Source: Hanstruepera marina
Lineage (GTDB): Bacteria; Bacteroidota; Bacteroidia; Flavobacteriales; Flavobacteriaceae
NCBI RefSeq assembly: GCF_019880635.1
Contig: NZ_JAINVX010000002.1
Span: forward strand, 248,001-312,000
Direction of reading: 5' to 3'
Length of the DNA: 64,000 nt
The position numbers and the translations under genes are program-made. Shown here piece by piece: positions 1 through 64,000 of the stretch (positions are counted from its first letter, which is position 1; the number at the start of each line of letters is the position of its first letter). The notes beneath the pieces were generated by a model. It saw only the letters and a list, made by a program, of their open reading frames with translations, searched no databases and was not told where the DNA came from.

Positions 1-2
1 TT

Positions 3-1391
3 GATGAATTAAAAACTGTAAAAGGAGAAGATTCTGAAGGTAATGCAGCTAATATTGTTATTTCTCGAACATCTGAATTAAAATTAATAGATAAGAAAAC
101 TGGAATTACATTAAGTACAAATAACATTCCTTATGGTTCTACTATATTCATTAAGAATGGTCAAGAACTTAAAAAAGGCGAGGTTGTTTGCCAATGGGAT
201 CCATATAACGGTGTAATTATTTCTGAATTTGCAGGTAAAGTTCGTTATGAAAATATTGAACAAGGTGTTACTTATCAAGTTGAGATTGATGAACAAACTG
301 GATTCCAAGAAAAAGTAATTTCTGAATCTAGAAATAAGAAATTAATTCCAACATTGCATATTGATGATGCTAAAGGAAATGTTATCCGTTCTTATAACTT
401 ACCTGTTGGTGCTCACCTTATGATTGACGATGGCGAAAAAATTAAAGTTGGTAAGATTTTAGTTAAAATCCCTCGTAAATCAGCTAAATCTGGTGATATT
501 ACAGGTGGTCTTCCTCGTGTAACAGAATTATTTGAAGCACGTAACCCATCCAACCCAGCAGTGGTGAGTGATATTGACGGTGTCGTTTCATTTGGTAAGA
601 TCAAAAGAGGTAATCGTGAGATTATTGTTGAATCTAAATTAGGTGATATCAAGAAATACTTGGTTAAATTATCAAATCAGATTCTAGTTCAAGAAAATGA
701 TTTTGTTAAAGCGGGTATGCCATTATCTGATGGTTCTGTAACTCCAAACGATATTTTAAATATTAAAGGACCTTCAGCTGTACAACAATATTTAGTAAAT
801 GAAGTACAGGAAGTTTATCGTTTACAAGGTGTGAAAATTAATGATAAGCACTTTGAAGTTGTTGTAAGACAAATGATGCGTAAAGTTAGAATTATTGATT
901 CTGGTGATACGACATTCCTTGAGAATCAATTAGTTCATAAATCAGACTTTATCGAAGAAAACGATGAAATCTTTGGAATGAAAGTAGTTGAAGATGCTGG
1001 TGACTCTGAAAATATTAAAGCAGGTCAAATTATTTCACCTCGTGAATTGCGTGATGAAAATTCATTATTACGTCGTGAAGATAAGAAGCTAGTTGAAGCA
1101 CGTGATGCGCAACCAGCTACAGCAACGCCAATACTTCAAGGTATTACAAGAGCGTCATTACAAACTAAATCATTTATTTCAGCTGCATCGTTCCAAGAAA
1201 CTACAAAAGTTCTTAACGAAGCTGCTGTAAATGGTAAAGTTGATACTTTAGAAGGACTTAAAGAAAATGTAATTGTTGGTCATAGAATTCCTGCTGGAAC
1301 AGGTATGAGAACTTACGAAAACATTATTGTTGGTTCTAAAGAAGAGTTCGATGAGATGATGCAAGTGAAGCAAGAAGTTAATTATAACTAA
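3..1391 (+). CDS. rpoC: RNA polymerase beta' subunit, C-terminal part (5' end outside window)
   Basis: The reading frame is open from base 3 and shows about 460 C-terminal residues of the beta' subunit of RNA polymerase. The first ATG in frame (354) is internal, since the sequence before it is also coding. Conserved beta' signatures include GGLPRVTELFEARNP and, near the end, TPILQGITRASLQTKSFISA followed by ASFQETTKVL. The protein forms part of the clamp and jaw of the catalytic core enzyme. It ends at TAA and is followed within 5 bases by a strong terminator hairpin, so rpoC is the last gene of its operon. Nothing is odd apart from truncation by the window edge. Confidence 0.97.
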   Translation, partial: DELKTVKGEDSEGNAANIVISRTSELKLIDKKTGITLSTNNIPYGSTIFIKNGQELKKGEVVCQWDPYNGVIISEFAGKVRYENIEQGVTYQVEIDEQTGFQEKVISESRNKKLIPTLHIDDAKGNVIRSYNLPVGAHLMIDDGEKIKVGKILVKIPRKSAKSGDITGGLPRVTELFEARNPSNPAVVSDIDGVVSFGKIKRGNREIIVESKLGDIKKYLVKLSNQILVQENDFVKAGMPLSDGSVTPNDILNIKGPSAVQQYLVNEVQEVYRLQGVKINDKHFEVVVRQMMRKVRIIDSGDTTFLENQLVHKSDFIEENDEIFGMKVVEDAGDSENIKAGQIISPRELRDENSLLRREDKKLVEARDAQPATATPILQGITRASLQTKSFISAASFQETTKVLNEAAVNGKVDTLEGLKENVIVGHRIPAGTGMRTYENIIVGSKEEFDEMMQVKQEVNYN

Positions 1392-1395
1392 TATT

Positions 1396-1427
1396 AAAAA
1401 TAGCGTGAAGAAATTCACGCTATTTTT
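1396..1427 (+). terminator. rpoC intrinsic terminator
   Basis: A 14-bp perfect stem (1396-1409 with 1414-1427) and GAAA-type loop is followed by a T run. It sits directly behind the rpoC stop codon. Confidence 0.9.
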
Positions 1428-1442
1428 TTATATAATACTATT

Positions 1443-1760
1443 ATGAGTGATAATAAAAATCAAAAAAAACAAGGTCAGATAAATATTGAAATTGATGAAA
1501 AAGTAGCCGAAGGGACTTACTCCAATTTGGCTATAATTAACCATTCAGTTTCTGAATTTGTTGTTGATTTTGTTAGTATAATGCCAGGTACGCCTAAAAG
1601 TAAGGTGAAGTCGCGTATTATTTTGACGCCTCAACATGCTAAACGCTTATTAAAGGCTTTAGGTGAAAATGTTGCTAGGTTTGAAAATGCCCATGGTGAA
1701 ATCAAAGATTACGAGCAACCACCAATACCTTTGAATTTTGGTCCGACGGGTCAAGCCTAA
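1443..1760 (+). CDS. DUF3467 family protein
   Basis: This 105-residue protein matches the DUF3467 family of small Bacteroidota proteins, with the core SNLAIINHSVSEFVVDFVSIMPG and the ILTPQHAKRLLKAL segment. Its molecular function is not known. It lies just behind rpoC, a gene order I recall as common in flavobacteria, but the rpoC terminator separates the two. The 3' end of the gene (from 1714 to the stop) is duplicated 85 bp downstream as a non-coding copy, see the repeat entry. Confidence 0.85.
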   Translation: MSDNKNQKKQGQINIEIDEKVAEGTYSNLAIINHSVSEFVVDFVSIMPGTPKSKVKSRIILTPQHAKRLLKALGENVARFENAHGEIKDYEQPPIPLNFGPTGQA

Positions 1761-1845
1761 TTTTAATTGGTGAAGAGTTGCTCGACATGTTTACATGTAG
1801 CAACCACCAATACCTTTGAATTTTGGTCCGACGGGTCAAGCTTAA
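1714..1845 (+). repeat. 47-bp direct repeat of the DUF3467 3' end
   Basis: Bases 1714-1760, the last codons and stop of the DUF3467 gene, reappear at 1799-1845 with one mismatch (gcctaa versus gcttaa). The 38-bp spacer holds an inverted repeat: gttgctcgacatg at 1777-1789 pairs with catgtagcaac at 1793-1803 with a two-base bulge. The spacer also contains gttgctcg (1777-1784), the reverse complement of cgagcaac in the gene (1712-1719). Confidence 0.95.
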
Positions 1846-1872
1846 ACAAGTTTTTTAAAGAAAATGAATAGG

Positions 1873-1899
1873 AGAGGTTTGCTTTTTTAGCAAGCCTCT
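1873..1899. terminator. Bidirectional terminator between convergent genes
   Basis: Stem 1873-1883 pairs with 1889-1899 with one G-T pair, and a T run follows on the plus strand. It overlaps the stop codon of the minus-strand Fe-S gene and could end both transcripts. Confidence 0.75.
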
Positions 1900-2117
1900 T
1901 TTTTATTTAAGCAAAACTGTAAGGCACCAGATGGGCATTTTTTAACTTGCTTAATAATTTCTTCTGTAGAAGCTCCATCAAGATCAATCCAAGGAATTAC
2001 AGAATTTCTAAAAACATTAGAAAGCTCACGAGCACAACGTTCGGCATTTATGCAAGCATTAGGGTTATAGGTAACAGTAATATCATTATTACTGAAAACA
2101 TTGTCGTTTGTTTCCAT
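1887..2117 (-). CDS. Divergent 4Fe-4S mono-cluster domain protein (Fer4_19/YjdI-like)
   Basis: This 76-residue protein has cysteines at about 22, 28, 61, 69 and 76 in the arrangement of the divergent mono-cluster ferredoxin family (Pfam Fer4_19, YjdI-like), with the CPSGAL motif typical of the last cluster ligand. It is a probable small electron carrier or accessory Fe-S protein; no partner is visible nearby. It converges on the DUF3467 gene and shares a terminator with it. Confidence 0.75.
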   Translation of the reverse strand: METNDNVFSNNDITVTYNPNACINAERCARELSNVFRNSVIPWIDLDGASTEEIIKQVKKCPSGALQFCLNKKEAC

Positions 2118-2258
2118 AAGTAGATTAATATTTGGGGTTATAATCTATACTAAATGTAAATATCAAGTTAATTCAATCATACTAAATATCGATTAAAAGT
2201 ATTAAAAAATCGATAAAAAGCAAATTTTTGCTAAAAAATTAGATAAATGACACTGTAA

Positions 2259-3848
2259 TTAATTGAATTCAGAAGTAAAATGGAACCTAATACTAGGATA
2301 TTTCTGCTGTGTCATTTGTAATGAAAAAGGTGAGTCAGCTAGAAAAACTAACTGATCGTGTTTATCCTTTGCTAGAAACCGTTGCTTTACCCTCAAGAAT
2401 TCTTTATACTCTTCGTTCTTTTCATCTTCGGGATCTACCCAACAGGCTTTATGGACATTTAAATTTTCATAGGTACATTTGGCTCCATACTCATGCTCTA
2501 ATCTGTATTGAATGACTTCATATTGTAGCGCACCAACTGTTCCAATAACCTTGCGACCATTTAGTTCTAATGTAAATAATTGCGCTACACCTTCATCCAT
2601 TAGCTGGTCAATCCCTTTAAAAAGTTGTTTCGATTTTAAAGGATCGGCATTATTAATGTACCTAAAATGCTCTGGGGAAAAGCTAGGAATACCTCTATAG
2701 TTGATATTTTCGCCTTCAGTTAAGGTGTCTCCAATTTTGAAATTTCCAGTATCGTGTAAACCTACAATATCACCAGGATAGGAAACATCTACAATTTCCT
2801 TCTTCTCTGCAAAGAAAGCATTAGGGCTAGAGAACTTTAACTTTTTATTGTTTCTAACATGTAGATAGGGCTTATTGCGCTCAAACTTACCCGAAACTAT
2901 TTTTACGAAAGCTAATCTATCACGATGATTAGGGTCCATATTAGCGTGGATTTTAAAAACAAACCCAGTAAATTTTTGTTCATCAGGTTTTACTAACCGT
3001 TCTTCACTTTGTTTTGGCCTTGGTTTTGGAGCAATTTCAACAAAACAATCTAGCAATTCACGAACTCCAAAATTATTTAAAGCAGAACCAAAGAAAACAG
3101 GTTGCTGCTTACCATTTAAATATTCTTCTTTATCAAATGTAGGATAGATACCTTCAACCAATTCAATTTCATCTCGTAGTGTATCTGCAGCGTTATCTCC
3201 AACTAATTTGTTAAGCTCTGGAGAGCTTAAGTCGTTAATTTCAATAGTTTCCTCAATATTTTTTCGGCTATCACCACTGAATAGGTTTACATTTTTTTCC
3301 CAAAGATTATAAATGCCTTTAAAATCGTAGCCCATTCCAATAGGAAAGCTCAATGGAACAACGCTAAGTCCTAGTTTCTGTTCAACTTCATCCAATAAAT
3401 CAAAAGCATCTTTCCCTTCACGATCCAACTTGTTAATAAAAACAATCATCGGAATATTACGCATACGGCAAACTTCAACCAATTTTTCGGTTTGTTCCTC
3501 AACACCTTTGGCAACATCAATAACTACAATAACACTATCTACAGCAGTTAAAGTTCTAAAAGTATCTTCAGCAAAATCCTTGTGACCAGGAGTGTCAAGA
3601 ATATTAATTTTAATACCATTATATTCAAAAGCCAAGACCGAAGTAGCTACAGAAATTCCTCTTTGGCGCTCAATTTCCATAAAGTCACTTGTAGCTCCTT
3701 TTTTAATCTTGTTACTTTTTACAGCACCAGCTTCTTGAATAGCGCCTCCAAAAAGTAATAATTTTTCGGTTAATGTAGTTTTTCCAGCATCAGGATGCGA
3801 TATAATCCCGAATGTTCTACGTCTTTCTATTTCACTTTTAAAACTCAT
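2259..3848 (-). CDS. prfC: Peptide chain release factor 3
   Basis: This is a full-length 529-residue translational GTPase of the RF3 type. The G1 motif HPDAGKTTL is at 18-26, the G3 motif DTPGHKDF near 84 and the G4 motif NKLD near 138. An RF3-specific C-terminal domain follows ([20 protein letters not shown]). RF3 recycles class I release factors RF1/RF2 from the ribosome after peptide release. It is transcribed alone, and its promoter region is shared with divergent idi. Length and motif set separate it from EF-G and from the BipA and LepA GTPases. Confidence 0.95.
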
Positions 3849-3968
3849 AATATGCTTTGAAATATGGGTTGCAAAGATACTTTTAAAATTGTCAATTTAT
3901 AAAGCCTTAACACATTTTATAATTAAGTATAGGAATATTAATGTATATCTTGGTATTTTTGTGAAACT

Positions 3969-4511
3969 ATGATTGAAGAACACGTTATCCTCGTTAATGA
4001 AAACGATGAACAAATAGGATTGATGCCCAAAATGGAGGCTCATGAAAAAGCGCTATTGCACCGTGCCTTTTCTGTTTTTGTTTTTAATGATAAAAATGAA
4101 TTAATGCTTCAGCAGCGCGCTTTGCATAAGTACCATTCGCCAGGCTTATGGACGAACACCTGCTGTAGTCATCAAAGAGCTGGAGAAAGTAATATTGAAG
4201 CTGGTAAACGCCGTTTACAGGAAGAAATGGGTTTTGTCACCGAACTAGCAGAAACCACATCTTTTATTTATAAAGCGCCTTTTGATAATGGACTGACTGA
4301 ACATGAGTACGACCATATTTTGATAGGCAGATATCAAGGTGTTCCACATATTAATCCTGATGAAGTGGCCGATTGGAAATGGATGACATTAGAATCGGTT
4401 CAAGAGGACATAAAAGTAAACCCCGAATTATATACAGCTTGGTTTAAAATAATTTTCGATAAATTCTATAATTCCATTAACATTTCACAAAATGAAGGTA
4501 ACGGTAAGTAG
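3969..4511 (+). CDS. idi: Isopentenyl-diphosphate delta-isomerase, type I
   Basis: This 180-residue Nudix-fold enzyme interconverts isopentenyl and dimethylallyl diphosphate for isoprenoid synthesis. The catalytic-cysteine region WTNTCCSHQ (around 61-69) is followed by the Nudix-like helix with EAGKRRLQEEMGF. A Bacteroidota -7 element TATTTTTG lies at 3954-3961, just before the ATG, which gives a very short leader. Its last 20 bases overlap the start of the next gene (queD), so the two are probably translationally coupled and belong to one transcript with manA. Confidence 0.93.
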   Translation: MIEEHVILVNENDEQIGLMPKMEAHEKALLHRAFSVFVFNDKNELMLQQRALHKYHSPGLWTNTCCSHQRAGESNIEAGKRRLQEEMGFVTELAETTSFIYKAPFDNGLTEHEYDHILIGRYQGVPHINPDEVADWKWMTLESVQEDIKVNPELYTAWFKIIFDKFYNSINISQNEGNGK

Positions 4512-4902
4512 GAAAGCCCATTTTAACGCAGCGCATAGATTGTACAGAAAAGATTGGGATTTTGATAAGAACAATGCTGTATTTGGTAAATGTAATAACC
4601 CAAATTATCACGGTCACAACTATGAATTGATAGCAAGTGTTACGGGAGAAATTGATAAGGAAACTGGCTATGTGATTGATATGAAGGTGTTGAAAGACAT
4701 CATAAAAAGTGAGGTTGAAGATGCTTTTGACCATAAAAACCTGAATATAGAAGTACCAGAGTTTAAAGATTTAAATCCAACGGCTGAAAATATTGTTGTT
4801 GTTATTTACAACAAAATGAAAGCAAAACTACCAGCTAATTTAGAACTTGAGGTTACCCTTTACGAAACACCAAGAAACTTTGTAAGCTATAACGGCAAAT
4901 GA
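4492..4902 (+). CDS. queD: 6-pyruvoyl-tetrahydropterin synthase / 6-carboxytetrahydropterin synthase family
   Basis: This 136-residue protein carries the T-fold pterin synthase signature: zinc ligands His15, His40 and His42 (NYHGHNY), catalytic Cys34 and a DHKNLN segment. In bacteria this family most often makes 6-carboxy-tetrahydropterin for queuosine; a tetrahydropterin role cannot be excluded from sequence alone. The gene overlaps idi by 20 bp and manA by 4 bp (ATGA), so the three genes form an operon. Confidence 0.85.
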   Translation: MKVTVSRKAHFNAAHRLYRKDWDFDKNNAVFGKCNNPNYHGHNYELIASVTGEIDKETGYVIDMKVLKDIIKSEVEDAFDHKNLNIEVPEFKDLNPTAENIVVVIYNKMKAKLPANLELEVTLYETPRNFVSYNGK

Positions 4903-5873
4903 TGAATAACAATTTACACCCTTTGAAATTTTACCCTATACTAAAAGAAAAGATTTGGGGCGGACAAAAATTAAATACGTTGTTAAACAAACACTCTGAC
5001 TTACCTAATGTTGGAGAAAGCTGGGAAATTAGTGATGTAGAGGGGGATACTTCCATAGTTTCTAATGGAAACCTTAAAGGAAAATCGTTAAAGCAATTAT
5101 TAGGTATGTATAAAGAAGAACTTATTGGTGCCAAAAACTTTAAACAGTTTGGAGAAAAGTTTCCTTTACTTATAAAGTTTATAGACGCTAAAGAAGATTT
5201 GTCCATTCAATTGCACCCCAATGATGAATTAGCTGCTAAACGTCATAACTCGTTTGGAAAAACCGAGATGTGGTATGTTATGCAATCCGATGAAGATTCT
5301 AATTTAATTGTGGGATTTAATCAGGATATGACTGCCGAAAAATATTTGAAGCATTTAGAAGACAAAACGCTCACAAAAATTTTAAATTTTGATAAGGTAA
5401 AAACTGGGGACACCTATTTCATTGAAGTTGGCCGTGTGCATGCTATTGGAGCTGGTGTTCTTTTAGCTGAGATACAACAAACAAGTGATATTACCTATCG
5501 TGTTTACGATTGGGATCGTGTGGATGATGAAGGTAATGAACGCGAATTGCATAACGATTTAGCTATAGATGCCTTTAACTTTAGCATGCCAGATAACTTT
5601 AGGGTTTCTTATAGTAAAACTGAAAACAGGCCTAATGAAATGGTCAGCTGTCCTTATTTTACTACAAATTATCTTGAAGTTAATCAGACTTTAAAGAAGC
5701 TAAATAACCACGATTCGTTTATAATTTATATGTGTGTAGAAGGTGAAGCAAATATTACTACAATTAATTCTCAAGAGCATATAAAGAAAGGCGAAACAAT
5801 ACTTATACCAGCAGCAATTAAAGACTTCGAAATTACTGCTAAAAATACTACACTATTAGAAGTTTATGTGTAA
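4899..5873 (+). CDS. manA: Mannose-6-phosphate isomerase, class I
   Basis: This 324-residue cupin enzyme interconverts mannose 6-phosphate and fructose 6-phosphate. Zinc-site signatures are present: IQLHPND (around 100), EMWYV, and GRVHAIGAGVLLAEIQQTSD, followed by YRVYDWDR. The length fits the short bacterial form. The start overlaps the queD stop as ATGA (4899-4902); ATG at 4902 is an alternative start one codon on. Confidence 0.93.
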   Translation: MMNNNLHPLKFYPILKEKIWGGQKLNTLLNKHSDLPNVGESWEISDVEGDTSIVSNGNLKGKSLKQLLGMYKEELIGAKNFKQFGEKFPLLIKFIDAKEDLSIQLHPNDELAAKRHNSFGKTEMWYVMQSDEDSNLIVGFNQDMTAEKYLKHLEDKTLTKILNFDKVKTGDTYFIEVGRVHAIGAGVLLAEIQQTSDITYRVYDWDRVDDEGNERELHNDLAIDAFNFSMPDNFRVSYSKTENRPNEMVSCPYFTTNYLEVNQTLKKLNNHDSFIIYMCVEGEANITTINSQEHIKKGETILIPAAIKDFEITAKNTTLLEVYV

Positions 5874-5900
5874 TTTTGTAGCAAAATAAATTATAGAATT

Positions 5901-6170
5901 ATGGCAAATAAAAGAGACCTAAAAAAGGATATTAATTACGTTTTAGGTGATATTATTGAAGCTGTTTATGTTTGGGAATATTCAAATACAGACAAAGACA
6001 CAAAAAAAAGTGAAGCTATTATTGATGAGGCTATTGAGACTTTTGACACTTTAATTGCAAAAGTAAACGATAGAAGTGTTGAAGATAAAAAAGCACACTT
6101 TAAGGCAATTAATCAGGAGCTTGAATCTAAAGGTCGTGAGTTAATCGAAAAAATAAACAAGTTAGGTTAA
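5901..6170 (+). CDS. Conserved small helical protein, function unknown
   Basis: This 89-residue protein is acidic and lysine-rich and is predicted by eye to be almost wholly alpha-helical (DINYVLGDIIEAVYVWEYSN, then a charged helical remainder). No domain is recognised and no signal peptide is present. A possible -7 element TAATTTTG (5871-5878) overlaps the manA stop codon, so it may have its own transcript as well as read-through from manA. Confidence 0.75.
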   Translation: MANKRDLKKDINYVLGDIIEAVYVWEYSNTDKDTKKSEAIIDEAIETFDTLIAKVNDRSVEDKKAHFKAINQELESKGRELIEKINKLG

Positions 6171-6185
6171 TTTTAAAAAAAATAA

Positions 6186-6216
6186 TTTGCAAATATAGTT
6201 TACAAGATTATATTTG
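6186..6216 (+). promoter_or_regulatory. Bacteroidota-type promoter of tRNA-Thr
   Basis: TTTG at 6186-6189 and TATATTTG at 6209-6216 are separated by 19 bp, an exact match to the -33/-7 consensus of the phylum. The tRNA begins 11 bases later. Confidence 0.8.
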
Positions 6217-6227
6217 CGAACTGTTTT

Positions 6228-6301
6228 GCCGATGTAGCTCAGCTGGCTAGAGCAGCTGATTTGTAATCAGCAGGTCGTGGGTTCGAGTCCCTCCATCGGC
6301 T
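6228..6301 (+). tRNA. tRNA-Thr (anticodon TGT)
   Basis: The 7-bp acceptor stem GCCGATG/CATCGGC closes perfectly. The D arm contains AGCTCAGCTGG, the anticodon stem GCTGA/TCAGC carries loop TTTGTAA with anticodon TGT, and the T arm has GTTCGAGTCC. The discriminator base is T and CCA is not encoded. It is a single tRNA, not part of a cluster, with its own promoter and terminator. Confidence 0.97.
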
Positions 6302-6303
6302 CT

Positions 6304-6340
6304 AAAAAAAACGATACAAAATTTTGTATCGTTTTTTTTT
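6304..6340. terminator. Terminator behind tRNA-Thr
   Basis: A perfect 22-bp palindrome (6311-6332) has an A run before it and a T run after it, so it can act in both directions, for the tRNA and for the convergent lipoprotein gene. Confidence 0.9.
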
Positions 6341-6359
6341 ATTCTAGTTTATTTAGTGT

Positions 6360-7055
6360 TTATTCAGATTTTCTATCCTTGATAAATTCATCTAGCATTA
6401 AACCATATTTAGAAGATTTGATTTCTGGATTTAAAGCATTGTTAATAGTATCCAACCATTTAATTTTAGCATCGTAAATTTCTGTTAAAGCGACGTAAGG
6501 GGCAACTTCGCTGTCCTTGTTATTAATTGCAAAATTAACGGTATAAAGGTATTTTCCTTTCAATAAGCTTTCATATGCCTTTTGATTTTCAGCTATAGCT
6601 ATTGAATCTCTGTTGGTTTTTGCTTCAAATTCCTCTTTAATCAATTCTAAACTCCTATCATTAAAGCGGGACATAACCTTTTTATATTCATCAAGTTTTT
6701 CCTGTTGTTTTGAACCTTTTATGTCAGCATCAAAAACAAAGTCTTTTAGTGTTGTGTTAATTTCGGTAATGCCTTTATCTGCAAAAAAGGCTATTTTTTT
6801 ATCGTCGCTATTGGTTTTATTTAAATGAAGATAAAACACCTCAGGAGTTTCTAAATCGCTATGTAATTCAAAAGTAGGATCACCATTAACAATTAAAGAA
6901 TCTACGCTTATTAAAGTGGAATCTTTTACTTTTTGTAAATAGAGTGTTCCCTTTTTTAGGCCTTTAACTTGCCCTTTTACTGTTAAATCGTATTGTTTCT
7001 CACTCGAGCAGGAAACAATTAATAAAGCAATTATAATAGTGATTAAATTTCTCAT
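6360..7055 (-). CDS. DUF4369 domain lipoprotein
   Basis: This 231-residue protein has a lipoprotein signal peptide with the lipobox cysteine at residue 16 (IVSCSS). An N-terminal DUF4369-type beta domain follows (LTVKGQVKGLKKGTLYLQK, then DSLIVNGDPTFEL), and the C-terminal half is helical. DUF4369 often precedes a thioredoxin domain in Bacteroidota, but no CxxC motif or thioredoxin fold is seen here, so this is a stand-alone form. It is probably an outer-membrane or periplasmic lipoprotein of unknown role. Confidence 0.8.
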   Translation of the reverse strand: MRNLITIIIALLIVSCSSEKQYDLTVKGQVKGLKKGTLYLQKVKDSTLISVDSLIVNGDPTFELHSDLETPEVFYLHLNKTNSDDKKIAFFADKGITEINTTLKDFVFDADIKGSKQQEKLDEYKKVMSRFNDRSLELIKEEFEAKTNRDSIAIAENQKAYESLLKGKYLYTVNFAINNKDSEVAPYVALTEIYDAKIKWLDTINNALNPEIKSSKYGLMLDEFIKDRKSE

Positions 7056-7104
7056 TGACGTTTAAATTAACGAGCGCAAATATCTTATAAAAATTAATTA
7101 AATA

Positions 7105-8415
7105 CTAGCTAACGGCTGCTAATTCCATAAGAATTGTACAACCAATTGCAGCTATGGTTCCAATGGCATACCCAAATACAGCCAATAGCACACCAACAGT
7201 AGCTAACGAAGGATGAAATGCTGATGCAACAATTGGAGCAGAAGCAGCACCGCCAACATTGGCCTGACTACCTACAGCTAAAAAGAAGTAAGGTGCTTTT
7301 ATTAGTTTTGCCATTATAATTAATAACACAGCATGAATGGACATCCAAATCAGTCCTACTGCAATGAGCCCAGGGTTATCAAAAATAGATCCTAAATCAA
7401 TTTTCATACCTATTGAAGCGACAAGTATATAGATAAATACACTGCCAAATTTACTGGCTCCTGCGCCTTCATAATTTTTAGCTTTTGTAAAAGAAAGTAG
7501 AATGGCTATTAGTGTTGCAATACTTATCATCCAAAAGAATTTTGAACCAAGGAATGTAAACGTATTTCTAGTGGTAGCTGAATCAATATTATCCACTATA
7601 CCTTCAAAATAAGGCGCAAGAATATTTGCGCCAATATGGGAAAAACTTACGGTTCCAAAAGCTATGGCTACAATAATCATAATATCTGTTAAAGACGGAT
7701 TACGTTTTACACTTTTGGCAAAAGAGGTTACTTTCTCTTTTAAGGATTCGATAGCGGAGTTATCGGCTTTTAACCAGTTGTCAATTATTTTTGAACGGCC
7801 TATTCCAATTAAAATAATAGCCATCCAAATATTGGCAACAACTATATCAACAAACACCATTTTACCATATTCTGATTGATTGTATCCATAAATTTCTAGC
7901 ATGGCTGTTTGGTTGGCACCACCACCAATCCAGCTTCCCGCTAATGTAGATAAACCTCTCCATACCGCATCTGGACCAACACCTCCAACAGTTTCTGGTG
8001 AAAACATTGAGACTAAAAGTATGGCTATAGGTCCCCCAATTACAATGCCCAAGGTTCCTGTTAGGAACATAACTAAAGCCTTCCAACCTAAATTAAAAAC
8101 GGCCTTTAAGTCGATACTTAATGTCATAAGCACCAAAGCTGCTGGTAATAGATATCTACTGGCTACATAATAGAGATTTGTACTGTGTTTTATAACTTCA
8201 CCAGATTCAGATGTGGTTTCCCATTCAGGAGCAATAAGCCCTGATGTTGTTAAAACAGCGGGTAACATATAAGCCATAAATAGTCCGGGTACTATCTTAT
8301 AGAATTTAGACCAAAATCCAGTTTTTAATGATTCTGTATAAAAAATAAAACCTAACGTTAACATTAGGAGCCCAAAAACAATTGTATCGTCAGTAAAAAT
8401 AGGTGCTTCTTGCAT
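7105..8415 (-). CDS. DUF819 family integral membrane protein
   Basis: This 436-residue polytopic membrane protein matches DUF819 (YjcL-like), a family with a pseudo-repeat of transporter-like helices. About ten hydrophobic segments are visible. Family-like glycine-rich motifs include LAGSWIGGGANQTAM in the middle and VGSQANVGGAASAPIVASAF near the end. The substrate is unknown. It is transcribed alone, with a terminator at 8458-8489 separating it from the upstream operon. Confidence 0.85.
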   Translation of the reverse strand: MQEAPIFTDDTIVFGLLMLTLGFIFYTESLKTGFWSKFYKIVPGLFMAYMLPAVLTTSGLIAPEWETTSESGEVIKHSTNLYYVASRYLLPAALVLMTLSIDLKAVFNLGWKALVMFLTGTLGIVIGGPIAILLVSMFSPETVGGVGPDAVWRGLSTLAGSWIGGGANQTAMLEIYGYNQSEYGKMVFVDIVVANIWMAIILIGIGRSKIIDNWLKADNSAIESLKEKVTSFAKSVKRNPSLTDIMIIVAIAFGTVSFSHIGANILAPYFEGIVDNIDSATTRNTFTFLGSKFFWMISIATLIAILLSFTKAKNYEGAGASKFGSVFIYILVASIGMKIDLGSIFDNPGLIAVGLIWMSIHAVLLIIMAKLIKAPYFFLAVGSQANVGGAASAPIVASAFHPSLATVGVLLAVFGYAIGTIAAIGCTILMELAAVS

Positions 8416-8457
8416 ATTAGTTTAATTAGAACTGCAAAATACCAAAATAAATGGGTT

Positions 8458-8489
8458 AAAAAAAGCGACCGTTATTGGTCGCTTTTTTT
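8458..8489. terminator. Terminator of the SPFH/RHH operon
   Basis: Stem 8458-8470 pairs with 8477-8489 around loop GTTATT. The loop contains the stop codon of the minus-strand RHH gene. Runs of A and T on either side suit both directions. Confidence 0.85.
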
Positions 8490-8657
8490 ATTGGTATCTT
8501 TTTTTGGCTTTGGGTCACGTTTATGTTCTTTTAAATACTGCATAAGCATCCACTCAATTTGGCCATTGGTACTTCTAAACTCATCAGAAGCCCATTTTTC
8601 AATGGCTTTGAGCATGTCTTCATTTATTCGTAATGCAAATGCTTTCTTTTTTGACAT
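8472..8657 (-). CDS. Arc-type ribbon-helix-helix DNA-binding protein
   Basis: This 61-residue protein begins KKKAFALRINEDMLKAIEKW, the beta-strand and first helix of an Arc/MetJ-type ribbon-helix-helix fold, and continues with STNGQIEWMLMQYLKEH, the second helix. A basic tail follows. It is the last gene of the SPFH-DUF4177-DUF1648-RHH operon. RHH proteins usually repress their own operon; ATGATAT half-sites around the operon promoter (10212-10243) are candidate binding sites, which is inference. Confidence 0.85.
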   Translation of the reverse strand: MSKKKAFALRINEDMLKAIEKWASDEFRSTNGQIEWMLMQYLKEHKRDPKPKKDTNKKSDQ

Positions 8658-8664
8658 TGTAATA

Positions 8665-9171
8665 TTAAGACTTGTTTAATTTTTTATAATATATGAGTAT
8701 TACAATTGGCAATAATAAACTAAAACCAATTATAACTGGGACAAACCAATTACTTAAATGTATTTGGTTGTCTTTGGCGCTTTGAACAATATAATAAATT
8801 ATATAAGCAAACATAATAACTGTTAATGTATTAACCACTCTTACTATTCGGGTACTAAATCTGTAATTCTTAAGGGCATTTTCTTCTGTAATATTTACCA
8901 TGTAATTATGAACATGAGGATATTTATTTAATGCAAATAGTCCAACATACAATACCGTTGCTAATAATGGTATAAACCATAAATACAATTTATTACTATA
9001 ACCGTCGGCTTCACCTTTGGCATTAAAATGCGATGCGATGGTTTCTGGTAAATTGGTGTATTCAACAAATACATAAATCCATATTAATAACAATAGTGTA
9101 ATAGAAACCAATTCTAGGAATATATCGATACCTTCAAAAGGGACTTTTATTCTTGGTCTAGTATTACGCAT
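8665..9171 (-). CDS. DUF1648 domain membrane protein
   Basis: This 168-residue protein has about four transmembrane segments and the DUF1648 signature after the first one (LPETIASHFNAKGEADGYSN), as seen in SdpI-like immunity and membrane-stress proteins. It starts 2 bases after the DUF4177 stop and runs into the RHH gene with a 7-bp gap, so it is part of one operon. Its role in that operon is unknown. Confidence 0.85.
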   Translation of the reverse strand: MRNTRPRIKVPFEGIDIFLELVSITLLLLIWIYVFVEYTNLPETIASHFNAKGEADGYSNKLYLWFIPLLATVLYVGLFALNKYPHVHNYMVNITEENALKNYRFSTRIVRVVNTLTVIMFAYIIYYIVQSAKDNQIHLSNWFVPVIIGFSLLLPIVILIYYKKLNKS

Positions 9172-9173
9172 GG

Positions 9174-9332
9174 TTATCTGTTTTTATTCCTTTCGAATAC
9201 AACGCTACTCCAGCCTTGCCCAATATGATTAACAACCCAGCCTTCACGAGCGTGTTGATTCAAGATGTCTTCAAAATTTTGTGTTCGATTTTTAAACCCA
9301 ATTTTTGGTACAATTACTTTATATTCTTTCAT
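9174..9332 (-). CDS. DUF4177 family small protein
   Basis: This 52-residue protein begins MKEYKVIVPKIGFKNR and contains the family pattern of an invariant tryptophan after a helix (LNQHAREGWVVNHIGQGW) ending in a beta strand with SVVFER. It starts 3 bases behind the SPFH gene stop and ends 2 bases before the DUF1648 start, so it is tightly embedded in the operon. The function of the family is unknown. Confidence 0.8.
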   Translation of the reverse strand: MKEYKVIVPKIGFKNRTQNFEDILNQHAREGWVVNHIGQGWSSVVFERNKNR

Positions 9333-9335
9333 CTA

Positions 9336-10196
9336 TTAATGATTTAAAGTTCCAGTATTTAAAACAGGGGATGCATCTTTATCGCCACAAAGGATAACCA
9401 TGAGATTACTCACCATAGCAGCTTTGCGTTCTTCATCTAAATCAACAATCTGTTTTTTGCCTAATTCCTCTAAAGCCATTTCCACCATACTAACGGCACC
9501 TTCAACAATTTTGTGTCTTGCTGCAACAATGGCAGTGGCTTGTTGGCGTTTTAACATGGCATTGGCAATTTCTTGCGCATAGGCCAAATAGCCAATTCTA
9601 GCTTCAAGAACCTCAATACCAGCAATAGATAAACGTTCATCTATTTCCTTTTCTAAAGCATTGCTAACCTCATTTACACTAGAGCGGAGTGTAATATCCT
9701 CATCAACACCCTCATCTGCAAAATTATCGTAAGGATACATACTGGCTAGCTTTCTTACAGCTGCATCGGTTTGCACGCGAACAAAGTTTTCGTAATTATC
9801 TACATCAAAAGCTGCTTTGTAAGTGTTTTGTACTCGCCAAACCAATATGGTGCTTATCATTACAGGATTACCCAGTTTGTCGTTTACTTTTAAGCGCTCG
9901 CTGTCAAAATTGCTAGCTCGTAATGAGATTTTCTTTTTGGTATAAAACGGATTTACCCAATAGAAACCGTTTTTCTTTACGGTACCTACGTATTTACCAA
10001 ATAATAACAGGACGCGCGATCCATTTGGTTGTACCATTATAAAACCAGGAGCAATTAATAAAGCGATGATTAAAATGGGCAAGAATTCTGGCTTATTAGC
10101 TGTAATGGCAAATACAATTGTGCCAAAAAATATAAACAAGAATACAAAAAGCATAAGGTAGCCATTTGCCGGAACTATTATTTTTTCTTCTTTCAT
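9336..10196 (-). CDS. SPFH/band-7 domain membrane protein
   Basis: This 286-residue protein has two N-terminal hydrophobic segments (about 12-32 and 38-55) followed by an SPFH domain: GFYWVNPFYTKKKISLR, then YAQEIANAMLKRQQATAIVA in the helical part. SPFH proteins form oligomeric scaffolds at the inner membrane. It is the first gene of an operon with DUF4177, DUF1648 and RHH genes. It has a near-perfect promoter (TTTG-N20-TATATTTG on the minus strand, 10263-10232). SPFH with an Arc-type protein is a recurrent Bacteroidota pairing as far as I recall; the function is not known to me. Confidence 0.88.
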   Translation of the reverse strand: MKEEKIIVPANGYLMLFVFLFIFFGTIVFAITANKPEFLPILIIALLIAPGFIMVQPNGSRVLLLFGKYVGTVKKNGFYWVNPFYTKKKISLRASNFDSERLKVNDKLGNPVMISTILVWRVQNTYKAAFDVDNYENFVRVQTDAAVRKLASMYPYDNFADEGVDEDITLRSSVNEVSNALEKEIDERLSIAGIEVLEARIGYLAYAQEIANAMLKRQQATAIVAARHKIVEGAVSMVEMALEELGKKQIVDLDEERKAAMVSNLMVILCGDKDASPVLNTGTLNH

Positions 10197-10211
10197 GATT
10201 AAAAATTTATT

Positions 10212-10263
10212 ATGATATTAAAATGATATCACAAATATATCATAAAAATAATTATCCTGCAAA
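10212..10263 (-). promoter_or_regulatory. SPFH operon promoter with ATGATAT half-sites
   Basis: On the minus strand, TTTG (10263-10260) and TATATTTG (10239-10232) are 20 bp apart. Half-sites lie at 10212-10218 (atgatat), 10223-10229 (atgatat, 11 bp on, extending into the palindrome tgatatca 10224-10231) and 10237-10243 (atatcat, inverted). They overlap the -7 element and the presumed start of transcription, as expected for a repressor operator. Confidence 0.6.
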
Positions 10264-10268
10264 TTAAG

Positions 10269-10285
10269 TTTGGCACGCTAATTGA
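10269..10285 (+). promoter_or_regulatory. Sigma-54-like -24/-12 promoter
   Basis: TTTGGCACGCTAATTGA fits the sigma-54 consensus TGGCACG-N4-TTGC, with GG and the -12 position spaced by 10 bp; the last base is A instead of C. It points away from the SPFH operon, back to back with its promoter. The first terminator downstream is at 10381. Confidence 0.5.
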
Positions 10286-10296
10286 ACACTATAAGT

Positions 10297-10412
10297 TGTT
10301 ATTGTAACTTAACTTTAATTAATGTGTGGTTACTTTAATTAAAAACAATAACATTTCATATTTTTGGTTGGTTAGTAAGTAAAAGCATCCCTCTCGGGAT
10401 GCTTTTCTTTTT
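10297..10412 (+). ncRNA. Putative small RNA of about 115 nt
   Basis: The span runs from the predicted sigma-54 start point to a strong terminator. It has no open frame longer than six codons (ATG at 10322). An internal stem tgttattg/caataaca and a duplicated ctttaattaa are seen. The existence of the RNA is inferred from promoter plus terminator only. Confidence 0.4.
10381..10412 (+). terminator. Intrinsic terminator in the 10.3-kb intergenic region
   Basis: Stem aaaagcatccc (10381-10391) pairs perfectly with gggatgctttt (10396-10406) around loop TCTC, followed by T-rich sequence on the plus strand. No plus-strand gene precedes it, which is why a small RNA is proposed. Confidence 0.85.
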
Positions 10413-10440
10413 GAAGTAAATGATATGTTTTGTGGTTTCC

Positions 10441-11367
10441 TTATGTCTTGATAAAACCAGAAATTGCAGAAATTAATTGGGGTGCAATTTCACGATAAGA
10501 CTCATTGTAGGATTTAGAGTTCTCTAAATCATCGCCTTCAATTATAAACAAAACATGGTTCATGTTTTCAATAATTTCCAGTTGTGCACTGTTATTAGCC
10601 TCTTTAAGCATGTTAGCTTCTTCAACAGATACTTGAAGATCCTTTGTGCCGTTAACCAATAGTATTGGAATATCAATATCTTTAATGAGCTCTTGTGGAT
10701 TATAACTCATCCAGTTTGTTATGAACGGCTGTGTATCTATATTGAAAATTGAAGCCAGTGCAGGATGATATTCGGTAGTTGTTTCCCCTTTTTTGAGAAT
10801 GTCGAAAGTTTTTTGGGCGTCTTCAGATAGACCAGGTGCCGTTTTTTGTATCTGATCCATAATAACGATATCTATTGATTGTCCGGCACCAGCCAAAGAA
10901 ATATAGCCTTTAACGGTATTTGAAATGGCTAACATACCTACCAAACTGCCTTGACTGTGACCAATTATATATATATTGGGGAAAGTGCCTTGTTTTTCAA
11001 AATAATCAACTACAGACTTAGCGTCGGTAACAAAATCATCAAACATAATGTTTTTGTCAACATTGCCTTTTCGTATTTGCTTGACTATACGCTTGTCATA
11101 ACGAAAAGTTGCTATGTTTTCTTTGGCTAAACCTTGAGCTAGTTTTTTAAGACTATTGCTTTTAAGAAAATTTTGATTACCATCTCTGTCAGTTGGCCCA
11201 GAACCAGCTATAATAATGGCTAAATAATCTGATTGGCCAGAATCAGGTAATAATAACGAACCTTCAATATGTTGGTTTACAACAACGTTTTTTTCTTGCG
11301 GATTTGATTCTTGTGAAAAACATATAAAATGAAAAACCAGGCAAAGAATTAGAATTGAAGATCTCAT
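10441..11367 (-). CDS. Exported alpha/beta hydrolase
   Basis: The chosen start, 13 codons inside the longest frame, gives a normal signal peptide (MRSSILILCLVFHFICFSQ). The protein of 308 residues then shows the alpha/beta hydrolase order: oxyanion-hole GSGPTDRDGN, nucleophile elbow GHSQGSLVG, acid region (LVNGTKDLQVSVEEA) and a late histidine (ENMNHVLF). It is probably a periplasmic esterase or peptidase-like hydrolase of the serine type; the substrate cannot be told. It stands alone, with a 360-bp upstream region containing direct repeats. Confidence 0.8.
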   Translation of the reverse strand: MRSSILILCLVFHFICFSQESNPQEKNVVVNQHIEGSLLLPDSGQSDYLAIIIAGSGPTDRDGNQNFLKSNSLKKLAQGLAKENIATFRYDKRIVKQIRKGNVDKNIMFDDFVTDAKSVVDYFEKQGTFPNIYIIGHSQGSLVGMLAISNTVKGYISLAGAGQSIDIVIMDQIQKTAPGLSEDAQKTFDILKKGETTTEYHPALASIFNIDTQPFITNWMSYNPQELIKDIDIPILLVNGTKDLQVSVEEANMLKEANNSAQLEIIENMNHVLFIIEGDDLENSKSYNESYREIAPQLISAISGFIKT

Positions 11368-11476
11368 AAATAAAAAATAGGGTTTGACTAAATAGCATTT
11401 TATCAACGTAAAAATAGGGTTTTAAAATATAATTTTATAACAAATTTTATAAGTTGAATTTTGATTTAAATTGTGT

Positions 11477-11537
11477 ATTTCATCGATAAAAAACATTATT
11501 TAATCTTTAAATGTTAAAAAAACATGCATTTCATCGA
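11477..11537. repeat. Paired atttcatcga repeats in a 360-bp non-coding region
   Basis: The gene-free stretch 11368-11731 holds atttcatcga at 11477-11486 and again at 11528-11537, 51 bp apart (about five helical turns), each followed by an A run and a similar tatttaa stretch. An inverted repeat (acatt...aatgt) lies between them. They are candidate regulator sites for the divergent hydrolase gene or for a plus-strand transcript ending at 11730. Confidence 0.5.
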
Positions 11538-11701
11538 AAAAATACGTATTTAAACGTGTCTTTTGAGTATTAATTTTACATTTGAAGTGTACTAGAAAGT
11601 TACTTTTTAGTTCAATGGATTAATTAATTAATATTTGCATTATGTCGTTGATACTAGAGACCCTAAATCTAACAGCATAATAAAAAATGCAAATTAAATT
11701 A

Positions 11702-11730
11702 AACCGAGGTTGAGGGACCTCGGTTTTTTT
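11702..11730. terminator. Terminator next to alkB
   Basis: A 9-bp stem (aaccgaggt/acctcggtt, 11702-11710 with 11717-11725) is followed by seven T on the plus strand. It lies 1 base from the 3' end of the minus-strand alkB gene. The better T run is on the plus strand, where no gene precedes it. Confidence 0.8.
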
Positions 11731-11731
11731 A

Positions 11732-12331
11732 TTAAATAATTTGTCGGAATGTTAGATTAATGCGTTCCCCAACTGTTCTTTTAGTCTTTGGAATTTGATG
11801 TAGCCAATGCTTCTGCATTTCTCCCGACATGATTAACAGGCTACCGTGCTCCAGTTTTAATTTATACTTTTCGTGTTTTAATGTTCGATGTTTGAAATGA
11901 AATAGGCGTTCAGCACCCAAACTAACAGACGCTATAACGGGGTTCTTGCCAAGTTCCTTTTCATTGTCTGCATGCCAGCCATTACTATCATTACCATCTC
12001 GATAGAAATTTAATAATACAGAATTAAATAGATAACCAGAAGCTAACTCTACTTGTTTCTTAAGTTTTAATAGTTCTGGGGTAAATATCTTTGGATTCAT
12101 AGTAATGTTAGAGTAGGTGTAGGTTTTTTGGGTGTTACTATATAAAGCCGTTAAACGTGGTTGCCTATAGGTTTTTCCAAAGATTGTAATATTGTCGTGT
12201 TGCCAATCTACCTGCTGTTTTAAAAAGTTAAAAAGCACATTAGCTTCATTGGTGTTTAAGAAGTTGGGTATATATACAATATGGGCTTGTGGTAGTTTTA
12301 AAATGGTTTTTTCCGTTGAAAATAAATCCAT
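11732..12331 (-). CDS. alkB: AlkB-like 2-oxoglutarate/Fe(II)-dependent dioxygenase
   Basis: This 199-residue protein has the AlkB core: iron ligands in WHADNE (H and D) and in KHWLHQIPKT (H), and the 2-oxoglutarate-binding arginines in ERINLTFR. RQPRLTALY is the nucleotide-recognition lid segment typical of bacterial AlkB and of ALKBH2/3. It probably repairs alkylated bases in DNA or RNA by oxidative demethylation. It is divergent from the VanX-like gene with only 32 bp between start codons. Confidence 0.88.
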   Translation of the reverse strand: MDLFSTEKTILKLPQAHIVYIPNFLNTNEANVLFNFLKQQVDWQHDNITIFGKTYRQPRLTALYSNTQKTYTYSNITMNPKIFTPELLKLKKQVELASGYLFNSVLLNFYRDGNDSNGWHADNEKELGKNPVIASVSLGAERLFHFKHRTLKHEKYKLKLEHGSLLIMSGEMQKHWLHQIPKTKRTVGERINLTFRQII

Positions 12332-12363
12332 AGTATTATTTTTTCTAAATTAGCTGATACACT

Positions 12364-13038
12364 ATGAAAAACAAAGTATTTTTACTCGTATTTGTATTAG
12401 TGGCTTTAGCCTTCACTAAACAAGACCATTTACCCGAAGGCTTTGTGTATGCCAAAACAATAATTCCTGATTTAGATGTTGAATTACGATATTATTCCAC
12501 AAATAATTTTGTTGGCGATAGCATTGTTGGCTACAAAGCGAATACCCTAATAATTACAAAGCCTACTGCAGAAGCGCTTAAAAATGTACAAATTGAATTG
12601 CAGGAACAGAACCTGTGCTTGAGGGTATATGATGGTTACAGGCCTCAACAAGCGGTTAACCATTTTATGCGATGGGCTAAAGACTTAAATGACACTATTA
12701 ACAAACATCAATTTTATCCAGATGTAAACAAACGTCATTTGTTTCGCGATGGCTATATAGCTTCACGTTCGGGTCATAGCAGAGGCAGCACTTTAGATTT
12801 AACAATTATAAACGGCAATACTCTAGAACCTTTGGATATGGGCAGCCCTTATGATTTTTTTGGAGAACAGTCTTGGGTCGAACATACTAATTTAACTCAA
12901 GAGCAAAAACAGAATAGACAGTTGTTGCAAGCCGTTATGCTCAAGCATGGTTTTAGGAATTATCCTAAAGAATGGTGGCATTTTACCTTACGAGGAGAGC
13001 CATTTCCAGATACCTATTTTGATTTTGTGATAGAGTAG
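12364..13038 (+). CDS. D-alanyl-D-alanine dipeptidase, M15D (VanX/DdpX-like), exported
   Basis: This 224-residue protein has a short N-terminal hydrophobic export signal followed by the zinc dipeptidase fold. The family motif appears as SGHSRGSTLDLT (His and Asp ligands), and the third ligand and catalytic Glu are in KEWWHF. A conserved arginine lies in YDGYRPQQA. It likely cleaves D-Ala-D-Ala in peptidoglycan turnover. There is no sign of a vancomycin-resistance cluster around it. Confidence 0.87.
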   Translation: MKNKVFLLVFVLVALAFTKQDHLPEGFVYAKTIIPDLDVELRYYSTNNFVGDSIVGYKANTLIITKPTAEALKNVQIELQEQNLCLRVYDGYRPQQAVNHFMRWAKDLNDTINKHQFYPDVNKRHLFRDGYIASRSGHSRGSTLDLTIINGNTLEPLDMGSPYDFFGEQSWVEHTNLTQEQKQNRQLLQAVMLKHGFRNYPKEWWHFTLRGEPFPDTYFDFVIE

Positions 13039-13071
13039 AGAAGAATTTTTTGCATATCAAAAACATCTCAA

Positions 13072-13425
13072 TTATAGATAATAATAAGCCCAATACATTA
13101 AAAAGAATTGCAACGGAATTCGTAAAACCAATATCCATTTAGGGATACCTGCTGCGGCTTTTTTGCTAGATAGCATATACACATGCACCAACATAAACAC
13201 AGCTAGCATTAGTACAATACCATAAATAGCTAGATTTTTGGTAATGCTAAAACATAAGGCAATACCTAAAACAATTTCAGCCAGACCACTTAAATATACA
13301 AGTAGCTTATGATTTGGTAAGTATTGCGGCATAATGCGTATATACATTTTAGGTTTTATAAAATGCATAAGTCCAGCAAACATGTACATGATTGCCATAG
13401 CATATAAGTGCCAAGGATTACTCAT
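13072..13425 (-). CDS. DoxX/MauE-like small membrane protein
   Basis: The start at 13425 (MSNPWHLYAM) gives 117 residues with four hydrophobic segments in the DoxX-like pattern: AMAIMYMFAGLMHFIKP, LSGLAEIVLGIALCFSI and two more. A longer frame starting at 13452 would add nine residues but lies deeper inside the upstream gene. The start overlaps the stop of the upstream gene by 8 bp, so the genes are coupled. Function unknown. Confidence 0.75.
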   Translation of the reverse strand: MSNPWHLYAMAIMYMFAGLMHFIKPKMYIRIMPQYLPNHKLLVYLSGLAEIVLGIALCFSITKNLAIYGIVLMLAVFMLVHVYMLSSKKAAAGIPKWILVLRIPLQFFLMYWAYYYL

Positions 13426-14395
13426 CGTTATAAACCTTATAGCTAATGCCAATTCCGTAATTGTTTAAACCAGCACTAAACAACCCGGACTCTATATTGC
13501 CTTTTCTAAACTGCACCCAATTATTTCCATTAATAAACACACGCTTTATATAGGTGCGGTGTTCCGGAATTTCACTTGTAAAGGGTAACAAAGGTCTAAA
13601 GTTTGTAGGTATTTTTACGATGCCATTTTTGCTTTTTATTTCTTTATATTTTTTATTGGGAAGTAGTTTTCCTTGTGTGTCAGTATATCCTAAAACTTGA
13701 AGGGATACAAAAAAACCATTTTCAGGAAAGGTGATATTGTATGCTGAAACATCTAAATTATGGACATCTCCATTTTTTTCGGTGGCCTTAAAAACAATAT
13801 TATCATAAGTTAATACCTGTCCAGGTAAACCGTTATTGTTTTCATAGAACTTTACTTTAAATAAAGTGGAAAATGGCTTTTTTTCAGCATTCTTTTTTTT
13901 ACGTTTCTTCCAATCTTTAGATTCTAAAGTTATGGGAAAATGAATCGTGCTCAATTTTTTTAGATCGGTATCTGGGTTTCTGAAAATCACGGCAATTTCA
14001 GATTCGATTGTGGGTAGCCAACAATGGTAGTAATCATCATCTAAATACGGTTTTAGTGTTTCTTCGGTAAACTTACGATTATCGGCAATTAACACCACTT
14101 CATTAAGTTGGCTAACTTCTTCATCCATTAAAATGGTGTCGCTCAATTCTGATGTAGGAACGGTCACATCTTTATAACCTAAAGAGGTGACAAACAAGGT
14201 GTCGACATCTGGATATAATTTTTTGGTAAAAATAAAAACACCTTCATCGTCAGCAAAAATACCTTGACCATTTCCAAAGGATACAGTAGCATATGGAATT
14301 CCGTCTTGAGTTTTACCATTCTTAATGGTTACTTGTGCAGAGGAAACTACAGATGCTAAAAGTAAAGTTAAGATTTGAAGATTCTTAAACGGCAT
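13418..14395 (-). CDS. Carboxypeptidase-regulatory-like domain protein, exported
   Basis: The start at 14395 leaves a clear signal peptide (NLQILTLLLASVVSSAQ); the longest frame would run into the DUF885 gene. The 325-residue product has an N-terminal CarboxypepD_reg-like beta-sandwich (PYATVSFGNGQGIFADDEG, then TLFVTSLGYKDVTV) and a larger beta-rich domain of unknown type. Such proteins sit at the outer membrane of Bacteroidota. The gene follows the DUF885 gene with a 1-bp gap. Confidence 0.78.
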   Translation of the reverse strand: MPFKNLQILTLLLASVVSSAQVTIKNGKTQDGIPYATVSFGNGQGIFADDEGVFIFTKKLYPDVDTLFVTSLGYKDVTVPTSELSDTILMDEEVSQLNEVVLIADNRKFTEETLKPYLDDDYYHCWLPTIESEIAVIFRNPDTDLKKLSTIHFPITLESKDWKKRKKKNAEKKPFSTLFKVKFYENNNGLPGQVLTYDNIVFKATEKNGDVHNLDVSAYNITFPENGFFVSLQVLGYTDTQGKLLPNKKYKEIKSKNGIVKIPTNFRPLLPFTSEIPEHRTYIKRVFINGNNWVQFRKGNIESGLFSAGLNNYGIGISYKVYNDE

Positions 14396-14396
14396 A

Positions 14397-16190
14397 TTAT
14401 TTGTTTTCAGCAATCCATGTATTAATGTTATCTTCAAGAAGTGCCAAGGGAACACAGCCAACGGATAAAACCTGATTGTGGAATTCTTTAATACCAAAAT
14501 TGGTGCCTAACTCGGTTTCTGCTTTGGCACGCAATGCCCTAATTTTTAATTGTCCTATTTTATAAGATAAAGCTTGTCCTGGCATGGCCATATAGCGTTC
14601 AATTTCACTAATAATGCTAGCCTCACTTTCAGCTTCATGGTCTAACGAGTATTGTATGGCTTGTTCTCTGGTCCAGCCTTTGGTATGCATACCAGTATCA
14701 ACAACTAAACGAATAGCACGATGCATTTCCATACCTAACATACCAAAATACTGATACGGATCAGTATATAGGCCTAATTCTTTTCCTAATGATTCAGAAT
14801 ATAAAGCCCAACCCTCACCATAGGCGCTATACCAAAGCGTTTTTCTAAATTGTGGCAAATCTTGGTCTTCTTGTTGTAATGAAATTTGGTAGTGATGACC
14901 AGGAATGGCTTCGTGTAAAAATAAAGCTTCGTCACTAAAAGTGTTATAGCTGGTAACATCTGGGATGGGAACATAAAAAATACCTGGACGTGTACCGTCA
15001 AGAGAACCCTGATTATATTCAGCACTTGCTGATGCTTCTCTAAAGGCTTCAGTACGTCTAACCTCAAAGGGTGTTTTGGGTTTTAAATCGAAAAGTTTTT
15101 CAATTTGGGGCTTCATGGTTTCATGAATGGTATTAAAATTATCAATTACCTGTTGTGGGTCATTAAATGGCATTAACTCTTTGTTGTTACGTACAAAATT
15201 GAAAAATGCTTTTAAGTCGCCTTCAAAACCAACTTGGGTTTTTACTTTTTCCATTTCGGCAGAAATACGTTCAACTTCGCTCAATCCAAGATTATGGATT
15301 TCGTCTGCTGTCATGTTTGTTGTGGTAAAGCGTTTTATCATATGATTATAAAAATCTTCACCTTGGGGTGTACTGCTAATTCCTGAACTTTCCCGTCCTA
15401 AATTGAGATAGTCAGTTTTCATGAATTGGTATATATCATTGTAGGCAGGAATAAGGTTTTCAGAGATTTTTTTGGTATAGGCTTGTGTTATTTCAGCTTT
15501 ATCTTCATCGCTAAACGATTCAGGCATATTTAATATAGGCTTATAGAATAAATGTTGTTCCAAGTCTTCTATGGTGGCAGATTCCAGCTGTGGTAATACT
15601 TTTACTATTAATGATTCTGGTAATACATAACCCTTTTCGGAACCTTCAGCCATTTTTTCTTTAGCCGAACGCAACCAAGCAATGTAGCCATCCAAACGTT
15701 TCAACCAATTGTGATAATCTTCTACTGTTTTAAAAGGTTGAGCACCAGCACCACTGGCTAATTGCCCAACAGATAGGTGTGGAGACCACATTTGGTCTAT
15801 TGGCATATAGTCGCGATGCATATAATTAAAACCTTCTAAAGCTATATCGCATTCCCATTTTAATACAGCTTTAGACATTTGTTCGGTTTTTGATAACGTA
15901 CTGTCAGGAAACTCTTCTAATAAACTGGCATATTTTGTATAGTAGGCTTTGGTTTTAGATTTATAGTCTTCAGATAAAGAGTTAGGGTACTGATCATTGT
16001 AGCGATTGTCTCCAGAAAAAGTTGCTCTAACAGGGTTAAGTTTCAATCCATCTTCGTAATACGTGTCTAGCATAATTTTAAATGCTTCGTTTGGCTCGTT
16101 GGATTTAGCAGTTGTCTCCATATTTTTAGAATCTTCTTTACATGAAATTACTGTAAGTGCCATGCATAAGATTAATAAGAAAGTCCTCAT
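14397..16190 (-). CDS. DUF885 family lipoprotein, putative zinc peptidase
   Basis: This 597-residue protein has a lipoprotein signal peptide (ALTVISCKED, lipid cysteine at 17) and the full DUF885 architecture. The family motif HEAIPGHHYQ near 424 carries probable zinc ligands, with a downstream glutamate-rich helix (YGEGWALYSESLG). Members are thought to be peptidases; the substrate is unknown here. It is the first of three closely packed genes with the beta-sandwich protein and the DoxX-like protein. Confidence 0.85.
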   Translation of the reverse strand: MRTFLLILCMALTVISCKEDSKNMETTAKSNEPNEAFKIMLDTYYEDGLKLNPVRATFSGDNRYNDQYPNSLSEDYKSKTKAYYTKYASLLEEFPDSTLSKTEQMSKAVLKWECDIALEGFNYMHRDYMPIDQMWSPHLSVGQLASGAGAQPFKTVEDYHNWLKRLDGYIAWLRSAKEKMAEGSEKGYVLPESLIVKVLPQLESATIEDLEQHLFYKPILNMPESFSDEDKAEITQAYTKKISENLIPAYNDIYQFMKTDYLNLGRESSGISSTPQGEDFYNHMIKRFTTTNMTADEIHNLGLSEVERISAEMEKVKTQVGFEGDLKAFFNFVRNNKELMPFNDPQQVIDNFNTIHETMKPQIEKLFDLKPKTPFEVRRTEAFREASASAEYNQGSLDGTRPGIFYVPIPDVTSYNTFSDEALFLHEAIPGHHYQISLQQEDQDLPQFRKTLWYSAYGEGWALYSESLGKELGLYTDPYQYFGMLGMEMHRAIRLVVDTGMHTKGWTREQAIQYSLDHEAESEASIISEIERYMAMPGQALSYKIGQLKIRALRAKAETELGTNFGIKEFHNQVLSVGCVPLALLEDNINTWIAENK

Positions 16191-16251
16191 TGTAGTTGAT
16201 TTTGCTGTTTAGGATGCTAAAGATAATCAATAAAGATTTCAATTAACAAAC

Positions 16252-16282
16252 AAAAAAAGCCGTAATTAAAATAACTACGGCT
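16252..16282 (-). terminator. Terminator of the DUF6249-like gene
   Basis: Stem agccgta/tacggct (16258-16264 with 16276-16282) is followed on the minus strand by a T run (A run at 16252-16258 on plus). Confidence 0.75.
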
Positions 16283-16309
16283 AAAAGAAGTGTTGTAAAT
16301 TGTGGTTGG

Positions 16310-16654
16310 TTATTCTTTATCTAAATTTTTGGTTAAGTTAAAACCTATAAATAGGCCTACACCAGCCGTAAAGAAAACTGTAGCTGGGTACACGTCCTCA
16401 CCTAAAGTAGTATAATTGTATAATATTGACGCTATAAATACACCTAATCCAATACCCATAAGTAAAAGGGCTACATTTAAAATTAGTACTTTCCAAATCG
16501 GAGCGGTTTGTTGCTTGCCTTTCATAAAAATACTTGCGTCTGCCCCTTTTTCTATTAGTGCTAAACGTTCTTTGTTTCGTGTTGAAAAATACAAGTAGAA
16601 AACACCAAATATTGCACCGAAAATGATTGGTATGATTATTAGTTCTGATCCCAT
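16310..16654 (-). CDS. DUF6249-like membrane protein, probable ECF-sigma target
   Basis: This 114-residue protein has an N-terminal membrane helix, a short cytoplasmic segment (RNKERLALIEKGADASIF) and two further membrane helices, the pattern of the DUF6249 family. It is divergent from the ECF sigma gene and has an ECF-type promoter (GTAACC, 17 bp, CGTC on the minus strand) 40-70 bp upstream. This suggests it belongs to the regulon of that sigma factor. Function unknown. Confidence 0.75.
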   Translation of the reverse strand: MGSELIIIPIIFGAIFGVFYLYFSTRNKERLALIEKGADASIFMKGKQQTAPIWKVLILNVALLLMGIGLGVFIASILYNYTTLGEDVYPATVFFTAGVGLFIGFNLTKNLDKE

Positions 16655-16699
16655 AATTGTTTGTTTTTAATTGATTATTTTTAATGTGTTCATTGCTTA

Positions 16700-16726
16700 T
16701 GACGACACCTTTATAATTATGGTTAC
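16700..16726 (-). promoter_or_regulatory. ECF-type promoter for the DUF6249-like gene
   Basis: On the minus strand GTAACC (16726-16721) is followed by CGTCA (16704-16700). The gap between GTAAC and CGTC is 17 bp, the same as in the divergent sigma promoter. Confidence 0.65.
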
Positions 16727-16757
16727 AACTTTTTCACATTTTTTTTCATTTTTCTCT

Positions 16758-16785
16758 GTAACCCAGGAGCAAACTGTGTCGTCTA
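16758..16785 (+). promoter_or_regulatory. ECF-type promoter of the sigma factor gene
   Basis: GTAACC (16758-16763) and CGTCTA (16780-16785), with 17 bp between GTAAC and CGTC, match the -35/-10 form of ECF promoters. The predicted start point is only a few bases before the ATG at 16794. Confidence 0.7.
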
Positions 16786-16793
16786 AAAACCAA

Positions 16794-17384
16794 ATGACCA
16801 CCAACGACGATAACATAATCATAGAAAATGTGATAGCTGGAGACGCGAATGCCTTTGCTGTATTGGTGGAACGTTATAAAGACTTGGTGTTTACATTGGC
16901 ATTGCGTATGTTGAAAAACAAGGAGGAGGCAGAAGAGGTTTCGCAAGATGCGTTTATAAAAGTTTATAAATCGCTTAAAAAGTTTAAAGGCGATTCAAAG
17001 TTTTCTACTTGGATTTATCGCGTGACATATAATACGTGTTTAGACCGATTAAAGAAAAATAAAAGGCAGCAGAATACAGTTGCTATAGATGAGTTTACAG
17101 AGCATCACATAAAAACATTGGACAATGCTTTGGAATCCATGGAGCGTGAAGAAAAAAAGGGGGCTATAAAAAGATGTTTAGAATTGTTACCTAGTGAAGA
17201 TAGCTTTTTAATGACACTATATTATTTTGAAGAACAATCTTTGGATGATATATCTAAAATAACTGGTTTAACAGCTAACAATGTAAAAGTTAAGCTGTTT
17301 AGAAGTAGAAAGAAACTAGGTTCAATTTTTATGCAACAATTAGAACCTGAAATTATTGAAGTTTATGGAAAAGCACTTAAATAA
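16794..17384 (+). CDS. ECF-family RNA polymerase sigma factor
   Basis: The start at 16794 (MTTNDDN) gives 196 residues with sigma2 (GDANAFAVLVERYKDLVFTL, then EEAEEVSQDAFIKVYKSL and FSTWIYRVTYNTCLDRLK) and sigma4 (LPSEDSFLMTLYYFEEQS, then NNVKVKLFRSRKKL). Upstream in-frame codons overlap the ECF promoter and are rejected as starts. It overlaps the downstream membrane gene by 20 bp, the usual layout of a sigma and its anti-sigma. Autoregulation is inferred from the promoter. Confidence 0.92.
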   Translation: MTTNDDNIIIENVIAGDANAFAVLVERYKDLVFTLALRMLKNKEEAEEVSQDAFIKVYKSLKKFKGDSKFSTWIYRVTYNTCLDRLKKNKRQQNTVAIDEFTEHHIKTLDNALESMEREEKKGAIKRCLELLPSEDSFLMTLYYFEEQSLDDISKITGLTANNVKVKLFRSRKKLGSIFMQQLEPEIIEVYGKALK

Positions 17385-17778
17385 AAAGTTAGAAGAAACT
17401 ACAGATAAGTTGATGAGTGTAGCGGAGGTGGAAAAACCATCTTCAAACTTTACAGCATCAATAATGCAAGAAATACAAGAGTTGGAAGCTAGCAGAGCAA
17501 CGCGTTATAGGCCGCTTATTTCTAAACCCGCTTGGGCAGTTTTGTCACTAGTTTTGGTTTTAACAACCGTGTTTTTAGCATTAAATAGTAATGATTCTGA
17601 CACGAGTTGGTTAAATAGTATAGACTTTAATGCCCTAACCAATAATAAAATGGCTAACGCGTTTTCATCTATATCGTTATCTAAAACACTAATTTACGCT
17701 ATAGGATTATTCGGTATTATGCTTTGTGTGCAAATACCAGTTTTGAAGCATCTTTTTGATAAACGTTTTCAGGTTTAA
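17365..17778 (+). CDS. Putative anti-sigma factor, membrane protein
   Basis: The start at 17365 (MEKHLNKKLEETTDKLM) gives 137 residues: an N-terminal cytoplasmic helical part, one membrane helix (AWAVLSLVLVLTTVFLAL) and a second near the C-terminus (TLIYAIGLFGIMLCVQIPVL). No zinc-finger HxxxCxxC motif is seen, so it is not a canonical ZAS anti-sigma. Its overlap with the ECF sigma gene and membrane topology make it the probable cognate anti-sigma. Confidence 0.7.
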   Translation: MEKHLNKKLEETTDKLMSVAEVEKPSSNFTASIMQEIQELEASRATRYRPLISKPAWAVLSLVLVLTTVFLALNSNDSDTSWLNSIDFNALTNNKMANAFSSISLSKTLIYAIGLFGIMLCVQIPVLKHLFDKRFQV

Positions 17779-17781
17779 CAG

Positions 17782-19023
17782 TTAATACCAACGTCTTTTT
17801 TTCTTTTTTGAAGCTTTGCTTTTACGGCCTTTTTTATGCTTGCTTTTTGATTCTTTTGATTTGTGAACAATAGCTTTTGCTTTTGGATCTAAAGGATAGG
17901 GGTGGTTTTCTTCAATAGGAATTTCTTGTTGAATAAATTGCTGAATGGTTTTAATATAATTTTTTTCGTCCGCGGAACATAGCGAATAGGCTATTCCGTT
18001 TTGTCCTGCACGGCCTGTTCTTCCAATTCTATGAACATAGGTTTCAGGAATGTTGGGCATATCAAAATTTATAACTATATCCAATTCGCTAATATCAATA
18101 CCTCTAGCAGCTACATCTGTGGCTATTAAAATATCAACAACACCATTTTTAAACTTTTTTAGTGCTTCCTGTCTATCTGTTTGTGATTTATCGCCATGTA
18201 TGGTATCTACTTTGTAACCGTTTTTAACGAGCGTTGTTTCTAATTTATTAACACCAAATTTTGTACGTCTAAAAATGAGAATGTTACCTGTTATGGTATT
18301 TCGAAGTAGGTGCAGGCACAATTCTATTTTATTGCGCTTTGGTACATAATATAAGTATTGATCTACTGTTATTGCTGTTGTTGAAGTAGAAGAAATTTCA
18401 ATACGTTTAGGTGATTTTAAAATAGAATTTGCTAATTGCTCTACCTTAAAAGGCATAGTGGCCGAAAACAAAAGTATTTGTTTGTTTTTAGGACAAAGAG
18501 TTTCAATTGTTCTAACATCATCAATAAAACCCATGTCCAACATTAAATCTGCTTCATCCAAAACCAGTATTTCTACCTGATCTAAATCTACAAAGCCTTG
18601 TTTTTGTAAATCAATCAATCTACCTGGAGTTGCCACGAGTATATCAACACCTTTTGTTAAAACATCTATTTGAGGTTTGTCTGAAATACCACCAAAAATA
18701 ACTGTTGTTCTTAAATTGGTATGCCTACCATAGGCTTTAAAATTATTGCCAATTTGTAGCGCTAATTCTCTTGTGGGACTCACAATTAAAGCTTTAATAA
18801 CTTTGCCGCCTTTGGGAGCATCTTGTTTTTTGAATAAATGCTGTAATATGGGTAATGCATAAGCAGCTGTTTTACCAGTACCTGTTTGGGCAGTTACAAT
18901 AACATCTTTTTTCTCTAATACTTTTGGTATGGCCTTCTGCTGAACTTTAGTAGGCTGCGAATAACCTTGCTCTTCAATTGATTTTAAAAGCGGATTGATT
19001 AGTTGTAAGTCTTTAAATGACAT
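17782..19023 (-). CDS. DEAD-box RNA helicase (RhlE-like)
   Basis: This 413-residue helicase shows all core motifs in order: the Q motif (GYSQPTKVQQKAIP), Walker A AQTGTGKT, PTRELALQIG, TPGRL, DEAD (LVLDEADLMLDMGF), SAT, IATDVAARGID and HRIGRTGR. A highly basic C-terminal tail rich in K and S follows, as in cold-induced RhlE-type proteins that bind rRNA. It is transcribed alone and convergent with the anti-sigma gene, leaving 3 bp between the stops. Confidence 0.93.
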   Translation of the reverse strand: MSFKDLQLINPLLKSIEEQGYSQPTKVQQKAIPKVLEKKDVIVTAQTGTGKTAAYALPILQHLFKKQDAPKGGKVIKALIVSPTRELALQIGNNFKAYGRHTNLRTTVIFGGISDKPQIDVLTKGVDILVATPGRLIDLQKQGFVDLDQVEILVLDEADLMLDMGFIDDVRTIETLCPKNKQILLFSATMPFKVEQLANSILKSPKRIEISSTSTTAITVDQYLYYVPKRNKIELCLHLLRNTITGNILIFRRTKFGVNKLETTLVKNGYKVDTIHGDKSQTDRQEALKKFKNGVVDILIATDVAARGIDISELDIVINFDMPNIPETYVHRIGRTGRAGQNGIAYSLCSADEKNYIKTIQQFIQQEIPIEENHPYPLDPKAKAIVHKSKESKSKHKKGRKSKASKKKKRRWY

Positions 19024-19097
19024 GAATTAGTATTTACAACAAAGATATGTGAAATTAAACTTTGTTTATCCATATCATAAAGAATGGTAAATGAAAT

Positions 19098-19128
19098 AAA
19101 AAAGGCATCTAAATTTAGATGCCTTTTT
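19098..19128. terminator. Terminator between outer-membrane gene and helicase
   Basis: A perfect palindrome (19098-19113 with 19114-19128) carries A and T runs at its ends. It lies behind the minus-strand barrel gene. Confidence 0.85.
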
Positions 19129-19133
19129 AAATT

Positions 19134-19766
19134 TTAAAAGTCTAATATAAATATAAGACCTATAGTATTTAGGTTTTTTACTTTTTGCTCATCATTAATA
19201 ACTTGACTAGTGTTGGTTTCAAATTTTGAAAAATCAGATTGGCCGCTATAATTTATACCGGCACTAAAACAGTTGTCGAAATCATACAGAAAGCCAAGAC
19301 CTAATTGAAAACCAAAATTCCAACCTTCATAAACATCGTCAACCCTAAAATTGCTGTAAGTGTATTCATCTTTGTAAATGGTTTGTGCATAAGGACCTAA
19401 ATGCGCAATAAATTTAAAATTATCAGCTACAAAGCAATTAAATGTTACAAGAAGTGGGATTTTGATTAGGATTCGTTCGTGATAAAAGTTTCCAGCATAA
19501 TTAAAAGCATTACTAGTTAAACTAGTATAGGCTCCTCCAGTGGCTAGACCAATGTTATCACTAATTTTATAATTCAATACCAGTTCGGCTGAATTGGCAT
19601 TGACATTATAGTTGGGTTGGGAATCACTATCCATAATACCATAACCAATGCCACCAAAGGCCATAACACTAAATTTAGATTCTTTTTTTTCAGTTTCTTC
19701 TTGAGCTTGCACAAACGTGAAAGCTAAAAACGCAGTTAATAATAAGATTACATTTAATTTTTTCAT
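19134..19766 (-). CDS. Outer-membrane beta-barrel protein (PorT-like family)
   Basis: The start at 19766 gives a standard signal peptide (MKKLNVILLLTAFLAFTFVQAQ); upstream codons in frame are not export-compatible. The 210-residue product has the alternating pattern of an 8-stranded barrel (FGGIGYGIMDSDSQ, LVLNYKISDNIGLATGGAYT, FGFQLGLGFLYDF) and ends in a hydrophobic strand with terminal phenylalanine (GLIFILDF). It is probably an outer-membrane protein of unknown function. Confidence 0.8.
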   Translation of the reverse strand: MKKLNVILLLTAFLAFTFVQAQEETEKKESKFSVMAFGGIGYGIMDSDSQPNYNVNANSAELVLNYKISDNIGLATGGAYTSLTSNAFNYAGNFYHERILIKIPLLVTFNCFVADNFKFIAHLGPYAQTIYKDEYTYSNFRVDDVYEGWNFGFQLGLGFLYDFDNCFSAGINYSGQSDFSKFETNTSQVINDEQKVKNLNTIGLIFILDF

Positions 19767-19916
19767 AAGGCATTCTTTTAAATAAATAGTTAATATTTTT
19801 TTTAAAAATTGTTGGTTGCCAGAAATGTAATTGTTAGTAAAGCTAAGATACATAATAAAAATAACACCTTGTTTTTGGAGGTTATTGTTATAGAATTAAT
19901 AAAATTTATTGCCAAT

Positions 19917-19946
19917 GAAAAAGGCACCTGAACCTAGATGCCTTTA
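19917..19946. terminator. Terminator of the OmpP1/FadL gene
   Basis: An imperfect hairpin with the arms aaaggca and tgccttt lies just past the 3' end of the minus-strand OmpP1/FadL gene. Confidence 0.6.
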
Positions 19947-19977
19947 CTTCTGTGTTTTATTCATTTCACAGTTTTGC

Positions 19978-21309
19978 TTAGTCTGTTTTTACTTCAGTTT
20001 TACTGTTAAACTTATAGCTTATTCCTACCATAATTAAATCAGTTGTCATATCGTAGGACACATTGCTTCCCGGTAAAGCACCATATGGAGGATAGGCTTC
20101 AACTAGCATTGGGTTTAGTACTTGTCCAGAGGTTTTGCCATTACTATCACCATGATGATACACAGCATCTAGTGAAAATTTGTCATTTATTAAATAACTA
20201 AAGCCAAACTGAAAAGCATTTTTAATAATTGCAGTTGCTGGAATATTAAAAAATGTTACGTCTGAATTAATTGGATTTGAGCTATAAGTATAACCTACTC
20301 TTAAAGGCAGTTTGCTAATACCCTTGTATTGAATACCTGCTGATACTATGTTTACATTTTCCCAGCCAAAACCTCTAACAGATGCTGTGTCTGTCCATCC
20401 TGTTTCACTAAATCCATCGGTGTTTTTATAATCTACTAATCTGTAATCTAAAGCAACATCAAAGTCTGAAACGGAATATCCTAGACCTATAGAATAAATA
20501 GCAGGATAGCCCATATTAAATTCAGTCGTCGTTTTAGTTCCATCTAAATAGGTATTATCAAACTCGAAATCGTTAAATATTTGAGGTGTTTTATAAGAAA
20601 TACCTGCTTTAAATCCAGTTAAGGATTGATAGAATAATCCAATTTGCCCACCAAAACCTATTGCTGATGCTTTATCTGTTGACGGATAACCTGAAGCATT
20701 TGGATTTGCAGTAGGATTAGGCATGAGTTCTAATGTAGCATAATTGAATGTAGGCTCTAATCCTATTGAAAATTTATCTGATAGTTCATATGCCCAAGTC
20801 AAACCAACTTGTAATAGCATATAGTCTGATTCAATTCTACCAAACCCTCCCATATTTTGTGGCATATTTATTGGGTTACCCATATTTTCTGGGAATGTCA
20901 CGCCAAATCCACTTATACCTATAGCTGATGCTCCAAAGGTATGCTTGCTATCTGCTTTACTCCATACAAAAGCTAATGATGGTAAGGGTGAAATACCTCT
21001 ATCGTCTTTAGTGCTACCAGATAAAAAATTTCCAGTGGGTTGTCCTGTGTTGTCAAATTCGGGTACAGTTGAATATAGTACTGGACTTGAAAAGAATAAC
21101 CCAAGATCAAATTTTATTTCAGTATTTTCAAATGTTGAAATTGCTGCTGGATTCCATTGTAGAGCTCCAGAAATATCTATAGGTTGTCCTGTGGCTGCAC
21201 CACCCATAGACATATTAATGGCCCCTGCACCTTGCATAATATGTCCAGTTTGAGCAAATAATGTTGTTGAAAAAAGAACTAGCCAAAATCTTGATATAAT
21301 TATCTTCAT
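19978..21309 (-). CDS. OmpP1/FadL family outer-membrane transporter
   Basis: This 443-residue protein has a signal peptide and the FadL-family N-terminal plug start: GHIMQGAGAINMSMGGAATG, then ISGALQWNPAAIS, a hallmark of the family. A 14-strand barrel pattern follows to the C-terminus (VGISYKF plus a short tail). Members take up hydrophobic compounds such as long-chain fatty acids. It is a single gene with a terminator behind it. Confidence 0.87.
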   Translation of the reverse strand: MKIIISRFWLVLFSTTLFAQTGHIMQGAGAINMSMGGAATGQPIDISGALQWNPAAISTFENTEIKFDLGLFFSSPVLYSTVPEFDNTGQPTGNFLSGSTKDDRGISPLPSLAFVWSKADSKHTFGASAIGISGFGVTFPENMGNPINMPQNMGGFGRIESDYMLLQVGLTWAYELSDKFSIGLEPTFNYATLELMPNPTANPNASGYPSTDKASAIGFGGQIGLFYQSLTGFKAGISYKTPQIFNDFEFDNTYLDGTKTTTEFNMGYPAIYSIGLGYSVSDFDVALDYRLVDYKNTDGFSETGWTDTASVRGFGWENVNIVSAGIQYKGISKLPLRVGYTYSSNPINSDVTFFNIPATAIIKNAFQFGFSYLINDKFSLDAVYHHGDSNGKTSGQVLNPMLVEAYPPYGALPGSNVSYDMTTDLIMVGISYKFNSKTEVKTD

Positions 21310-21471
21310 AATCTTTTATTTTTATGTAATGCTTGCAGCATTTTAAAATAAAACCTGCAAATAATATTACAAGGTTAGATTACTACAAAATTAGATATGA
21401 CCCTTTTACCCTCCTATGATTTTTATCATGCTAATTCAGTAAAACAAAGTGATTATTTACACTTTTTAAAT

Positions 21472-21504
21472 AAAAAAACCACTTCATCATGAAGTGGTTT
21501 TTTT
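21472..21504. terminator. Terminator behind htpG
   Basis: Stem ccacttca/tgaagtgg flanked by A and T runs lies 20 bases past the htpG stop on the minus strand. Confidence 0.88.
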
Positions 21505-21525
21505 ATTTATTATATAATTAGATAG

Positions 21526-23436
21526 TTACTTAATCATATCATAGCTTCTCTTAATGAAATTTGTTAACTCTTCACCCTTAAGAAGTCCTTGGCTTAATCT
21601 TGCTAAATCTAAACTTTGGTTAATTAAACGCTCTTGTTTTTTCTTGGTTTTGGTATTTAATATTTCACCAACCAATTCTGAATTGGTGTTCACAACCAAG
21701 TTGTACATTTCTGGCATATTGCCCATACCAAACATACCGCCTCCACCAGTTTGCTGCATTTCTTTCATACGACGCATAAATTCTGGTTGCGTAATCATAA
21801 ATGGTGCGGCATCACTATCCATGGTTTCCAATTGCACCATGAATTTTTCAGAAGGAATGACTTCTTTCAATAATTCATCCAATTGTTTCTTTTCATCATC
21901 AGATAATTTTGAAATTTTGGTATCATCTTTTTTGATTAAATTATCAATATGATCAGCATCTACACGAGCGAATGATATATTCTCCTTACTACCTTCCAAT
22001 TTTTGCATTAAGTGCGAAACAATAGGAGAATCTAATAACAATACTTCATAACCTTTGGCTTTAGCAGCTTCAATGTAACTGTGTTGTGCATCGGTATCAG
22101 AAGCATAAAGGATGACTAATTTATCATCTTTATCTGTTTGTTTCGCTTTAATGGCATTGTATAATTCGTCATAAGTGTAGTATTTGCCATCAATTGTTGG
22201 GTATAAGGCAAAAGCATCGGCTTTTTCAAAGAATTTTTCTTCTGAAAGCATTCCGTATTCAATCACAATTTTAATGTCGTCCCATTTCTTTTCGAAATCT
22301 TCACGATTGTTATTGAACAATGATTTTAACTTATCGGCCACTTTACGAGTGATGTAAGACGAAATTTTCTTTACAGCACCATCGGCTTGTAAATAGCTTC
22401 GTGATACATTTAATGGAATATCTGGCGAATCAATCACACCACGTAACATGGTTAGGAATTCTGGAACGATACCTTCAACATTGTCGGTTACAAAAACCTG
22501 ATTTTGATACAATTGGATTTTATCGCGTTGAATATTTAAATCGTTCGTCATTTTAGGGAAATATAAAATCCCAGTTAAATTGAACGGATAATCAACATTT
22601 AAGTGAATATGGAATAATGGCTCTTCAAACTGCATAGGGTACAGTTCGCGGTAGAAATTATTGTAATCCTCATCTTTTAAGTCCGTGGGTTGTTTGGTCC
22701 AAGCGGGATTTGGATTGTTGATAATGTTATCAACTGTAATTTGTTTATGAGGTTCAGTAGTTTCTTTACCATCCTTATCTTTAGTCGTTTTAGGCGTAAA
22801 ATCGGGATCGTTTATTTCTTTGGTTCCAAATTTAATTGGTACAGGCATAAACTTATTGTACTTTACCAACAGTTCACGAATACGAGATTCTTCTAAAAAC
22901 TCTTTATCATCTTCAGTAATATGAAGAATAATCTCTGTGCCACGATCTGTTTTATTAGCAGGCTCTAATGTGAATTCTGGAGATCCATCACAAGTCCAAT
23001 GCGCAGCTGGTTCGTCTTTGTATGATTTTGTGATGATTTCTACTTTGTCTGCTACCATAAAAGCAGAGTAGAAACCAAGACCAAAATGGCCTATGATGCC
23101 AGAATCTTTAGCAGCATCTTTATATTTATCCAAGAATTCTTCAGCACCTGAAAAAGCAACTTGGTTGATGTATTTTTCAACCTCTTCAGCTGTCATACCA
23201 ATACCTTGGTCAATTATATGAAGTTTTTTACCTTCTTTATCAATTTTAACTTCAATTTGTGGATTGCCATAGTCTACTTTAGCTTCACCAATACTGGTTA
23301 GGTGCTTTAATTTAAGCGTGGCATCTGTAGCATTACTTATTAACTCACGTAAAAAGATTTCGTGGTCGCTGTATAAGAATTTTTTAATGAGTGGGAAGAT
23401 GTTTTCTACCGAAACATTAATATTTCCTTTTGTCAT
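21526..23436 (-). CDS. htpG: Molecular chaperone HtpG (Hsp90)
   Basis: This 636-residue Hsp90 homologue starts with the ATPase domain (FLRELISNATDATLKLK, IIDQGIGMTAEEV, IGHFGLGFYSAFMVAD), followed by a middle domain (LYPMQFEEPLFHIHLNVDYP) and a C-terminal dimerisation domain. A glycine-rich insert (GGGGMFGMGNMPE) lies in the C-terminal part. It assists folding in the cytosol, especially under heat stress. The upstream region has a sigma-54-like element and TGACA direct repeats, see 23481-23520. Confidence 0.96.
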   Translation of the reverse strand: MTKGNINVSVENIFPLIKKFLYSDHEIFLRELISNATDATLKLKHLTSIGEAKVDYGNPQIEVKIDKEGKKLHIIDQGIGMTAEEVEKYINQVAFSGAEEFLDKYKDAAKDSGIIGHFGLGFYSAFMVADKVEIITKSYKDEPAAHWTCDGSPEFTLEPANKTDRGTEIILHITEDDKEFLEESRIRELLVKYNKFMPVPIKFGTKEINDPDFTPKTTKDKDGKETTEPHKQITVDNIINNPNPAWTKQPTDLKDEDYNNFYRELYPMQFEEPLFHIHLNVDYPFNLTGILYFPKMTNDLNIQRDKIQLYQNQVFVTDNVEGIVPEFLTMLRGVIDSPDIPLNVSRSYLQADGAVKKISSYITRKVADKLKSLFNNNREDFEKKWDDIKIVIEYGMLSEEKFFEKADAFALYPTIDGKYYTYDELYNAIKAKQTDKDDKLVILYASDTDAQHSYIEAAKAKGYEVLLLDSPIVSHLMQKLEGSKENISFARVDADHIDNLIKKDDTKISKLSDDEKKQLDELLKEVIPSEKFMVQLETMDSDAAPFMITQPEFMRRMKEMQQTGGGGMFGMGNMPEMYNLVVNTNSELVGEILNTKTKKKQERLINQSLDLARLSQGLLKGEELTNFIKRSYDMIK

Positions 23437-23480
23437 GATATATCTATTTTAATTGTGTTTATTACTCTGACAGGTAATAG

Positions 23481-23520
23481 ACAAAAAAAGTACCAAGACA
23501 AAAAATGTGACAAACTGACA
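23481..23520 (-). promoter_or_regulatory. htpG promoter region with -24/-12-like element and TGTCA repeats
   Basis: On the minus strand TTGGTAC (23496-23490) is followed by GT at 23482-23481, exactly 10 bp after GG, as in sigma-54 promoters but with one mismatch in each box. Further upstream tgacaaactgaca (23508-23520 on plus) is a direct repeat of TGACA. The htpG ATG is 45 bp downstream of the -12 position. Confidence 0.4.
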
Positions 23521-23532
23521 TTTTGAGTAAAA

Positions 23533-23560
23533 AAAAGCACCATTCAATAGAATGATGCTT
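23533..23560 (-). terminator. Terminator of the S9 peptidase gene
   Basis: Stem aagcaccattc/gaatgatgctt (23535-23545 with 23550-23560, one mismatch) is followed on the minus strand by a T run. Confidence 0.75.
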
Positions 23561-23581
23561 CAATAAAGTAAAATACAGAAC

Positions 23582-26023
23582 TTAATTCTTTATAGTTTCT
23601 TCTGGGGTTTTGACTTCCGCTTTGTTTTTTACGTGTTTTTCCAACCATTGGTCTTGTTCCCAAAGCATATGCATGATGGATTCTTTGGCTGCATAACCAT
23701 GACTTTCTTTTGGCAGCATAACCAAACGTACTGGAGCACCTAAACCTTTTAAGGCGTTAAAATAGCGCTCGCTTTGCAAAGGGTAGGTCCCTGAATTATT
23801 ATCGGCTTCACCATGAATTAATAATAAAGGTGTTTTCATAGTGTCGGCATGCATAAACGGTGACATGTTGTAATAAATCTCGGGAGCTTCCCAATAGCTG
23901 CGTTCTTCACTTTGAAAACCAAAAGGCGTTAATGTTCTGTTGTAGGCACCGCTTCTAGCAATACCTGCAGCAAATAAATTGGAATGTGATAATAAATTGG
24001 CAGTCATAAAAGCACCGTAACTATGTCCGCCAACAGCAACGCGGTCGCGGTCTATATAGCCCATATCATCAACAGCATCAATAGCAGCTTTACCATTGGC
24101 AACCAATTGCTTAATAAAGCTATCATTTGGCTCTTCGTCACCTTCACCTACTATCGGAAATGAGGCATCATCCAACACTACATAACCACGTGTTACCCAG
24201 TAAATGGGAGAGCCGTAATATGGATAGGTGAACTCATTAGAGCTTGAAGTATTCTGACCAGCACTATTTTTGTCTTTATACTCACGTGGATAAGCCCACA
24301 TAATCATCGGGTACTTTTTGCCTACCTCGTAATTGGTTGGTAAATACAAAGTGGCGCTTAAGTCTAAACCATCATCACGTTTGTAGTTTATTACTTGCTT
24401 TTCAACATCTTGAATGCTTTTAAACGGATTTTCAAATTGCGTTAAAGGAATTAATCCGATACGTTTTTTAATGTTTCTAATGTAATAGTTGGGGTATTCG
24501 TTTTTCGATTCTATACGAACCACAAATTCACCTTTTTTCGCATCTAGAGCACTTGAGATATCTTCAACCTTATCGGTAAGTTGCGATTGATATAAGCGAT
24601 TGGTTTTTTGGGTTTCGAGATTCAATTCATCTACAAAAGGAAACTTACCTTCTTTACTGTAACCGTCACCGATTAAATAGGCTTTGTTACCATCCAATTC
24701 TAAAACATACTCGTTAAATGCGTTTTTAGAGGTGACAAAACTACCTGGATCGCTATATCGGTCTTGATAATTTCTATCAAATAAAATTTTAGCCTCATCT
24801 GATTTAGATGGGTTAAAAACGTAGGTTCTGGAATTTCTGGTATTCCACCAATAATCGTAAGCCACAGCTGTATTGTCATTTCCCCAAATAATTCCGCTAA
24901 ACCTATCTTTGGTTTTTAAAATGGATTTTGCTGGCCCATCAAATGGCGCATCTTGCTGGAATACTTCATCGCGATAAGGAACTTCGTTGGCAGGGTCGCC
25001 ACCATCTAAAACCTCTGCCCAAACTAATGTAGCTGGTTTGTCATCACGCCAGGTAAAATTTCGTTTACCTTTGCGCTCTGCCATAAAGCCTTTTGGCAAA
25101 TCTTCAATCAAAGGGACCTCTAGAACAGTTTTAACCTTATCACCATTACTTCTATAAATGGTTGAAGCGGATGGAAATCTATAATAAGGAACTAAATAGG
25201 AAAACGGTTTTTTTATAGTTGTTATCATAATGTATTCACCATTAGGAGAAAAAGATAAACCACGATACATGTTGCTTTCCTTCCATACGGTTTTAGAGCC
25301 ATCTAAATTAACTTTGTAGATAACCGATTGAGCTAATTGCTCAAAATTATGCTCGTCATTTTTGTTTTTAAGTAAATCTTGATAGGTTCTGTTTTGAGCT
25401 TTTACACCGGCTTCACTTACAGAGATGGTTGGCCCAGTTGGAACAGCTTCTTTGGTGTTGATTAATGGTTTTCTGTTTTCAGGAAGCATTTTAACCAACA
25501 TGGCATTACTGTCTTTAAACCAGGTCACGGGATTTCCCATATTGGCATTTAAGTTGGCATTGGTTATTTTTTTTGCAGAAGCATTTATTACATCTAAAAG
25601 CCATAGTTCGGCACCATTGGATACGGTATTAGTAAATGTCATAAATTCTTGGTTGGGAGACCACGAAAAATTAGCAAATCGACCATTTTCTGGTATACCA
25701 GAAATACTTTTAGGATTTCCACTTTTACCATTTCTAACTTTTACATCGGTATAGTAACGTGTTCTACTACCGATATTGGTAACAGGATTAATTCGCAAGC
25801 CTCCTAAACGCAACTCGGTTTCTGAAAGCTCTTCAATGGTTTTGTAATTACTTCGGTATAAAAACACGATGTTTTCACCTTTACTATCCATACGTATACT
25901 TGGAGCTAGAGGAGCTTCGGCCAATTCTAGAATGTTTTGATGCGGTTTTTGATAGTTTAGGTTTTCTTGTGAAAAACCAAAGGAAAAACAAAGAAATAAA
26001 CAGAGTGTAAAAATACGCTTCAT
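23582..26023 (-). CDS. S9 family prolyl-oligopeptidase-like peptidase, exported
   Basis: This 813-residue protein has a signal peptide (FTLCLFLCFSFGFSQ), an N-terminal beta-propeller part and a C-terminal alpha/beta hydrolase domain. The nucleophile elbow GGHSYGAFMT places the catalytic serine near 667; the acid is likely in LLIHGEADNNSGT and the histidine in KESHGYAAKE. The propeller with the HSYGAF motif resembles the S9D glutamyl-peptidase-like group. It probably degrades peptides in the periplasm or at the cell surface. Confidence 0.88.
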   Translation of the reverse strand: MKRIFTLCLFLCFSFGFSQENLNYQKPHQNILELAEAPLAPSIRMDSKGENIVFLYRSNYKTIEELSETELRLGGLRINPVTNIGSRTRYYTDVKVRNGKSGNPKSISGIPENGRFANFSWSPNQEFMTFTNTVSNGAELWLLDVINASAKKITNANLNANMGNPVTWFKDSNAMLVKMLPENRKPLINTKEAVPTGPTISVSEAGVKAQNRTYQDLLKNKNDEHNFEQLAQSVIYKVNLDGSKTVWKESNMYRGLSFSPNGEYIMITTIKKPFSYLVPYYRFPSASTIYRSNGDKVKTVLEVPLIEDLPKGFMAERKGKRNFTWRDDKPATLVWAEVLDGGDPANEVPYRDEVFQQDAPFDGPAKSILKTKDRFSGIIWGNDNTAVAYDYWWNTRNSRTYVFNPSKSDEAKILFDRNYQDRYSDPGSFVTSKNAFNEYVLELDGNKAYLIGDGYSKEGKFPFVDELNLETQKTNRLYQSQLTDKVEDISSALDAKKGEFVVRIESKNEYPNYYIRNIKKRIGLIPLTQFENPFKSIQDVEKQVINYKRDDGLDLSATLYLPTNYEVGKKYPMIMWAYPREYKDKNSAGQNTSSSNEFTYPYYGSPIYWVTRGYVVLDDASFPIVGEGDEEPNDSFIKQLVANGKAAIDAVDDMGYIDRDRVAVGGHSYGAFMTANLLSHSNLFAAGIARSGAYNRTLTPFGFQSEERSYWEAPEIYYNMSPFMHADTMKTPLLLIHGEADNNSGTYPLQSERYFNALKGLGAPVRLVMLPKESHGYAAKESIMHMLWEQDQWLEKHVKNKAEVKTPEETIKN

Positions 26024-26190
26024 GATAATGGAATTTTAATTAGAACCTTAAAGATACTTAAAAAGCAAACGAAAAAAAGTTAAGAAAACCTAAATCTCAT
26101 TTATTATGCACGCATAACGATTACAATTGCCATTTGAAATCAATTAGACCGTAAATAGTTAAATTGCGTGACTTACTTTAAACTTAATAT

Positions 26191-27201
26191 ATGTATAATT
26201 CAAAGATAATTGGGTTAGGATATTATGTTCCTGACAATGTGGTTACGAACGATGATCTGTCAAAAATGATGGACACAAATGACGAATGGATTCAAGAACG
26301 AACAGGAATAAAAGAGCGTCGTTGGGTAAAACCAAATTCTGGCGATACTACAGCAACTATGGGAGTGAAGGCTGCCAAAATTGCTATCGAGCGTGCTGGA
26401 ATTGACAAAGATGATATAGATTTTATAGTATTTGCCACTTTAAGTCCTGATATGTATTTCCCAGGTCCTGGCGTTCAAGTTCAGCATGCTTTGGATATTA
26501 AAACTGTAGGAGCATTGGATGTCAGAAATCAATGCTCAGGTTTTGTATACGGCTTATCTGTTGCCGACAATTTTATTAAAACAGGAATGTATAAGAATGT
26601 GCTAGTAATAGGTAGTGAATTACATTCTCATGGGTTAGACAAAACAACACGTGGAAGAGGTGTGACAGTAATTTTTGGAGATGGTGCTGGAGCAGCTGTG
26701 TTAACCCGTGAAGAAAATACATCTAAAGGTATTTTATCTACACACTTGCATTCGCAAGGAGAGCATGCCGAAGAATTGGTGTTGGTAGCTCCTGGAATGG
26801 GTAAACGTTGGGTAAATGATATATTGGCTGAAAACGACCCTAATGATGAAAGCTATTTCCCTTATATGAATGGGCAGTTTGTATTTAAAAATGCTGTAGT
26901 TCGTTTTAGTGAAGTAATTATGGAAGGACTTATTACAAACAAACTTCAAGTCGATGATATTGATATGTTGATACCGCATCAGGCTAACTTGCGAATCGCA
27001 CAGTTTATTCAAAAGAAATTTAAATTGAATGACGATCAAGTGTTCAATAATATTCAGAAGTATGGAAATACCACAGCAGCTTCCATTCCAATTGCTTTAA
27101 CCGAAGCTTGGGAACAAGGCAAGATTAAGAAAGGAGATACGGTTGTTCTGGCTGCTTTTGGAAGTGGCTTTACTTGGGGTAGTGTGATTATTAAATGGTA
27201 A
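26191..27201 (+). CDS. 3-oxoacyl-ACP synthase III family protein (FabH-like)
   Basis: This 336-residue thiolase-fold enzyme has catalytic Cys115 (RNQCSGF), the His of IPHQANLRI near 264 and the Asn of YGNTTAAS near 294, so the Cys-His-Asn triad is complete. The N-terminus begins with the typical IIGLGYYVPDNVVTN. FabH starts fatty-acid synthesis by condensing acyl-CoA with malonyl-ACP. Bacteroidota carry several paralogues, so this may be the housekeeping enzyme or a specialised one; no other fab gene is adjacent. Confidence 0.85.
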   Translation: MYNSKIIGLGYYVPDNVVTNDDLSKMMDTNDEWIQERTGIKERRWVKPNSGDTTATMGVKAAKIAIERAGIDKDDIDFIVFATLSPDMYFPGPGVQVQHALDIKTVGALDVRNQCSGFVYGLSVADNFIKTGMYKNVLVIGSELHSHGLDKTTRGRGVTVIFGDGAGAAVLTREENTSKGILSTHLHSQGEHAEELVLVAPGMGKRWVNDILAENDPNDESYFPYMNGQFVFKNAVVRFSEVIMEGLITNKLQVDDIDMLIPHQANLRIAQFIQKKFKLNDDQVFNNIQKYGNTTAASIPIALTEAWEQGKIKKGDTVVLAAFGSGFTWGSVIIKW

Positions 27202-27235
27202 TAAATTCTTGAAATGCATGAATATAAATAAAAAA

Positions 27236-27266
27236 AACCCGAGGCAAGACTGCTTCGGGTTTTTTC
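27236..27266 (+). terminator. Terminator of the FabH-like gene
   Basis: The hairpin aacccgaggca/tgcttcgggtt has a T run on the plus strand and an A run before it. Confidence 0.85.
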
Positions 27267-27413
27267 GCTATTAACCAATTTTAACTAACACTAACCGTAA
27301 GAAGTTTTACAGTTATATTACTTAAAAACTTATCACTTATTTATATAGACGTAAAAAGTCTATTTTTATTTCATATAGAACTGTATTTAACGATGATTTA
27401 ACACTTGGCAAGT

Positions 27414-27444
27414 AAAAACCCAAGGCAGTGACACCCTGGGTTTT
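27414..27444 (-). terminator. Terminator of the TonB-receptor-like gene
   Basis: The hairpin aaaaccca...tgggtttt has inner pairing agg/cct and lies downstream of the minus-strand gene ending at 27509. Confidence 0.65.
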
Positions 27445-27508
27445 CTAATTTAATAACCAAAACATTAACACTAACCATCAACTATTATGTTAGGCTATTA
27501 AATATATT

Positions 27509-30004
27509 TTACATAAATCCGCCACTACCTGACTTTTCGTTGTTGTCACGGTTTTTGCGTTGAAGCGCTCTATATTTATTTCCTCCAAAACGATAAGAAA
27601 TGTTTATATTCCATGTATTGCTTTCCCAATTAAATCCGCCAACAGATGGTACTGGATTTTCGCCTTCAAATTCAAAAGCCATGGTGTTAAAAATATCGTT
27701 GTAGTTAAAACTTACTGTAGCTCTGTTGTCTTCCAAGAAGCTATATCTGATTCCTGTATTTACGAAGTACATAGGCTTTCTGGTAAATTGAATACCTTCC
27801 TCTTCACCCCTATACATGGCAAAAAGTGATAGGTCCAAATTTTTAACCACTTTAAAGTTGTTGAATATTCTAAAATTCCAAATAATATTATCTGCGGTAA
27901 CTTGATCAACTATAATGTCATCTTCTGTAGGGTCTACACCAGGGGGTGCAATTACACGCTCGGTAAATCCTTTTTGCTGTCTGTAATACAAATCGAAACT
28001 GGTGTTAAAATTCCACCATTTCGTTGGTCTGTAATTACTAGATAGTTCTACACCATAGGCTGAAGTGTTATCGAAATTTTCAAAAGTTAAAATGTATTTG
28101 TTGAAATCTAATCGGTCAACAAAAACGGCTCTATTAATCTCATCCTCAATTAATCTGTAAAAAACTCCAGCAGTAATTGATCCTTTTTCAAGGTTACGAA
28201 TGTAATTAGCTTCAATAGAGTTAGTGAACTGTGGCTCCAATTCAGGATTTCCAACATTGGATAACAAAGGTGTGCTCCACTCTCGTATAGGGTTAACTTG
28301 CCCAACACCTGGCCTATCTACACGTCTGCTGTAACTTAATTGATAGGTGTTCTTATCACTAGGAGTGTAGGTTAAAAAGGCAGATGGGTAAAATTGTATA
28401 TAATCGTTTTCAAATGGATTAATCTCTGTTTCATTTTCTAAAAAATTAGTAGCAATAGCATCTACAGTTACTGTTTCTGCTCTTACACCTAATTGATAAC
28501 TCCATTTTTCCTTTGATTTTCCATAAGTAACATAAGCCGAGTAAATATCTCTTTTATAATCGAAATATGTTGAAGGTGTTGGTCTAAACTCATCCCCATT
28601 GTTAGGAATATCGTCTTGATCAGGGTTTGGAGAAAGCCCTGTTGATTTATAATTAACTGTAGTATCATAAAGTCGGGCTTCAAGTCCTGCTTCCAGTTTA
28701 GTTTCGTCGTTTAGAGGGTTAACATAATCAACATTTACGATGGTTTGGGCACGATCTGTGTTTACATAATCTTCATAGTTTGGCGGGAAGGCGATGTTAA
28801 TAAAATCGAAGTTAGCATCTTCTTCTTGATTAAAATCACTGTAATCAATTTCAATATCCAGCTTTTCACCTTCTTTTTTAAAGTCATGTTTGTAGGCTAA
28901 ATTATATTGTGAAGAAATGTTGTCAATAGTGTTGTTGAACAATTGACGTTCGGTTGGGCCATTGTCATAAACCACATCTGTCGTGCCATCATTTTTTCCA
29001 TCAAAAACATTTTGATTGGTAAAAAAGGAAATGGTGTTGTTGTCGTTTAAATAATAGTCTAACCCTACTTTAAACAAATGCGATTTACCGTTTCTATCTG
29101 TATTGAATATCTGATTGGAGGTATTGTCAGGTCTATAAATGTTTCCATAGCTATTATTAGACCCAACGTTATTGCCGTAATTCCCAAATAGATTTATTTT
29201 GCCATTACGATAGTTCATGTCAATAGAGCTATTAAAACGCGCGTTAATTTCTTTGGTAAGACCAAAATTTACATTTCCGTTAAACCCAATGTTGGTGTTT
29301 TTATAAAGAATTATGTTAATAATACCACTCATACCTTCAGGGTTATATTTTGCCGAAGGATTTGTTATGAGTTCTATTTGCTTGATTGATGTAGAAGGTA
29401 TTTGACGAAGTAATTGCGCTATAGGGACATTAGATAATGTGCCATCTACCATTACACGCACATTTTCATTACCACGCAAGCTAATGTTTCCGGTTTGTTG
29501 GTCTACACTAACCGAAGGAATATTGTTCATAATATCAGAAGCTGTTGCTCCAGCGGTTGTTAAGTCTTTACCAACATTAACCACTTTTCTATCTACTTTT
29601 TGTTGAATTGTTGATACTTCGGCTACAATGGTTACTTCATCTAACCCTGTAGCTTCTTCTTCAAGGGTTAAAGTGCCTAAATCAATATCTTTATGGTCTT
29701 GGTCAATTGATATGGATTGGTCTATTGTTTTGTAACCTATAAATTGAATGGTTACACTATATTTTCCGCCAGGTATTTTTTGAATATAAAATTTACCTTC
29801 GTTATCAGTTATTGTACCATTAATTGTTTCACCAGCTTCACTTTTTAAAATAACAGTAACATAGGGTAAGGGTTGGTTTAAAGTAGCGTCTATTACTGTA
29901 CCTGTAATGCTTCCTTTAACAAGAATGGGAACGTTGCTTACAGAAGTTTGAGCTTGCGAGAATAGAGTTAATAATAACAAGCATACTGTTAATAGCTTTT
30001 TCAT
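27509..30004 (-). CDS. TonB-dependent-receptor-like outer-membrane protein with carboxypeptidase-regulatory domain
   Basis: This 831-residue protein has a signal peptide, an N-terminal CarboxypepD_reg-like domain (about 30-110: GTVIDATLNQPLPYVTVILK), a plug-like domain (ASDIMNNIPSVSVDQQTGNI with SLRGNENVRVMVDG) and a long C-terminal barrel with the OMP_b-brl_3 pattern (SYSRRVDRPGVGQVNP). The C-terminus is hydrophilic and glycine-rich (EKSGSGGFM), beyond a final strand INISYRFGG. No SusD partner gene is adjacent, so it is not a polysaccharide utilisation locus. The substrate is unknown. Confidence 0.85.
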   Translation of the reverse strand: MKKLLTVCLLLLTLFSQAQTSVSNVPILVKGSITGTVIDATLNQPLPYVTVILKSEAGETINGTITDNEGKFYIQKIPGGKYSVTIQFIGYKTIDQSISIDQDHKDIDLGTLTLEEEATGLDEVTIVAEVSTIQQKVDRKVVNVGKDLTTAGATASDIMNNIPSVSVDQQTGNISLRGNENVRVMVDGTLSNVPIAQLLRQIPSTSIKQIELITNPSAKYNPEGMSGIINIILYKNTNIGFNGNVNFGLTKEINARFNSSIDMNYRNGKINLFGNYGNNVGSNNSYGNIYRPDNTSNQIFNTDRNGKSHLFKVGLDYYLNDNNTISFFTNQNVFDGKNDGTTDVVYDNGPTERQLFNNTIDNISSQYNLAYKHDFKKEGEKLDIEIDYSDFNQEEDANFDFINIAFPPNYEDYVNTDRAQTIVNVDYVNPLNDETKLEAGLEARLYDTTVNYKSTGLSPNPDQDDIPNNGDEFRPTPSTYFDYKRDIYSAYVTYGKSKEKWSYQLGVRAETVTVDAIATNFLENETEINPFENDYIQFYPSAFLTYTPSDKNTYQLSYSRRVDRPGVGQVNPIREWSTPLLSNVGNPELEPQFTNSIEANYIRNLEKGSITAGVFYRLIEDEINRAVFVDRLDFNKYILTFENFDNTSAYGVELSSNYRPTKWWNFNTSFDLYYRQQKGFTERVIAPPGVDPTEDDIIVDQVTADNIIWNFRIFNNFKVVKNLDLSLFAMYRGEEEGIQFTRKPMYFVNTGIRYSFLEDNRATVSFNYNDIFNTMAFEFEGENPVPSVGGFNWESNTWNINISYRFGGNKYRALQRKNRDNNEKSGSGGFM

Positions 30005-30111
30005 TTGATTGGTTGTCTTTTGATTGATGTTTATTTTTGTTATTATTATTACAGACGTCTATTTTTACAGCTTGTTACTCTTTTTAACATTACTTAACAA
30101 CACTTTAACAC

Positions 30112-30474
30112 ATGAGCAGGAAAACACTAGTATTTGGCGCATCTTTAAAACCTAACAGATATTCTCATTATGCCATTCAGCGATTGGTGGCAAATAAGCA
30201 CAAAGTTGTTGCTTTTGGAATGAAATCTGGAGACGTTTCTGGAGTAACAATAGACACGGAATTAATAAACTATAATAATATAGATACTGTTACTTTGTAT
30301 TTAAATCCTAAACGTCAAGAAGCTTACTACGACTATATAATAAGCTTGAAGCCAAAGCGTGTCATTTTCAACCCAGGAACTGAAAACCCAGCATTTTATA
30401 CATTATTGCGAGAAAACAATGTTAATTTTGAAGTGGCTTGTACGTTAGTGTTGTTGTCTACGAATCAATATTAA
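30112..30474 (+). CDS. CoA-binding domain protein (YccU-like)
   Basis: This 120-residue single Rossmann-fold protein starts KTLVFGASLKPNRYSHYAIQ, the nucleotide-binding loop of the CoA_binding_2 family, and has the family segment VIFNPGTENPAF. It is probably a cytosolic CoA-binding protein of unknown role. Its last 30 bases overlap the 3' end of the convergent symporter gene. Confidence 0.85.
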   Translation: MSRKTLVFGASLKPNRYSHYAIQRLVANKHKVVAFGMKSGDVSGVTIDTELINYNNIDTVTLYLNPKRQEAYYDYIISLKPKRVIFNPGTENPAFYTLLRENNVNFEVACTLVLLSTNQY

Positions 30475-31887
30475 ACCTAAAAAGGTTAGGAATCCGTTCA
30501 GTATCAAGATAAAGAAACCAAATTCAAACCCAAACCATTTCAAGCTATTAACACTAATAATATAGGAAAGGACAGGCGACAGTATGGCTATTACCGGAAC
30601 TAGTTTGTCCTTTACATGCCATTTGGTAAACAAACCATAAGCATATAGACCTAATAGTGGGCCATAGGTATAACCTGCAAACACAAAAAGCTTGGCAATA
30701 ACACTGGCATCTTTAATAATGTATTTAAATGCAATGATTACGAGAATTAAAATAAGTGAAATGAGTACATGAATGCGTTTTCTAATACGTACTTGTTTTT
30801 CAGGGTTATGTTTCTTTTCAATATCCAAAATATCAATACTAAACGATGTCGTTAAAGAGGTTAAGGCCGAATCTGCACTACTGTAGGCTGCAGCTATTAA
30901 TCCCAATAAGAAAAACACGAAAACACCAATGCCTAAATGTTTTTTAGCCAAAATAGGAAATAGGTCATCCTTATGGGCATCAATACCATTTTGTTGTGCA
31001 TAAACCGTTAAAAGCAAGCCTAAACTCAAGAATACAAAATTAACAATAGTCAATACAATAGTAAACCAGAACATATTTTTTTGTGCATCTTTCAATGTTC
31101 TGCAGGTTAGGTTTTTTTGCATCATATCTTGGTCTAAACCTGTCATGACAATAGCTATAAAAGCACCAGAAATAAATTGTTTCCAAAAATAATTTCCAGA
31201 TTTAAAATCATCGAAAAAGAAGGTTTTACTCAAATCACTATCCAATACATAGCTAAAAATATTACTTCCATTTAAACCTAATTCAGCACTCACAAAGTAT
31301 ATGGTAACTCCAACCGCAATCAGCATAAAGAGCGTCTGTAAAGTATCGGTCCAAACAATGGTTTTTATGCCCGACTTGAACGTGTACAACCAAATTAAAA
31401 GTACAGTAATAGTGACTGTTTGCCAGAATTCTATGCCTAATTCATCAAATAGAATAATTTGTAATACGTTGGCAACTAAGTATAGCCTGAAACTGGCTCC
31501 AATTACACGCGATATAAGAAAAAAGGAAGCACCAGTTTTATAAGAATAATTACCAAATCGAGTTTCTAAATAGGTATAAATAGATGTTAAATTCAATCTG
31601 TAATATAAAGGCAATAACACCAATCCGATAACCAAATAACCTACAATGTAGCCCAATACTACTTGCATATAACTAAACTGCGAGGCTTCAATCCAACCCG
31701 GAACAGAAATAAAGGTCACCCCAGATAGAGAGGCACCAATCATACCGAAGGCTACCACATACCAAGGTGATTGCCTATTGCCTTTAAAAAAAGCATCATT
31801 TCCAGATTTTTTTCCTGTAAAAAACGATATCAGTATCAGTAAGCCAAAGTAGGCAGCAATGAGTAAAATGATTTGCGTTGGATTCAT
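30445..31887 (-). CDS. Sodium:solute symporter family protein
   Basis: This 480-residue membrane protein has about 13 hydrophobic segments and SSS-family motifs: GASLSGVTFISVPGWIEASQ near the start and GLIAAAYSSADSALTSLTTS, the conserved sodium-site region. It couples sodium uptake to an unknown organic solute. It is divergent from recR, with a palindrome attgtatatacaat at 31923-31936 in the shared upstream region. The 3' end overlaps the convergent CoA-binding gene by 30 bp. Confidence 0.88.
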   Translation of the reverse strand: MNPTQIILLIAAYFGLLILISFFTGKKSGNDAFFKGNRQSPWYVVAFGMIGASLSGVTFISVPGWIEASQFSYMQVVLGYIVGYLVIGLVLLPLYYRLNLTSIYTYLETRFGNYSYKTGASFFLISRVIGASFRLYLVANVLQIILFDELGIEFWQTVTITVLLIWLYTFKSGIKTIVWTDTLQTLFMLIAVGVTIYFVSAELGLNGSNIFSYVLDSDLSKTFFFDDFKSGNYFWKQFISGAFIAIVMTGLDQDMMQKNLTCRTLKDAQKNMFWFTIVLTIVNFVFLSLGLLLTVYAQQNGIDAHKDDLFPILAKKHLGIGVFVFFLLGLIAAAYSSADSALTSLTTSFSIDILDIEKKHNPEKQVRIRKRIHVLISLILILVIIAFKYIIKDASVIAKLFVFAGYTYGPLLGLYAYGLFTKWHVKDKLVPVIAILSPVLSYIISVNSLKWFGFEFGFFILILNGFLTFLGLILIRRQQH

Positions 31888-31965
31888 AAAAAATTATTGT
31901 AGAGCCAAAATACAAATTACCATTGTATATACAATTCTTAAATGTAAAATCGTAAATTCGCAGCA

Positions 31966-32583
31966 ATGGAATTTTCATCAAAATTACTAGAGCGTGCCGT
32001 GAACGAAATGTCACAATTACCAGGAATTGGTAAACGAACGGCTTTGCGTTTGGTGTTGCATTTGTTAAGGCAGCCCGAAAGCCAAACCAACCAATTGTCT
32101 GACGCCTTAAAAGCTATGCGCTCGGAAATTAATTTATGTAAAAGCTGCCACAATATTAGCGACACTGCGGTTTGCGAAATTTGTTCAAATCCGTATCGAA
32201 CCGAAGAGATTATTTGCGTAGTTGAGGACATTCGCGATGTTATGGCTATTGAAAATACCAGTTCATTTCGCGGACTCTATCATGTATTGGGCGGAAAAAT
32301 TTCACCAATGGATGGTATTGGGCCCAATGATTTGAATATTGAAACACTGGTTGAAAAAGTAAAGTCAGGTAAAGTTAAAGAACTCATTTTTGCTTTAGGC
32401 TCTACCATGGAAGGCGATACCACAAACTTCTATATTTACAGGCAGATTCAAGATTACAATGTTGTGACATCTACTATAGCTAGAGGTATTTCAGTTGGTA
32501 ACGAACTGGAATATACCGATGAGGTGACTTTGGGTAGAAGTATTATTAACCGTATTCCTTTTGAAGCCTCCCTAAAATCTTAA
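31966..32583 (+). CDS. recR: Recombination mediator RecR
   Basis: This 205-residue protein contains the helix-hairpin-helix ([20 protein letters not shown]), the four-cysteine zinc finger ([18 protein letters not shown]) and the Toprim domain ([14 protein letters not shown] with [17 protein letters not shown]). RecR acts with RecO (and RecF) to load RecA on gapped DNA. The stop codon abuts the TTG start of the glycosyltransferase gene. Confidence 0.95.
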
Positions 32584-33699
32584 TTGTATCATTTGAAACT
32601 ATCAGTTGTCATACTAAACTATAACGTGCGCTACTTTTTGGAGTTGTGCCTAAAAAGTGTGGAAGCTGCTATTATTGATTTGGATGCCGAGATTATAGTT
32701 GTGGATAATAATTCGTCCGATGCAAGTTGCCAAATGGTAAAGACACAGTTTCCAGAAGTTGTTTTAATTGAAAACAAAAACAATGATGGGTTTTCAAAAG
32801 GGAATAATTTAGGTGTTGCCCATGCTAAAGGCGAATATGTCTGTATTTTAAATCCTGATACGGTTGTGGCTGAAAATACTTTTTCCACGTTATTACAGTT
32901 TATTAAGCAGCTAGATAATCCAGGAATTGTAGGTTGTCGATTGATAGATGGAACAGGTCATTTTTTGCCAGAAAGTAAGCGTAATATCCCAAAACCAAAA
33001 GTGGCTCTAAAAAAGTTGTTGGGTAATCCGTACGACTATTACGCCAATCAAGTTGAAGAATTTGGTATTGGTGAAGTTCCTGTTTTTGTGGGCGCTTTCA
33101 TGTTTATGAAAAAATCGGTTTATGAAGCTGTAGGCGGATTTGACGAAGACTATTTTATGTATGGTGAAGATGTGGATATTTCCTATAAAGTTTTAAAGTC
33201 AGGTTATGAAAACTATTATAATGGTACAACAAGTATTATCCATTATAAAGGCGAAAGTACTTTAAAGGATGTTAAATATGCCAAACGGTTTTACGGAGCG
33301 ATGCAGATTTTTTACAAAAAGCATTTTAAGAGTAACTGGCTGTTCAATACCATAGTTTGGTTTGGTATTAAAGCTGCTTATGTGTTGCGTTCAGAACCCA
33401 AGCAACAAGAAAAAAGGGTTGATGCCTATTTGGTGTTGTCCAAACGGTCTTGTAATTTTTTAATGTCATTTTCTGATAAACCTATGGAAGTGGTTTCAAA
33501 TTTACCTGACTTAAAACCTTACACCGAAATTATTTTTGATGCACATACGTTCAGTTACAAATCCATTATAGAACTCATTGACAATTATAAGACGCAACGT
33601 ACCATTTCCTTCAAAATATTACCTAATAATGCAAATTTTGTACTAGGAAGTAATAGCTCGAAGAGCAGAGGTGAAATCGTGTTGTTTGAAAAGAATTAA
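32584..33699 (+). CDS. Family 2 glycosyltransferase
   Basis: This 371-residue protein is a GT-A fold family 2 glycosyltransferase: VVILNYNVRYFLELCLKS, EIIVVDNNSSDAS, CILNPDTVV (the DxD-like site), then GGFDEDYFMYGEDVDISYK. The start is a TTG directly after the recR stop; no ATG lies nearby in frame, and a second TTG three codons later is an alternative. It probably adds sugars to a surface polysaccharide or lipid carrier. The C-terminal 100 residues have no recognisable domain. Confidence 0.87.
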   Translation: MYHLKLSVVILNYNVRYFLELCLKSVEAAIIDLDAEIIVVDNNSSDASCQMVKTQFPEVVLIENKNNDGFSKGNNLGVAHAKGEYVCILNPDTVVAENTFSTLLQFIKQLDNPGIVGCRLIDGTGHFLPESKRNIPKPKVALKKLLGNPYDYYANQVEEFGIGEVPVFVGAFMFMKKSVYEAVGGFDEDYFMYGEDVDISYKVLKSGYENYYNGTTSIIHYKGESTLKDVKYAKRFYGAMQIFYKKHFKSNWLFNTIVWFGIKAAYVLRSEPKQQEKRVDAYLVLSKRSCNFLMSFSDKPMEVVSNLPDLKPYTEIIFDAHTFSYKSIIELIDNYKTQRTISFKILPNNANFVLGSNSSKSRGEIVLFEKN

Positions 33700-33779
33700 T
33701 TAACAAAACTGCAATCAATTAGATGATTTTTCATTAATTTTGCAGTCATAATTTAAAAAAATAGCGTTCCATTACAGAT

Positions 33780-35096
33780 ATGGCAAAATTTGAATTAAAA
33801 CTCCCAAAAATGGGAGAGAGTGTAGCAGAAGCGACCATTACTTCTTGGTTAAAAGAAGTAGGTGAAACTATTGAAGCAGACGAAGCGGTTTTAGAAATCG
33901 CAACCGATAAGGTAGATAGTGAAGTGCCAAGTGAGGTTGAAGGTGTATTGGTTGAAAAACTATTTGATGTTGACGATGTGGTTCAAGTAGGGCAAACCAT
34001 TGCTGTTATTGAAACCGAAGGCGGATCTAGTGCTTCAGCATCACAACCTGAACCAGCAAAAACTGAAATAGTTTCAGAAATTCCCGCTGTTGCTGAAGTA
34101 GAGAAAACAGTGGTGGCTGCTCAAGAAACAGCGACATCAATCGTATCTTCAGGCGATCGCTTTTATTCACCGCTGGTTAAGAATATAGCCAAAAAAGAAG
34201 GCATCACGCAAAGCGAGTTGGATGCTATGCCAGGAACAGGTAAGGATGGACGTGTAACTAAAAATGATATTCTTGCTTATTTAGGCAATAGAGGTCAACA
34301 AACTACTGTCACTTCGAGCGCAGTCGATAAGTCTCAATCAACTCAAGAACCTGAAAAACCAAAAACAGCACCTGTTGTGGCTTCTGGTGATGATGAGATT
34401 ATTGAAATGACGCGAATGGGCAAACTCATTGCGCATCACATGGTAGAGTCTGTTCAAACTTCGGCTCACGTACAAAGTTTTATTGAGGCCGATGTAACCA
34501 ATATCTGGAATTGGCGTAATAAAGTCAAAAAAGAATTCGCACAGCGCGAAGGTGAGAACCTAACCTTTACACCTATATTCATGGAAGCCGTAGCCAGAGC
34601 GTTACGTGACTATCCTATGATGAACATTTCCGTGCAAGGCGATACCATTATAAAGAAAAAGCACATCAATTTGGGCATGGCGGCAGCCTTACCCGATGGT
34701 AATTTAATTGTGCCGGTTATCAAGGATGCCGATCAGTTAAACTTGGTAGGCATGACCAAAAAGGTTAACGATTTGGCTGGCAGAGCTAGACAAAACCAAT
34801 TAAAGCCTGACGATATTCAGGGAGGAACATATACCGTTACCAATGTGGGAACATTTGGTAGTATTATGGGAACACCTATTATCAATCAGCCACAAGTTGG
34901 TATTTTGGCACTTGGGGCCATTAGAAAAGTACCAGCAGTTGTAGAAACACCGGAAGGTGATTTTATTGGCATCCGTTACCGTATGTTTATGTCACATTCG
35001 TATGACCACAGAGTGGTTAATGGTGCATTAGGTGGCCAGTTTGTAAAAGCGGTAAAAGACTATTTAGAAGCTTGGGATCCTAATAGGGAAATTTAA
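33780..35096 (+). CDS. 2-oxoacid dehydrogenase E2 (dihydrolipoamide acyltransferase)
   Basis: This 438-residue enzyme has one lipoyl domain (1-76, lipoyl Lys44 in EIATDKVDSEVP), an E3-binding domain (about 127-168) and a catalytic domain from about 205. The active-site motif reads SYDHRVVNGALGG, with His410 but Asn414 where the usual motif has Asp. It is the acyltransferase core of a pyruvate, branched-chain or 2-oxoglutarate-type complex; no E1 or E3 gene adjoins it. The linker at 34307-34336 encodes a sequence identical in form to an intergenic repeat family. A promoter-like TAATTTTG is at 33735-33742, within an inverted repeat actgcaa/ttgcagt. Confidence 0.92.
   Translation: MAKFELKLPKMGESVAEATITSWLKEVGETIEADEAVLEIATDKVDSEVPSEVEGVLVEKLFDVDDVVQVGQTIAVIETEGGSSASASQPEPAKTEIVSEIPAVAEVEKTVVAAQETATSIVSSGDRFYSPLVKNIAKKEGITQSELDAMPGTGKDGRVTKNDILAYLGNRGQQTTVTSSAVDKSQSTQEPEKPKTAPVVASGDDEIIEMTRMGKLIAHHMVESVQTSAHVQSFIEADVTNIWNWRNKVKKEFAQREGENLTFTPIFMEAVARALRDYPMMNISVQGDTIIKKKHINLGMAAALPDGNLIVPVIKDADQLNLVGMTKKVNDLAGRARQNQLKPDDIQGGTYTVTNVGTFGSIMGTPIINQPQVGILALGAIRKVPAVVETPEGDFIGIRYRMFMSHSYDHRVVNGALGGQFVKAVKDYLEAWDPNREI
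34307..34336 (+). repeat. Intergenic-type palindromic repeat inside the E2 gene
   Basis: The 30 bases beginning tgtcacttcgagcgcagtcg form the GTCAYTYC...GAAGTCTC type of short imperfect palindrome that I recall as widespread between genes in flavobacteria. Here it is translated as VTSSAVDKSQ in the linker between the E3-binding and catalytic domains. Confidence 0.65.
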
Positions 35097-35098
35097 AT

Positions 35099-35128
35099 TG
35101 TCATTCCGAGCTTGTCCAGGAATCTCTC
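35099..35128 (+). repeat. Intergenic palindromic repeat behind the E2 gene
   Basis: The sequence tgtcattccgagcttgtcca followed by ggaatctctc has arms attcc/ggaat. It begins 2 bases after the E2 stop and belongs to the same family as the copies at 34307 and 43551. Confidence 0.65.
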
Positions 35129-35136
35129 AATAAAAC

Positions 35137-35169
35137 AAAAAAAGCACAATTTTAGGATTGTGCTTTTTT
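35137..35169. terminator. Terminator behind the E2 gene
   Basis: A 12-14 bp stem aaaagcacaat/attgtgctttt with loop TTTAGG and flanking A and T runs can serve both the E2 gene and the convergent sigma operon. A near copy is at 36691. Confidence 0.88.
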
Positions 35170-35186
35170 ATTATACATCATTAGGC

Positions 35187-35447
35187 TTATTCCAATACAT
35201 CACAATAAAAACCCTTGGAGGTCACTTGTTCAATAATTTCTATTTCACCTAATTCTTTTTTTGCTTCAATCCTTAATACCTTGTCGATATCTTCCATGTC
35301 TATTGACCATTTTAAAATTTCAGGGTTTGTGTCAAGTAAAGTTTGTAAAACAGTAATATCGCCTCTGCTTTGAATGTTTGTTTTAAATATATGGACTTTA
35401 ATATTGCTTTTGTGTCTATAGTAGAAAGGACTAATCATTAGTTTCAT
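35187..35447 (-). CDS. Small protein in ECF sigma operon, possible HMA-like fold
   Basis: This 86-residue protein has the central part IKVHIFKTNIQ, then ILKWSIDMEDIDKVLRIEAK and a final strand with GFYCDVLE. The beta-alpha-beta-beta-alpha-beta pattern resembles the heavy-metal-associated fold, but the metal-binding CxxC pair is absent. It overlaps the preceding membrane gene by 17 bp. The N-terminal start is uncertain; the ATG at 35438 is an alternative. Confidence 0.6.
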   Translation of the reverse strand: MKLMISPFYYRHKSNIKVHIFKTNIQSRGDITVLQTLLDTNPEILKWSIDMEDIDKVLRIEAKKELGEIEIIEQVTSKGFYCDVLE

Positions 35448-35829
35448 CTTTATTGGTTAATTTATCTAAATAAGCTTCATAGGCTTTATTTCCTTCTTCT
35501 TTCCAGAAATTGTCATAATGTTTCCATTTGGAAAATTTACTTTTCGAATCATCATTACAACCTGTTTTTTTTGAAGATTTATGGTCCTTGCCTCCAAAGC
35601 CACCACAACCACCTAACAATATTTTAAATAATATAAAAACACCAACAGCTTCCCAATAGGTCAATGTAGGTAAATCAAAAATCAATGGCATTAACCAATT
35701 CCACAGCCACATTATTACAAAGCCAAACAGTATGGCTAATCCAGATATAAATATAATTCCAAAGATTATCATTCCGGCAATTTCTCCTGGAGACTTGCCT
35801 CTCATTTTGTGTTTAAAGTAATTTGACAT
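35431..35829 (-). CDS. Membrane protein in ECF sigma operon
   Basis: This 132-residue protein has a basic N-terminus, two strongly hydrophobic segments (MIIFGIIFISGLAILFGFVI with the adjoining tryptophan-rich stretch, and YWEAVGVFILFKILLGG), a glycine-rich turn GGCGGFGGK and a charged C-terminal helix. It follows the sigma gene by 11 bp. By position it could be the anti-sigma or a target; no anti-sigma motif is recognised. Confidence 0.72.
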   Translation of the reverse strand: MSNYFKHKMRGKSPGEIAGMIIFGIIFISGLAILFGFVIMWLWNWLMPLIFDLPTLTYWEAVGVFILFKILLGGCGGFGGKDHKSSKKTGCNDDSKSKFSKWKHYDNFWKEEGNKAYEAYLDKLTNKDETND

Positions 35830-35840
35830 ATTCGTTTTTT

Positions 35841-36383
35841 TTAACTAATGGTTTCTTGCTTGTTTATTAATGTTTTGTATAAGAGTGAAATTGCTCTATG
35901 TCGTCTTGACATCAATGTGCCAATAGGAATGCCAGTTTCATGTTCTAGTTCTTTATAAGTATATCCTTCAAAGTCAATAGCTATAATAACATCTTTGTAG
36001 TTTGGCTTAAGATTAATGATTGCTTTTTTTAATTCTTGTTTCAATTGTTCAGGGTATAAATCTGGTGGTGACTCGTAAATTAAACTTGCAAGCTCAATTA
36101 ATCTTGTTTCATTTTGTGATTCATAATTAACCTTGACCTTTTTAGAAGACCTCATGACGTCTATTATTTTGTTTCTTATGGCGCGATAAACAAAGCCCGC
36201 AACGTTATTAATAGGTGAGTATCTGTCGGCACTAGTAAAAAGTTTTAATGCTACATCTTGAATAATATCTTCGGCATCTTTATTAATGCTTGCTTTAATG
36301 TTTGAGCTTACATACGATTTAAGAGAAGAATACTCTTCATTAAAAAATGTATTTAATTTTTTACTGTTTTCTGATTGGTTCAT
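35841..36383 (-). CDS. ECF-family RNA polymerase sigma factor
   Basis: This 180-residue protein has sigma2 (SSLKSYVSSNIKASI, KDAEDIIQDVALKLFTSADR, then VAGFVYRAIRNKIIDVMRS) and sigma4 (LKPNYKDVIIAIDFEGYTYK, then GIPIGTLMSRRHRAISLL). It is the first gene of a three-gene operon with a membrane protein and a small HMA-like protein. A candidate self-promoter with GAAAC, 16 bp and CGTC lies on the minus strand at 36479-36455. Confidence 0.9.
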   Translation of the reverse strand: MNQSENSKKLNTFFNEEYSSLKSYVSSNIKASINKDAEDIIQDVALKLFTSADRYSPINNVAGFVYRAIRNKIIDVMRSSKKVKVNYESQNETRLIELASLIYESPPDLYPEQLKQELKKAIINLKPNYKDVIIAIDFEGYTYKELEHETGIPIGTLMSRRHRAISLLYKTLINKQETIS

Positions 36384-36454
36384 TGTGCTTTTTTACAGCT
36401 CTCAATTATAAAGACGTAATTATTTAATTCTATTGCATTTTTTTATAATTATTT

Positions 36455-36479
36455 GACGAATAAGTTTTGAAACTGTTTC
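36455..36479 (-). promoter_or_regulatory. Candidate ECF promoter of the second sigma operon
   Basis: On the minus strand GAAAC (36479-36475) is followed after 16 bp by CGTC (36458-36455). The -35 overlaps a palindrome ttgaaactgtttcaa. Confidence 0.4.
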
Positions 36480-36524
36480 AATTGTTAATAGTTAATTGTG
36501 TCTAAAGCCTCAATAATTCATTAA

Positions 36525-36674
36525 TCTAACTACCTTTGCCAAAACTATTTTTTAATGAATCTTAATTTATCAAAACCCATTTGTTTTTTCGATTTGGAAA
36601 CGATATGTGATAACAATATAGAAGACCGTATCGTTAAGATCACTTACTTAAAGGGGCTCCAAATAGCAAAATGA
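36525..36674 (+). pseudogene. Truncated copy of the 5' end of the exonuclease gene at 38719
   Basis: Bases 36525-36595 are identical over 71 bp to 38689-38759, covering the -7 element TACCTTTG, the leader, the ATG and the first 13-14 codons. Beyond that the match decays, yet an ATG at 36555 reads 39 codons to TGA (36672-36674) that remain similar to the exonuclease N-terminus (MNLNLSKPICFFDLET, then DRIV.I). The catalytic domain is otherwise missing and the -33 part of the promoter is absent. The remaining bases of the 353-bp gap hold the sigma promoter and a terminator. Confidence 0.85.
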
Positions 36675-36690
36675 AGGTATTTATCAATAT

Positions 36691-36722
36691 AAAAAGCACA
36701 ATCAAAGGATTGTGCTTTTTTT
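36691..36722. terminator. Terminator behind the exonuclease fragment
   Basis: The stem aaaaagcacaat/attgtgcttttt with loop CAAAGG is the same hairpin as at 35137 apart from the loop. It also serves the minus-strand OYE gene. Confidence 0.88.
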
Positions 36723-36736
36723 AATAAGTTTCCTAA

Positions 36737-37825
36737 TCAATTATTGTCCTCCACAAACCCATTCCATCTGCGCATATATTCAATAAATGTGTCACTTAAA
36801 CCTTCAGATTTTAAATAGGCTTCCGAAACTGGATTCTCAATTGGTTTGAAGTTTAGGTTTTCTATAACACGTTTTGGAAAATCATGATGTAAAATACCAG
36901 AACGACCTATGGTTACAAAATCTACTCCAGAATCTAATACGTTTTGCACATCATCACCAGTTCTAATATTACCAGCAACCGTTAGTTTAACATTTTTAAA
37001 ATCCAAATCGGTTATATGTTGTAATAATGATTTATCAGAATCTAGATACTCTTCAGGTTTTTTAAAACAATCCCAAAGTGAAAGGTCTAAAAAGTCAATG
37101 TTATAGTTGTCAATTAATTGTTGACTAATAATTTTTATTTCAGATAATTTCATACCAAATCGCTCTGGCGATAATCGAACACCTAACAAAAATGCTTTAC
37201 CACAGGCTTTGCGAATGCCATCAACAATTTCAAAAAGTAAACGAGATCGATTTTCTAGAGAACCACCATAGCAGTCTTGACGTTTATTTATAGTATCACT
37301 TAAAAACTGCGTTAAAATATAACCATGAGCACCATGAACTTCAATACCATCATAACCACAAGTTTGAGCACGAATGGCAGCTTGAATAAAATCGTCTTTA
37401 AGTTGATAGACTTCATCTAGAGTCAAAGCTCTGGCGTTATGTTTTTCACTATCCGAAGGACAAACCGCTTTTTGTTTAATGACTTCATATGGTGAACGCA
37501 TTCCAGCATGATGCAACTGTATAACGGCTAAACTGCCATAGCTTTTAATTTTGGCGACTAGCTTTTTATGCCCTTCCATTAAATCATCAGAAAAAATGCC
37601 TAACTGACCTGGGAATCCTTTTCCTATTTTTTGAACATGCGAAGCACAGGTCATAACCAATCCAAAACCACCTTGGGCTCGCATAGTAAGCCAATTAAAT
37701 TCATCATCAGAAAGTTGACCGTTTTCATGACTTTGTTGGTTGGTAAGAGGAGCCAACATAAAGCGGTTTTTCATTTGTAGTCCACAGGTAAATGTGATAG
37801 ATTCGGAAGGTTTATTTTTCATCAA
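36737..37825 (-). CDS. NADH:flavin oxidoreductase, Old Yellow Enzyme family
   Basis: This 362-residue TIM-barrel flavoenzyme shows NRFMLAPLTNQQSHENG at the N-terminus, QLHHAGMRSP, the active-site region GYDGIEVHGAHGYILTQFL, CYGGSLENRSR and VTIGRSGILHHDFP near the FMN phosphate site. It reduces activated alkenes or similar electrophiles with NAD(P)H. It follows the lipoprotein gene by 4 bp on the minus strand. Confidence 0.9.
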   Translation of the reverse strand: MMKNKPSESITFTCGLQMKNRFMLAPLTNQQSHENGQLSDDEFNWLTMRAQGGFGLVMTCASHVQKIGKGFPGQLGIFSDDLMEGHKKLVAKIKSYGSLAVIQLHHAGMRSPYEVIKQKAVCPSDSEKHNARALTLDEVYQLKDDFIQAAIRAQTCGYDGIEVHGAHGYILTQFLSDTINKRQDCYGGSLENRSRLLFEIVDGIRKACGKAFLLGVRLSPERFGMKLSEIKIISQQLIDNYNIDFLDLSLWDCFKKPEEYLDSDKSLLQHITDLDFKNVKLTVAGNIRTGDDVQNVLDSGVDFVTIGRSGILHHDFPKRVIENLNFKPIENPVSEAYLKSEGLSDTFIEYMRRWNGFVEDNN

Positions 37826-37829
37826 TCAT

Positions 37830-38579
37830 TTATTGATAAGTAAACTCTTGAATAGAATTGTAAATATCGTTAGTGATTTTCATTGTTCTTACTCTGTTTT
37901 CAGAATCAAATGTATATTCGTATTCATGGATTTTTAATGGAATTGTGTGGTCTTCTTCATCAATTGGGAATTCTTTTCTAGAATAGAAAATATTTTTAGT
38001 ATAGGGATGTTGCCACATTCTAAAAATTCCAATAGATTTTAATAAATTAACTGGGTTTTGTTTGTTTAAATCATAATTCCAATATTCCTGAATACGTTCA
38101 GTGTCGTTTTCTAAATGCGTAATATTTTGATTGGAATCATAGTAGTATTTTCTTGTAATGTTACCGTTGCTTATATTAAGCCCATAATGTCTTTCAATAG
38201 TACCGTCATCGAAAAAAATAAACTCATCTGTTTTTTGGTTTAGATGATTATAAACTTCAGCTATATTATTTGTCCAATTAACAGATTGATATAACTGTCC
38301 ATCTGTAATTTCTTTGATAACTTTACCTTCGTTGTTGTATTCGTAAGTACTAACAAAGCTATTGTCTGGATCATTTGCAGGATCAAGACCACTAAAATGA
38401 AATGAGGTTACTTTTCCTTCGGAATCAAAATAAAACTCATAATAGTAAGTGATATAATTTGTTTGTTCATTCTTATATTCAATCTTCATATAATGGATTG
38501 AATTGCCTGTATTACTATCATCGTCATTATTACACGAATATAAAGTAAGCGTTAAGAGAAGAAAAATAACCTTTTTCAT
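37830..38579 (-). CDS. Hypothetical lipoprotein
   Basis: This 249-residue protein has a lipoprotein signal (LTLTLYSCNNDDD, lipid cysteine at 16) followed by an acidic stretch that could be a surface-export signal (CNNDDDS). The rest is beta-rich with repeated segments such as YYEFYFDSEGKVTSF, STYEYNNEGKVIKE, RKYYYDSNQNIT and YEYTFDSENRVRTM, an RHS/YD-like repeat pattern common in Bacteroidota lipoproteins. Function unknown. Confidence 0.75.
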   Translation of the reverse strand: MKKVIFLLLTLTLYSCNNDDDSNTGNSIHYMKIEYKNEQTNYITYYYEFYFDSEGKVTSFHFSGLDPANDPDNSFVSTYEYNNEGKVIKEITDGQLYQSVNWTNNIAEVYNHLNQKTDEFIFFDDGTIERHYGLNISNGNITRKYYYDSNQNITHLENDTERIQEYWNYDLNKQNPVNLLKSIGIFRMWQHPYTKNIFYSRKEFPIDEEDHTIPLKIHEYEYTFDSENRVRTMKITNDIYNSIQEFTYQ

Positions 38580-38670
38580 AAGTAGAAGTGTGTTATTAAA
38601 TGCTGCAAATTTTTATTGAAAATTAGTAAATATTATTTAAAACAAATAATAAATGTTATGTCTATTGAAA

Positions 38671-38702
38671 ATTGATAGAATTGTTTATTCTAACTACCTT
38701 TG
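38671..38702 (+). promoter_or_regulatory. Promoter of the exonuclease gene
   Basis: TTG (around 38672) and TACCTTTG (38695-38702) are about 20 bp apart, matching the Bacteroidota consensus. The -7 half is inside the 71-bp block duplicated at 36525; the -33 half is not. Confidence 0.65.
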
Positions 38703-38718
38703 CCAAAACTATTTTTTA

Positions 38719-39495
38719 ATGAATCTTAATTTATCAAAACCCATTTGTTTTTTCGATTTAGAGACTACAGGTGTCAACATAACATCCGACCGTATAGTGG
38801 AGATTGCCATTCTTAAAGTATATCCCGATGGCAAGGAAGAATCCAAACGCTGGTTGGTCAATCCAGAGAGACCCATACCAAAAGAAGTAACAGCTATTCA
38901 TGGAATTTCAGATGCAGATGTAGTCAATGAACCGACTTTTAAAGAATTGGCTAAAGAGATTCACAACATGATTAAGGATTCTGATTTAGGAGGTTTTAAC
39001 TCAAACCGTTTTGATATTCCGCTTTTAGCCGAAGAAATGTTACGTGCTGATGTGGATTTTGATATGAAAAATCGCTTGTCTATAGATGTTCAGACTATTT
39101 TTCATAAAATGGAACAACGTACTTTAAGTGCTGCCTATAAATTCTACTGCGATAAAACCTTGGAAGATGCTCATACAGCAGAAGCCGATACCAGTGCAAC
39201 TTACGAAGTGCTAAAGGCGCAAGTCGCCAAATACGAAGAATTGGAAAACAACTCCAAGTTTTTAGCAGAGTTCAGCTCCCGTAAAAAGTTTGCAGACTTT
39301 GCTGGTTTTATAACTTATAATAAAAAGGGTGAGGAGTTTTTCTCGTTTGGGAAGCATAAAGGTAAGCGCGTTGAAGATATTTTAGAAGAAGAACCAGGTT
39401 ATTTTGGTTGGTTACTCAATGCTGATTTTCCATTATACACCAAGAAAGTGCTGACTGCCATTAAGTTGAGAGCCTTGAATAATAAGTTGAATTAA
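38719..39495 (+). CDS. DnaQ-like 3'-5' exonuclease
   Basis: The start at 38719 (MNLNLSKPICFFDLET) gives 258 residues; the longer frame would begin upstream of the promoter. It has the DEDDh exonuclease motifs: FFDLETTGVN (Exo I), FNSNRFDIPLL (Exo II) and an HTAEADT motif (Exo III, His and Asp). A C-terminal extension with FSFGKHKGKRVEDILEEEPG resembles the DUF3820/quorum-type small domain also present in the gene at 61930. It is a single-domain relative of DNA polymerase III epsilon, likely in repair or RNA turnover. Downstream FAH, Hpt and cinA genes are close-packed. Confidence 0.9.
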   Translation: MNLNLSKPICFFDLETTGVNITSDRIVEIAILKVYPDGKEESKRWLVNPERPIPKEVTAIHGISDADVVNEPTFKELAKEIHNMIKDSDLGGFNSNRFDIPLLAEEMLRADVDFDMKNRLSIDVQTIFHKMEQRTLSAAYKFYCDKTLEDAHTAEADTSATYEVLKAQVAKYEELENNSKFLAEFSSRKKFADFAGFITYNKKGEEFFSFGKHKGKRVEDILEEEPGYFGWLLNADFPLYTKKVLTAIKLRALNNKLN

Positions 39496-39496
39496 T

Positions 39497-40108
39497 ATGA
39501 AATTAATCTGCATCGGTCGTAATTACACCAAGCATATTGAAGAGTTGGAAAACGAAAAACCAACCGATCCAGTTGTGTTTTTAAAGCCAGACACGTCCAT
39601 ACTATTAAAAAAGCAGCCGTTTTTTATTCCAGATTTTTCGCATGATGTTCACCATGAAGTTGAGGTGTTGGTGAAAATAAATCGAGTAGGTAAATACATC
39701 GATCGTAAATTTGCACACAAGTACTACAATGAAATAGGTTTGGGGATTGACTTTACTGCACGTGATTTGCAAGCCAAGCTTAAGGAAAAAGGTTTGCCTT
39801 GGGAAAAGGCTAAAGCTTTTGATGGTGCAGCAGTAATAGGTAAGTGGTTGCCTAAAGATGCATTTTCTGATATAAACAATTTAAATTTTTCATTGCAAAA
39901 AAATGATGAAGTGGTACAACAAGGAAATACAAGCCACATGCTTTGGAAAATTGATGAGCTCATAGAATATGTCTCTAAATATTTTACTTTAAAGATAGGA
40001 GATGTTATATTTACCGGAACACCTGCTGGAGTTGGCAAGGTAGTTGCAAACGATAAACTAAAAGGATTTTTGGAAGACAAAGAGCTGTTTTCTATAACAA
40101 TAAAATAA
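39497..40108 (+). CDS. Fumarylacetoacetate hydrolase family protein
   Basis: This 203-residue protein has the FAH-family core: KLICIGRNYTKHIEELEN, DFTARDLQAKLKEKGLPWEK and FTGTPAGVGKV, with acidic metal ligands EVEVLV. Members act as acylpyruvate hydrolases or oxaloacetate decarboxylases. It begins 1 base after the exonuclease stop and is followed directly by the Hpt gene. Confidence 0.88.
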   Translation: MKLICIGRNYTKHIEELENEKPTDPVVFLKPDTSILLKKQPFFIPDFSHDVHHEVEVLVKINRVGKYIDRKFAHKYYNEIGLGIDFTARDLQAKLKEKGLPWEKAKAFDGAAVIGKWLPKDAFSDINNLNFSLQKNDEVVQQGNTSHMLWKIDELIEYVSKYFTLKIGDVIFTGTPAGVGKVVANDKLKGFLEDKELFSITIK

Positions 40109-40450
40109 ATGGAACAACATTACAAATTATATCGTGTACGCGAAATGGCAGATAATGACGAGGATTTTATAGCTGCATTAGCCGCTGCATTTTTAGAAGA
40201 AGTACCAGAAGATTTAGAACGCTTAAAAGTGGCAGTTGCAAATACAGACTATTATACAGCCTATCAAGCTGCCCATAAAATGAAACCAACGGTAGATTTA
40301 TTCGAATTAGGTGTGCTTCAAGATCTTATAGAAGTTCAAGATTGGGGGAAGTTTGAAAAAACAGACATGGATCCAACCGAAAAGCTGAATAGAGTTGTAA
40401 CGGCTGTTGAAAAAGCCACTGAAGAACTAAAAGCAGACTTCGGATTGTAA
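40109..40450 (+). CDS. Histidine phosphotransfer (Hpt) domain protein
   Basis: This 113-residue helical protein has the Hpt motif [13 protein letters not shown], with the phosphorylatable histidine at 56. Stand-alone Hpt proteins carry phosphate between histidine kinases and response regulators; no kinase gene is nearby. It starts directly after the FAH stop and its stop TAA overlaps the cinA start region (ATG at 40450), so the genes are coupled. Confidence 0.85.
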
Positions 40451-41697
40451 TGCAGGCAGAAATCATAACCATTGGAGATGAAATTCTAATTGGTCAGATT
40501 GTCGATACCAATTCAGCATATATTAGCAAACAACTAAATAAAATTGGGGTTTCCGTCTATCAAATTACTTCGGTTCAAGACGATAAGGATCATATTTTAA
40601 AATCTTTAAAAGAAGCCGAAGAAAATGCCGATATTATTATCATTACTGGCGGACTTGGTCCAACCAAGGATGATATTACCAAAAGAACATTAGCTGAATA
40701 CTTTGATGATATTTTGGTACAAAGTGATGTGGTTTTAAAAAATATTGAGCATCTCTGGGAGACTTATATCAAAAAACCATTGGCGCAAGTCAATATCGAT
40801 CAAGCTTTAGTACCTTCTAAATCACAGGTGCTAATGAATAAGTTTGGTAGTGCGCCAGGTATGTGGTTAGAGAAAAATGATAAGGTTTTTATATCCTTGC
40901 CTGGCGTACCTTATGAAATGAAAGCCTTAATGGAACAAGAGGTTATTCCAAGATTACGAAAAGCTTATAAGTTTCCTTTTATCAAGCATACAACCTTATT
41001 AACCTATGGTTTGGGTGAAAGCTCATTGGCCGAGCGTATTGAAGACTGGGAAGATAATTTGCCCAATTTCATGAAGTTAGCGTATTTGCCTGGTTTAGGG
41101 CGTGTGCGTTTGCGCCTATCGGCAAAAGCTATGGATAAAAATTTGGTTAAAACCGAAATGCAAAAACAGGTTGAAACCTTACTGCCACAAATTCAGGACA
41201 TTTTCGCTGGATTTGAAACCGATGATTCTTTAGAAGCTATAGTAGGTAAGCAATTAACTCATTTAGGAAAAACTTTAGCTACGGCCGAAAGTTGCACGGG
41301 AGGAAAAATAGCTGAAAGTTTTACGGCTATTCCAGGTGCTTCAAATTATTTTATAGGTAGTGTGGTAAGCTATGCCACAGAAGCCAAGGTAAATGTTTTG
41401 CATGTTCCGGAAGCATTAATTAAAAAGCACTCGGTGGTGTCTCAAGAAGTAGCCGAAGCCATGGCAATGGGTGCTTTAAAATTGTTTAAAACCGATTATG
41501 CTATAGCCACAACAGGAAATGCAGGTCCAAATAAAGGTGATTCGGATGCAGAAGTTGGTACTGTCTTTATAGCTATAGCTAATAAAAATGCAGTTTACTC
41601 CGAAGAATTCAACTTTGGAAACCACAGAAAAAAAGTGATTAGAAAAGCCGTAAACAAAGCTTTTGAAATGCTACAAAAAGAAATTTTAAAAAAGTAG
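40450..41697 (+). CDS. cinA: CinA family nicotinamide-nucleotide amidohydrolase
   Basis: This full-length 415-residue CinA has the N-terminal MoCF-biosynthesis-like domain ([47 protein letters not shown]) and the C-terminal amidohydrolase domain ([12 protein letters not shown]). The C-terminal domain recycles nicotinamide mononucleotide to nicotinate mononucleotide and the N-terminal domain hydrolyses ADP-ribose in related proteins. It ends a close-packed run starting at the exonuclease gene. Confidence 0.93.
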
Positions 41698-41707
41698 TTA
41701 TTTTAGT

Positions 41708-41738
41708 TTGTTGATATTCCAAAGTTTTACTAAATTTG
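41708..41738 (+). promoter_or_regulatory. Promoter of rpmB-rpmG-DUF4295
   Basis: TTG (41708-41710) and TAAATTTG (41731-41738) are 20 bp apart. The leader to the rpmB ATG is about 50 nt. Confidence 0.7.
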
Positions 41739-41796
41739 CACCCTGTTTTGAAAGAATAGTCAATTCAGAACACAATAACATTTAAAGGTTAGAACA

Positions 41797-42033
41797 ATGT
41801 CAAGAGTTTGTGAACTTACAGGAAAGAAGGCCATGGTTGGAAACAACGTGTCTCATGCAATGAATAAAACAAAGCGTAAATTCAATGCGAATTTAGTTAA
41901 GAAACGTTTTTACATCCCTGAAGAAGATAAGTGGGTTACTTTAAAAGTAGCTGCGTCAACATTAAAGACTATTAACAAAATAGGAATCTCTGCTGCTTTA
42001 AAACAAGCAAAGGTTAAAGGTTTCATTAAGTAA
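41797..42033 (+). CDS. rpmB: 50S ribosomal protein L28
   Basis: This 78-residue protein has the L28 signature SRVCELTGKKAMVGNNVSHA with the conserved NKTKRKFNANLVKKRFYI. It is a large-subunit protein near the exit region. It is the first gene of the ribosomal set L28-L33-DUF4295, an order typical of Bacteroidota. Confidence 0.97.
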   Translation: MSRVCELTGKKAMVGNNVSHAMNKTKRKFNANLVKKRFYIPEEDKWVTLKVAASTLKTINKIGISAALKQAKVKGFIK

Positions 42034-42056
42034 TAGCTACATAAAAAGTTAGTAAA

Positions 42057-42239
42057 ATGGCAAAGAAAGGTAACAGAATACAAGTAATATTAGAGTGTAC
42101 AGAACACAAAGAGTCTGGACAACCAGGAACGTCTAGATATATTACAACTAAAAATAAAAAGAACACGCCAGACAGAATGGAGATTAAGAAATTTAATCCT
42201 ATTCTTAAGAGAATGACGGTTCATAAAGAGATTAAGTAA
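42057..42239 (+). CDS. rpmG: 50S ribosomal protein L33
   Basis: This 60-residue protein starts [20 protein letters not shown] and continues with [20 protein letters not shown], the L33 signature. It has only one cysteine, so it is the zinc-independent (C-) form. Confidence 0.97.
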
Positions 42240-42287
42240 TTCAGAGATTTTCACCTCTTGTGAGAATGTCCTAAAACATATTTAGAC

Positions 42288-42440
42288 ATGGCAAAGAAAT
42301 CAGTAGCATCGTTACAAACAGGATCTAAACGTTTAACAAAAGCTATCAAAATGGTAAAATCTCCTAAAACGGGATCTTACATGTTTGTAGAATCTGTTAT
42401 GGCTCCAGAGTTAGTAAACGATTGGTTAAACAAACAATAA
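42288..42440 (+). CDS. DUF4295 family small basic protein
   Basis: This 50-residue protein starts MAKKSVASLQTGSKRLTKAI and contains KMVKSPKTGSYMFVE. This is the DUF4295 family, which in Bacteroidota lies behind rpmB-rpmG; a ribosome-associated role is likely but inferred from position. A terminator follows at 42464. Confidence 0.88.
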   Translation: MAKKSVASLQTGSKRLTKAIKMVKSPKTGSYMFVESVMAPELVNDWLNKQ

Positions 42441-42463
42441 GAATTTATTCTTAAAAAATATAT

Positions 42464-42498
42464 AAGCTGCTTTCGGTTTTCGAAAGCAGCTTTTTGTT
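42464..42498 (+). terminator. Terminator of the ribosomal protein operon
   Basis: A perfect 12-bp stem aagctgctttcg/cgaaagcagctt with loop GTTTT precedes a T run. Confidence 0.92.
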
Positions 42499-42585
42499 TT
42501 ATATTTACGACCGAATGACAAAAGTGCAGATGTAGTATATAGGCAAGGCTTTTGCTATGGTAATATGGAGTTATAAATAGTTACT

Positions 42586-43539
42586 ATGAGTTTTTTTAAA
42601 AAAATATTTTCTTCTGAAAAAAAAGAAACACTAGACAAGGGTTTAGAAAAATCCAATGCGTCCTTTTTTAATAAGTTAAGTAAGGCCGTTGCTGGTAAAT
42701 CAAAAGTAGATGATGATGTTTTAGATAATCTTGAAGAGGTTCTGGTTACCAGCGATGTAGGTGTTAATACCACTTTAAAAGTTATTGAACGTATAGAAGA
42801 GCGTGTAGCCAAGGATAAGTATTTAGGAACCGATGAATTGAATAAAATCTTACGCGAAGAAATAGCAGGTCTATTAAGTGAAACCAATTCGGGTGAGGAG
42901 ACAGAGTATACCGTTCCAGCCAATAAAAAACCATATGTGCTTATGGTAGTTGGTGTCAACGGTGTTGGAAAAACAACTACTATCGGTAAGTTAGCATATC
43001 AATTCAAGAAAAAAGGACTTAAAGTGGTCTTGGGAGCTGCCGATACTTTTAGAGCAGCAGCTATCGATCAATTGCAGGTCTGGGCAGATCGTGTCGATGT
43101 TCCTATGGTAAGGCAAGATATGGGCAGTGATCCTGCTTCTGTGGCGTTTGATGCTTTACAGTCTGGTGTCAAACAAGATGCTGATGTTATTATTATTGAT
43201 ACCGCAGGGCGTTTACATAATAAGGTTAACCTCATGAATGAGTTGACCAAAGTAAAACGAGTGATGCAAAAAGTAGTAGGTGACGCACCTCATGATGTAC
43301 TTTTGGTATTAGATGGTTCTACTGGGCAAAATGCTTTTGAGCAAGCCAAACAATTTACTGCTGCAACCGAAGTTACATCTTTAGCAGTTACCAAATTAGA
43401 TGGTACAGCAAAAGGAGGTGTGGTTATTGGTATTTCAGATCAATTTCAAATTCCTGTAAAATATATAGGTGTCGGGGAAGGTATTGAAGATTTACAGGTT
43501 TTCAATAAGTATGAGTTTGTAGACTCGTTCTTCAAATAA
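42586..43539 (+). CDS. ftsY: Signal recognition particle receptor FtsY
   Basis: This 317-residue SRP-type GTPase has a short N-terminal region, the four-helix N domain and the G domain: GVNGVGKTTTIGKLAYQF, DTFRAAAIDQLQVW, DTAGRLHNKVNLM, TKLDGTAKGG. It docks ribosome-SRP complexes at the inner membrane. The acidic A domain of E. coli FtsY is absent, which is usual in this phylum. Confidence 0.96.
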   Translation: MSFFKKIFSSEKKETLDKGLEKSNASFFNKLSKAVAGKSKVDDDVLDNLEEVLVTSDVGVNTTLKVIERIEERVAKDKYLGTDELNKILREEIAGLLSETNSGEETEYTVPANKKPYVLMVVGVNGVGKTTTIGKLAYQFKKKGLKVVLGAADTFRAAAIDQLQVWADRVDVPMVRQDMGSDPASVAFDALQSGVKQDADVIIIDTAGRLHNKVNLMNELTKVKRVMQKVVGDAPHDVLLVLDGSTGQNAFEQAKQFTAATEVTSLAVTKLDGTAKGGVVIGISDQFQIPVKYIGVGEGIEDLQVFNKYEFVDSFFK

Positions 43540-43550
43540 TAATTAATGTA

Positions 43551-43580
43551 CTGCTATCCTTAACTTGTTGAAGGATCTCT
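43551..43580 (+). repeat. Intergenic palindromic repeat between ftsY and rimO
   Basis: The sequence ctgctatccttaacttgttg followed by aaggatctct has arms atcctt/aaggat. It matches a second subtype of the same flavobacterial intergenic repeat family (TCATCCTGAACTTGTTTCAGGATCT type, from memory). Confidence 0.55.
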
Positions 43581-43599
43581 ATTTAATTAGATAAGTTTC

Positions 43600-44904
43600 A
43601 TGCGAACAAAGTCACGTAAAAAGAATAAAATCAATGTAGTAACACTAGGCTGTAGTAAAAATGTTTACGATAGCGAGGTGTTAATGGGACAACTAAAAGC
43701 CAATGGCAAGGACGTTGCTCATGAAGAAGAAGGCAATGTCGTGGTTATCAATACCTGTGGTTTTATCAATAATGCTAAAGAAGAAAGCGTGAATACCATA
43801 TTGGAATTTATGCAGAAGAAAGAAGCAGGTGAAGTGGATAAGGTATTTGTTACAGGTTGTTTAAGTGAACGCTACAAACCGGATTTACAAAAAGAAATTC
43901 CTGATGTGGATGCCTACTTTGGAACGACCGAATTACCGCATTTGTTAAAAGCTTTAGGAGCTGACTATAAGCATGAGTTAATAGGTGAGCGTTTAACTAC
44001 AACTCCTAAAAATTATGCCTATTTAAAAATCGCTGAAGGTTGTGACAGACCGTGTAGTTTTTGTGCGATACCCTTAATGCGTGGTAAACATAAAAGTACA
44101 CCCATTGAAGAATTGGTTACAGAAGCTGAAAAACTGGCTGCTAATGGCGTAAAGGAATTGATTTTAATTGCGCAGGATTTAACCTATTACGGGCTCGATT
44201 TATACAAAAAACGCAACCTGGCCGAACTGTTGGAAGCTTTAGTTAAAGTAGACGGTATTGAGTGGATCCGACTGCATTATGCGTTTCCAACTGGATTCCC
44301 ATTGGATGTCTTGGATGTCATGAAGCGTGAACCGAAAATCTGTAACTATTTGGATATTCCCTTACAGCATATTTCTGATGATATTTTAAAGAGTATGCGT
44401 CGTGGAACTACTAAAGAGAAAACCACCAAGCTTATTCAACAGTTTCGTGAAGCGGTTCCAGAAATGACCATTCGTACCACGTTGATAGTGGGTTATCCTG
44501 GTGAAACCGAAGAAAACTTTCAGGAATTGAAACAATGGGTAAAAGACATGCGTTTTGAACGTTTGGGGTGCTTTACCTATAGTCACGAAGAAAATACCCA
44601 TGCCTATAATTTGGAAGATGACGTACCAGAAGATGTGAAGCAAGAGCGTGCCAATGCGATTATGGAAATACAATCGCAGATTTCTTGGGAACTGAACCAA
44701 GCCAAAATAGGGCAGACTTATAAAGTGGTTATTGATAGAAAGGAAGGCAACTATTTTGTTGGACGCACAGAGTATGATTCGCCAGATGTCGATAACGAAG
44801 TACTCATTGATGCTTCAAAAGCCTATTTAAAAACTGGCGAATACACTCAAGTTAAAATTATAGATGCTGCTGATTTTGATCTGTATGGCGAGGCGATAAT
44901 TTAG
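43600..44904 (+). CDS. rimO: Ribosomal protein S12 methylthiotransferase RimO
   Basis: This 434-residue radical-SAM enzyme has the N-terminal cluster-binding cysteines (VTLGCSKNVYDSE, INTCGFINNAKEES, VTGCLSERYK), the radical-SAM motif CDRPCSFCAIPLMRGKHKS and a C-terminal TRAM domain. It methylthiolates an aspartate of ribosomal protein S12. It is full length and separated from ftsY by 60 bp. Confidence 0.95.
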   Translation: MRTKSRKKNKINVVTLGCSKNVYDSEVLMGQLKANGKDVAHEEEGNVVVINTCGFINNAKEESVNTILEFMQKKEAGEVDKVFVTGCLSERYKPDLQKEIPDVDAYFGTTELPHLLKALGADYKHELIGERLTTTPKNYAYLKIAEGCDRPCSFCAIPLMRGKHKSTPIEELVTEAEKLAANGVKELILIAQDLTYYGLDLYKKRNLAELLEALVKVDGIEWIRLHYAFPTGFPLDVLDVMKREPKICNYLDIPLQHISDDILKSMRRGTTKEKTTKLIQQFREAVPEMTIRTTLIVGYPGETEENFQELKQWVKDMRFERLGCFTYSHEENTHAYNLEDDVPEDVKQERANAIMEIQSQISWELNQAKIGQTYKVVIDRKEGNYFVGRTEYDSPDVDNEVLIDASKAYLKTGEYTQVKIIDAADFDLYGEAII

Positions 44905-44933
44905 GAATTTTCGTTATCGGTTTGTATAAGAAT

Positions 44934-44995
44934 AGTTGCGTTTTTGTGTCCGGCAGATTTTCCGCAGGAAAATCCACGAGAGCAAAAAAGCAACT
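44934..44995. repeat. 62-nt palindromic element behind rimO
   Basis: The outer arms agttgcgttttt and aaaaaagcaact pair with one mismatch; the inner arms attttcc (44957-44963) and ggaaaat (44967-44973) pair perfectly around GCA. This REP-like hairpin lies at the left edge of the TA cassette. Confidence 0.7.
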
Positions 44996-45051
44996 ACCTT
45001 TGGTTAAGGTAAAAGTAGCAATTATTTTTATACGGTGTTATGCAACGGTTT

Positions 45052-45354
45052 TTATAGCTTTTTCTTTTTCGGATTCTTTCTGTTTGAAAATAAAGAAACA
45101 ATCTCAATTGAATTTTTATTAATTCGGTAATAAAGATTGTTGTGTTTTTCGACTACAGCTTTTCGAATATTTTTTTTCTCGAATGATACTGGGAAAATTT
45201 CAGGTGATTTTGAAATCAGTTCTATTGTATGGTCTAATTTTGCAGAGAATGTTCTTAATTCTCTTTCTGTCCATTTATTCTCAAGATATTCAATAGTTTC
45301 TTTAAGTTCAGATATTGCGTGGTCAGTCCACAGAATCTTATAACCACTTTTCAT
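45052..45354 (-). CDS. RelE/ParE family toxin
   Basis: This 100-residue protein has the RelE/ParE fold pattern: YKILWTDHAISELKETIEYL, LISKSPEIFPVSF, then YYRINKNSIEIVSLFSNRKN with the conserved C-terminal arginine region. It is the probable toxin of a type II module, either a ribosome-dependent RNase or a gyrase inhibitor. Its start overlaps the antitoxin end by 17 bp. Confidence 0.87.
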   Translation of the reverse strand: MKSGYKILWTDHAISELKETIEYLENKWTERELRTFSAKLDHTIELISKSPEIFPVSFEKKNIRKAVVEKHNNLYYRINKNSIEIVSLFSNRKNPKKKKL

Positions 45355-45571
45355 AGATTCCTTTCACGTTTGAGTGAGAAGTCAATTTTCCGCCATCAGC
45401 ATCTTGAATCCCTTTTTCGATAGACTCTTTTTCGCTTGCAGAAATTTCATTCCACCAATCATTCTTCTCTTTCTCTCTTAATTTCATTAGTTTGTCAATC
45501 AGAGATGTATCATTCAAAGTTGATAGCCATTGAATTAATTCTATTTTTTTATTTTCTAAACTTAAATCCAT
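45338..45571 (-). CDS. Antitoxin of the RelE/ParE-type module
   Basis: This 77-residue acidic helical protein precedes and overlaps the toxin gene, as is standard for type II modules. It contains the segments IELIQWLSTLNDTSLIDKLM and WWNEISASEKESIEKGIQDA, seen in Bacteroidota antitoxins of the RelB-like type without an obvious DNA-binding fold. Assignment rests on partner and layout. Confidence 0.8.
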   Translation of the reverse strand: MDLSLENKKIELIQWLSTLNDTSLIDKLMKLREKEKNDWWNEISASEKESIEKGIQDADGGKLTSHSNVKGIYEKWL

Positions 45572-45717
45572 AATACCAAATTTACAAATTTAATCTAAAC
45601 ATTCAATTTTTGAACGTGATTTTAACTGTTGCATAACGTTTAGGATATGACATCGTTTTAATGATTTATATCCACCGATAACGAAGTTCGGTTATTTTTT
45701 CGACAAATTCAATAAAA

Positions 45718-45741
45718 AAGGGAAGCCCCCAAGCTTCCCTT
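45718..45741 (-). terminator. Terminator of the cadherin-like lipoprotein gene
   Basis: Stem aagggaagc/gcttccctt (45718-45726 with 45733-45741) is followed on the minus strand by a T run. Confidence 0.8.
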
Positions 45742-45767
45742 ATAGTCATTCATAAAATAGATTGGGT

Positions 45768-46703
45768 TTAATTCCATTGTTTGAGTGACGAGCTTAAACC
45801 TTGGTATATGGCAATGCCTGTCCAGTTGTAAGGTAGGGAATTGGTATCAAAGTTTCCATATTTAAAACTATGGTTGCTTATGCCGTTGTAATATCCAATT
45901 CCTTCAGCTGCGAGAGCCATATAAGTGGTTTCAGGGTGTTTACCATTGGCACCTTTAAGAACAAAATAGTTTTCACCACTACTGTGTTGTGGCAGGCTGC
46001 TTCCTACGTTTTGATAACCTTCTTGTAAACTGGTTGAGGTCTTTATCTTGGCATTGGTTTGATTATTGGCATTGGTGACATACTTAAAGGCAAACACATA
46101 GTTTTCGGGTTCTACGGTTGCATTATTGTCATTAGCATAGGTATAAAGCGCACTGTCATAGGATATGGAGTTGCTTCTATAGTATTGTGAATTGGAAGCA
46201 CCACATTTATTCACATCATATAGGTAATTGGCAAGATCGTTATACTCATTTTCAGTTATCATAACCCATTGTCCGTTTGAAGCGCTTTCATACGCACTTC
46301 GGGAATCATTTAAAAAGGACCAGATATCATCCATATTGTTTAGGTTAACAATAACTACCTTACTGCTGCTTTCTGTACCATTGGAAATAGCTACAGTAGC
46401 GGTGATGACTTCATTGGTTTCAAAATCGAAAACTTGCCAAGCAGCAACACGTAATTCCCCTGAATTACTATCAAGCGTAAAGGCATTGCTCACAGATTCT
46501 GAACTCAAAGAGAAAGTAACATCGCCTGAAAGGTTGGTGGAAATTATGGTGATTAGGTCGCCACTTCTTGGATTTTCGTTGAAGGCTATTTCAACCGTTG
46601 AACCATCGGAATTGTTTGGGGGATTTTGAGAATCATCACTATTACTACAGGACATTACTGTAATTAATACAAATAGGATGACTAGTTTAACTTGATTTTT
46701 CAT
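45768..46703 (-). CDS. Lipoprotein with cadherin-like repeat
   Basis: This 311-residue protein has a lipoprotein signal (VLITVMSCSNSDDSQ, lipid cysteine at 19, then S-N-S-D-D, compatible with surface export), one cadherin-like segment (NAFTLDSNSGELRVAA, then FDFETNEVITATVAISNG) and a C-terminal domain rich in Asn, Ser and aromatic residues that I do not recognise. It neighbours the TPR/LuxR regulator. It has a structured leader (46712-46791), a -7 element TAAGTTTG (46823-46816, minus) and GTGGACA repeats upstream, which suggests activator control. Confidence 0.72.
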   Translation of the reverse strand: MKNQVKLVILFVLITVMSCSNSDDSQNPPNNSDGSTVEIAFNENPRSGDLITIISTNLSGDVTFSLSSESVSNAFTLDSNSGELRVAAWQVFDFETNEVITATVAISNGTESSSKVVIVNLNNMDDIWSFLNDSRSAYESASNGQWVMITENEYNDLANYLYDVNKCGASNSQYYRSNSISYDSALYTYANDNNATVEPENYVFAFKYVTNANNQTNAKIKTSTSLQEGYQNVGSSLPQHSSGENYFVLKGANGKHPETTYMALAAEGIGYYNGISNHSFKYGNFDTNSLPYNWTGIAIYQGLSSSLKQWN

Positions 46704-46711
46704 AATAAAGT

Positions 46712-46791
46712 GTTTTGTGGTTTATGAAAGTTTGCAGCGAAATGCAATAGGAATTGTCTGCAGCCAAAACTATTGCAAGACACCACAAAAC
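46712..46791 (-). promoter_or_regulatory. Nested inverted repeats in the lipoprotein gene leader
   Basis: The arms gttttgtggt (46712-46721) and accacaaaac (46782-46791) pair perfectly over 10 bp, and inside them gcaatag (46744-46750) pairs with ctattgc (46770-46776). The structure ends 9 bases before the lipoprotein start codon. Confidence 0.6.
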
Positions 46792-46815
46792 TGGTATGCT
46801 AAACTAATAGCACTT

Positions 46816-46906
46816 CAAACTTACAATGACGAGTTTATGTGAAATAATTTATGCTGTGGACAACTAGTGGACATAGTAAATCAAAACGGTAGACAATAGG
46901 TGGACT
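46816..46906 (-). promoter_or_regulatory. Lipoprotein promoter with GTGGACA direct-repeat sites
   Basis: The -7 element TAAGTTTG is at 46823-46816 on the minus strand, with no good -33 box. Upstream of it, GTGGACA is at 46856-46862 and 46867-46873 (11-bp phase), and GTAGACA 46889-46895 plus GTGGACT 46900-46906 (again 11-bp phase, 33 bp from the first pair). Confidence 0.6.
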
Positions 46907-46925
46907 GAATTACTTAAACACTTGA

Positions 46926-48872
46926 TTACAATTTTATTACTAAATCCTGTAAGGAATCATCAGAAGACAAATCTAGTTTTTTACGCAATCTGTATCGGGC
47001 TTTTTTAATGCCTTCGCTAGATATGTTTAATATGTTGGCAATTTCTTTAGAAGACAGGTTCATCTTTAATAAAGCCATCAGTCTGAGTTCGTTTGAAGTA
47101 ACTTCTGGGTACTTCTTTTTAACATTGTTGTTAAAGTCTTTGTGTACTTCCTCAAAGTATTTTTTAAAGTTCTCCCAATTGTTATCATCTTTTAAATCAA
47201 AGTTAATGGTTTGAATAAGCTGTTGGTAGCCACTAGATGAGTTTGAGTATTTGAGTTCTTTGGCCTTGGCTTTTATTTCCTGAAGGACTTCATTTTTCTT
47301 TGCCAAATGTAGGGCATGCGAAGTCAGCTCTTTTTTCTTAAAGCTTAATTCGTTATCCAATTTTTCCTTTTCTGCACGATTGCGTTTTATTTTTTGACGT
47401 AAGCTATAAGCGGTCATCAATCCAATTAAAATAGCTGAAATTAGAGCAATGATTAAAATCAACCTAAAGGAATCATCCTTTTTCTTTTGGGCTTCTAGCA
47501 CCACAATGTCATTCTCTTTTTTCAGCAGTTCGTTTTCCTTTTTTTCTGTTTCATATTTTACTTTAAGCTCTTCGATTTCCTTGGCAGAATCTAAATTGAA
47601 AATACTATCATGTATGGTTTGATAATTTCGCTGATCTAACAAAGCTTGTTTAAAATTGCTGTTTTTTTCATAGGAAAGGGAACGGCCTTGATAGGCTTCT
47701 TCCAATAGTTTCAAAGCTGAAATGGAATCGGCAAATGCCACGGCTTTATCATAGCTTTCTATGGAGTTGCCATATTGCTTGTCGTTGCGATAAATTTCTC
47801 CCAACATATTATGGCCAACAATCAGGTTGTTCATGGATTGGATTGTGTTGGATATAAAAACCGATTCCTGCATGCTTTTCAAAGCTTTTTTGTAATCCCC
47901 TTTATCAGAATAGGTCATGGCAATGTTAGCTAGATTCATAATTTCCATGTCTGGACGGTTTAGCTCTTTGGAATAGGTTAAAGCTTTTTGATAATTTTCA
48001 AGAGCCAAGTCAAAGTTTTGGTTTTCTATTTCCAAGTTTCCAATTTCATTATATGTAATGGAAAGCCATTCAGTATTATTAATTTCCTTGAACTTATCAA
48101 GGGATTTCAGTAGGTAATTCATGGCTTCTTCGCTATTACCACGAAGCATTTCGATTCTGCCTAAATGACCAAGTGTTATGCCTTCACCTTTTAGGCTGGG
48201 TTTTTTAAGTGTGTCTAGAATTTTTAAAGATTTTAATCCTTGTTGGGTAGCTAAATCAAATTTACCCATGTCAATATAGGTTGTAGTTTTTCTACCAACG
48301 GCACTAGCAATGAGCAAGCCATTTTTGAGTTTTTTAGCAACAGCCATAGAAGAGTCCAAGAGGATGAGTCCTTTTTCAAAGTTACCTTGTAAAATTTCTA
48401 AAGTGGCATACTCCTCATAATTCCAACAGGTTCGTTTACCAGGTTTAGCTTTTTGCATAACATCAACTGCTTGTTGATAATAATATCGTGAAGAATCAAT
48501 ATTTGGCAAAAAGCGATAATAATAGGCATGGTTTCTATAAAAATCTCCTTGGGCAGTTTTAAGTCTCGTTTTTTTGGAAAGAGCCAATCCTTGTTTTGCG
48601 TATTCAAGCGCATCATTATTATTGGAATGCAATGTGGCGTTGAAAAGTTTTTGAAGAGCTCTTAAACGCTGTTTGTCATCTTTTGAAGTATTATAAACGG
48701 TTTCCAAACTATCTATTTTTTTTTGATTTTGGGAAAGCGTAACCATTGGGTTTAATAAGCAGATTAAAATAAACGTGAATAGCAATTTGTCCACTTTAAA
48801 GAACCGCTTATTTGAATTGGTTTGTAATGGGACAGCGTGAAATGCAGTTTTGGTTGCCATATTAAAAGTCAT
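46926..48872 (-). CDS. TPR-repeat membrane regulator with LuxR-type HTH
   Basis: This 648-residue protein has an N-terminal signal or membrane helix (LLFTFILICLLNPMVTLSQ), a long stretch of TPR units (about 60-440, for example NNTEWLSITYNEIGNLEIEN), a second membrane helix near 465-490, a coiled coil and a C-terminal GerE/LuxR-like helix-turn-helix (SNELRLMALLKMNLSSKEIA, then EGIKKARYRLRKKLDL). It looks like a one-component membrane sensor with an outer TPR domain and a cytosolic DNA-binding domain. It is divergent from the fibre operon and probably controls it and the lipoprotein gene. The start could also be the ATG four codons later. Confidence 0.85.
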   Translation of the reverse strand: MTFNMATKTAFHAVPLQTNSNKRFFKVDKLLFTFILICLLNPMVTLSQNQKKIDSLETVYNTSKDDKQRLRALQKLFNATLHSNNNDALEYAKQGLALSKKTRLKTAQGDFYRNHAYYYRFLPNIDSSRYYYQQAVDVMQKAKPGKRTCWNYEEYATLEILQGNFEKGLILLDSSMAVAKKLKNGLLIASAVGRKTTTYIDMGKFDLATQQGLKSLKILDTLKKPSLKGEGITLGHLGRIEMLRGNSEEAMNYLLKSLDKFKEINNTEWLSITYNEIGNLEIENQNFDLALENYQKALTYSKELNRPDMEIMNLANIAMTYSDKGDYKKALKSMQESVFISNTIQSMNNLIVGHNMLGEIYRNDKQYGNSIESYDKAVAFADSISALKLLEEAYQGRSLSYEKNSNFKQALLDQRNYQTIHDSIFNLDSAKEIEELKVKYETEKKENELLKKENDIVVLEAQKKKDDSFRLILIIALISAILIGLMTAYSLRQKIKRNRAEKEKLDNELSFKKKELTSHALHLAKKNEVLQEIKAKAKELKYSNSSSGYQQLIQTINFDLKDDNNWENFKKYFEEVHKDFNNNVKKKYPEVTSNELRLMALLKMNLSSKEIANILNISSEGIKKARYRLRKKLDLSSDDSLQDLVIKL

Positions 48873-48998
48873 AATAGTTGGTTTTAATACAATTCAAAAT
48901 ATAATTAATTGTAAATCAGAAATATAGTAAATTAAAATGACAGTGTTTACTGCCGTTATAAAAGTCTATAAAAATTATTAAATACTGTTTTAAAAGGG

Positions 48999-49016
48999 GT
49001 GGACAAAGGGTGGACA
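48999..49016. promoter_or_regulatory. GTGGACA direct repeat upstream of the fibre operon
   Basis: GTGGACA is at 48999-49005 and again at 49010-49016, an 11-bp phase identical to that of the pairs at 46856-46906. It lies in the divergent intergenic region, 66 bp before the operon's first ATG and 127 bp before the regulator gene. Confidence 0.65.
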
Positions 49017-49081
49017 TGGCCTTTTTTCCTTTTTTACTAGGCTAATACTAAATACATTAGCCGTAAGACAACCACTAAACC

Positions 49082-49579
49082 ATGTACAAGACATTTTTAA
49101 TTTTCACAATTGTTTGCTTGTTTTTTCAGACTGGATTTGCACAAATAAAGAAGAAAGAAACACTATCTAGTCAAGGTTCTTCACACTTTATTTATGCCAA
49201 TAATAAAAGTTATTTCATTCAAGAGAGTATTGGGCAAGCTAGCGTTACATTCACATACAATCTTGATGGCTATGCTTTGCGACAAGGCTTTTTACAGCCC
49301 ATTTCTCCTTCAGCTTTAAATGGAGGTTCAGATACAGATTTGGACGGTTATTTTTACCCTAATCCATTTGATAACGACATTCATATTCGGTTTAATGAAG
49401 CTATCTATGATGTTTTACAAGTAACTTTATTTGATGTGTTGGGAAGAACTATTTATAATAACGAGTTTGGTCCTGTACAAACACTGGATCTTGATTTTGG
49501 TTTTGTGAGTTCTGGTAATTATGTGTTAGTGGTTAGGATGCGTTCCAAAACGTTTTTGGCCAAATTAATAAGAAGATAG
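49082..49579 (+). CDS. T9SS type A sorting-domain protein, almost without passenger
   Basis: This 165-residue protein has a signal peptide (FLIFTIVCLFFQTGFAQ), a region of about 60 residues (SQGSSHFIYANNKSYFIQES, then IGQASVTFTYNLDGYALRQG) and a typical C-terminal type IX secretion sorting domain from about 90 (YFYPNPFDNDIHIRF, VTLFDVLGRTIYN, GNYVLVVRMRSKTFLAKLIR). There is no catalytic domain, so it is likely a small surface-attached structural or anchor protein. It is first of three genes, followed 1 base later by the barrel gene. Confidence 0.85.
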   Translation: MYKTFLIFTIVCLFFQTGFAQIKKKETLSSQGSSHFIYANNKSYFIQESIGQASVTFTYNLDGYALRQGFLQPISPSALNGGSDTDLDGYFYPNPFDNDIHIRFNEAIYDVLQVTLFDVLGRTIYNNEFGPVQTLDLDFGFVSSGNYVLVVRMRSKTFLAKLIRR

Positions 49580-49580
49580 T

Positions 49581-50231
49581 ATGAAACGGAATGTGCTTTT
49601 TTGGTGTTTTCTGTTTTTAGCAATAGGCGGTTTTTCACAACAGTTATATGTAGAGTTTGGACCAACTATTTCAGCTTTCGACTATAAAAATTCACAAGGA
49701 GAACCATTGGATAATTTATTGTCTAAGCCAAATATTTATTTGGGTATGGGTTATAGAAACGTGTTGAATAACAACCAAACCTTATTTGTTTCTCTAGGAG
49801 CATCCTACAATGGCTATGGCGCTATTGGTAGTGATAACAGGTTGGATAACTATTTTGAGTGGGATGTGAGCTATTTGGGTGTTAATGCAGGATTGGATGT
49901 TAAGCTGTTTAGTTTACGCGATTTTTCGTTTTATCTAAAGGGTTCAATAGCTGCTGAGTTCTTAATTCGAGGAACTCAAACAGTGAACAATCAGGTCTTT
50001 AATTTGGTTGGTGAAGATGAATTTAACAACACCATATTTTTTACCAGAGGTCATTTGGGAATGCAATATCCCATTTCACGAAATACATCGCTATTTGTTA
50101 ACTATACGTACGGGCGAACCGTGCTTATAGGAAAAGGAAATGGCATAGATGAAGAACAATTAAAACTAATCACACATCAATTTGGATTAGGCCTGATTAT
50201 CAATCTGCCTAATTGTAATTGTCCATTTTAA
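49581..50231 (+). CDS. Outer-membrane beta-barrel protein of the fibre operon
   Basis: This 216-residue protein has a signal peptide (LFWCFLFLAIGGFSQ) and alternating hydrophobic strands typical of a small barrel (LYVEFGPTISAFDYKNSQGE, SLGASYNGYGAIGS, HQFGLGLIINLPN). It ends with cysteines (NCNCPF) instead of the usual C-terminal aromatic. The family is not recognised. Position between a T9SS-sorted protein and a fibre protein suggests it anchors or exports the fibre, which is inference. Confidence 0.72.
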   Translation: MKRNVLFWCFLFLAIGGFSQQLYVEFGPTISAFDYKNSQGEPLDNLLSKPNIYLGMGYRNVLNNNQTLFVSLGASYNGYGAIGSDNRLDNYFEWDVSYLGVNAGLDVKLFSLRDFSFYLKGSIAAEFLIRGTQTVNNQVFNLVGEDEFNNTIFFTRGHLGMQYPISRNTSLFVNYTYGRTVLIGKGNGIDEEQLKLITHQFGLGLIINLPNCNCPF

Positions 50232-50243
50232 ATTTTTTAAATT

Positions 50244-52334
50244 ATGAAAAAGTTAGCCTTATTATTTGTTTGCTGTTTTATAACGCTTTTAGGATTTTCA
50301 CAAACAGATGGTATCAGTTACCAAGCAGTTATCATTGATAACAACCCACAAGAAATACCAGGAGTTGATATTCCATCTAATAACTTGCCAAATGTACCTT
50401 TACAGGTTCAATTTTCAATTATTGATAACAATGGATCTGTTGAATACCAGGAAATCCATAGTACAACAACCGATGCTTACGGAATGATTCATTTAATGAT
50501 TGGTCAAGGTCAAACTGTAATAAATAGTTTCAACCAAATATATTGGAATAATGAAAAATATTTGAAAGTTGAAATAGATTTGAACGATGGAAATGGTTGG
50601 GTAGGTTTCAGCTATCAAGAACTTACTTATATACCTTATGTAAAGCATCGTGAAATCATTGCAACTTCAACATTGGATGTAGATGGTGCTACTAATTTAA
50701 ACAACAGTTTTTCAGTAAACAATGCGAGTCCGTCTCACTTAACAGGTGATTTGACTGTAGATGGAAATACAAATTTAAATGGTGCTCTAACAGTTTTTAA
50801 TCAAGAGCCAACTTTACTTACGGGAGATTTAACCGTAGAAGGAACAGCTAACTTTTCTGATGGTGTATTTGATAATATTACGGTAAACCAACATGCAGCA
50901 TTAAACACAGTAACAGCTGACGGAGTAGTAAACTTTAATAGTGATTTTTATGTCAATAATCAAAGCCCTACTGATTTATCAGGGAACTTAACGGTTGATG
51001 GGGAATCAGAATTTTTCAATAGAGTAAAAATAGATGTTTCATTGGCTGAAACAGATATAGATGATTATGATGCTTATCCATTACAGATAGAGGGAAGTCA
51101 ACAAGGAATCGCTATTAAACTGGCTCCTAATTCACCAAATAGAAATAATAATTACATATCTTTTTGGGATGGTGATAACACGATAAGGGGTAGAATAGAA
51201 GCGAATGAAGGTCTTGTTTCAATATCAACGGATATTATTTGGGATCTTATTACCATTCCCGACTTTGGTGATGTCATTGATGCTGATCCAGATGATACAC
51301 CTCCCGATGTAGAACCAAATCAATATTTTAATAATAATTATGCTTTTGGAGCCTATTCTTTGACTTTAGAGTTAGTATCTCATATCATTAGGTTTGGAAT
51401 TAATGTAACAGCTGCATTGGGCTTTTGCGCTACTGGAGATTGCGATGACGTGGTTTGGTCTTTTATGGACGTTGTGGTTGCTGGTATTCAGCTTGGAGGA
51501 TACATTACATATAATGAAATTAACATTGGAGTTGCTTATGAATCCGGAGGAGCAGATTATGCCGAATGGCTACGAAAATACAATACAAATGAAGTATTGA
51601 GCTTTGGTGATGTAGTAGGCGTTAAAGCAGGGATGATTTCAAAATCATTTGCAGATGCTGATAAGTTTATGGTCATTTCACAAAATCCTATGATTAGTGC
51701 TGCAATGCCTGAAAAAGGAAATGAGAAGGACTATGAAAAAGTAGCATTTATAGGGCAGGTGCCTGTAAAAGTCTTGGGTAAAGCATCAGTAGGAGATTAT
51801 ATTGTGTCAACCGGAAATGCTGACGGTTTTGCAATTGCAATTTCTCCTGACCAAATGAATATTAACGATTATAAACGGATAGTAGGAGTAGCATGGGCTG
51901 AATCCATTGGAGATAACGTTTTCAGTTATGTTCAAACAGCTATTGGGATTAATGCAAATGATTTGACATTCCAAATTGAAAAGATGCAAGTTATAATGAA
52001 TATGATGCAGGAATCTTTGGCAAAACTAGATTCAGGGTTTAAGCCCCAACTATTTGATGTGGAATCTGAAATTCAACCAAAGGAAGAATCCAAACCTGCG
52101 ACAATACAGGAGCGTATAGCTGAAAAGACAACAAGTAAAAACTATACCTCACTCAAAGAAGCCATTCAACAAATTGAAAAAGATTATATTAAACAATCTG
52201 GTTTTGATATTATGAAACTGCCATATTTACAAGAAGTTATAGATAACCCTAGCAGAGAAAATGCAGAGAAATTAGTAGACTATTACAATCGGGTATTAGT
52301 TAAATTACAGAAAATGAACCCAAGTAAATTCTAA
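50244..52334 (+). CDS. Surface fibre protein with repeated stalk
   Basis: This 696-residue protein has a signal peptide (LALLFVCCFITLLGFSQ) and an N-terminal beta domain typical of Bacteroidota fibre and collagen-like proteins (GISYQAVIIDNN, then VEYQEIHSTTTDAYGMIHLM). From about 140 to 265 a stalk of repeats of LTGDLTVDGNTNLNGALTV type follows, three copies with LTGDLTV or LSGNLTV. A C-terminal head has SGGADYAEWLRKYN, then FGDVVGVKAG, as in tail-fibre and IMC-like domains, and a final coiled-coil part. No T9SS sorting domain is present. It is probably a trimeric surface fibre. Confidence 0.78.
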   Translation: MKKLALLFVCCFITLLGFSQTDGISYQAVIIDNNPQEIPGVDIPSNNLPNVPLQVQFSIIDNNGSVEYQEIHSTTTDAYGMIHLMIGQGQTVINSFNQIYWNNEKYLKVEIDLNDGNGWVGFSYQELTYIPYVKHREIIATSTLDVDGATNLNNSFSVNNASPSHLTGDLTVDGNTNLNGALTVFNQEPTLLTGDLTVEGTANFSDGVFDNITVNQHAALNTVTADGVVNFNSDFYVNNQSPTDLSGNLTVDGESEFFNRVKIDVSLAETDIDDYDAYPLQIEGSQQGIAIKLAPNSPNRNNNYISFWDGDNTIRGRIEANEGLVSISTDIIWDLITIPDFGDVIDADPDDTPPDVEPNQYFNNNYAFGAYSLTLELVSHIIRFGINVTAALGFCATGDCDDVVWSFMDVVVAGIQLGGYITYNEINIGVAYESGGADYAEWLRKYNTNEVLSFGDVVGVKAGMISKSFADADKFMVISQNPMISAAMPEKGNEKDYEKVAFIGQVPVKVLGKASVGDYIVSTGNADGFAIAISPDQMNINDYKRIVGVAWAESIGDNVFSYVQTAIGINANDLTFQIEKMQVIMNMMQESLAKLDSGFKPQLFDVESEIQPKEESKPATIQERIAEKTTSKNYTSLKEAIQQIEKDYIKQSGFDIMKLPYLQEVIDNPSRENAEKLVDYYNRVLVKLQKMNPSKF

Positions 52335-52399
52335 TATGATAGCAAATTTTATAGAAATAATTGTTGAAGGGAGAAAGTTTGAAACCTAGCAGTTTTTAA

Positions 52400-53680
52400 T
52401 TAAGATTGCGGCTCTTCTTTATCTAACTGTTTGTTGATTTTTTTAATCGCGTTTTCAATAGATTTTTCAGGTTCAATAATATTATATTCGCCCCAAAACT
52501 CAGGATCGTTAAACCCTGAAGCTTCATCAACTAAAATGGTAGATGGTCTTAATATCAGGTCTCTATTATTCGGTTTTTCATATTTTACGTTTGTGGGTTT
52601 CCAGTCGGTAATGGCCATTTCACTGTTAAGTGTGTAATAACTGCTAAAAAGTCTACCTTTCCAATTCACTTTAAAGGTGAGCAAGATATTACTGTAGCTA
52701 TAATACCATTTGCCATTACTCGTTCTGTAATTAACGCGGTAATTGGCTTGAGTAGGATATACAGTTGCTTTGTTGGGTTTTTTACGTACAAACAGCTCGC
52801 TGGCGAGAACCTTGTTGTCAACATTTAAACTAAATATGGCACTGGTTAAGGCAAAATTTTGTGAATCGATATAAAGTTTACCATAAAACAACGGGATTTT
52901 AAGTTCTGGACGCTGCTTAAAATTCACAATATAAATAAGCTGGTCGTTAATTTGTGTGGGTTTATCAAAAGTAAAGGTGTAGTCTGATAAGTTTTCTTCA
53001 GAAAAAATATACTGCGGATATTTTATTATATCGGCAAACAAATTACTAAACGGACCGCCTTGTAACTTTAAGGCTATGGTGTCTAACCGTGAATAGTTTG
53101 TGTTTTTACGCACCTTTACAATTTTAATGGCATCGCGTTTATTGCTTGTTGTGGGTTGTTTGTAAATCTCAACAACGGCTTCAGATAAGGAGGCATTTTG
53201 GCGTCTCTTTTTAATAGTCTCTCTGTAAAAACCAGTCATTGAAATCCCAGTATTAAACGAATTGTCGCCTTTGCGTTTTAACATCAGTCGAACTAACGTT
53301 TCTGCATCTTTTGGGGCATTAATTGTCACTTCGTTTAAGGTAGTTATAGATGGGTTTAAACGAATATTAGCATTACTTAATAATACAGGTATAGAGATGG
53401 TCTGATCTTCATATCCAAGATATTGGACAACAACCGATATGCTCTTTAAGGAGTCTGGAATTTTCAATAAATAATCCCCTTCGGTATTCGTAATTGTGGC
53501 AATATTTGTCCCTTGCACAATAAGGTCTGCAAATACAAGAGGGGCTTTTGTTTTACTATCGGTAACAGAGCCGTTTATTTCTATATAGGTATTGTTTTTT
53601 TCTTGAGCAAAGACAAATGAACCTGTCAGTAAAAACAGGTTCATTACAAGTGAATAGTAATATGGATACTGTAATTTCAT
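52400..53680 (-). CDS. Exported carboxypeptidase-regulatory-like domain protein
   Basis: This 426-residue protein has a signal peptide (MNLFLLTGSFVFAQ at residue 13 onward; a start at that ATG is possible), a CarboxypepD_reg-like beta-sandwich (about 32-115: INGSVTDSKTKAPLVFADLI) and a large beta-rich C-terminal region (EVTINAPKDAETLVRLMLK and onwards) like that of DUF5686-type outer-membrane proteins but without the barrel. It is convergent with the fibre gene. Function unknown. Confidence 0.75.
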   Translation of the reverse strand: MKLQYPYYYSLVMNLFLLTGSFVFAQEKNNTYIEINGSVTDSKTKAPLVFADLIVQGTNIATITNTEGDYLLKIPDSLKSISVVVQYLGYEDQTISIPVLLSNANIRLNPSITTLNEVTINAPKDAETLVRLMLKRKGDNSFNTGISMTGFYRETIKKRRQNASLSEAVVEIYKQPTTSNKRDAIKIVKVRKNTNYSRLDTIALKLQGGPFSNLFADIIKYPQYIFSEENLSDYTFTFDKPTQINDQLIYIVNFKQRPELKIPLFYGKLYIDSQNFALTSAIFSLNVDNKVLASELFVRKKPNKATVYPTQANYRVNYRTSNGKWYYSYSNILLTFKVNWKGRLFSSYYTLNSEMAITDWKPTNVKYEKPNNRDLILRPSTILVDEASGFNDPEFWGEYNIIEPEKSIENAIKKINKQLDKEEPQS

Positions 53681-53733
53681 TGTAATAAAATGGTAATATG
53701 AAATTACGAATTATCTTTTAAATGACCCTTAAG

Positions 53734-54531
53734 TTAATTCCAAACGTAGTTTTCAAGCCAATTGGATGCATTTTGTAAATACGAAACATATTCACAAGGT
53801 TCCAGATGGGTTAGGTTAGGAGCAACTTCTAAAGTAACATCACTTCCTGCTGCGTTTGTGTCTGTTATCCAGTCTTCAATATCGGCAAGAGGAAACAGCT
53901 CATCGTTTTCACCATGAATGGCATACATGGGTATAGGCATTACCCTTGCCGATCCGTTTTGGTTATACGAGCCATACGTACTCGCCATAGGGATGGCGGC
54001 TGAAAAATAATTAGAACGTGTTTCGCCTAAATACCAGCTACCGTTTCCGCCATCACTGTAACCATTAACTACAATTTTGTTAGCATCTACTGGTAAAAAC
54101 TCTACAGCTAAATCAATTAACGATAATACTTGCTCTACGTTATAGGAATGAAACCAGGCCAATTGATCGGCATTCGGACTAATAATTATGGCATCCAAGG
54201 ATTCAAAACCAGGTTCGGCATAACAATCGGTTTGCTTATGTGCATCAGGATTGTTTATCAATACACCACCATGTAGCGTAATAATCAATGGGCGATTATT
54301 GTTTGTAAAATCTACATCTGGCATAATAACCCTAAAGTTCCAGACAAAATTAAAATGGTTTAAAAGGGCAATGTCATTATTGCCAGTTGTGAAGTCAATC
54401 TCGCTAAAGTCTTGGCGTACATCATCAAATGAACGTTGCGGCACATAAGGCTCGTCACTGTCGTCTGAACTACAGCTAAAAGTTAGCACAAGTGCAAACA
54501 GACAAATAAATGGTAATTTTAAAAGTTTCAT
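53734..54531 (-). CDS. Lipoprotein esterase (alpha/beta hydrolase, PHB-depolymerase-like)
   Basis: The start at 54531 (MKLLKLPFICLFALVLTFSC) gives a lipoprotein signal with the lipid cysteine at 20; the longer frame lacks one. The 265-residue product has the hydrolase order: LIITLHGGVL, nucleophile VNGYSDGGNGSW, acid region YAIHGENDELFPLADIEDW and NLTHLEPCEYV with a histidine. It is likely a cell-envelope esterase of the feruloyl or PHB-depolymerase-like type. It is 53 bp upstream of the carboxypeptidase-like gene on the same strand. Confidence 0.82.
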   Translation of the reverse strand: MKLLKLPFICLFALVLTFSCSSDDSDEPYVPQRSFDDVRQDFSEIDFTTGNNDIALLNHFNFVWNFRVIMPDVDFTNNNRPLIITLHGGVLINNPDAHKQTDCYAEPGFESLDAIIISPNADQLAWFHSYNVEQVLSLIDLAVEFLPVDANKIVVNGYSDGGNGSWYLGETRSNYFSAAIPMASTYGSYNQNGSARVMPIPMYAIHGENDELFPLADIEDWITDTNAAGSDVTLEVAPNLTHLEPCEYVSYLQNASNWLENYVWN

Positions 54532-54798
54532 GGTTGTCAATTTTTTAATAAATGTAATAAAAATGTGGTTATTAATCATGTAATCAGTTATAAAGTTAGC
54601 TTTCTTAAAAATGAATTTGGTATTAAATTGAGTGAATCCTACTCTTTAATTAGGGAATCGTGACATATGGTTAGGGAATAGTCTTTTTGCTGCAAATACC
54701 GGTTAAATTAAAACTTAGCTGTTAAAAAAAAGCTAAAAACCATTTATTGAAATTTAGTTTACAAAAGATGGTATCTTTACATAAATTTTGAATTGCGT

Positions 54799-56403
54799 AT
54801 GCCAACAAATAGTGTTCCCTTTCGAGAAACCCATTACTTTTCAAATTTAATATGTGATTATTTAGATGAAAAACCTGAATGGCAACCGTTTTATAATCGT
54901 TTTCCCAAAATTGAAAACTTCAAGGCTCAAATAGAAGAAAAACGAAAAACATTTTCTCCACAAACCAGAAAAAGCCTTGTAAAATCGCTTAATGAGCAAT
55001 ATAAAAATGTTGAGGCGTCGCAACTTACATTTCAAAATATAAATGCCTTACAAAACGAAACAACATTTACGGTTACTACAGGTCATCAATTAAATTTATT
55101 TACGGGGCCACTTTATTTTTTCTACAAAATAGTATCTACCATAAATCTATGTAAAGAATTAAAGGCAGCATATCCAGAATTTAATTTTGTACCCATATAT
55201 TGGATGGCTACTGAAGATCATGATTTTGAGGAAATAAATTTTTTCAACTTTAAAAATGAAAAGGTAAGGTGGGATAAAGAAGCTTCTGGAGCGGTTGGTG
55301 AATTGCATTTAAATGAAATAGAGGACGTATTTCATACTTTTGAAAGCAAACTAGGATTGGGCAAGTATGCCAATGAGTTGAAGCAACTTTTTAAAACCGC
55401 TTACTTAAAGCACCAAACTCTAACTGAAGCCACGCGATATTTGGTTAATGAATTGTTTACGGAATATGGTCTGGTAATTTTAGACGGAAATGATAAAGGG
55501 TTGAAAGCGATATTCAAACCTTATATAAAAAACGAACTTCTTGATAAAACTGCCTATAAGCATGTGTCTGAAACCAATGAAAAAATTAAGAAGGTAAATT
55601 CAGATTATACCATTCAAGTTAATCCCAGAGAAATTAATTTGTTTTATCTAAATCAAGGTATTCGAGAACGTATTGTGGAAGATAAAGGGCAATATATGGT
55701 TTTGGAAACCAATTTAAATTGGGATAAGGAAACCTTGCTAAAGGAAGTAGATAATTACCCGGAACGTTTTAGTCCAAATGTGATTTTAAGACCACTCTAT
55801 CAAGAAGTAATACTGCCTAATTTATGCTACATTGGTGGAGGAGGTGAATTGGCATATTGGTTTCAGCTTCAATCTAATTTTGAGGCTAACAATGTTACAT
55901 TTCCAATACTGTTACTTCGTAATTCGGTTTTAATTACATCTCAAAAGCAACGTTCTAAACTTGAAAAACTCGATTTAAAAATAGCAGATTTGTTTATTGA
56001 TCAGGATGAACTTGTTTCTAAAGTAACAAAACAAGTGTCTTCAATAGATATAGATTTTTCAGAACAAAAGGAACATCTCAAAAAGCAGTTTAAGGATCTA
56101 TATAAATTATCGGAACAAACCGATAAATCGTTCGTTGGAGCAGTATCGGCTCAAGAACGAAAGCAAATTAAAGGTTTGGAACATCTAGAAAAACGGTTGT
56201 TAAAAGCTCAAAAAAGAAAATATAATGAACGTTTAGACCGTGTCTCCAAATTGCAGGACGAATTATTTCCAAACAAAAGTTTACAAGAGCGTTATGCTAA
56301 TTTTTCAGAGTTTTATTTAGTGTATGGAGACCAATTTATTCAGCTGTTAGTCGTAAATTTGCAACCGCTTAAAGGGGAGTTTACAATACTAAATTTAGAC
56401 TAA
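54799..56403 (+). CDS. bshC: Bacillithiol biosynthesis cysteine-adding enzyme BshC
   Basis: This 534-residue protein is full-length BshC: TTGHQLNLFTGPLYFFYKIV, YWMATEDHDFEEIN, PNLCYIGGGGELAYWFQL in the active-site region and a C-terminal coiled-coil. It adds cysteine to glucosaminyl-malate in bacillithiol synthesis. The ATG at 54799 is preferred to a TTG two codons earlier. bshA and bshB are not in the window. The next gene starts 3 bases after the stop. Confidence 0.94.
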   Translation: MPTNSVPFRETHYFSNLICDYLDEKPEWQPFYNRFPKIENFKAQIEEKRKTFSPQTRKSLVKSLNEQYKNVEASQLTFQNINALQNETTFTVTTGHQLNLFTGPLYFFYKIVSTINLCKELKAAYPEFNFVPIYWMATEDHDFEEINFFNFKNEKVRWDKEASGAVGELHLNEIEDVFHTFESKLGLGKYANELKQLFKTAYLKHQTLTEATRYLVNELFTEYGLVILDGNDKGLKAIFKPYIKNELLDKTAYKHVSETNEKIKKVNSDYTIQVNPREINLFYLNQGIRERIVEDKGQYMVLETNLNWDKETLLKEVDNYPERFSPNVILRPLYQEVILPNLCYIGGGGELAYWFQLQSNFEANNVTFPILLLRNSVLITSQKQRSKLEKLDLKIADLFIDQDELVSKVTKQVSSIDIDFSEQKEHLKKQFKDLYKLSEQTDKSFVGAVSAQERKQIKGLEHLEKRLLKAQKRKYNERLDRVSKLQDELFPNKSLQERYANFSEFYLVYGDQFIQLLVVNLQPLKGEFTILNLD

Positions 56404-56406
56404 TTC

Positions 56407-57777
56407 ATGCATAAGATTGATATTGAACTTATTGAAATGACGTTAGACGTCATGAAGTATGCCATAGGTAGAATTTCAGCAACCGAACACGAGATAGGAA
56501 AACCTAAAAAAGCGGAAGAGCTAAAAGCTCTGGTAGGGGAAACTGTAACGGAAAAAGGAATTGGCGGCGAATATGCATTTAACCTTTGGAAAGAACATCT
56601 ATCTAAAGCCAATGTCCCGGTTGACCACCCTAGAAATTTAGCATTTGTACCGGCCTCACCAACTCGAGCAGCTGTTATGTTTGATTTAATAACTTCGGCT
56701 TCGAGTATTCATGGTGCCTATTGGATGGAAGGTGCTGGAGGTATTTTTTGTGAAAATGAAGCCATGAAATGGATTGTGTCGTTAACAGGCTTGCCCGAAG
56801 GTGCTTTTGGAGTATTTACTAGTGGAGGTACAGCTGCCAATTTATCGGCAATTGTTACGGCCAGAGAGTATTGGAGAAGAGATGATACCTATAAACGTGA
56901 AAAAGGCTTGATTATAACATCAATTGGTGCGCATTCATCAATTAAGGCCATGGCCAAAGTGGCAGATGTCGATATATTATTGGTAGATACAGAAGAAAAA
57001 CTTACTGGAAGTTCCCTTCGTGAAACTATAGACAATTTAACATTTCATCAACGTAAGCGTTTGTTTGCTGTTGTGGCAACTGGAGGAACAACCAATGCGG
57101 GAATTATTGATGATTTAGAAGGTATTGCTGAAGTTTGTGAAACAGAGCGATTATGGTTTCACGTCGATGCAGCTTATGGTGGCGGAGCTCTTGCTGCCGA
57201 CTCGGTTAGACCATTGTTTAAAGGTATTGAACGCGCAGATAGTATTACTATAGATCCTCATAAATGGATGTTTTCACCATACGATTGTGGAGCGGTTATT
57301 TATAAAAATCCAGAATTGGCCAAAGAAGCGCATTCGCAACAGGGTTCATATTTAGATATTTTTAAAGATGAAGGCGCCCATGGTTTTAATCCAACCGATT
57401 ATCAAATACAGTTAACTCGTCGAGTAAGAGGATTGCCACTATGGTTTTCATTGGCAACTCATGGTACAGATAGATATAAAGAGTCTGTAGAACGAGGCAT
57501 TGAATTGGCTCAAATTGCTGGAAGAATGATTGAGGAAGACCCAAATTTAGAATTGGTAAGAGAACCAAGCTTGTCCTGTGTGCTTTACAGAAGAATTGGG
57601 TGGAAGCCAGAAGACTATACACATTGGACTTACGAAAATCATAAAAAAGGATTTGCATTAGTTACACCAACAAAATGGAAAAATGGCAACACTTTTGAAA
57701 CCGTTTCAAGGTTTTGCTTTATTAATCCGGATACAACTGAAAAGGATATTCAGATGATTTTAGAATCCATGCAATAA
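56407..57777 (+). CDS. Pyridoxal-phosphate-dependent decarboxylase (group II)
   Basis: This 456-residue fold-type I enzyme has SGGTAANLSAIVTAREY, HVDAAYGGGALAA and the PLP lysine K286 in TIDPHKWMFSPYDCGAV, as in the aromatic-amino-acid/glutamate/aspartate decarboxylase group. Substrate unclear; aspartate, glutamate or aromatic acids are possible. It sits 3 bp behind bshC, so the two are co-transcribed. Whether this is functional is not known. Confidence 0.87.
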   Translation: MHKIDIELIEMTLDVMKYAIGRISATEHEIGKPKKAEELKALVGETVTEKGIGGEYAFNLWKEHLSKANVPVDHPRNLAFVPASPTRAAVMFDLITSASSIHGAYWMEGAGGIFCENEAMKWIVSLTGLPEGAFGVFTSGGTAANLSAIVTAREYWRRDDTYKREKGLIITSIGAHSSIKAMAKVADVDILLVDTEEKLTGSSLRETIDNLTFHQRKRLFAVVATGGTTNAGIIDDLEGIAEVCETERLWFHVDAAYGGGALAADSVRPLFKGIERADSITIDPHKWMFSPYDCGAVIYKNPELAKEAHSQQGSYLDIFKDEGAHGFNPTDYQIQLTRRVRGLPLWFSLATHGTDRYKESVERGIELAQIAGRMIEEDPNLELVREPSLSCVLYRRIGWKPEDYTHWTYENHKKGFALVTPTKWKNGNTFETVSRFCFINPDTTEKDIQMILESMQ

Positions 57778-57835
57778 ATACACAAAAAATAGAGATGGAT
57801 GTATGTCAATCTAAATGCAATTATTACTTTTGCAC

Positions 57836-59371
57836 ATGCAACACAATAACGTACTTATTTTAGACTTCGGATCGCAATATACACAGCTTATTGCGAGACG
57901 TGTAAGGGAACTCAATATTTACTGCGAGATTCACCCATTTAACAAGATTCCAAACAACATTGAAAGCTATAAAGCTGTTATCTTATCAGGTAGCCCAAAC
58001 TCGGTGAGAGGAGAAGATGTTTTGCATCCAGAATTAAAAGGCATTCGAGGCGAGAAACCTTTGTTGGCTGTTTGTTATGGTGCACAATATTTGGCACATT
58101 TTTCAGGAGGTGAAGTAGCACCTTCAAATACTAGAGAATATGGTCGGGCCAATCTATCTTATATCAAAGAAAAAGAATCATTTTTTCATAATATATATGA
58201 AGGCAGCCAAGTTTGGATGAGCCATAGCGATACCATCAAGAAACTCCCTGAAAATGGTGTGCTTTTGGCAAGTACCCACGATGTTGAAAATGCAGCTTAT
58301 AAAATTGAAGGGGAGCAGACCTATGCTATACAGTTTCATCCAGAAGTATACCATTCAAAAGATGGAAAACAATTATTAGAAAATTTTTTGGTAGATATTG
58401 CTGGTGTTAATCAAGATTGGACACCGCAATCTTTTGTAGAAGAAACAGTAGCCGACTTACAAAAGCAATTAGGTGATGATAAAGTCGTGCTTGGTCTATC
58501 TGGAGGTGTGGATTCTTCTGTGGCAGCTATGTTGCTTCACAAAGCCATTGGGAAAAACTTGTATTGCTTATTTGTAAATAATGGCTTGTTACGAAAGAAT
58601 GAATTCCATGATGTACTTGAGCAGTATAAAGGCATGGGGTTGAATGTAAAAGGCGTTGATGCTTCGGCACGCTTTTTGGAAGCCTTAAAGGGATTAAGCG
58701 ATCCAGAGCAAAAGCGTAAAGCAATTGGTCGCGTTTTTATTGAGGTTTTTGATGATGAAGCTCATGAAATTACCGATGTAAAATGGTTGGCTCAAGGTAC
58801 CATTTATCCAGATGTTATAGAAAGTGTTTCGGCAACTGGTGGGCCTAGCGCAACTATTAAAAGCCATCACAACGTTGGTGGGTTGCCAGATTTTATGAAG
58901 CTGAAAGTGGTAGAGCCCTTAAAAGCATTATTTAAGGATGAGGTTAGACGTGTTGGAGCTTCAATGCATATGGAAAAATCGCTTTTAGGTAGACACCCAT
59001 TTCCTGGCCCAGGTTTGGCTATTAGAATTTTGGGAGATATTACGGCCGAAAAAGTTCGTATATTACAAGAGGTTGACGCTGTTTTTATAAATAATTTAAA
59101 AAAATGGAATTTATATGATAGCGTTTGGCAAGCTGGAGCCATATTATTACCAGTTAATAGTGTTGGGGTTATGGGAGATGAACGTACCTATGAAAAATGT
59201 GTAGCCTTAAGAGCTGTTGAAAGTACTGACGGTATGACTGCAGATTGGGTAAATTTACCTTATGAGTTTTTACAAAAAACCTCGAACGAAATAATAAATA
59301 AGGTAAAAGGCGTTAATAGAGTAGTGTACGATATCAGTTCAAAGCCACCTGCAACAATTGAGTGGGAATAG
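57836..59371 (+). CDS. guaA: GMP synthase (glutamine-hydrolysing)
   Basis: The start at 57836 ([19 protein letters not shown]) matches family N-termini and gives 511 residues; the frame extends upstream but without family similarity. It has the glutaminase domain ([14 protein letters not shown] with the catalytic Cys, [10 protein letters not shown]), the ATP-pyrophosphatase ([15 protein letters not shown]) and the C-terminal dimerisation domain ending in [11 protein letters not shown]. It converts XMP to GMP. A -7 element TACTTTTG (57825-57832) ends 3 bases before the ATG. Confidence 0.96.
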
Positions 59372-59416
59372 TCTTTAATTAAACTTTTACCGTATATAAT
59401 TAAAAATCAATATTAC

Positions 59417-61327
59417 ATGAAACAGTTTTTTTATCTTTTAACCTTACTATTGGTCTTTAGTTGTGCAAGTATTAATGCACAAAATTACAAAACCCATAAA
59501 GTTAAAGATGGAGAAACTATTGAGAGTATAGCTAAACAGTATTTAGTTACACCCTATGATATTTATGCTTTAAACCCTGATGCAAAAAAAGGGGTAAAAA
59601 AAAATACAGTTTTAATTATTCCAGATTCTAAAGTAACTGATGCGCCACAAGCCGCCATTTCAAAAGAGTTGGTTGGGTTCAAGGAACATAAAGTTAAGCG
59701 AAAAGAAACACTGTATAGTCTTTCTAAAGCATATGACGTTACTGAAGATGAAATTAAAAAGCACAACACATTTTTATACGCTAATAATTTAAGAAAGGGA
59801 GACAAATTAAAAATACCTGTTTACAAAAAAACATTGGTGGTTGTCGAGCCTGTTTCGCCTACTAATACTTACACGGTATTGCCTAAAGAGGGTAAATGGC
59901 GTATTGCTTATAAATATGGAATTACGGTAAATGAATTAGAAGCATTAAATCCCAATATGCCAGAAGTATTAAATCCTGGTGATAAAATTTATGTTCCTAA
60001 TGTCGATAAGAATGAAGTGAAGGAGGTAAGTGAGCAGTATTCTTATTACGAGGTTTTGCCTAAAGAGGGGTTTTACAGACTGAAATTAAAATTAGGTTTA
60101 GAACGAGAAGAATTGGAAGCTTTAAATCCTGAATTAAATAATGGTGGCTTAAAAGTGAGCATGATTTTAAAAATACCTTTTACCGGTGAAGTTAATGGTG
60201 TGATAGCCAATATTGAAGGTGTAAATCTAGCTTCAAAACATATAGATGGAGAGACCAAACATATAGCGGTTATGTTGCCATTTAAGTTGGATAAAGTTGT
60301 TTTAGATTCCATTACAGATACTAAAAGGCAAATAAATCGTGATCCCTACTTAAAAACATCTTTGGATTTTTATTCGGGTGTTTTAGTGGCATTCGATTCT
60401 CTTAAACGATTGGGAGTTTCATTAAAAGTAGATGTTTATGATACGCGAAATATGTCAAGTGAAGTGTCTAGTATTTTAAGAACCGATAAGTTGAATGCTG
60501 TTGATGCTGTTATTGGTCCTTTTATGCCAGATAATGTTGAGCGCGTTGCCCAAGCCTTAAATGCGTATCAAGTTCCTGTTGTTTCACCTCTAACTAAAAA
60601 TGTAAAATTATTAGATAACGTTTTTCAAACAAGACCTTCTGAAGATTTGTTGTCAAATAAGATTATAGAATATGTTAAAAATGATTCTACCTTAAGCCAG
60701 GTAATCATTATAGCTGATCATGAGCATACGAAAGTTAGCGATAATTTAAAGCGCATATTTAATAGAGCATCACAAGTGTATTCTAGAAAAAATAAAGAAG
60801 GTGTAGATGCTTATTTTATTTTGGATAGCGATATTATTGATAAATTAAAACCGGGAAAGAATATTGTGTTTTTGGAAACAGCTAATTCTGGTTTGATTTC
60901 AAATGTTACAAGTAAACTAAACGCGTTAAGATCTGATGGTGTTGAGATTGTATTGGCTACAACTAATATGAACAAGGCCTTTGAAGACGATGAGGTTTCT
61001 AATTATCATTTGTCAAACTTACAATTTCATTTCCCTACTATAGCAAAAACCTACAACGAAGAAGATAGTAATAGTTTTGCTAAACAATATAAATCGCGTT
61101 ATGGGATAACACCAAATGCTATAGCGGTTAGAGGTTTTGATTTAACAATGGATGTTGTATTACGATTGGCTACAAACAATAATTTATACGAGTCTGTTGT
61201 CAACGACCCGTTAACTGAATATGTAGAAAACAAATTTTCTTATAAAAAGGAGATGTTTGGTGGTTACTTTAACAGCACGGTGTATTTGGTAAAGTACGAT
61301 GGACTTAAAATTGTAGAGGTGAAATAA
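59417..61327 (+). CDS. LysM domain protein with periplasmic-binding-like domain
   Basis: This 636-residue exported protein has a signal with a possible lipid cysteine (VFSCAS), then about four LysM-like segments (YKTHKVKDGETIESIAKQYL; EHKVKRKETLYSLSKAYDV; TYTVLPKEGKWRIAYKYGIT; YYEVLPKEGFYRLKLKLGL), which bind peptidoglycan. From about 270 it has a type 1 periplasmic-binding-protein fold (HIAVMLPFKLDKV, VDAVIGPFMPDNVERVAQAL). The pattern resembles a ligand-binding protein tethered to the cell wall. Function unknown. It follows guaA by 45 bp. Confidence 0.85.
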   Translation: MKQFFYLLTLLLVFSCASINAQNYKTHKVKDGETIESIAKQYLVTPYDIYALNPDAKKGVKKNTVLIIPDSKVTDAPQAAISKELVGFKEHKVKRKETLYSLSKAYDVTEDEIKKHNTFLYANNLRKGDKLKIPVYKKTLVVVEPVSPTNTYTVLPKEGKWRIAYKYGITVNELEALNPNMPEVLNPGDKIYVPNVDKNEVKEVSEQYSYYEVLPKEGFYRLKLKLGLEREELEALNPELNNGGLKVSMILKIPFTGEVNGVIANIEGVNLASKHIDGETKHIAVMLPFKLDKVVLDSITDTKRQINRDPYLKTSLDFYSGVLVAFDSLKRLGVSLKVDVYDTRNMSSEVSSILRTDKLNAVDAVIGPFMPDNVERVAQALNAYQVPVVSPLTKNVKLLDNVFQTRPSEDLLSNKIIEYVKNDSTLSQVIIIADHEHTKVSDNLKRIFNRASQVYSRKNKEGVDAYFILDSDIIDKLKPGKNIVFLETANSGLISNVTSKLNALRSDGVEIVLATTNMNKAFEDDEVSNYHLSNLQFHFPTIAKTYNEEDSNSFAKQYKSRYGITPNAIAVRGFDLTMDVVLRLATNNNLYESVVNDPLTEYVENKFSYKKEMFGGYFNSTVYLVKYDGLKIVEVK

Positions 61328-61383
61328 TGGTTTTGCCTATGTTCATGTTTGCAATATTTAGAGTGGTGTTTCGTTAATCATTT

Positions 61384-61914
61384 ATGATTCGTATTCTTGT
61401 TTTTTGCATAGCAGCCTTATCATTTTTAAAAAGTGACCAGAGTATTCCTTGGCAAGAGAATTATAAATTAAGTTGGGAGAATTTTATAGGGCAGCCAGAC
61501 CCTAATTCAGATGCTGCAGCAGTTACGTCTTCGGGTATTACATTTGGTTACCGTTTAAGTCGTGTAAATAATGTGATTGAAAGTATTCATGTTGAAGTTA
61601 CAGCGCATTTTTATCCTGAAAAGTCTTGGGTGAAATCCAATGAGGCGGACAATCATATTCTGGCTCACGAGCAATTGCACTTTGATATTACCGAATTGTA
61701 TACACGCAAATTAAGAAAAGCTACCTCTCAAGTTGTTGTTTCCCAAAATGCAAATAATGAATTGGATGCCATTCACAGTAGAATTGTTAAGGAGTTGAAT
61801 GATTATCAAAACCATTATGATGATGAAACCAATTATTCGCGAAATCATGAGGCTCAAGCCAAATGGCAAAAGAGTATTAAGGAGGCTTTAGAAGCCTTGA
61901 AAGATTATCAATAA
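61384..61914 (+). CDS. DUF922 family putative zinc protease
   Basis: This 176-residue protein has an N-terminal signal peptide (RILVFCIAALSFL), then a DUF922-type domain: LSWENFIGQPDPNS, AVTSSGITFGY and the zinc motif LAHEQLHFDITE (HExxH). It is likely a small periplasmic metalloprotease or metal-binding protein. It lies in the guaA-pyrG run, followed by a DUF3820 gene. Confidence 0.85.
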   Translation: MIRILVFCIAALSFLKSDQSIPWQENYKLSWENFIGQPDPNSDAAAVTSSGITFGYRLSRVNNVIESIHVEVTAHFYPEKSWVKSNEADNHILAHEQLHFDITELYTRKLRKATSQVVVSQNANNELDAIHSRIVKELNDYQNHYDDETNYSRNHEAQAKWQKSIKEALEALKDYQ

Positions 61915-61929
61915 GATAAACTAGAAATA

Positions 61930-62160
61930 GTGCAACCAGATAAAGATTTTCTCATAAAATTAGCGCATACAAAAATGCCTTTCGGAAAATATAAGGATAG
62001 GTACTTAATAGATTTGCCAGAGTACTACATTGTCTGGTATCATAATAAAGGGTTTCCTCAGGGAAAGTTGGGCGATTATCTTCAAACGGTTTACGAACTA
62101 AAAGTTAATGGGTTAGAAGATTTAGTAAGAAATATTAAAAATAACTTTCCAAGACCTTAA
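61930..62160 (+). CDS. DUF3820 family small protein
   Basis: This 76-residue protein matches DUF3820, with KMPFGKYKDRYLIDLPEYYI followed by WYHNKGFPQGKLG. A related motif closes the exonuclease at 38719 (FSFGKHKGKRVEDIL). The start is a GTG at 61930; the only internal ATG would remove the N-terminal helix. Function unknown; a nucleic-acid role is possible. Confidence 0.82.
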   Translation: MQPDKDFLIKLAHTKMPFGKYKDRYLIDLPEYYIVWYHNKGFPQGKLGDYLQTVYELKVNGLEDLVRNIKNNFPRP

Positions 62161-62224
62161 AAACTTTAATTAATTTGCCCTTTTTAATCTTAAAAACAAT
62201 ACCTGATTACCTAATTTAATTTTG

Positions 62225-63890
<1,666 letters not shown>

Positions 63891-63992
63891 TTTTGGATAG
63901 TTTTTTGACAATCCAAAATGTAATAACAACTAAATAGTCAGAAGAAGAGTAAGTAGCATAAAGCATTTTCTCAATTTGGCCGTAATTTTAAT

Positions 63993-64000
63993 ATGGAAGA
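63993..64000 (+). CDS. First codons of the next gene, possibly yidC
   Basis: An ATG at 63993 followed by GAA opens a frame at the window edge. Only two residues (M-E) can be read. In flavobacteria pyrG is usually followed by yidC, whose product often begins MEE, so this is a synteny guess and not a sequence identification. Confidence 0.3.

What the first reader, a model, noticed from the sequence alone, without database searches (positions are those of the whole stretch)
46816..49016. GTGGACA direct repeats with 11-bp phase on both sides of a TPR/LuxR regulator
Seen directly: GTGGACA pairs at 46856/46867 and 48999/49010, plus a degenerate pair GTAGACA/GTGGACT at 46889/46900. All three pairs have exactly 11 bp between starts, and the first two pairs are 33 bp (three units) apart. 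They lie upstream of the lipoprotein gene (its -7 TAAGTTTG lacks a good -33 box, as in activator-dependent promoters) and in the divergent region between the regulator and the fibre operon. A 7+4 layout is typical of head-to-tail dimer binding. Inference: they are the operator of the TPR/LuxR protein at 46926-48872 and define a small local regulon.
Basis: partly seen in the sequence, partly recalled or inferred. Interest (0 to 1): 0.72.

Follow-up and report, generated by a model that had tools for sequence, protein, structure and literature searches.

The report
Membrane regulator, matched operators, RNA leader
The short repeats are very probably the docking sites of the neighbouring membrane-type regulator, and in relatives they belong to a recurring switch, with a folded leader RNA, that drives surface-type lipoproteins, some of which resemble pore-forming toxins.

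Summary
The repeats are real: the exact pair GTGGACA-N4-GTGGACA occurs twice in the 3.28 Mb genome, on either side of the regulator. In 299 family genomes there are 26 exact sites against 3 for the reversed pattern, 25 of 26 beside homologues of the regulator, leader or operon. At 52 homologous promoters a repeat pair sits at -60, TAnnTTTG at -10, then a structured 5' leader, then in 50 an ORF. Operator sequence tracks the recognition helix of the adjacent regulator (Y: TGTCCAC and variants; Q: TGTACCC; N: TGTCACC; IPG-Q: GTATAC/GTCTCC) in 43 of 43 pairs, by classes drawn from the same data; 9 of 9 tree contrasts agree. In relatives 15 of 49 driven lipoproteins are CDC-like; the window's is cadherin-like. 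Binding, activation and leader action are untested; four Y-type regulators have no operator in their loci.

The parts
46856..46873 (-). promoter-proximal operator pair; TGTCCAC-N4-TGTCCAC in the sense of the lipoprotein gene, about -45 to -62
   Evidence: lag-11 repeat of at least 6/7 at -60 of the leader model in 44 of 52 promoters, 25 of 29 in loci not fetched for the pair
46889..46906 (-). second, degenerate operator pair, 33 bp further upstream (about -78 to -95)
   Evidence: TGTCCAC-type pair at -93/-92 in 15 of 52 promoters at up to 2 mismatches
46816..46823 (-). TAAGTTTG, -7 box of the lipoprotein promoter
   Evidence: TAnnTT[TC][GA] at -10 in 50 of 52; built in for the 22 training leaders, a finding in 28 of the 30 others; consensus TAnnTTTG in PMC9723704 (passages)
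46704..46812 (-). structured 5' leader of the lipoprotein mRNA: hairpin H1 at the inferred +1 (about 46811), long stem-loop with CUGCAG loop, and a 3' AACCACAAAAC that can replace one arm of the stem
   Evidence: model R1 match 83.6 bits at 46701-46813 (the window is one of its 22 training sequences)
45768..46703 (-). lipoprotein, 311 aa, cadherin-like domain near residues 36-121
46926..48872 (-). TPR regulator: N-terminal hydrophobic stretch, TPRs, strong internal hydrophobic segment (res 471-489), C-terminal LuxR-like HTH with helix NISSEGIKKARYRLRKKL
48999..49016 (+). operator pair of the divergent operon, opposite polarity to the lipoprotein-type sites, weak T..G motif at +41 to +44 after the pair
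49082..49579 (+). T9SS type A sorting-domain protein, first gene of the operon
49581..50231 (+). outer-membrane beta-barrel protein

Best explanation
The repeats are operators of the regulator encoded at 46926-48872. Shown by sequence: conserved pairs at fixed position upstream of a TAnnTTTG promoter, operator sequence going with the recognition helix, a covarying RNA leader between promoter and lipoprotein gene, and pairs at the neighbouring operon in most close homologues. Inferred: the protein sits in the inner membrane with its TPR part outside and its HTH inside; on a signal it binds head-to-tail on one face of the DNA, two units per pair (and two pairs at some promoters, the window's included), and activates the lipoprotein gene; it also acts on the divergent operon. 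Inferred with less certainty: the leader is bistable, because its GUUUUGUGG arm can pair with a proximal arm or with AACCACAAAAC just before the AUG, giving a second, translational layer. HTH, operator and leader seem to have been reshuffled among different sensor domains, giving several apparently separate channels in one genome.
For: Exact pair only twice in the genome, both here; 26 sites against 3 control in 299 genomes, 25 of 26, the window's own two included, beside regulator, leader or operon homologues (the other is L021, seen over 3 kb). 52 leaders: lag-11 repeat of at least 6/7 at -60 in 44 against a background of about 2/7, 25 of 29 in loci not fetched for the pair; -7 box at -10 in 28 of the 30 leaders outside the model's training set; ORF behind 50 of 52. 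Lipobox cysteine invariant in 49 of 49 aligned lipoproteins. Helix-operator table 43 of 43, 21 of these from loci not fetched for the pair; 9 of 9 independent contrasts, p=0.0039. Arrangements with the HTH-coding end about 2 kb from the operator agree: five LPDS-type regulators with TGTCCAT-N4-TGTCCAT (L139, L136, L142, L088, L089) and two convergent Y-type ones (L077, L128). Leader covariation on A2 (22 leaders): 10 pairs with two-sided change against 5.3 shuffled, 0 of 500 shuffles reach it; with the distal arm 11 pairs. Both arms can form at least 6 bp in 49 of 50 leaders measured (no shuffled control).
Against: No binding or expression data. The helix classes were drawn after seeing the operators. 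In the 43 pairs helix and operator lie close together, so they could move as one block. The tree is a quick one without bootstrap, 10 of 40 inner branches are open, and helix labels cluster on it hardly more than shuffled ones (as low in 26 of 200), so part of the apparent reshuffling may be a poor tree. L143 (Y) has TGTCCAT, L126 and L127 (Y) have one TGTCCCC unit as L120 (N) has, so class borders are not sharp. L178, L179, L180, L182 carry a Y helix without operator in the locus. Of the 20 closest operon homologues (own one included) L146 lacks a pair, and so do all of the next 10. GerE match is below Pfam's cut-off. The operon-side promoter motif is weak. Activation rather than repression is inferred from spacing alone.
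Confidence: 0.83

Rival explanations
1. The pairs are bound by another regulator (for example an OmpR/PhoB-type response regulator, whose sites are also 11-bp direct repeats), and the TPR protein is only a genomic neighbour.
For: 7+4 direct repeats are the layout of OmpR/PhoB boxes (recalled, no call). The GerE match is weak. Four Y-helix homologues have no pair nearby.
Against: Operator changes go with the recognition helix of the neighbour, also where two or three modules lie in one locus (L068, L066, L076, L131, L064).
Confidence: 0.07
2. Helix and operator agree only because the 3' end of the regulator gene, operator and leader travel together as one recombining block; the agreement would be hitchhiking, not binding.
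For: The regulator ORF ends about 90-280 bp before the leader in the 43 pairs; the TPR-part tree needs 14 changes of helix class.
Against: Five divergent LPDS-type and two convergent modules, with the helix about 2 kb from the operator, follow the rule; in the window the operon pair, 2 kb from the helix, matches too.
Confidence: 0.07
3. The leader is only a stable 5' structure that protects the mRNA, with no switching.
For: H1 starts at the inferred +1 and covaries. The proximal fold is the stronger one in 44 of 50 leaders measured, the distal in 5.
Against: Both alternative arms are kept in most leaders, and in L129 the 5' arm and the distal copy have changed together (sequence printed); CUGCAG is present in 48 of 52 leaders.
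Confidence: 0.35

Closest known systems
BT_3442 family (NF053779) at the head of the Bacteroides thetaiotaomicron MACPF lipoprotein cluster (PMC2954219, passages read)
   Same: TPR protein next to lipoproteins of pore-forming kinds; the family model matches the window regulator, best in its C-terminal part (E 6.6e-16)
   Different: 58 bits against a cut-off of 940; the passages read say only that its TPRs often mediate protein interaction; no operator or leader in those passages
CDC-like (CDCL) pore-forming proteins of Bacteroidota (PMC11169675, abstract, outline and passages)
   Same: 15 of 49 lipoproteins behind the leader match Thiol_cytolysin
   Different: The words transcription, LuxR and tetratricopeptide do not occur in its main text; the window's lipoprotein is not one
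Membrane one-component regulators of the ToxR/CadC kind (recalled, no call)
   Same: membrane segment between an outer sensor part and a DNA-binding domain (inferred here)
   Different: domain order reversed, TPR sensor and LuxR-like HTH
Pho-box type 11-bp direct repeats (recalled, no call)
   Same: 7+4 direct repeats
   Different: LuxR-like, not winged-helix, HTH; several specificity classes

Membership tests
LuxR/GerE HTH (PF00196) | score above Pfam gathering cut-off | tested here: not met
   22.5 bits against 23.5, residues 592-640
BT3442 family (NF053779) | score above curated cut-off | tested here: not met
   58.1 against 940 bits
Membrane one-component regulator | strongly hydrophobic segment between sensor part and HTH | tested here: met
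   strongest internal 19-residue window above 1.6 in 41 of 43 regulators; it starts 173-180 residues from the C-end (topology itself not predicted)
Membrane one-component regulator | binds DNA at the regulated promoter | not testable with these tools
   only sequence agreement
CDCL / thiol-activated cytolysin (window lipoprotein) | PF01289 match | tested here: not met
   no match for 45768-46703
Known structured RNA (Rfam 15) | any family match | tested here: not met
   none at E<=1 in window 46500-49300; only a tRNA at gathering threshold in L064, L066, L068, L073
Riboswitch / translational switch | mutually exclusive pairings conserved | tested here: inconclusive
   both arms able to form at least 6 bp in 49 of 50 leaders measured, 2 of 52 not measured, no shuffled control; both structures covary above shuffles, but H1 and P2, shared by both, carry most of that
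Riboswitch / translational switch | ligand or factor changes expression | not testable with these tools
   needs probing or reporters

The most novel reading that the evidence does not exclude
A family of membrane TPR-HTH regulators with at least four distinct operator codes, each coupled to a bistable RNA leader, forms parallel, probably insulated channels that sense events at the envelope and release surface lipoproteins, a good part of them (15 of 49 CDC-like) probably pore-forming weapons, at two levels (transcription and translation). Reshuffling of HTH-operator-leader blocks between sensors would re-wire which signal drives which lipoprotein.
Probability: 0.33. Interest if true: 0.85.

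Novelty: new variant of a known kind. Interest (0 to 1): 0.72.

Why it matters
How Bacteroidota control CDC-like and related surface lipoproteins seems hardly described: none of my nine answered paper searches listed a paper whose title or abstract start is about it; the library lacks most subscription papers. Here one regulator family, a readable helix-to-operator code and a leader RNA without an Rfam match give a directly testable system, and the code would let new members of the regulon be predicted from sequence.

Tried and rejected
Chance for the observation: rejected at genome scale, although not at window scale. An RNA-level role for GTGGACA: rejected, the pairs lie upstream of the -7 box. 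Plasmid origin: no megablast match of 46601-49600 in the plasmid collection. Pore-forming nature of the window's own lipoprotein: no family; the AlphaFold model is poor (mean pLDDT 60, 5 sequences) and only the cadherin-like domain can be trusted. The 12 family-B lipoproteins gave only weak PDB hits (beta-trefoil of a lectin E 0.07, CEL-III E 0.53), left as a hint; family D gave nothing useful. Phylum-wide search with the RNA model: 0 of 295 other genomes at E<=0.001, under stricter filters, read as specificity and limited range, while a Saprospiraceae MAG (L183) does carry a like leader, by pattern. From A1 2 of the 25 pattern-found leaders were left out, from A2 3 (L079, L082; L081 from A2 only). 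Nine of 52 leaders were dropped from the helix-operator table because no same-strand regulator with a readable helix ends directly upstream; on a second look five gave a helix (L077, L128; L139, L136, L142) and four none (L121, L138, L141, L125).

Full report
1. Observation. Window-level statistics are weak (3 matches at up to 3 mismatches; 41 of 100 shuffles reach that), but in the genome the exact pair exists only twice, flanking the regulator. The closest named relative of the regulator is in Hanstruepera neustonica (91%), apparently the same contig as G299 of the window's genus; it has both pairs (L035, L084). That this is Flavobacteriaceae is recalled.

2. Conservation. Of 299 genomes of the family 22 have the exact pair, 26 sites, against 3 for the reversed control. 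25 of 26, the window's two included, lie beside regulator, leader or operon homologues; L021 showed none within 3 kb. Near the beta-barrel gene a pair at up to 2 mismatches occurs in 19 of the 20 closest homologues, the own one included, and in 0 of the next 10; in five of the 19 (L160-L164) it is of the ATGGACA kind, further off and in the other polarity. The 24 operon-side sites that I picked for comparison all keep GACAAA in the first unit and GGAC in the second, partly because they were picked by the motif.

3. Promoter anatomy. Model R1 gave 52 leaders in 52 sources (correct strand chosen by me; weaker reverse-strand echoes left aside). TAnnTT[TC][GA] lies at -10 in 50; that is built in for the 22 training leaders, whose start I had set from that box, but holds in 28 of the 30 others. 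A lag-11 repeat of at least 6 of 7 lies at -60 in 44 of 52, at least 5 of 7 in 48; the four below are the three IPG-type sites and L125. As 20 loci had been fetched for the exact pair, the fair figure is 25 of 29 in the other loci. Taking TAnnTTTG as -12 to -5 (PMC9723704, passages), the window's start site would be near 46811, the operators at about -45/-62 and -78/-95, in phase with the helix.

4. Who binds. The regulator has TPRs, a strong internal hydrophobic segment and a LuxR-like HTH. Across 43 modules the residue in KKAR-x-R and its context goes with the operator: Y 26 (15 TGTCCAC in both units, 11 near variants), Q 10 of 10 TGTACCC twice, N 4 of 4 TGTCACC in the second unit, IPG-Q 3 of 3 AGTATAC...TGTCTCC; 21 of the 43 come from loci not fetched for the pair. 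The classes were drawn from these same data. On a quick tree of the part without the HTH, helix and operator each need 14 changes and 9 of 9 independent contrasts agree (p=0.0039), but helix labels cluster there hardly more than shuffled ones (26 of 200 as low), so the tree is weak. Linkage is a caveat; five divergent LPDS-type modules and two convergent ones, with the helix about 2 kb from the operator, agree. Two more come from named contigs: L181 (PDG..Y, CGTCTAC/TGTCTAC) and L183 (VAG..Q, GTATAC/GTCTCC).

5. Leader RNA. Between promoter and start codon lies a covarying structure: H1 at the inferred 5' end and a long stem with a CUGCAG loop (above all 500 shuffles and the slid controls on A2, 22 leaders); CUGCAG is in 48 of 52 leaders. 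Rfam gave nothing at the thresholds used. R1 finds matches in 33 of 299 family genomes at E<=0.01 and in 0 of 295 other genomes of a phylum sample at E<=0.001. The 5' arm can form at least 6 bp with both downstream copies in 49 of 50 measured leaders (at least 7 bp: distal 48, proximal 42); the proximal one is stronger in 44, the distal in 5 (no shuffled control). Function is inferred.

6. What is driven. 50 of 52 leaders are followed by an ORF (L079 and L082 have none). Clusters: 15 CDC-like, 12 of about 560 aa, 12 of the window's kind, 5 of about 750 aa, 5 of about 124 aa, 1 single; PF01289 in 15 of 49 scanned (the 84-aa single was left out). The window's lipoprotein has a cadherin-like domain and no known function.

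7. Against. Regulators L178, L179, L180, L182 have the Y helix but no pair within 3 mismatches in their loci and no leader in the pattern scan; in L179 no lipoprotein gene follows the regulator directly. They may serve other sites or have lost the module. Class borders are not sharp (L143, L126, L127, L120). The direction of control is inferred. More distant regulator homologues (most of L040-L063 and L184-L254) were not examined for operators of their own.

8. Known or not. BT_3442 beside Bacteroides MACPF lipoproteins is the nearest published neighbour found. Papers: PMC11169675 abstract, outline and passages; PMC2954219 and PMC9723704 passages; others search listings only. I rate this a new variant of a known kind: a membrane-type one-component regulator with an operator code and a leader RNA without Rfam match.

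Noticed in passing
window 54793-59371; several of L064-L089: The module recurs in one chromosomal neighbourhood: bshC-like, decarboxylase-like and guaA-like genes (named by eye) lie near it in the window and in a number of relatives.
   Followed up: no
L065, L075, L079, L080, L082: Where the operon order is beta-barrel then T9SS protein, an operator pair sits between these two genes.
   Followed up: partly
L079 12082, L082 7423: Leader, -7 box and operators kept, but no lipoprotein ORF found behind them.
   Followed up: no
L181 8044-11035: A Psychroserpens contig has three tandem copies of the window-type lipoprotein behind one leader.
   Followed up: no
L070, L068 and others (family B, 12 proteins): About 560-aa lipoproteins with weak beta-trefoil and CEL-III resemblance; possibly another pore-former kind.
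   Followed up: partly
window 45052-45354 and 45338-45571: Small adjacent ORFs that look like a ParE/RelE-type pair, by eye only.
   Followed up: no
L160-L164: More distant operon homologues have ATGGACA-type pairs in the other polarity, most followed at the usual spacing by a TA..TTTG-like box.
   Followed up: partly
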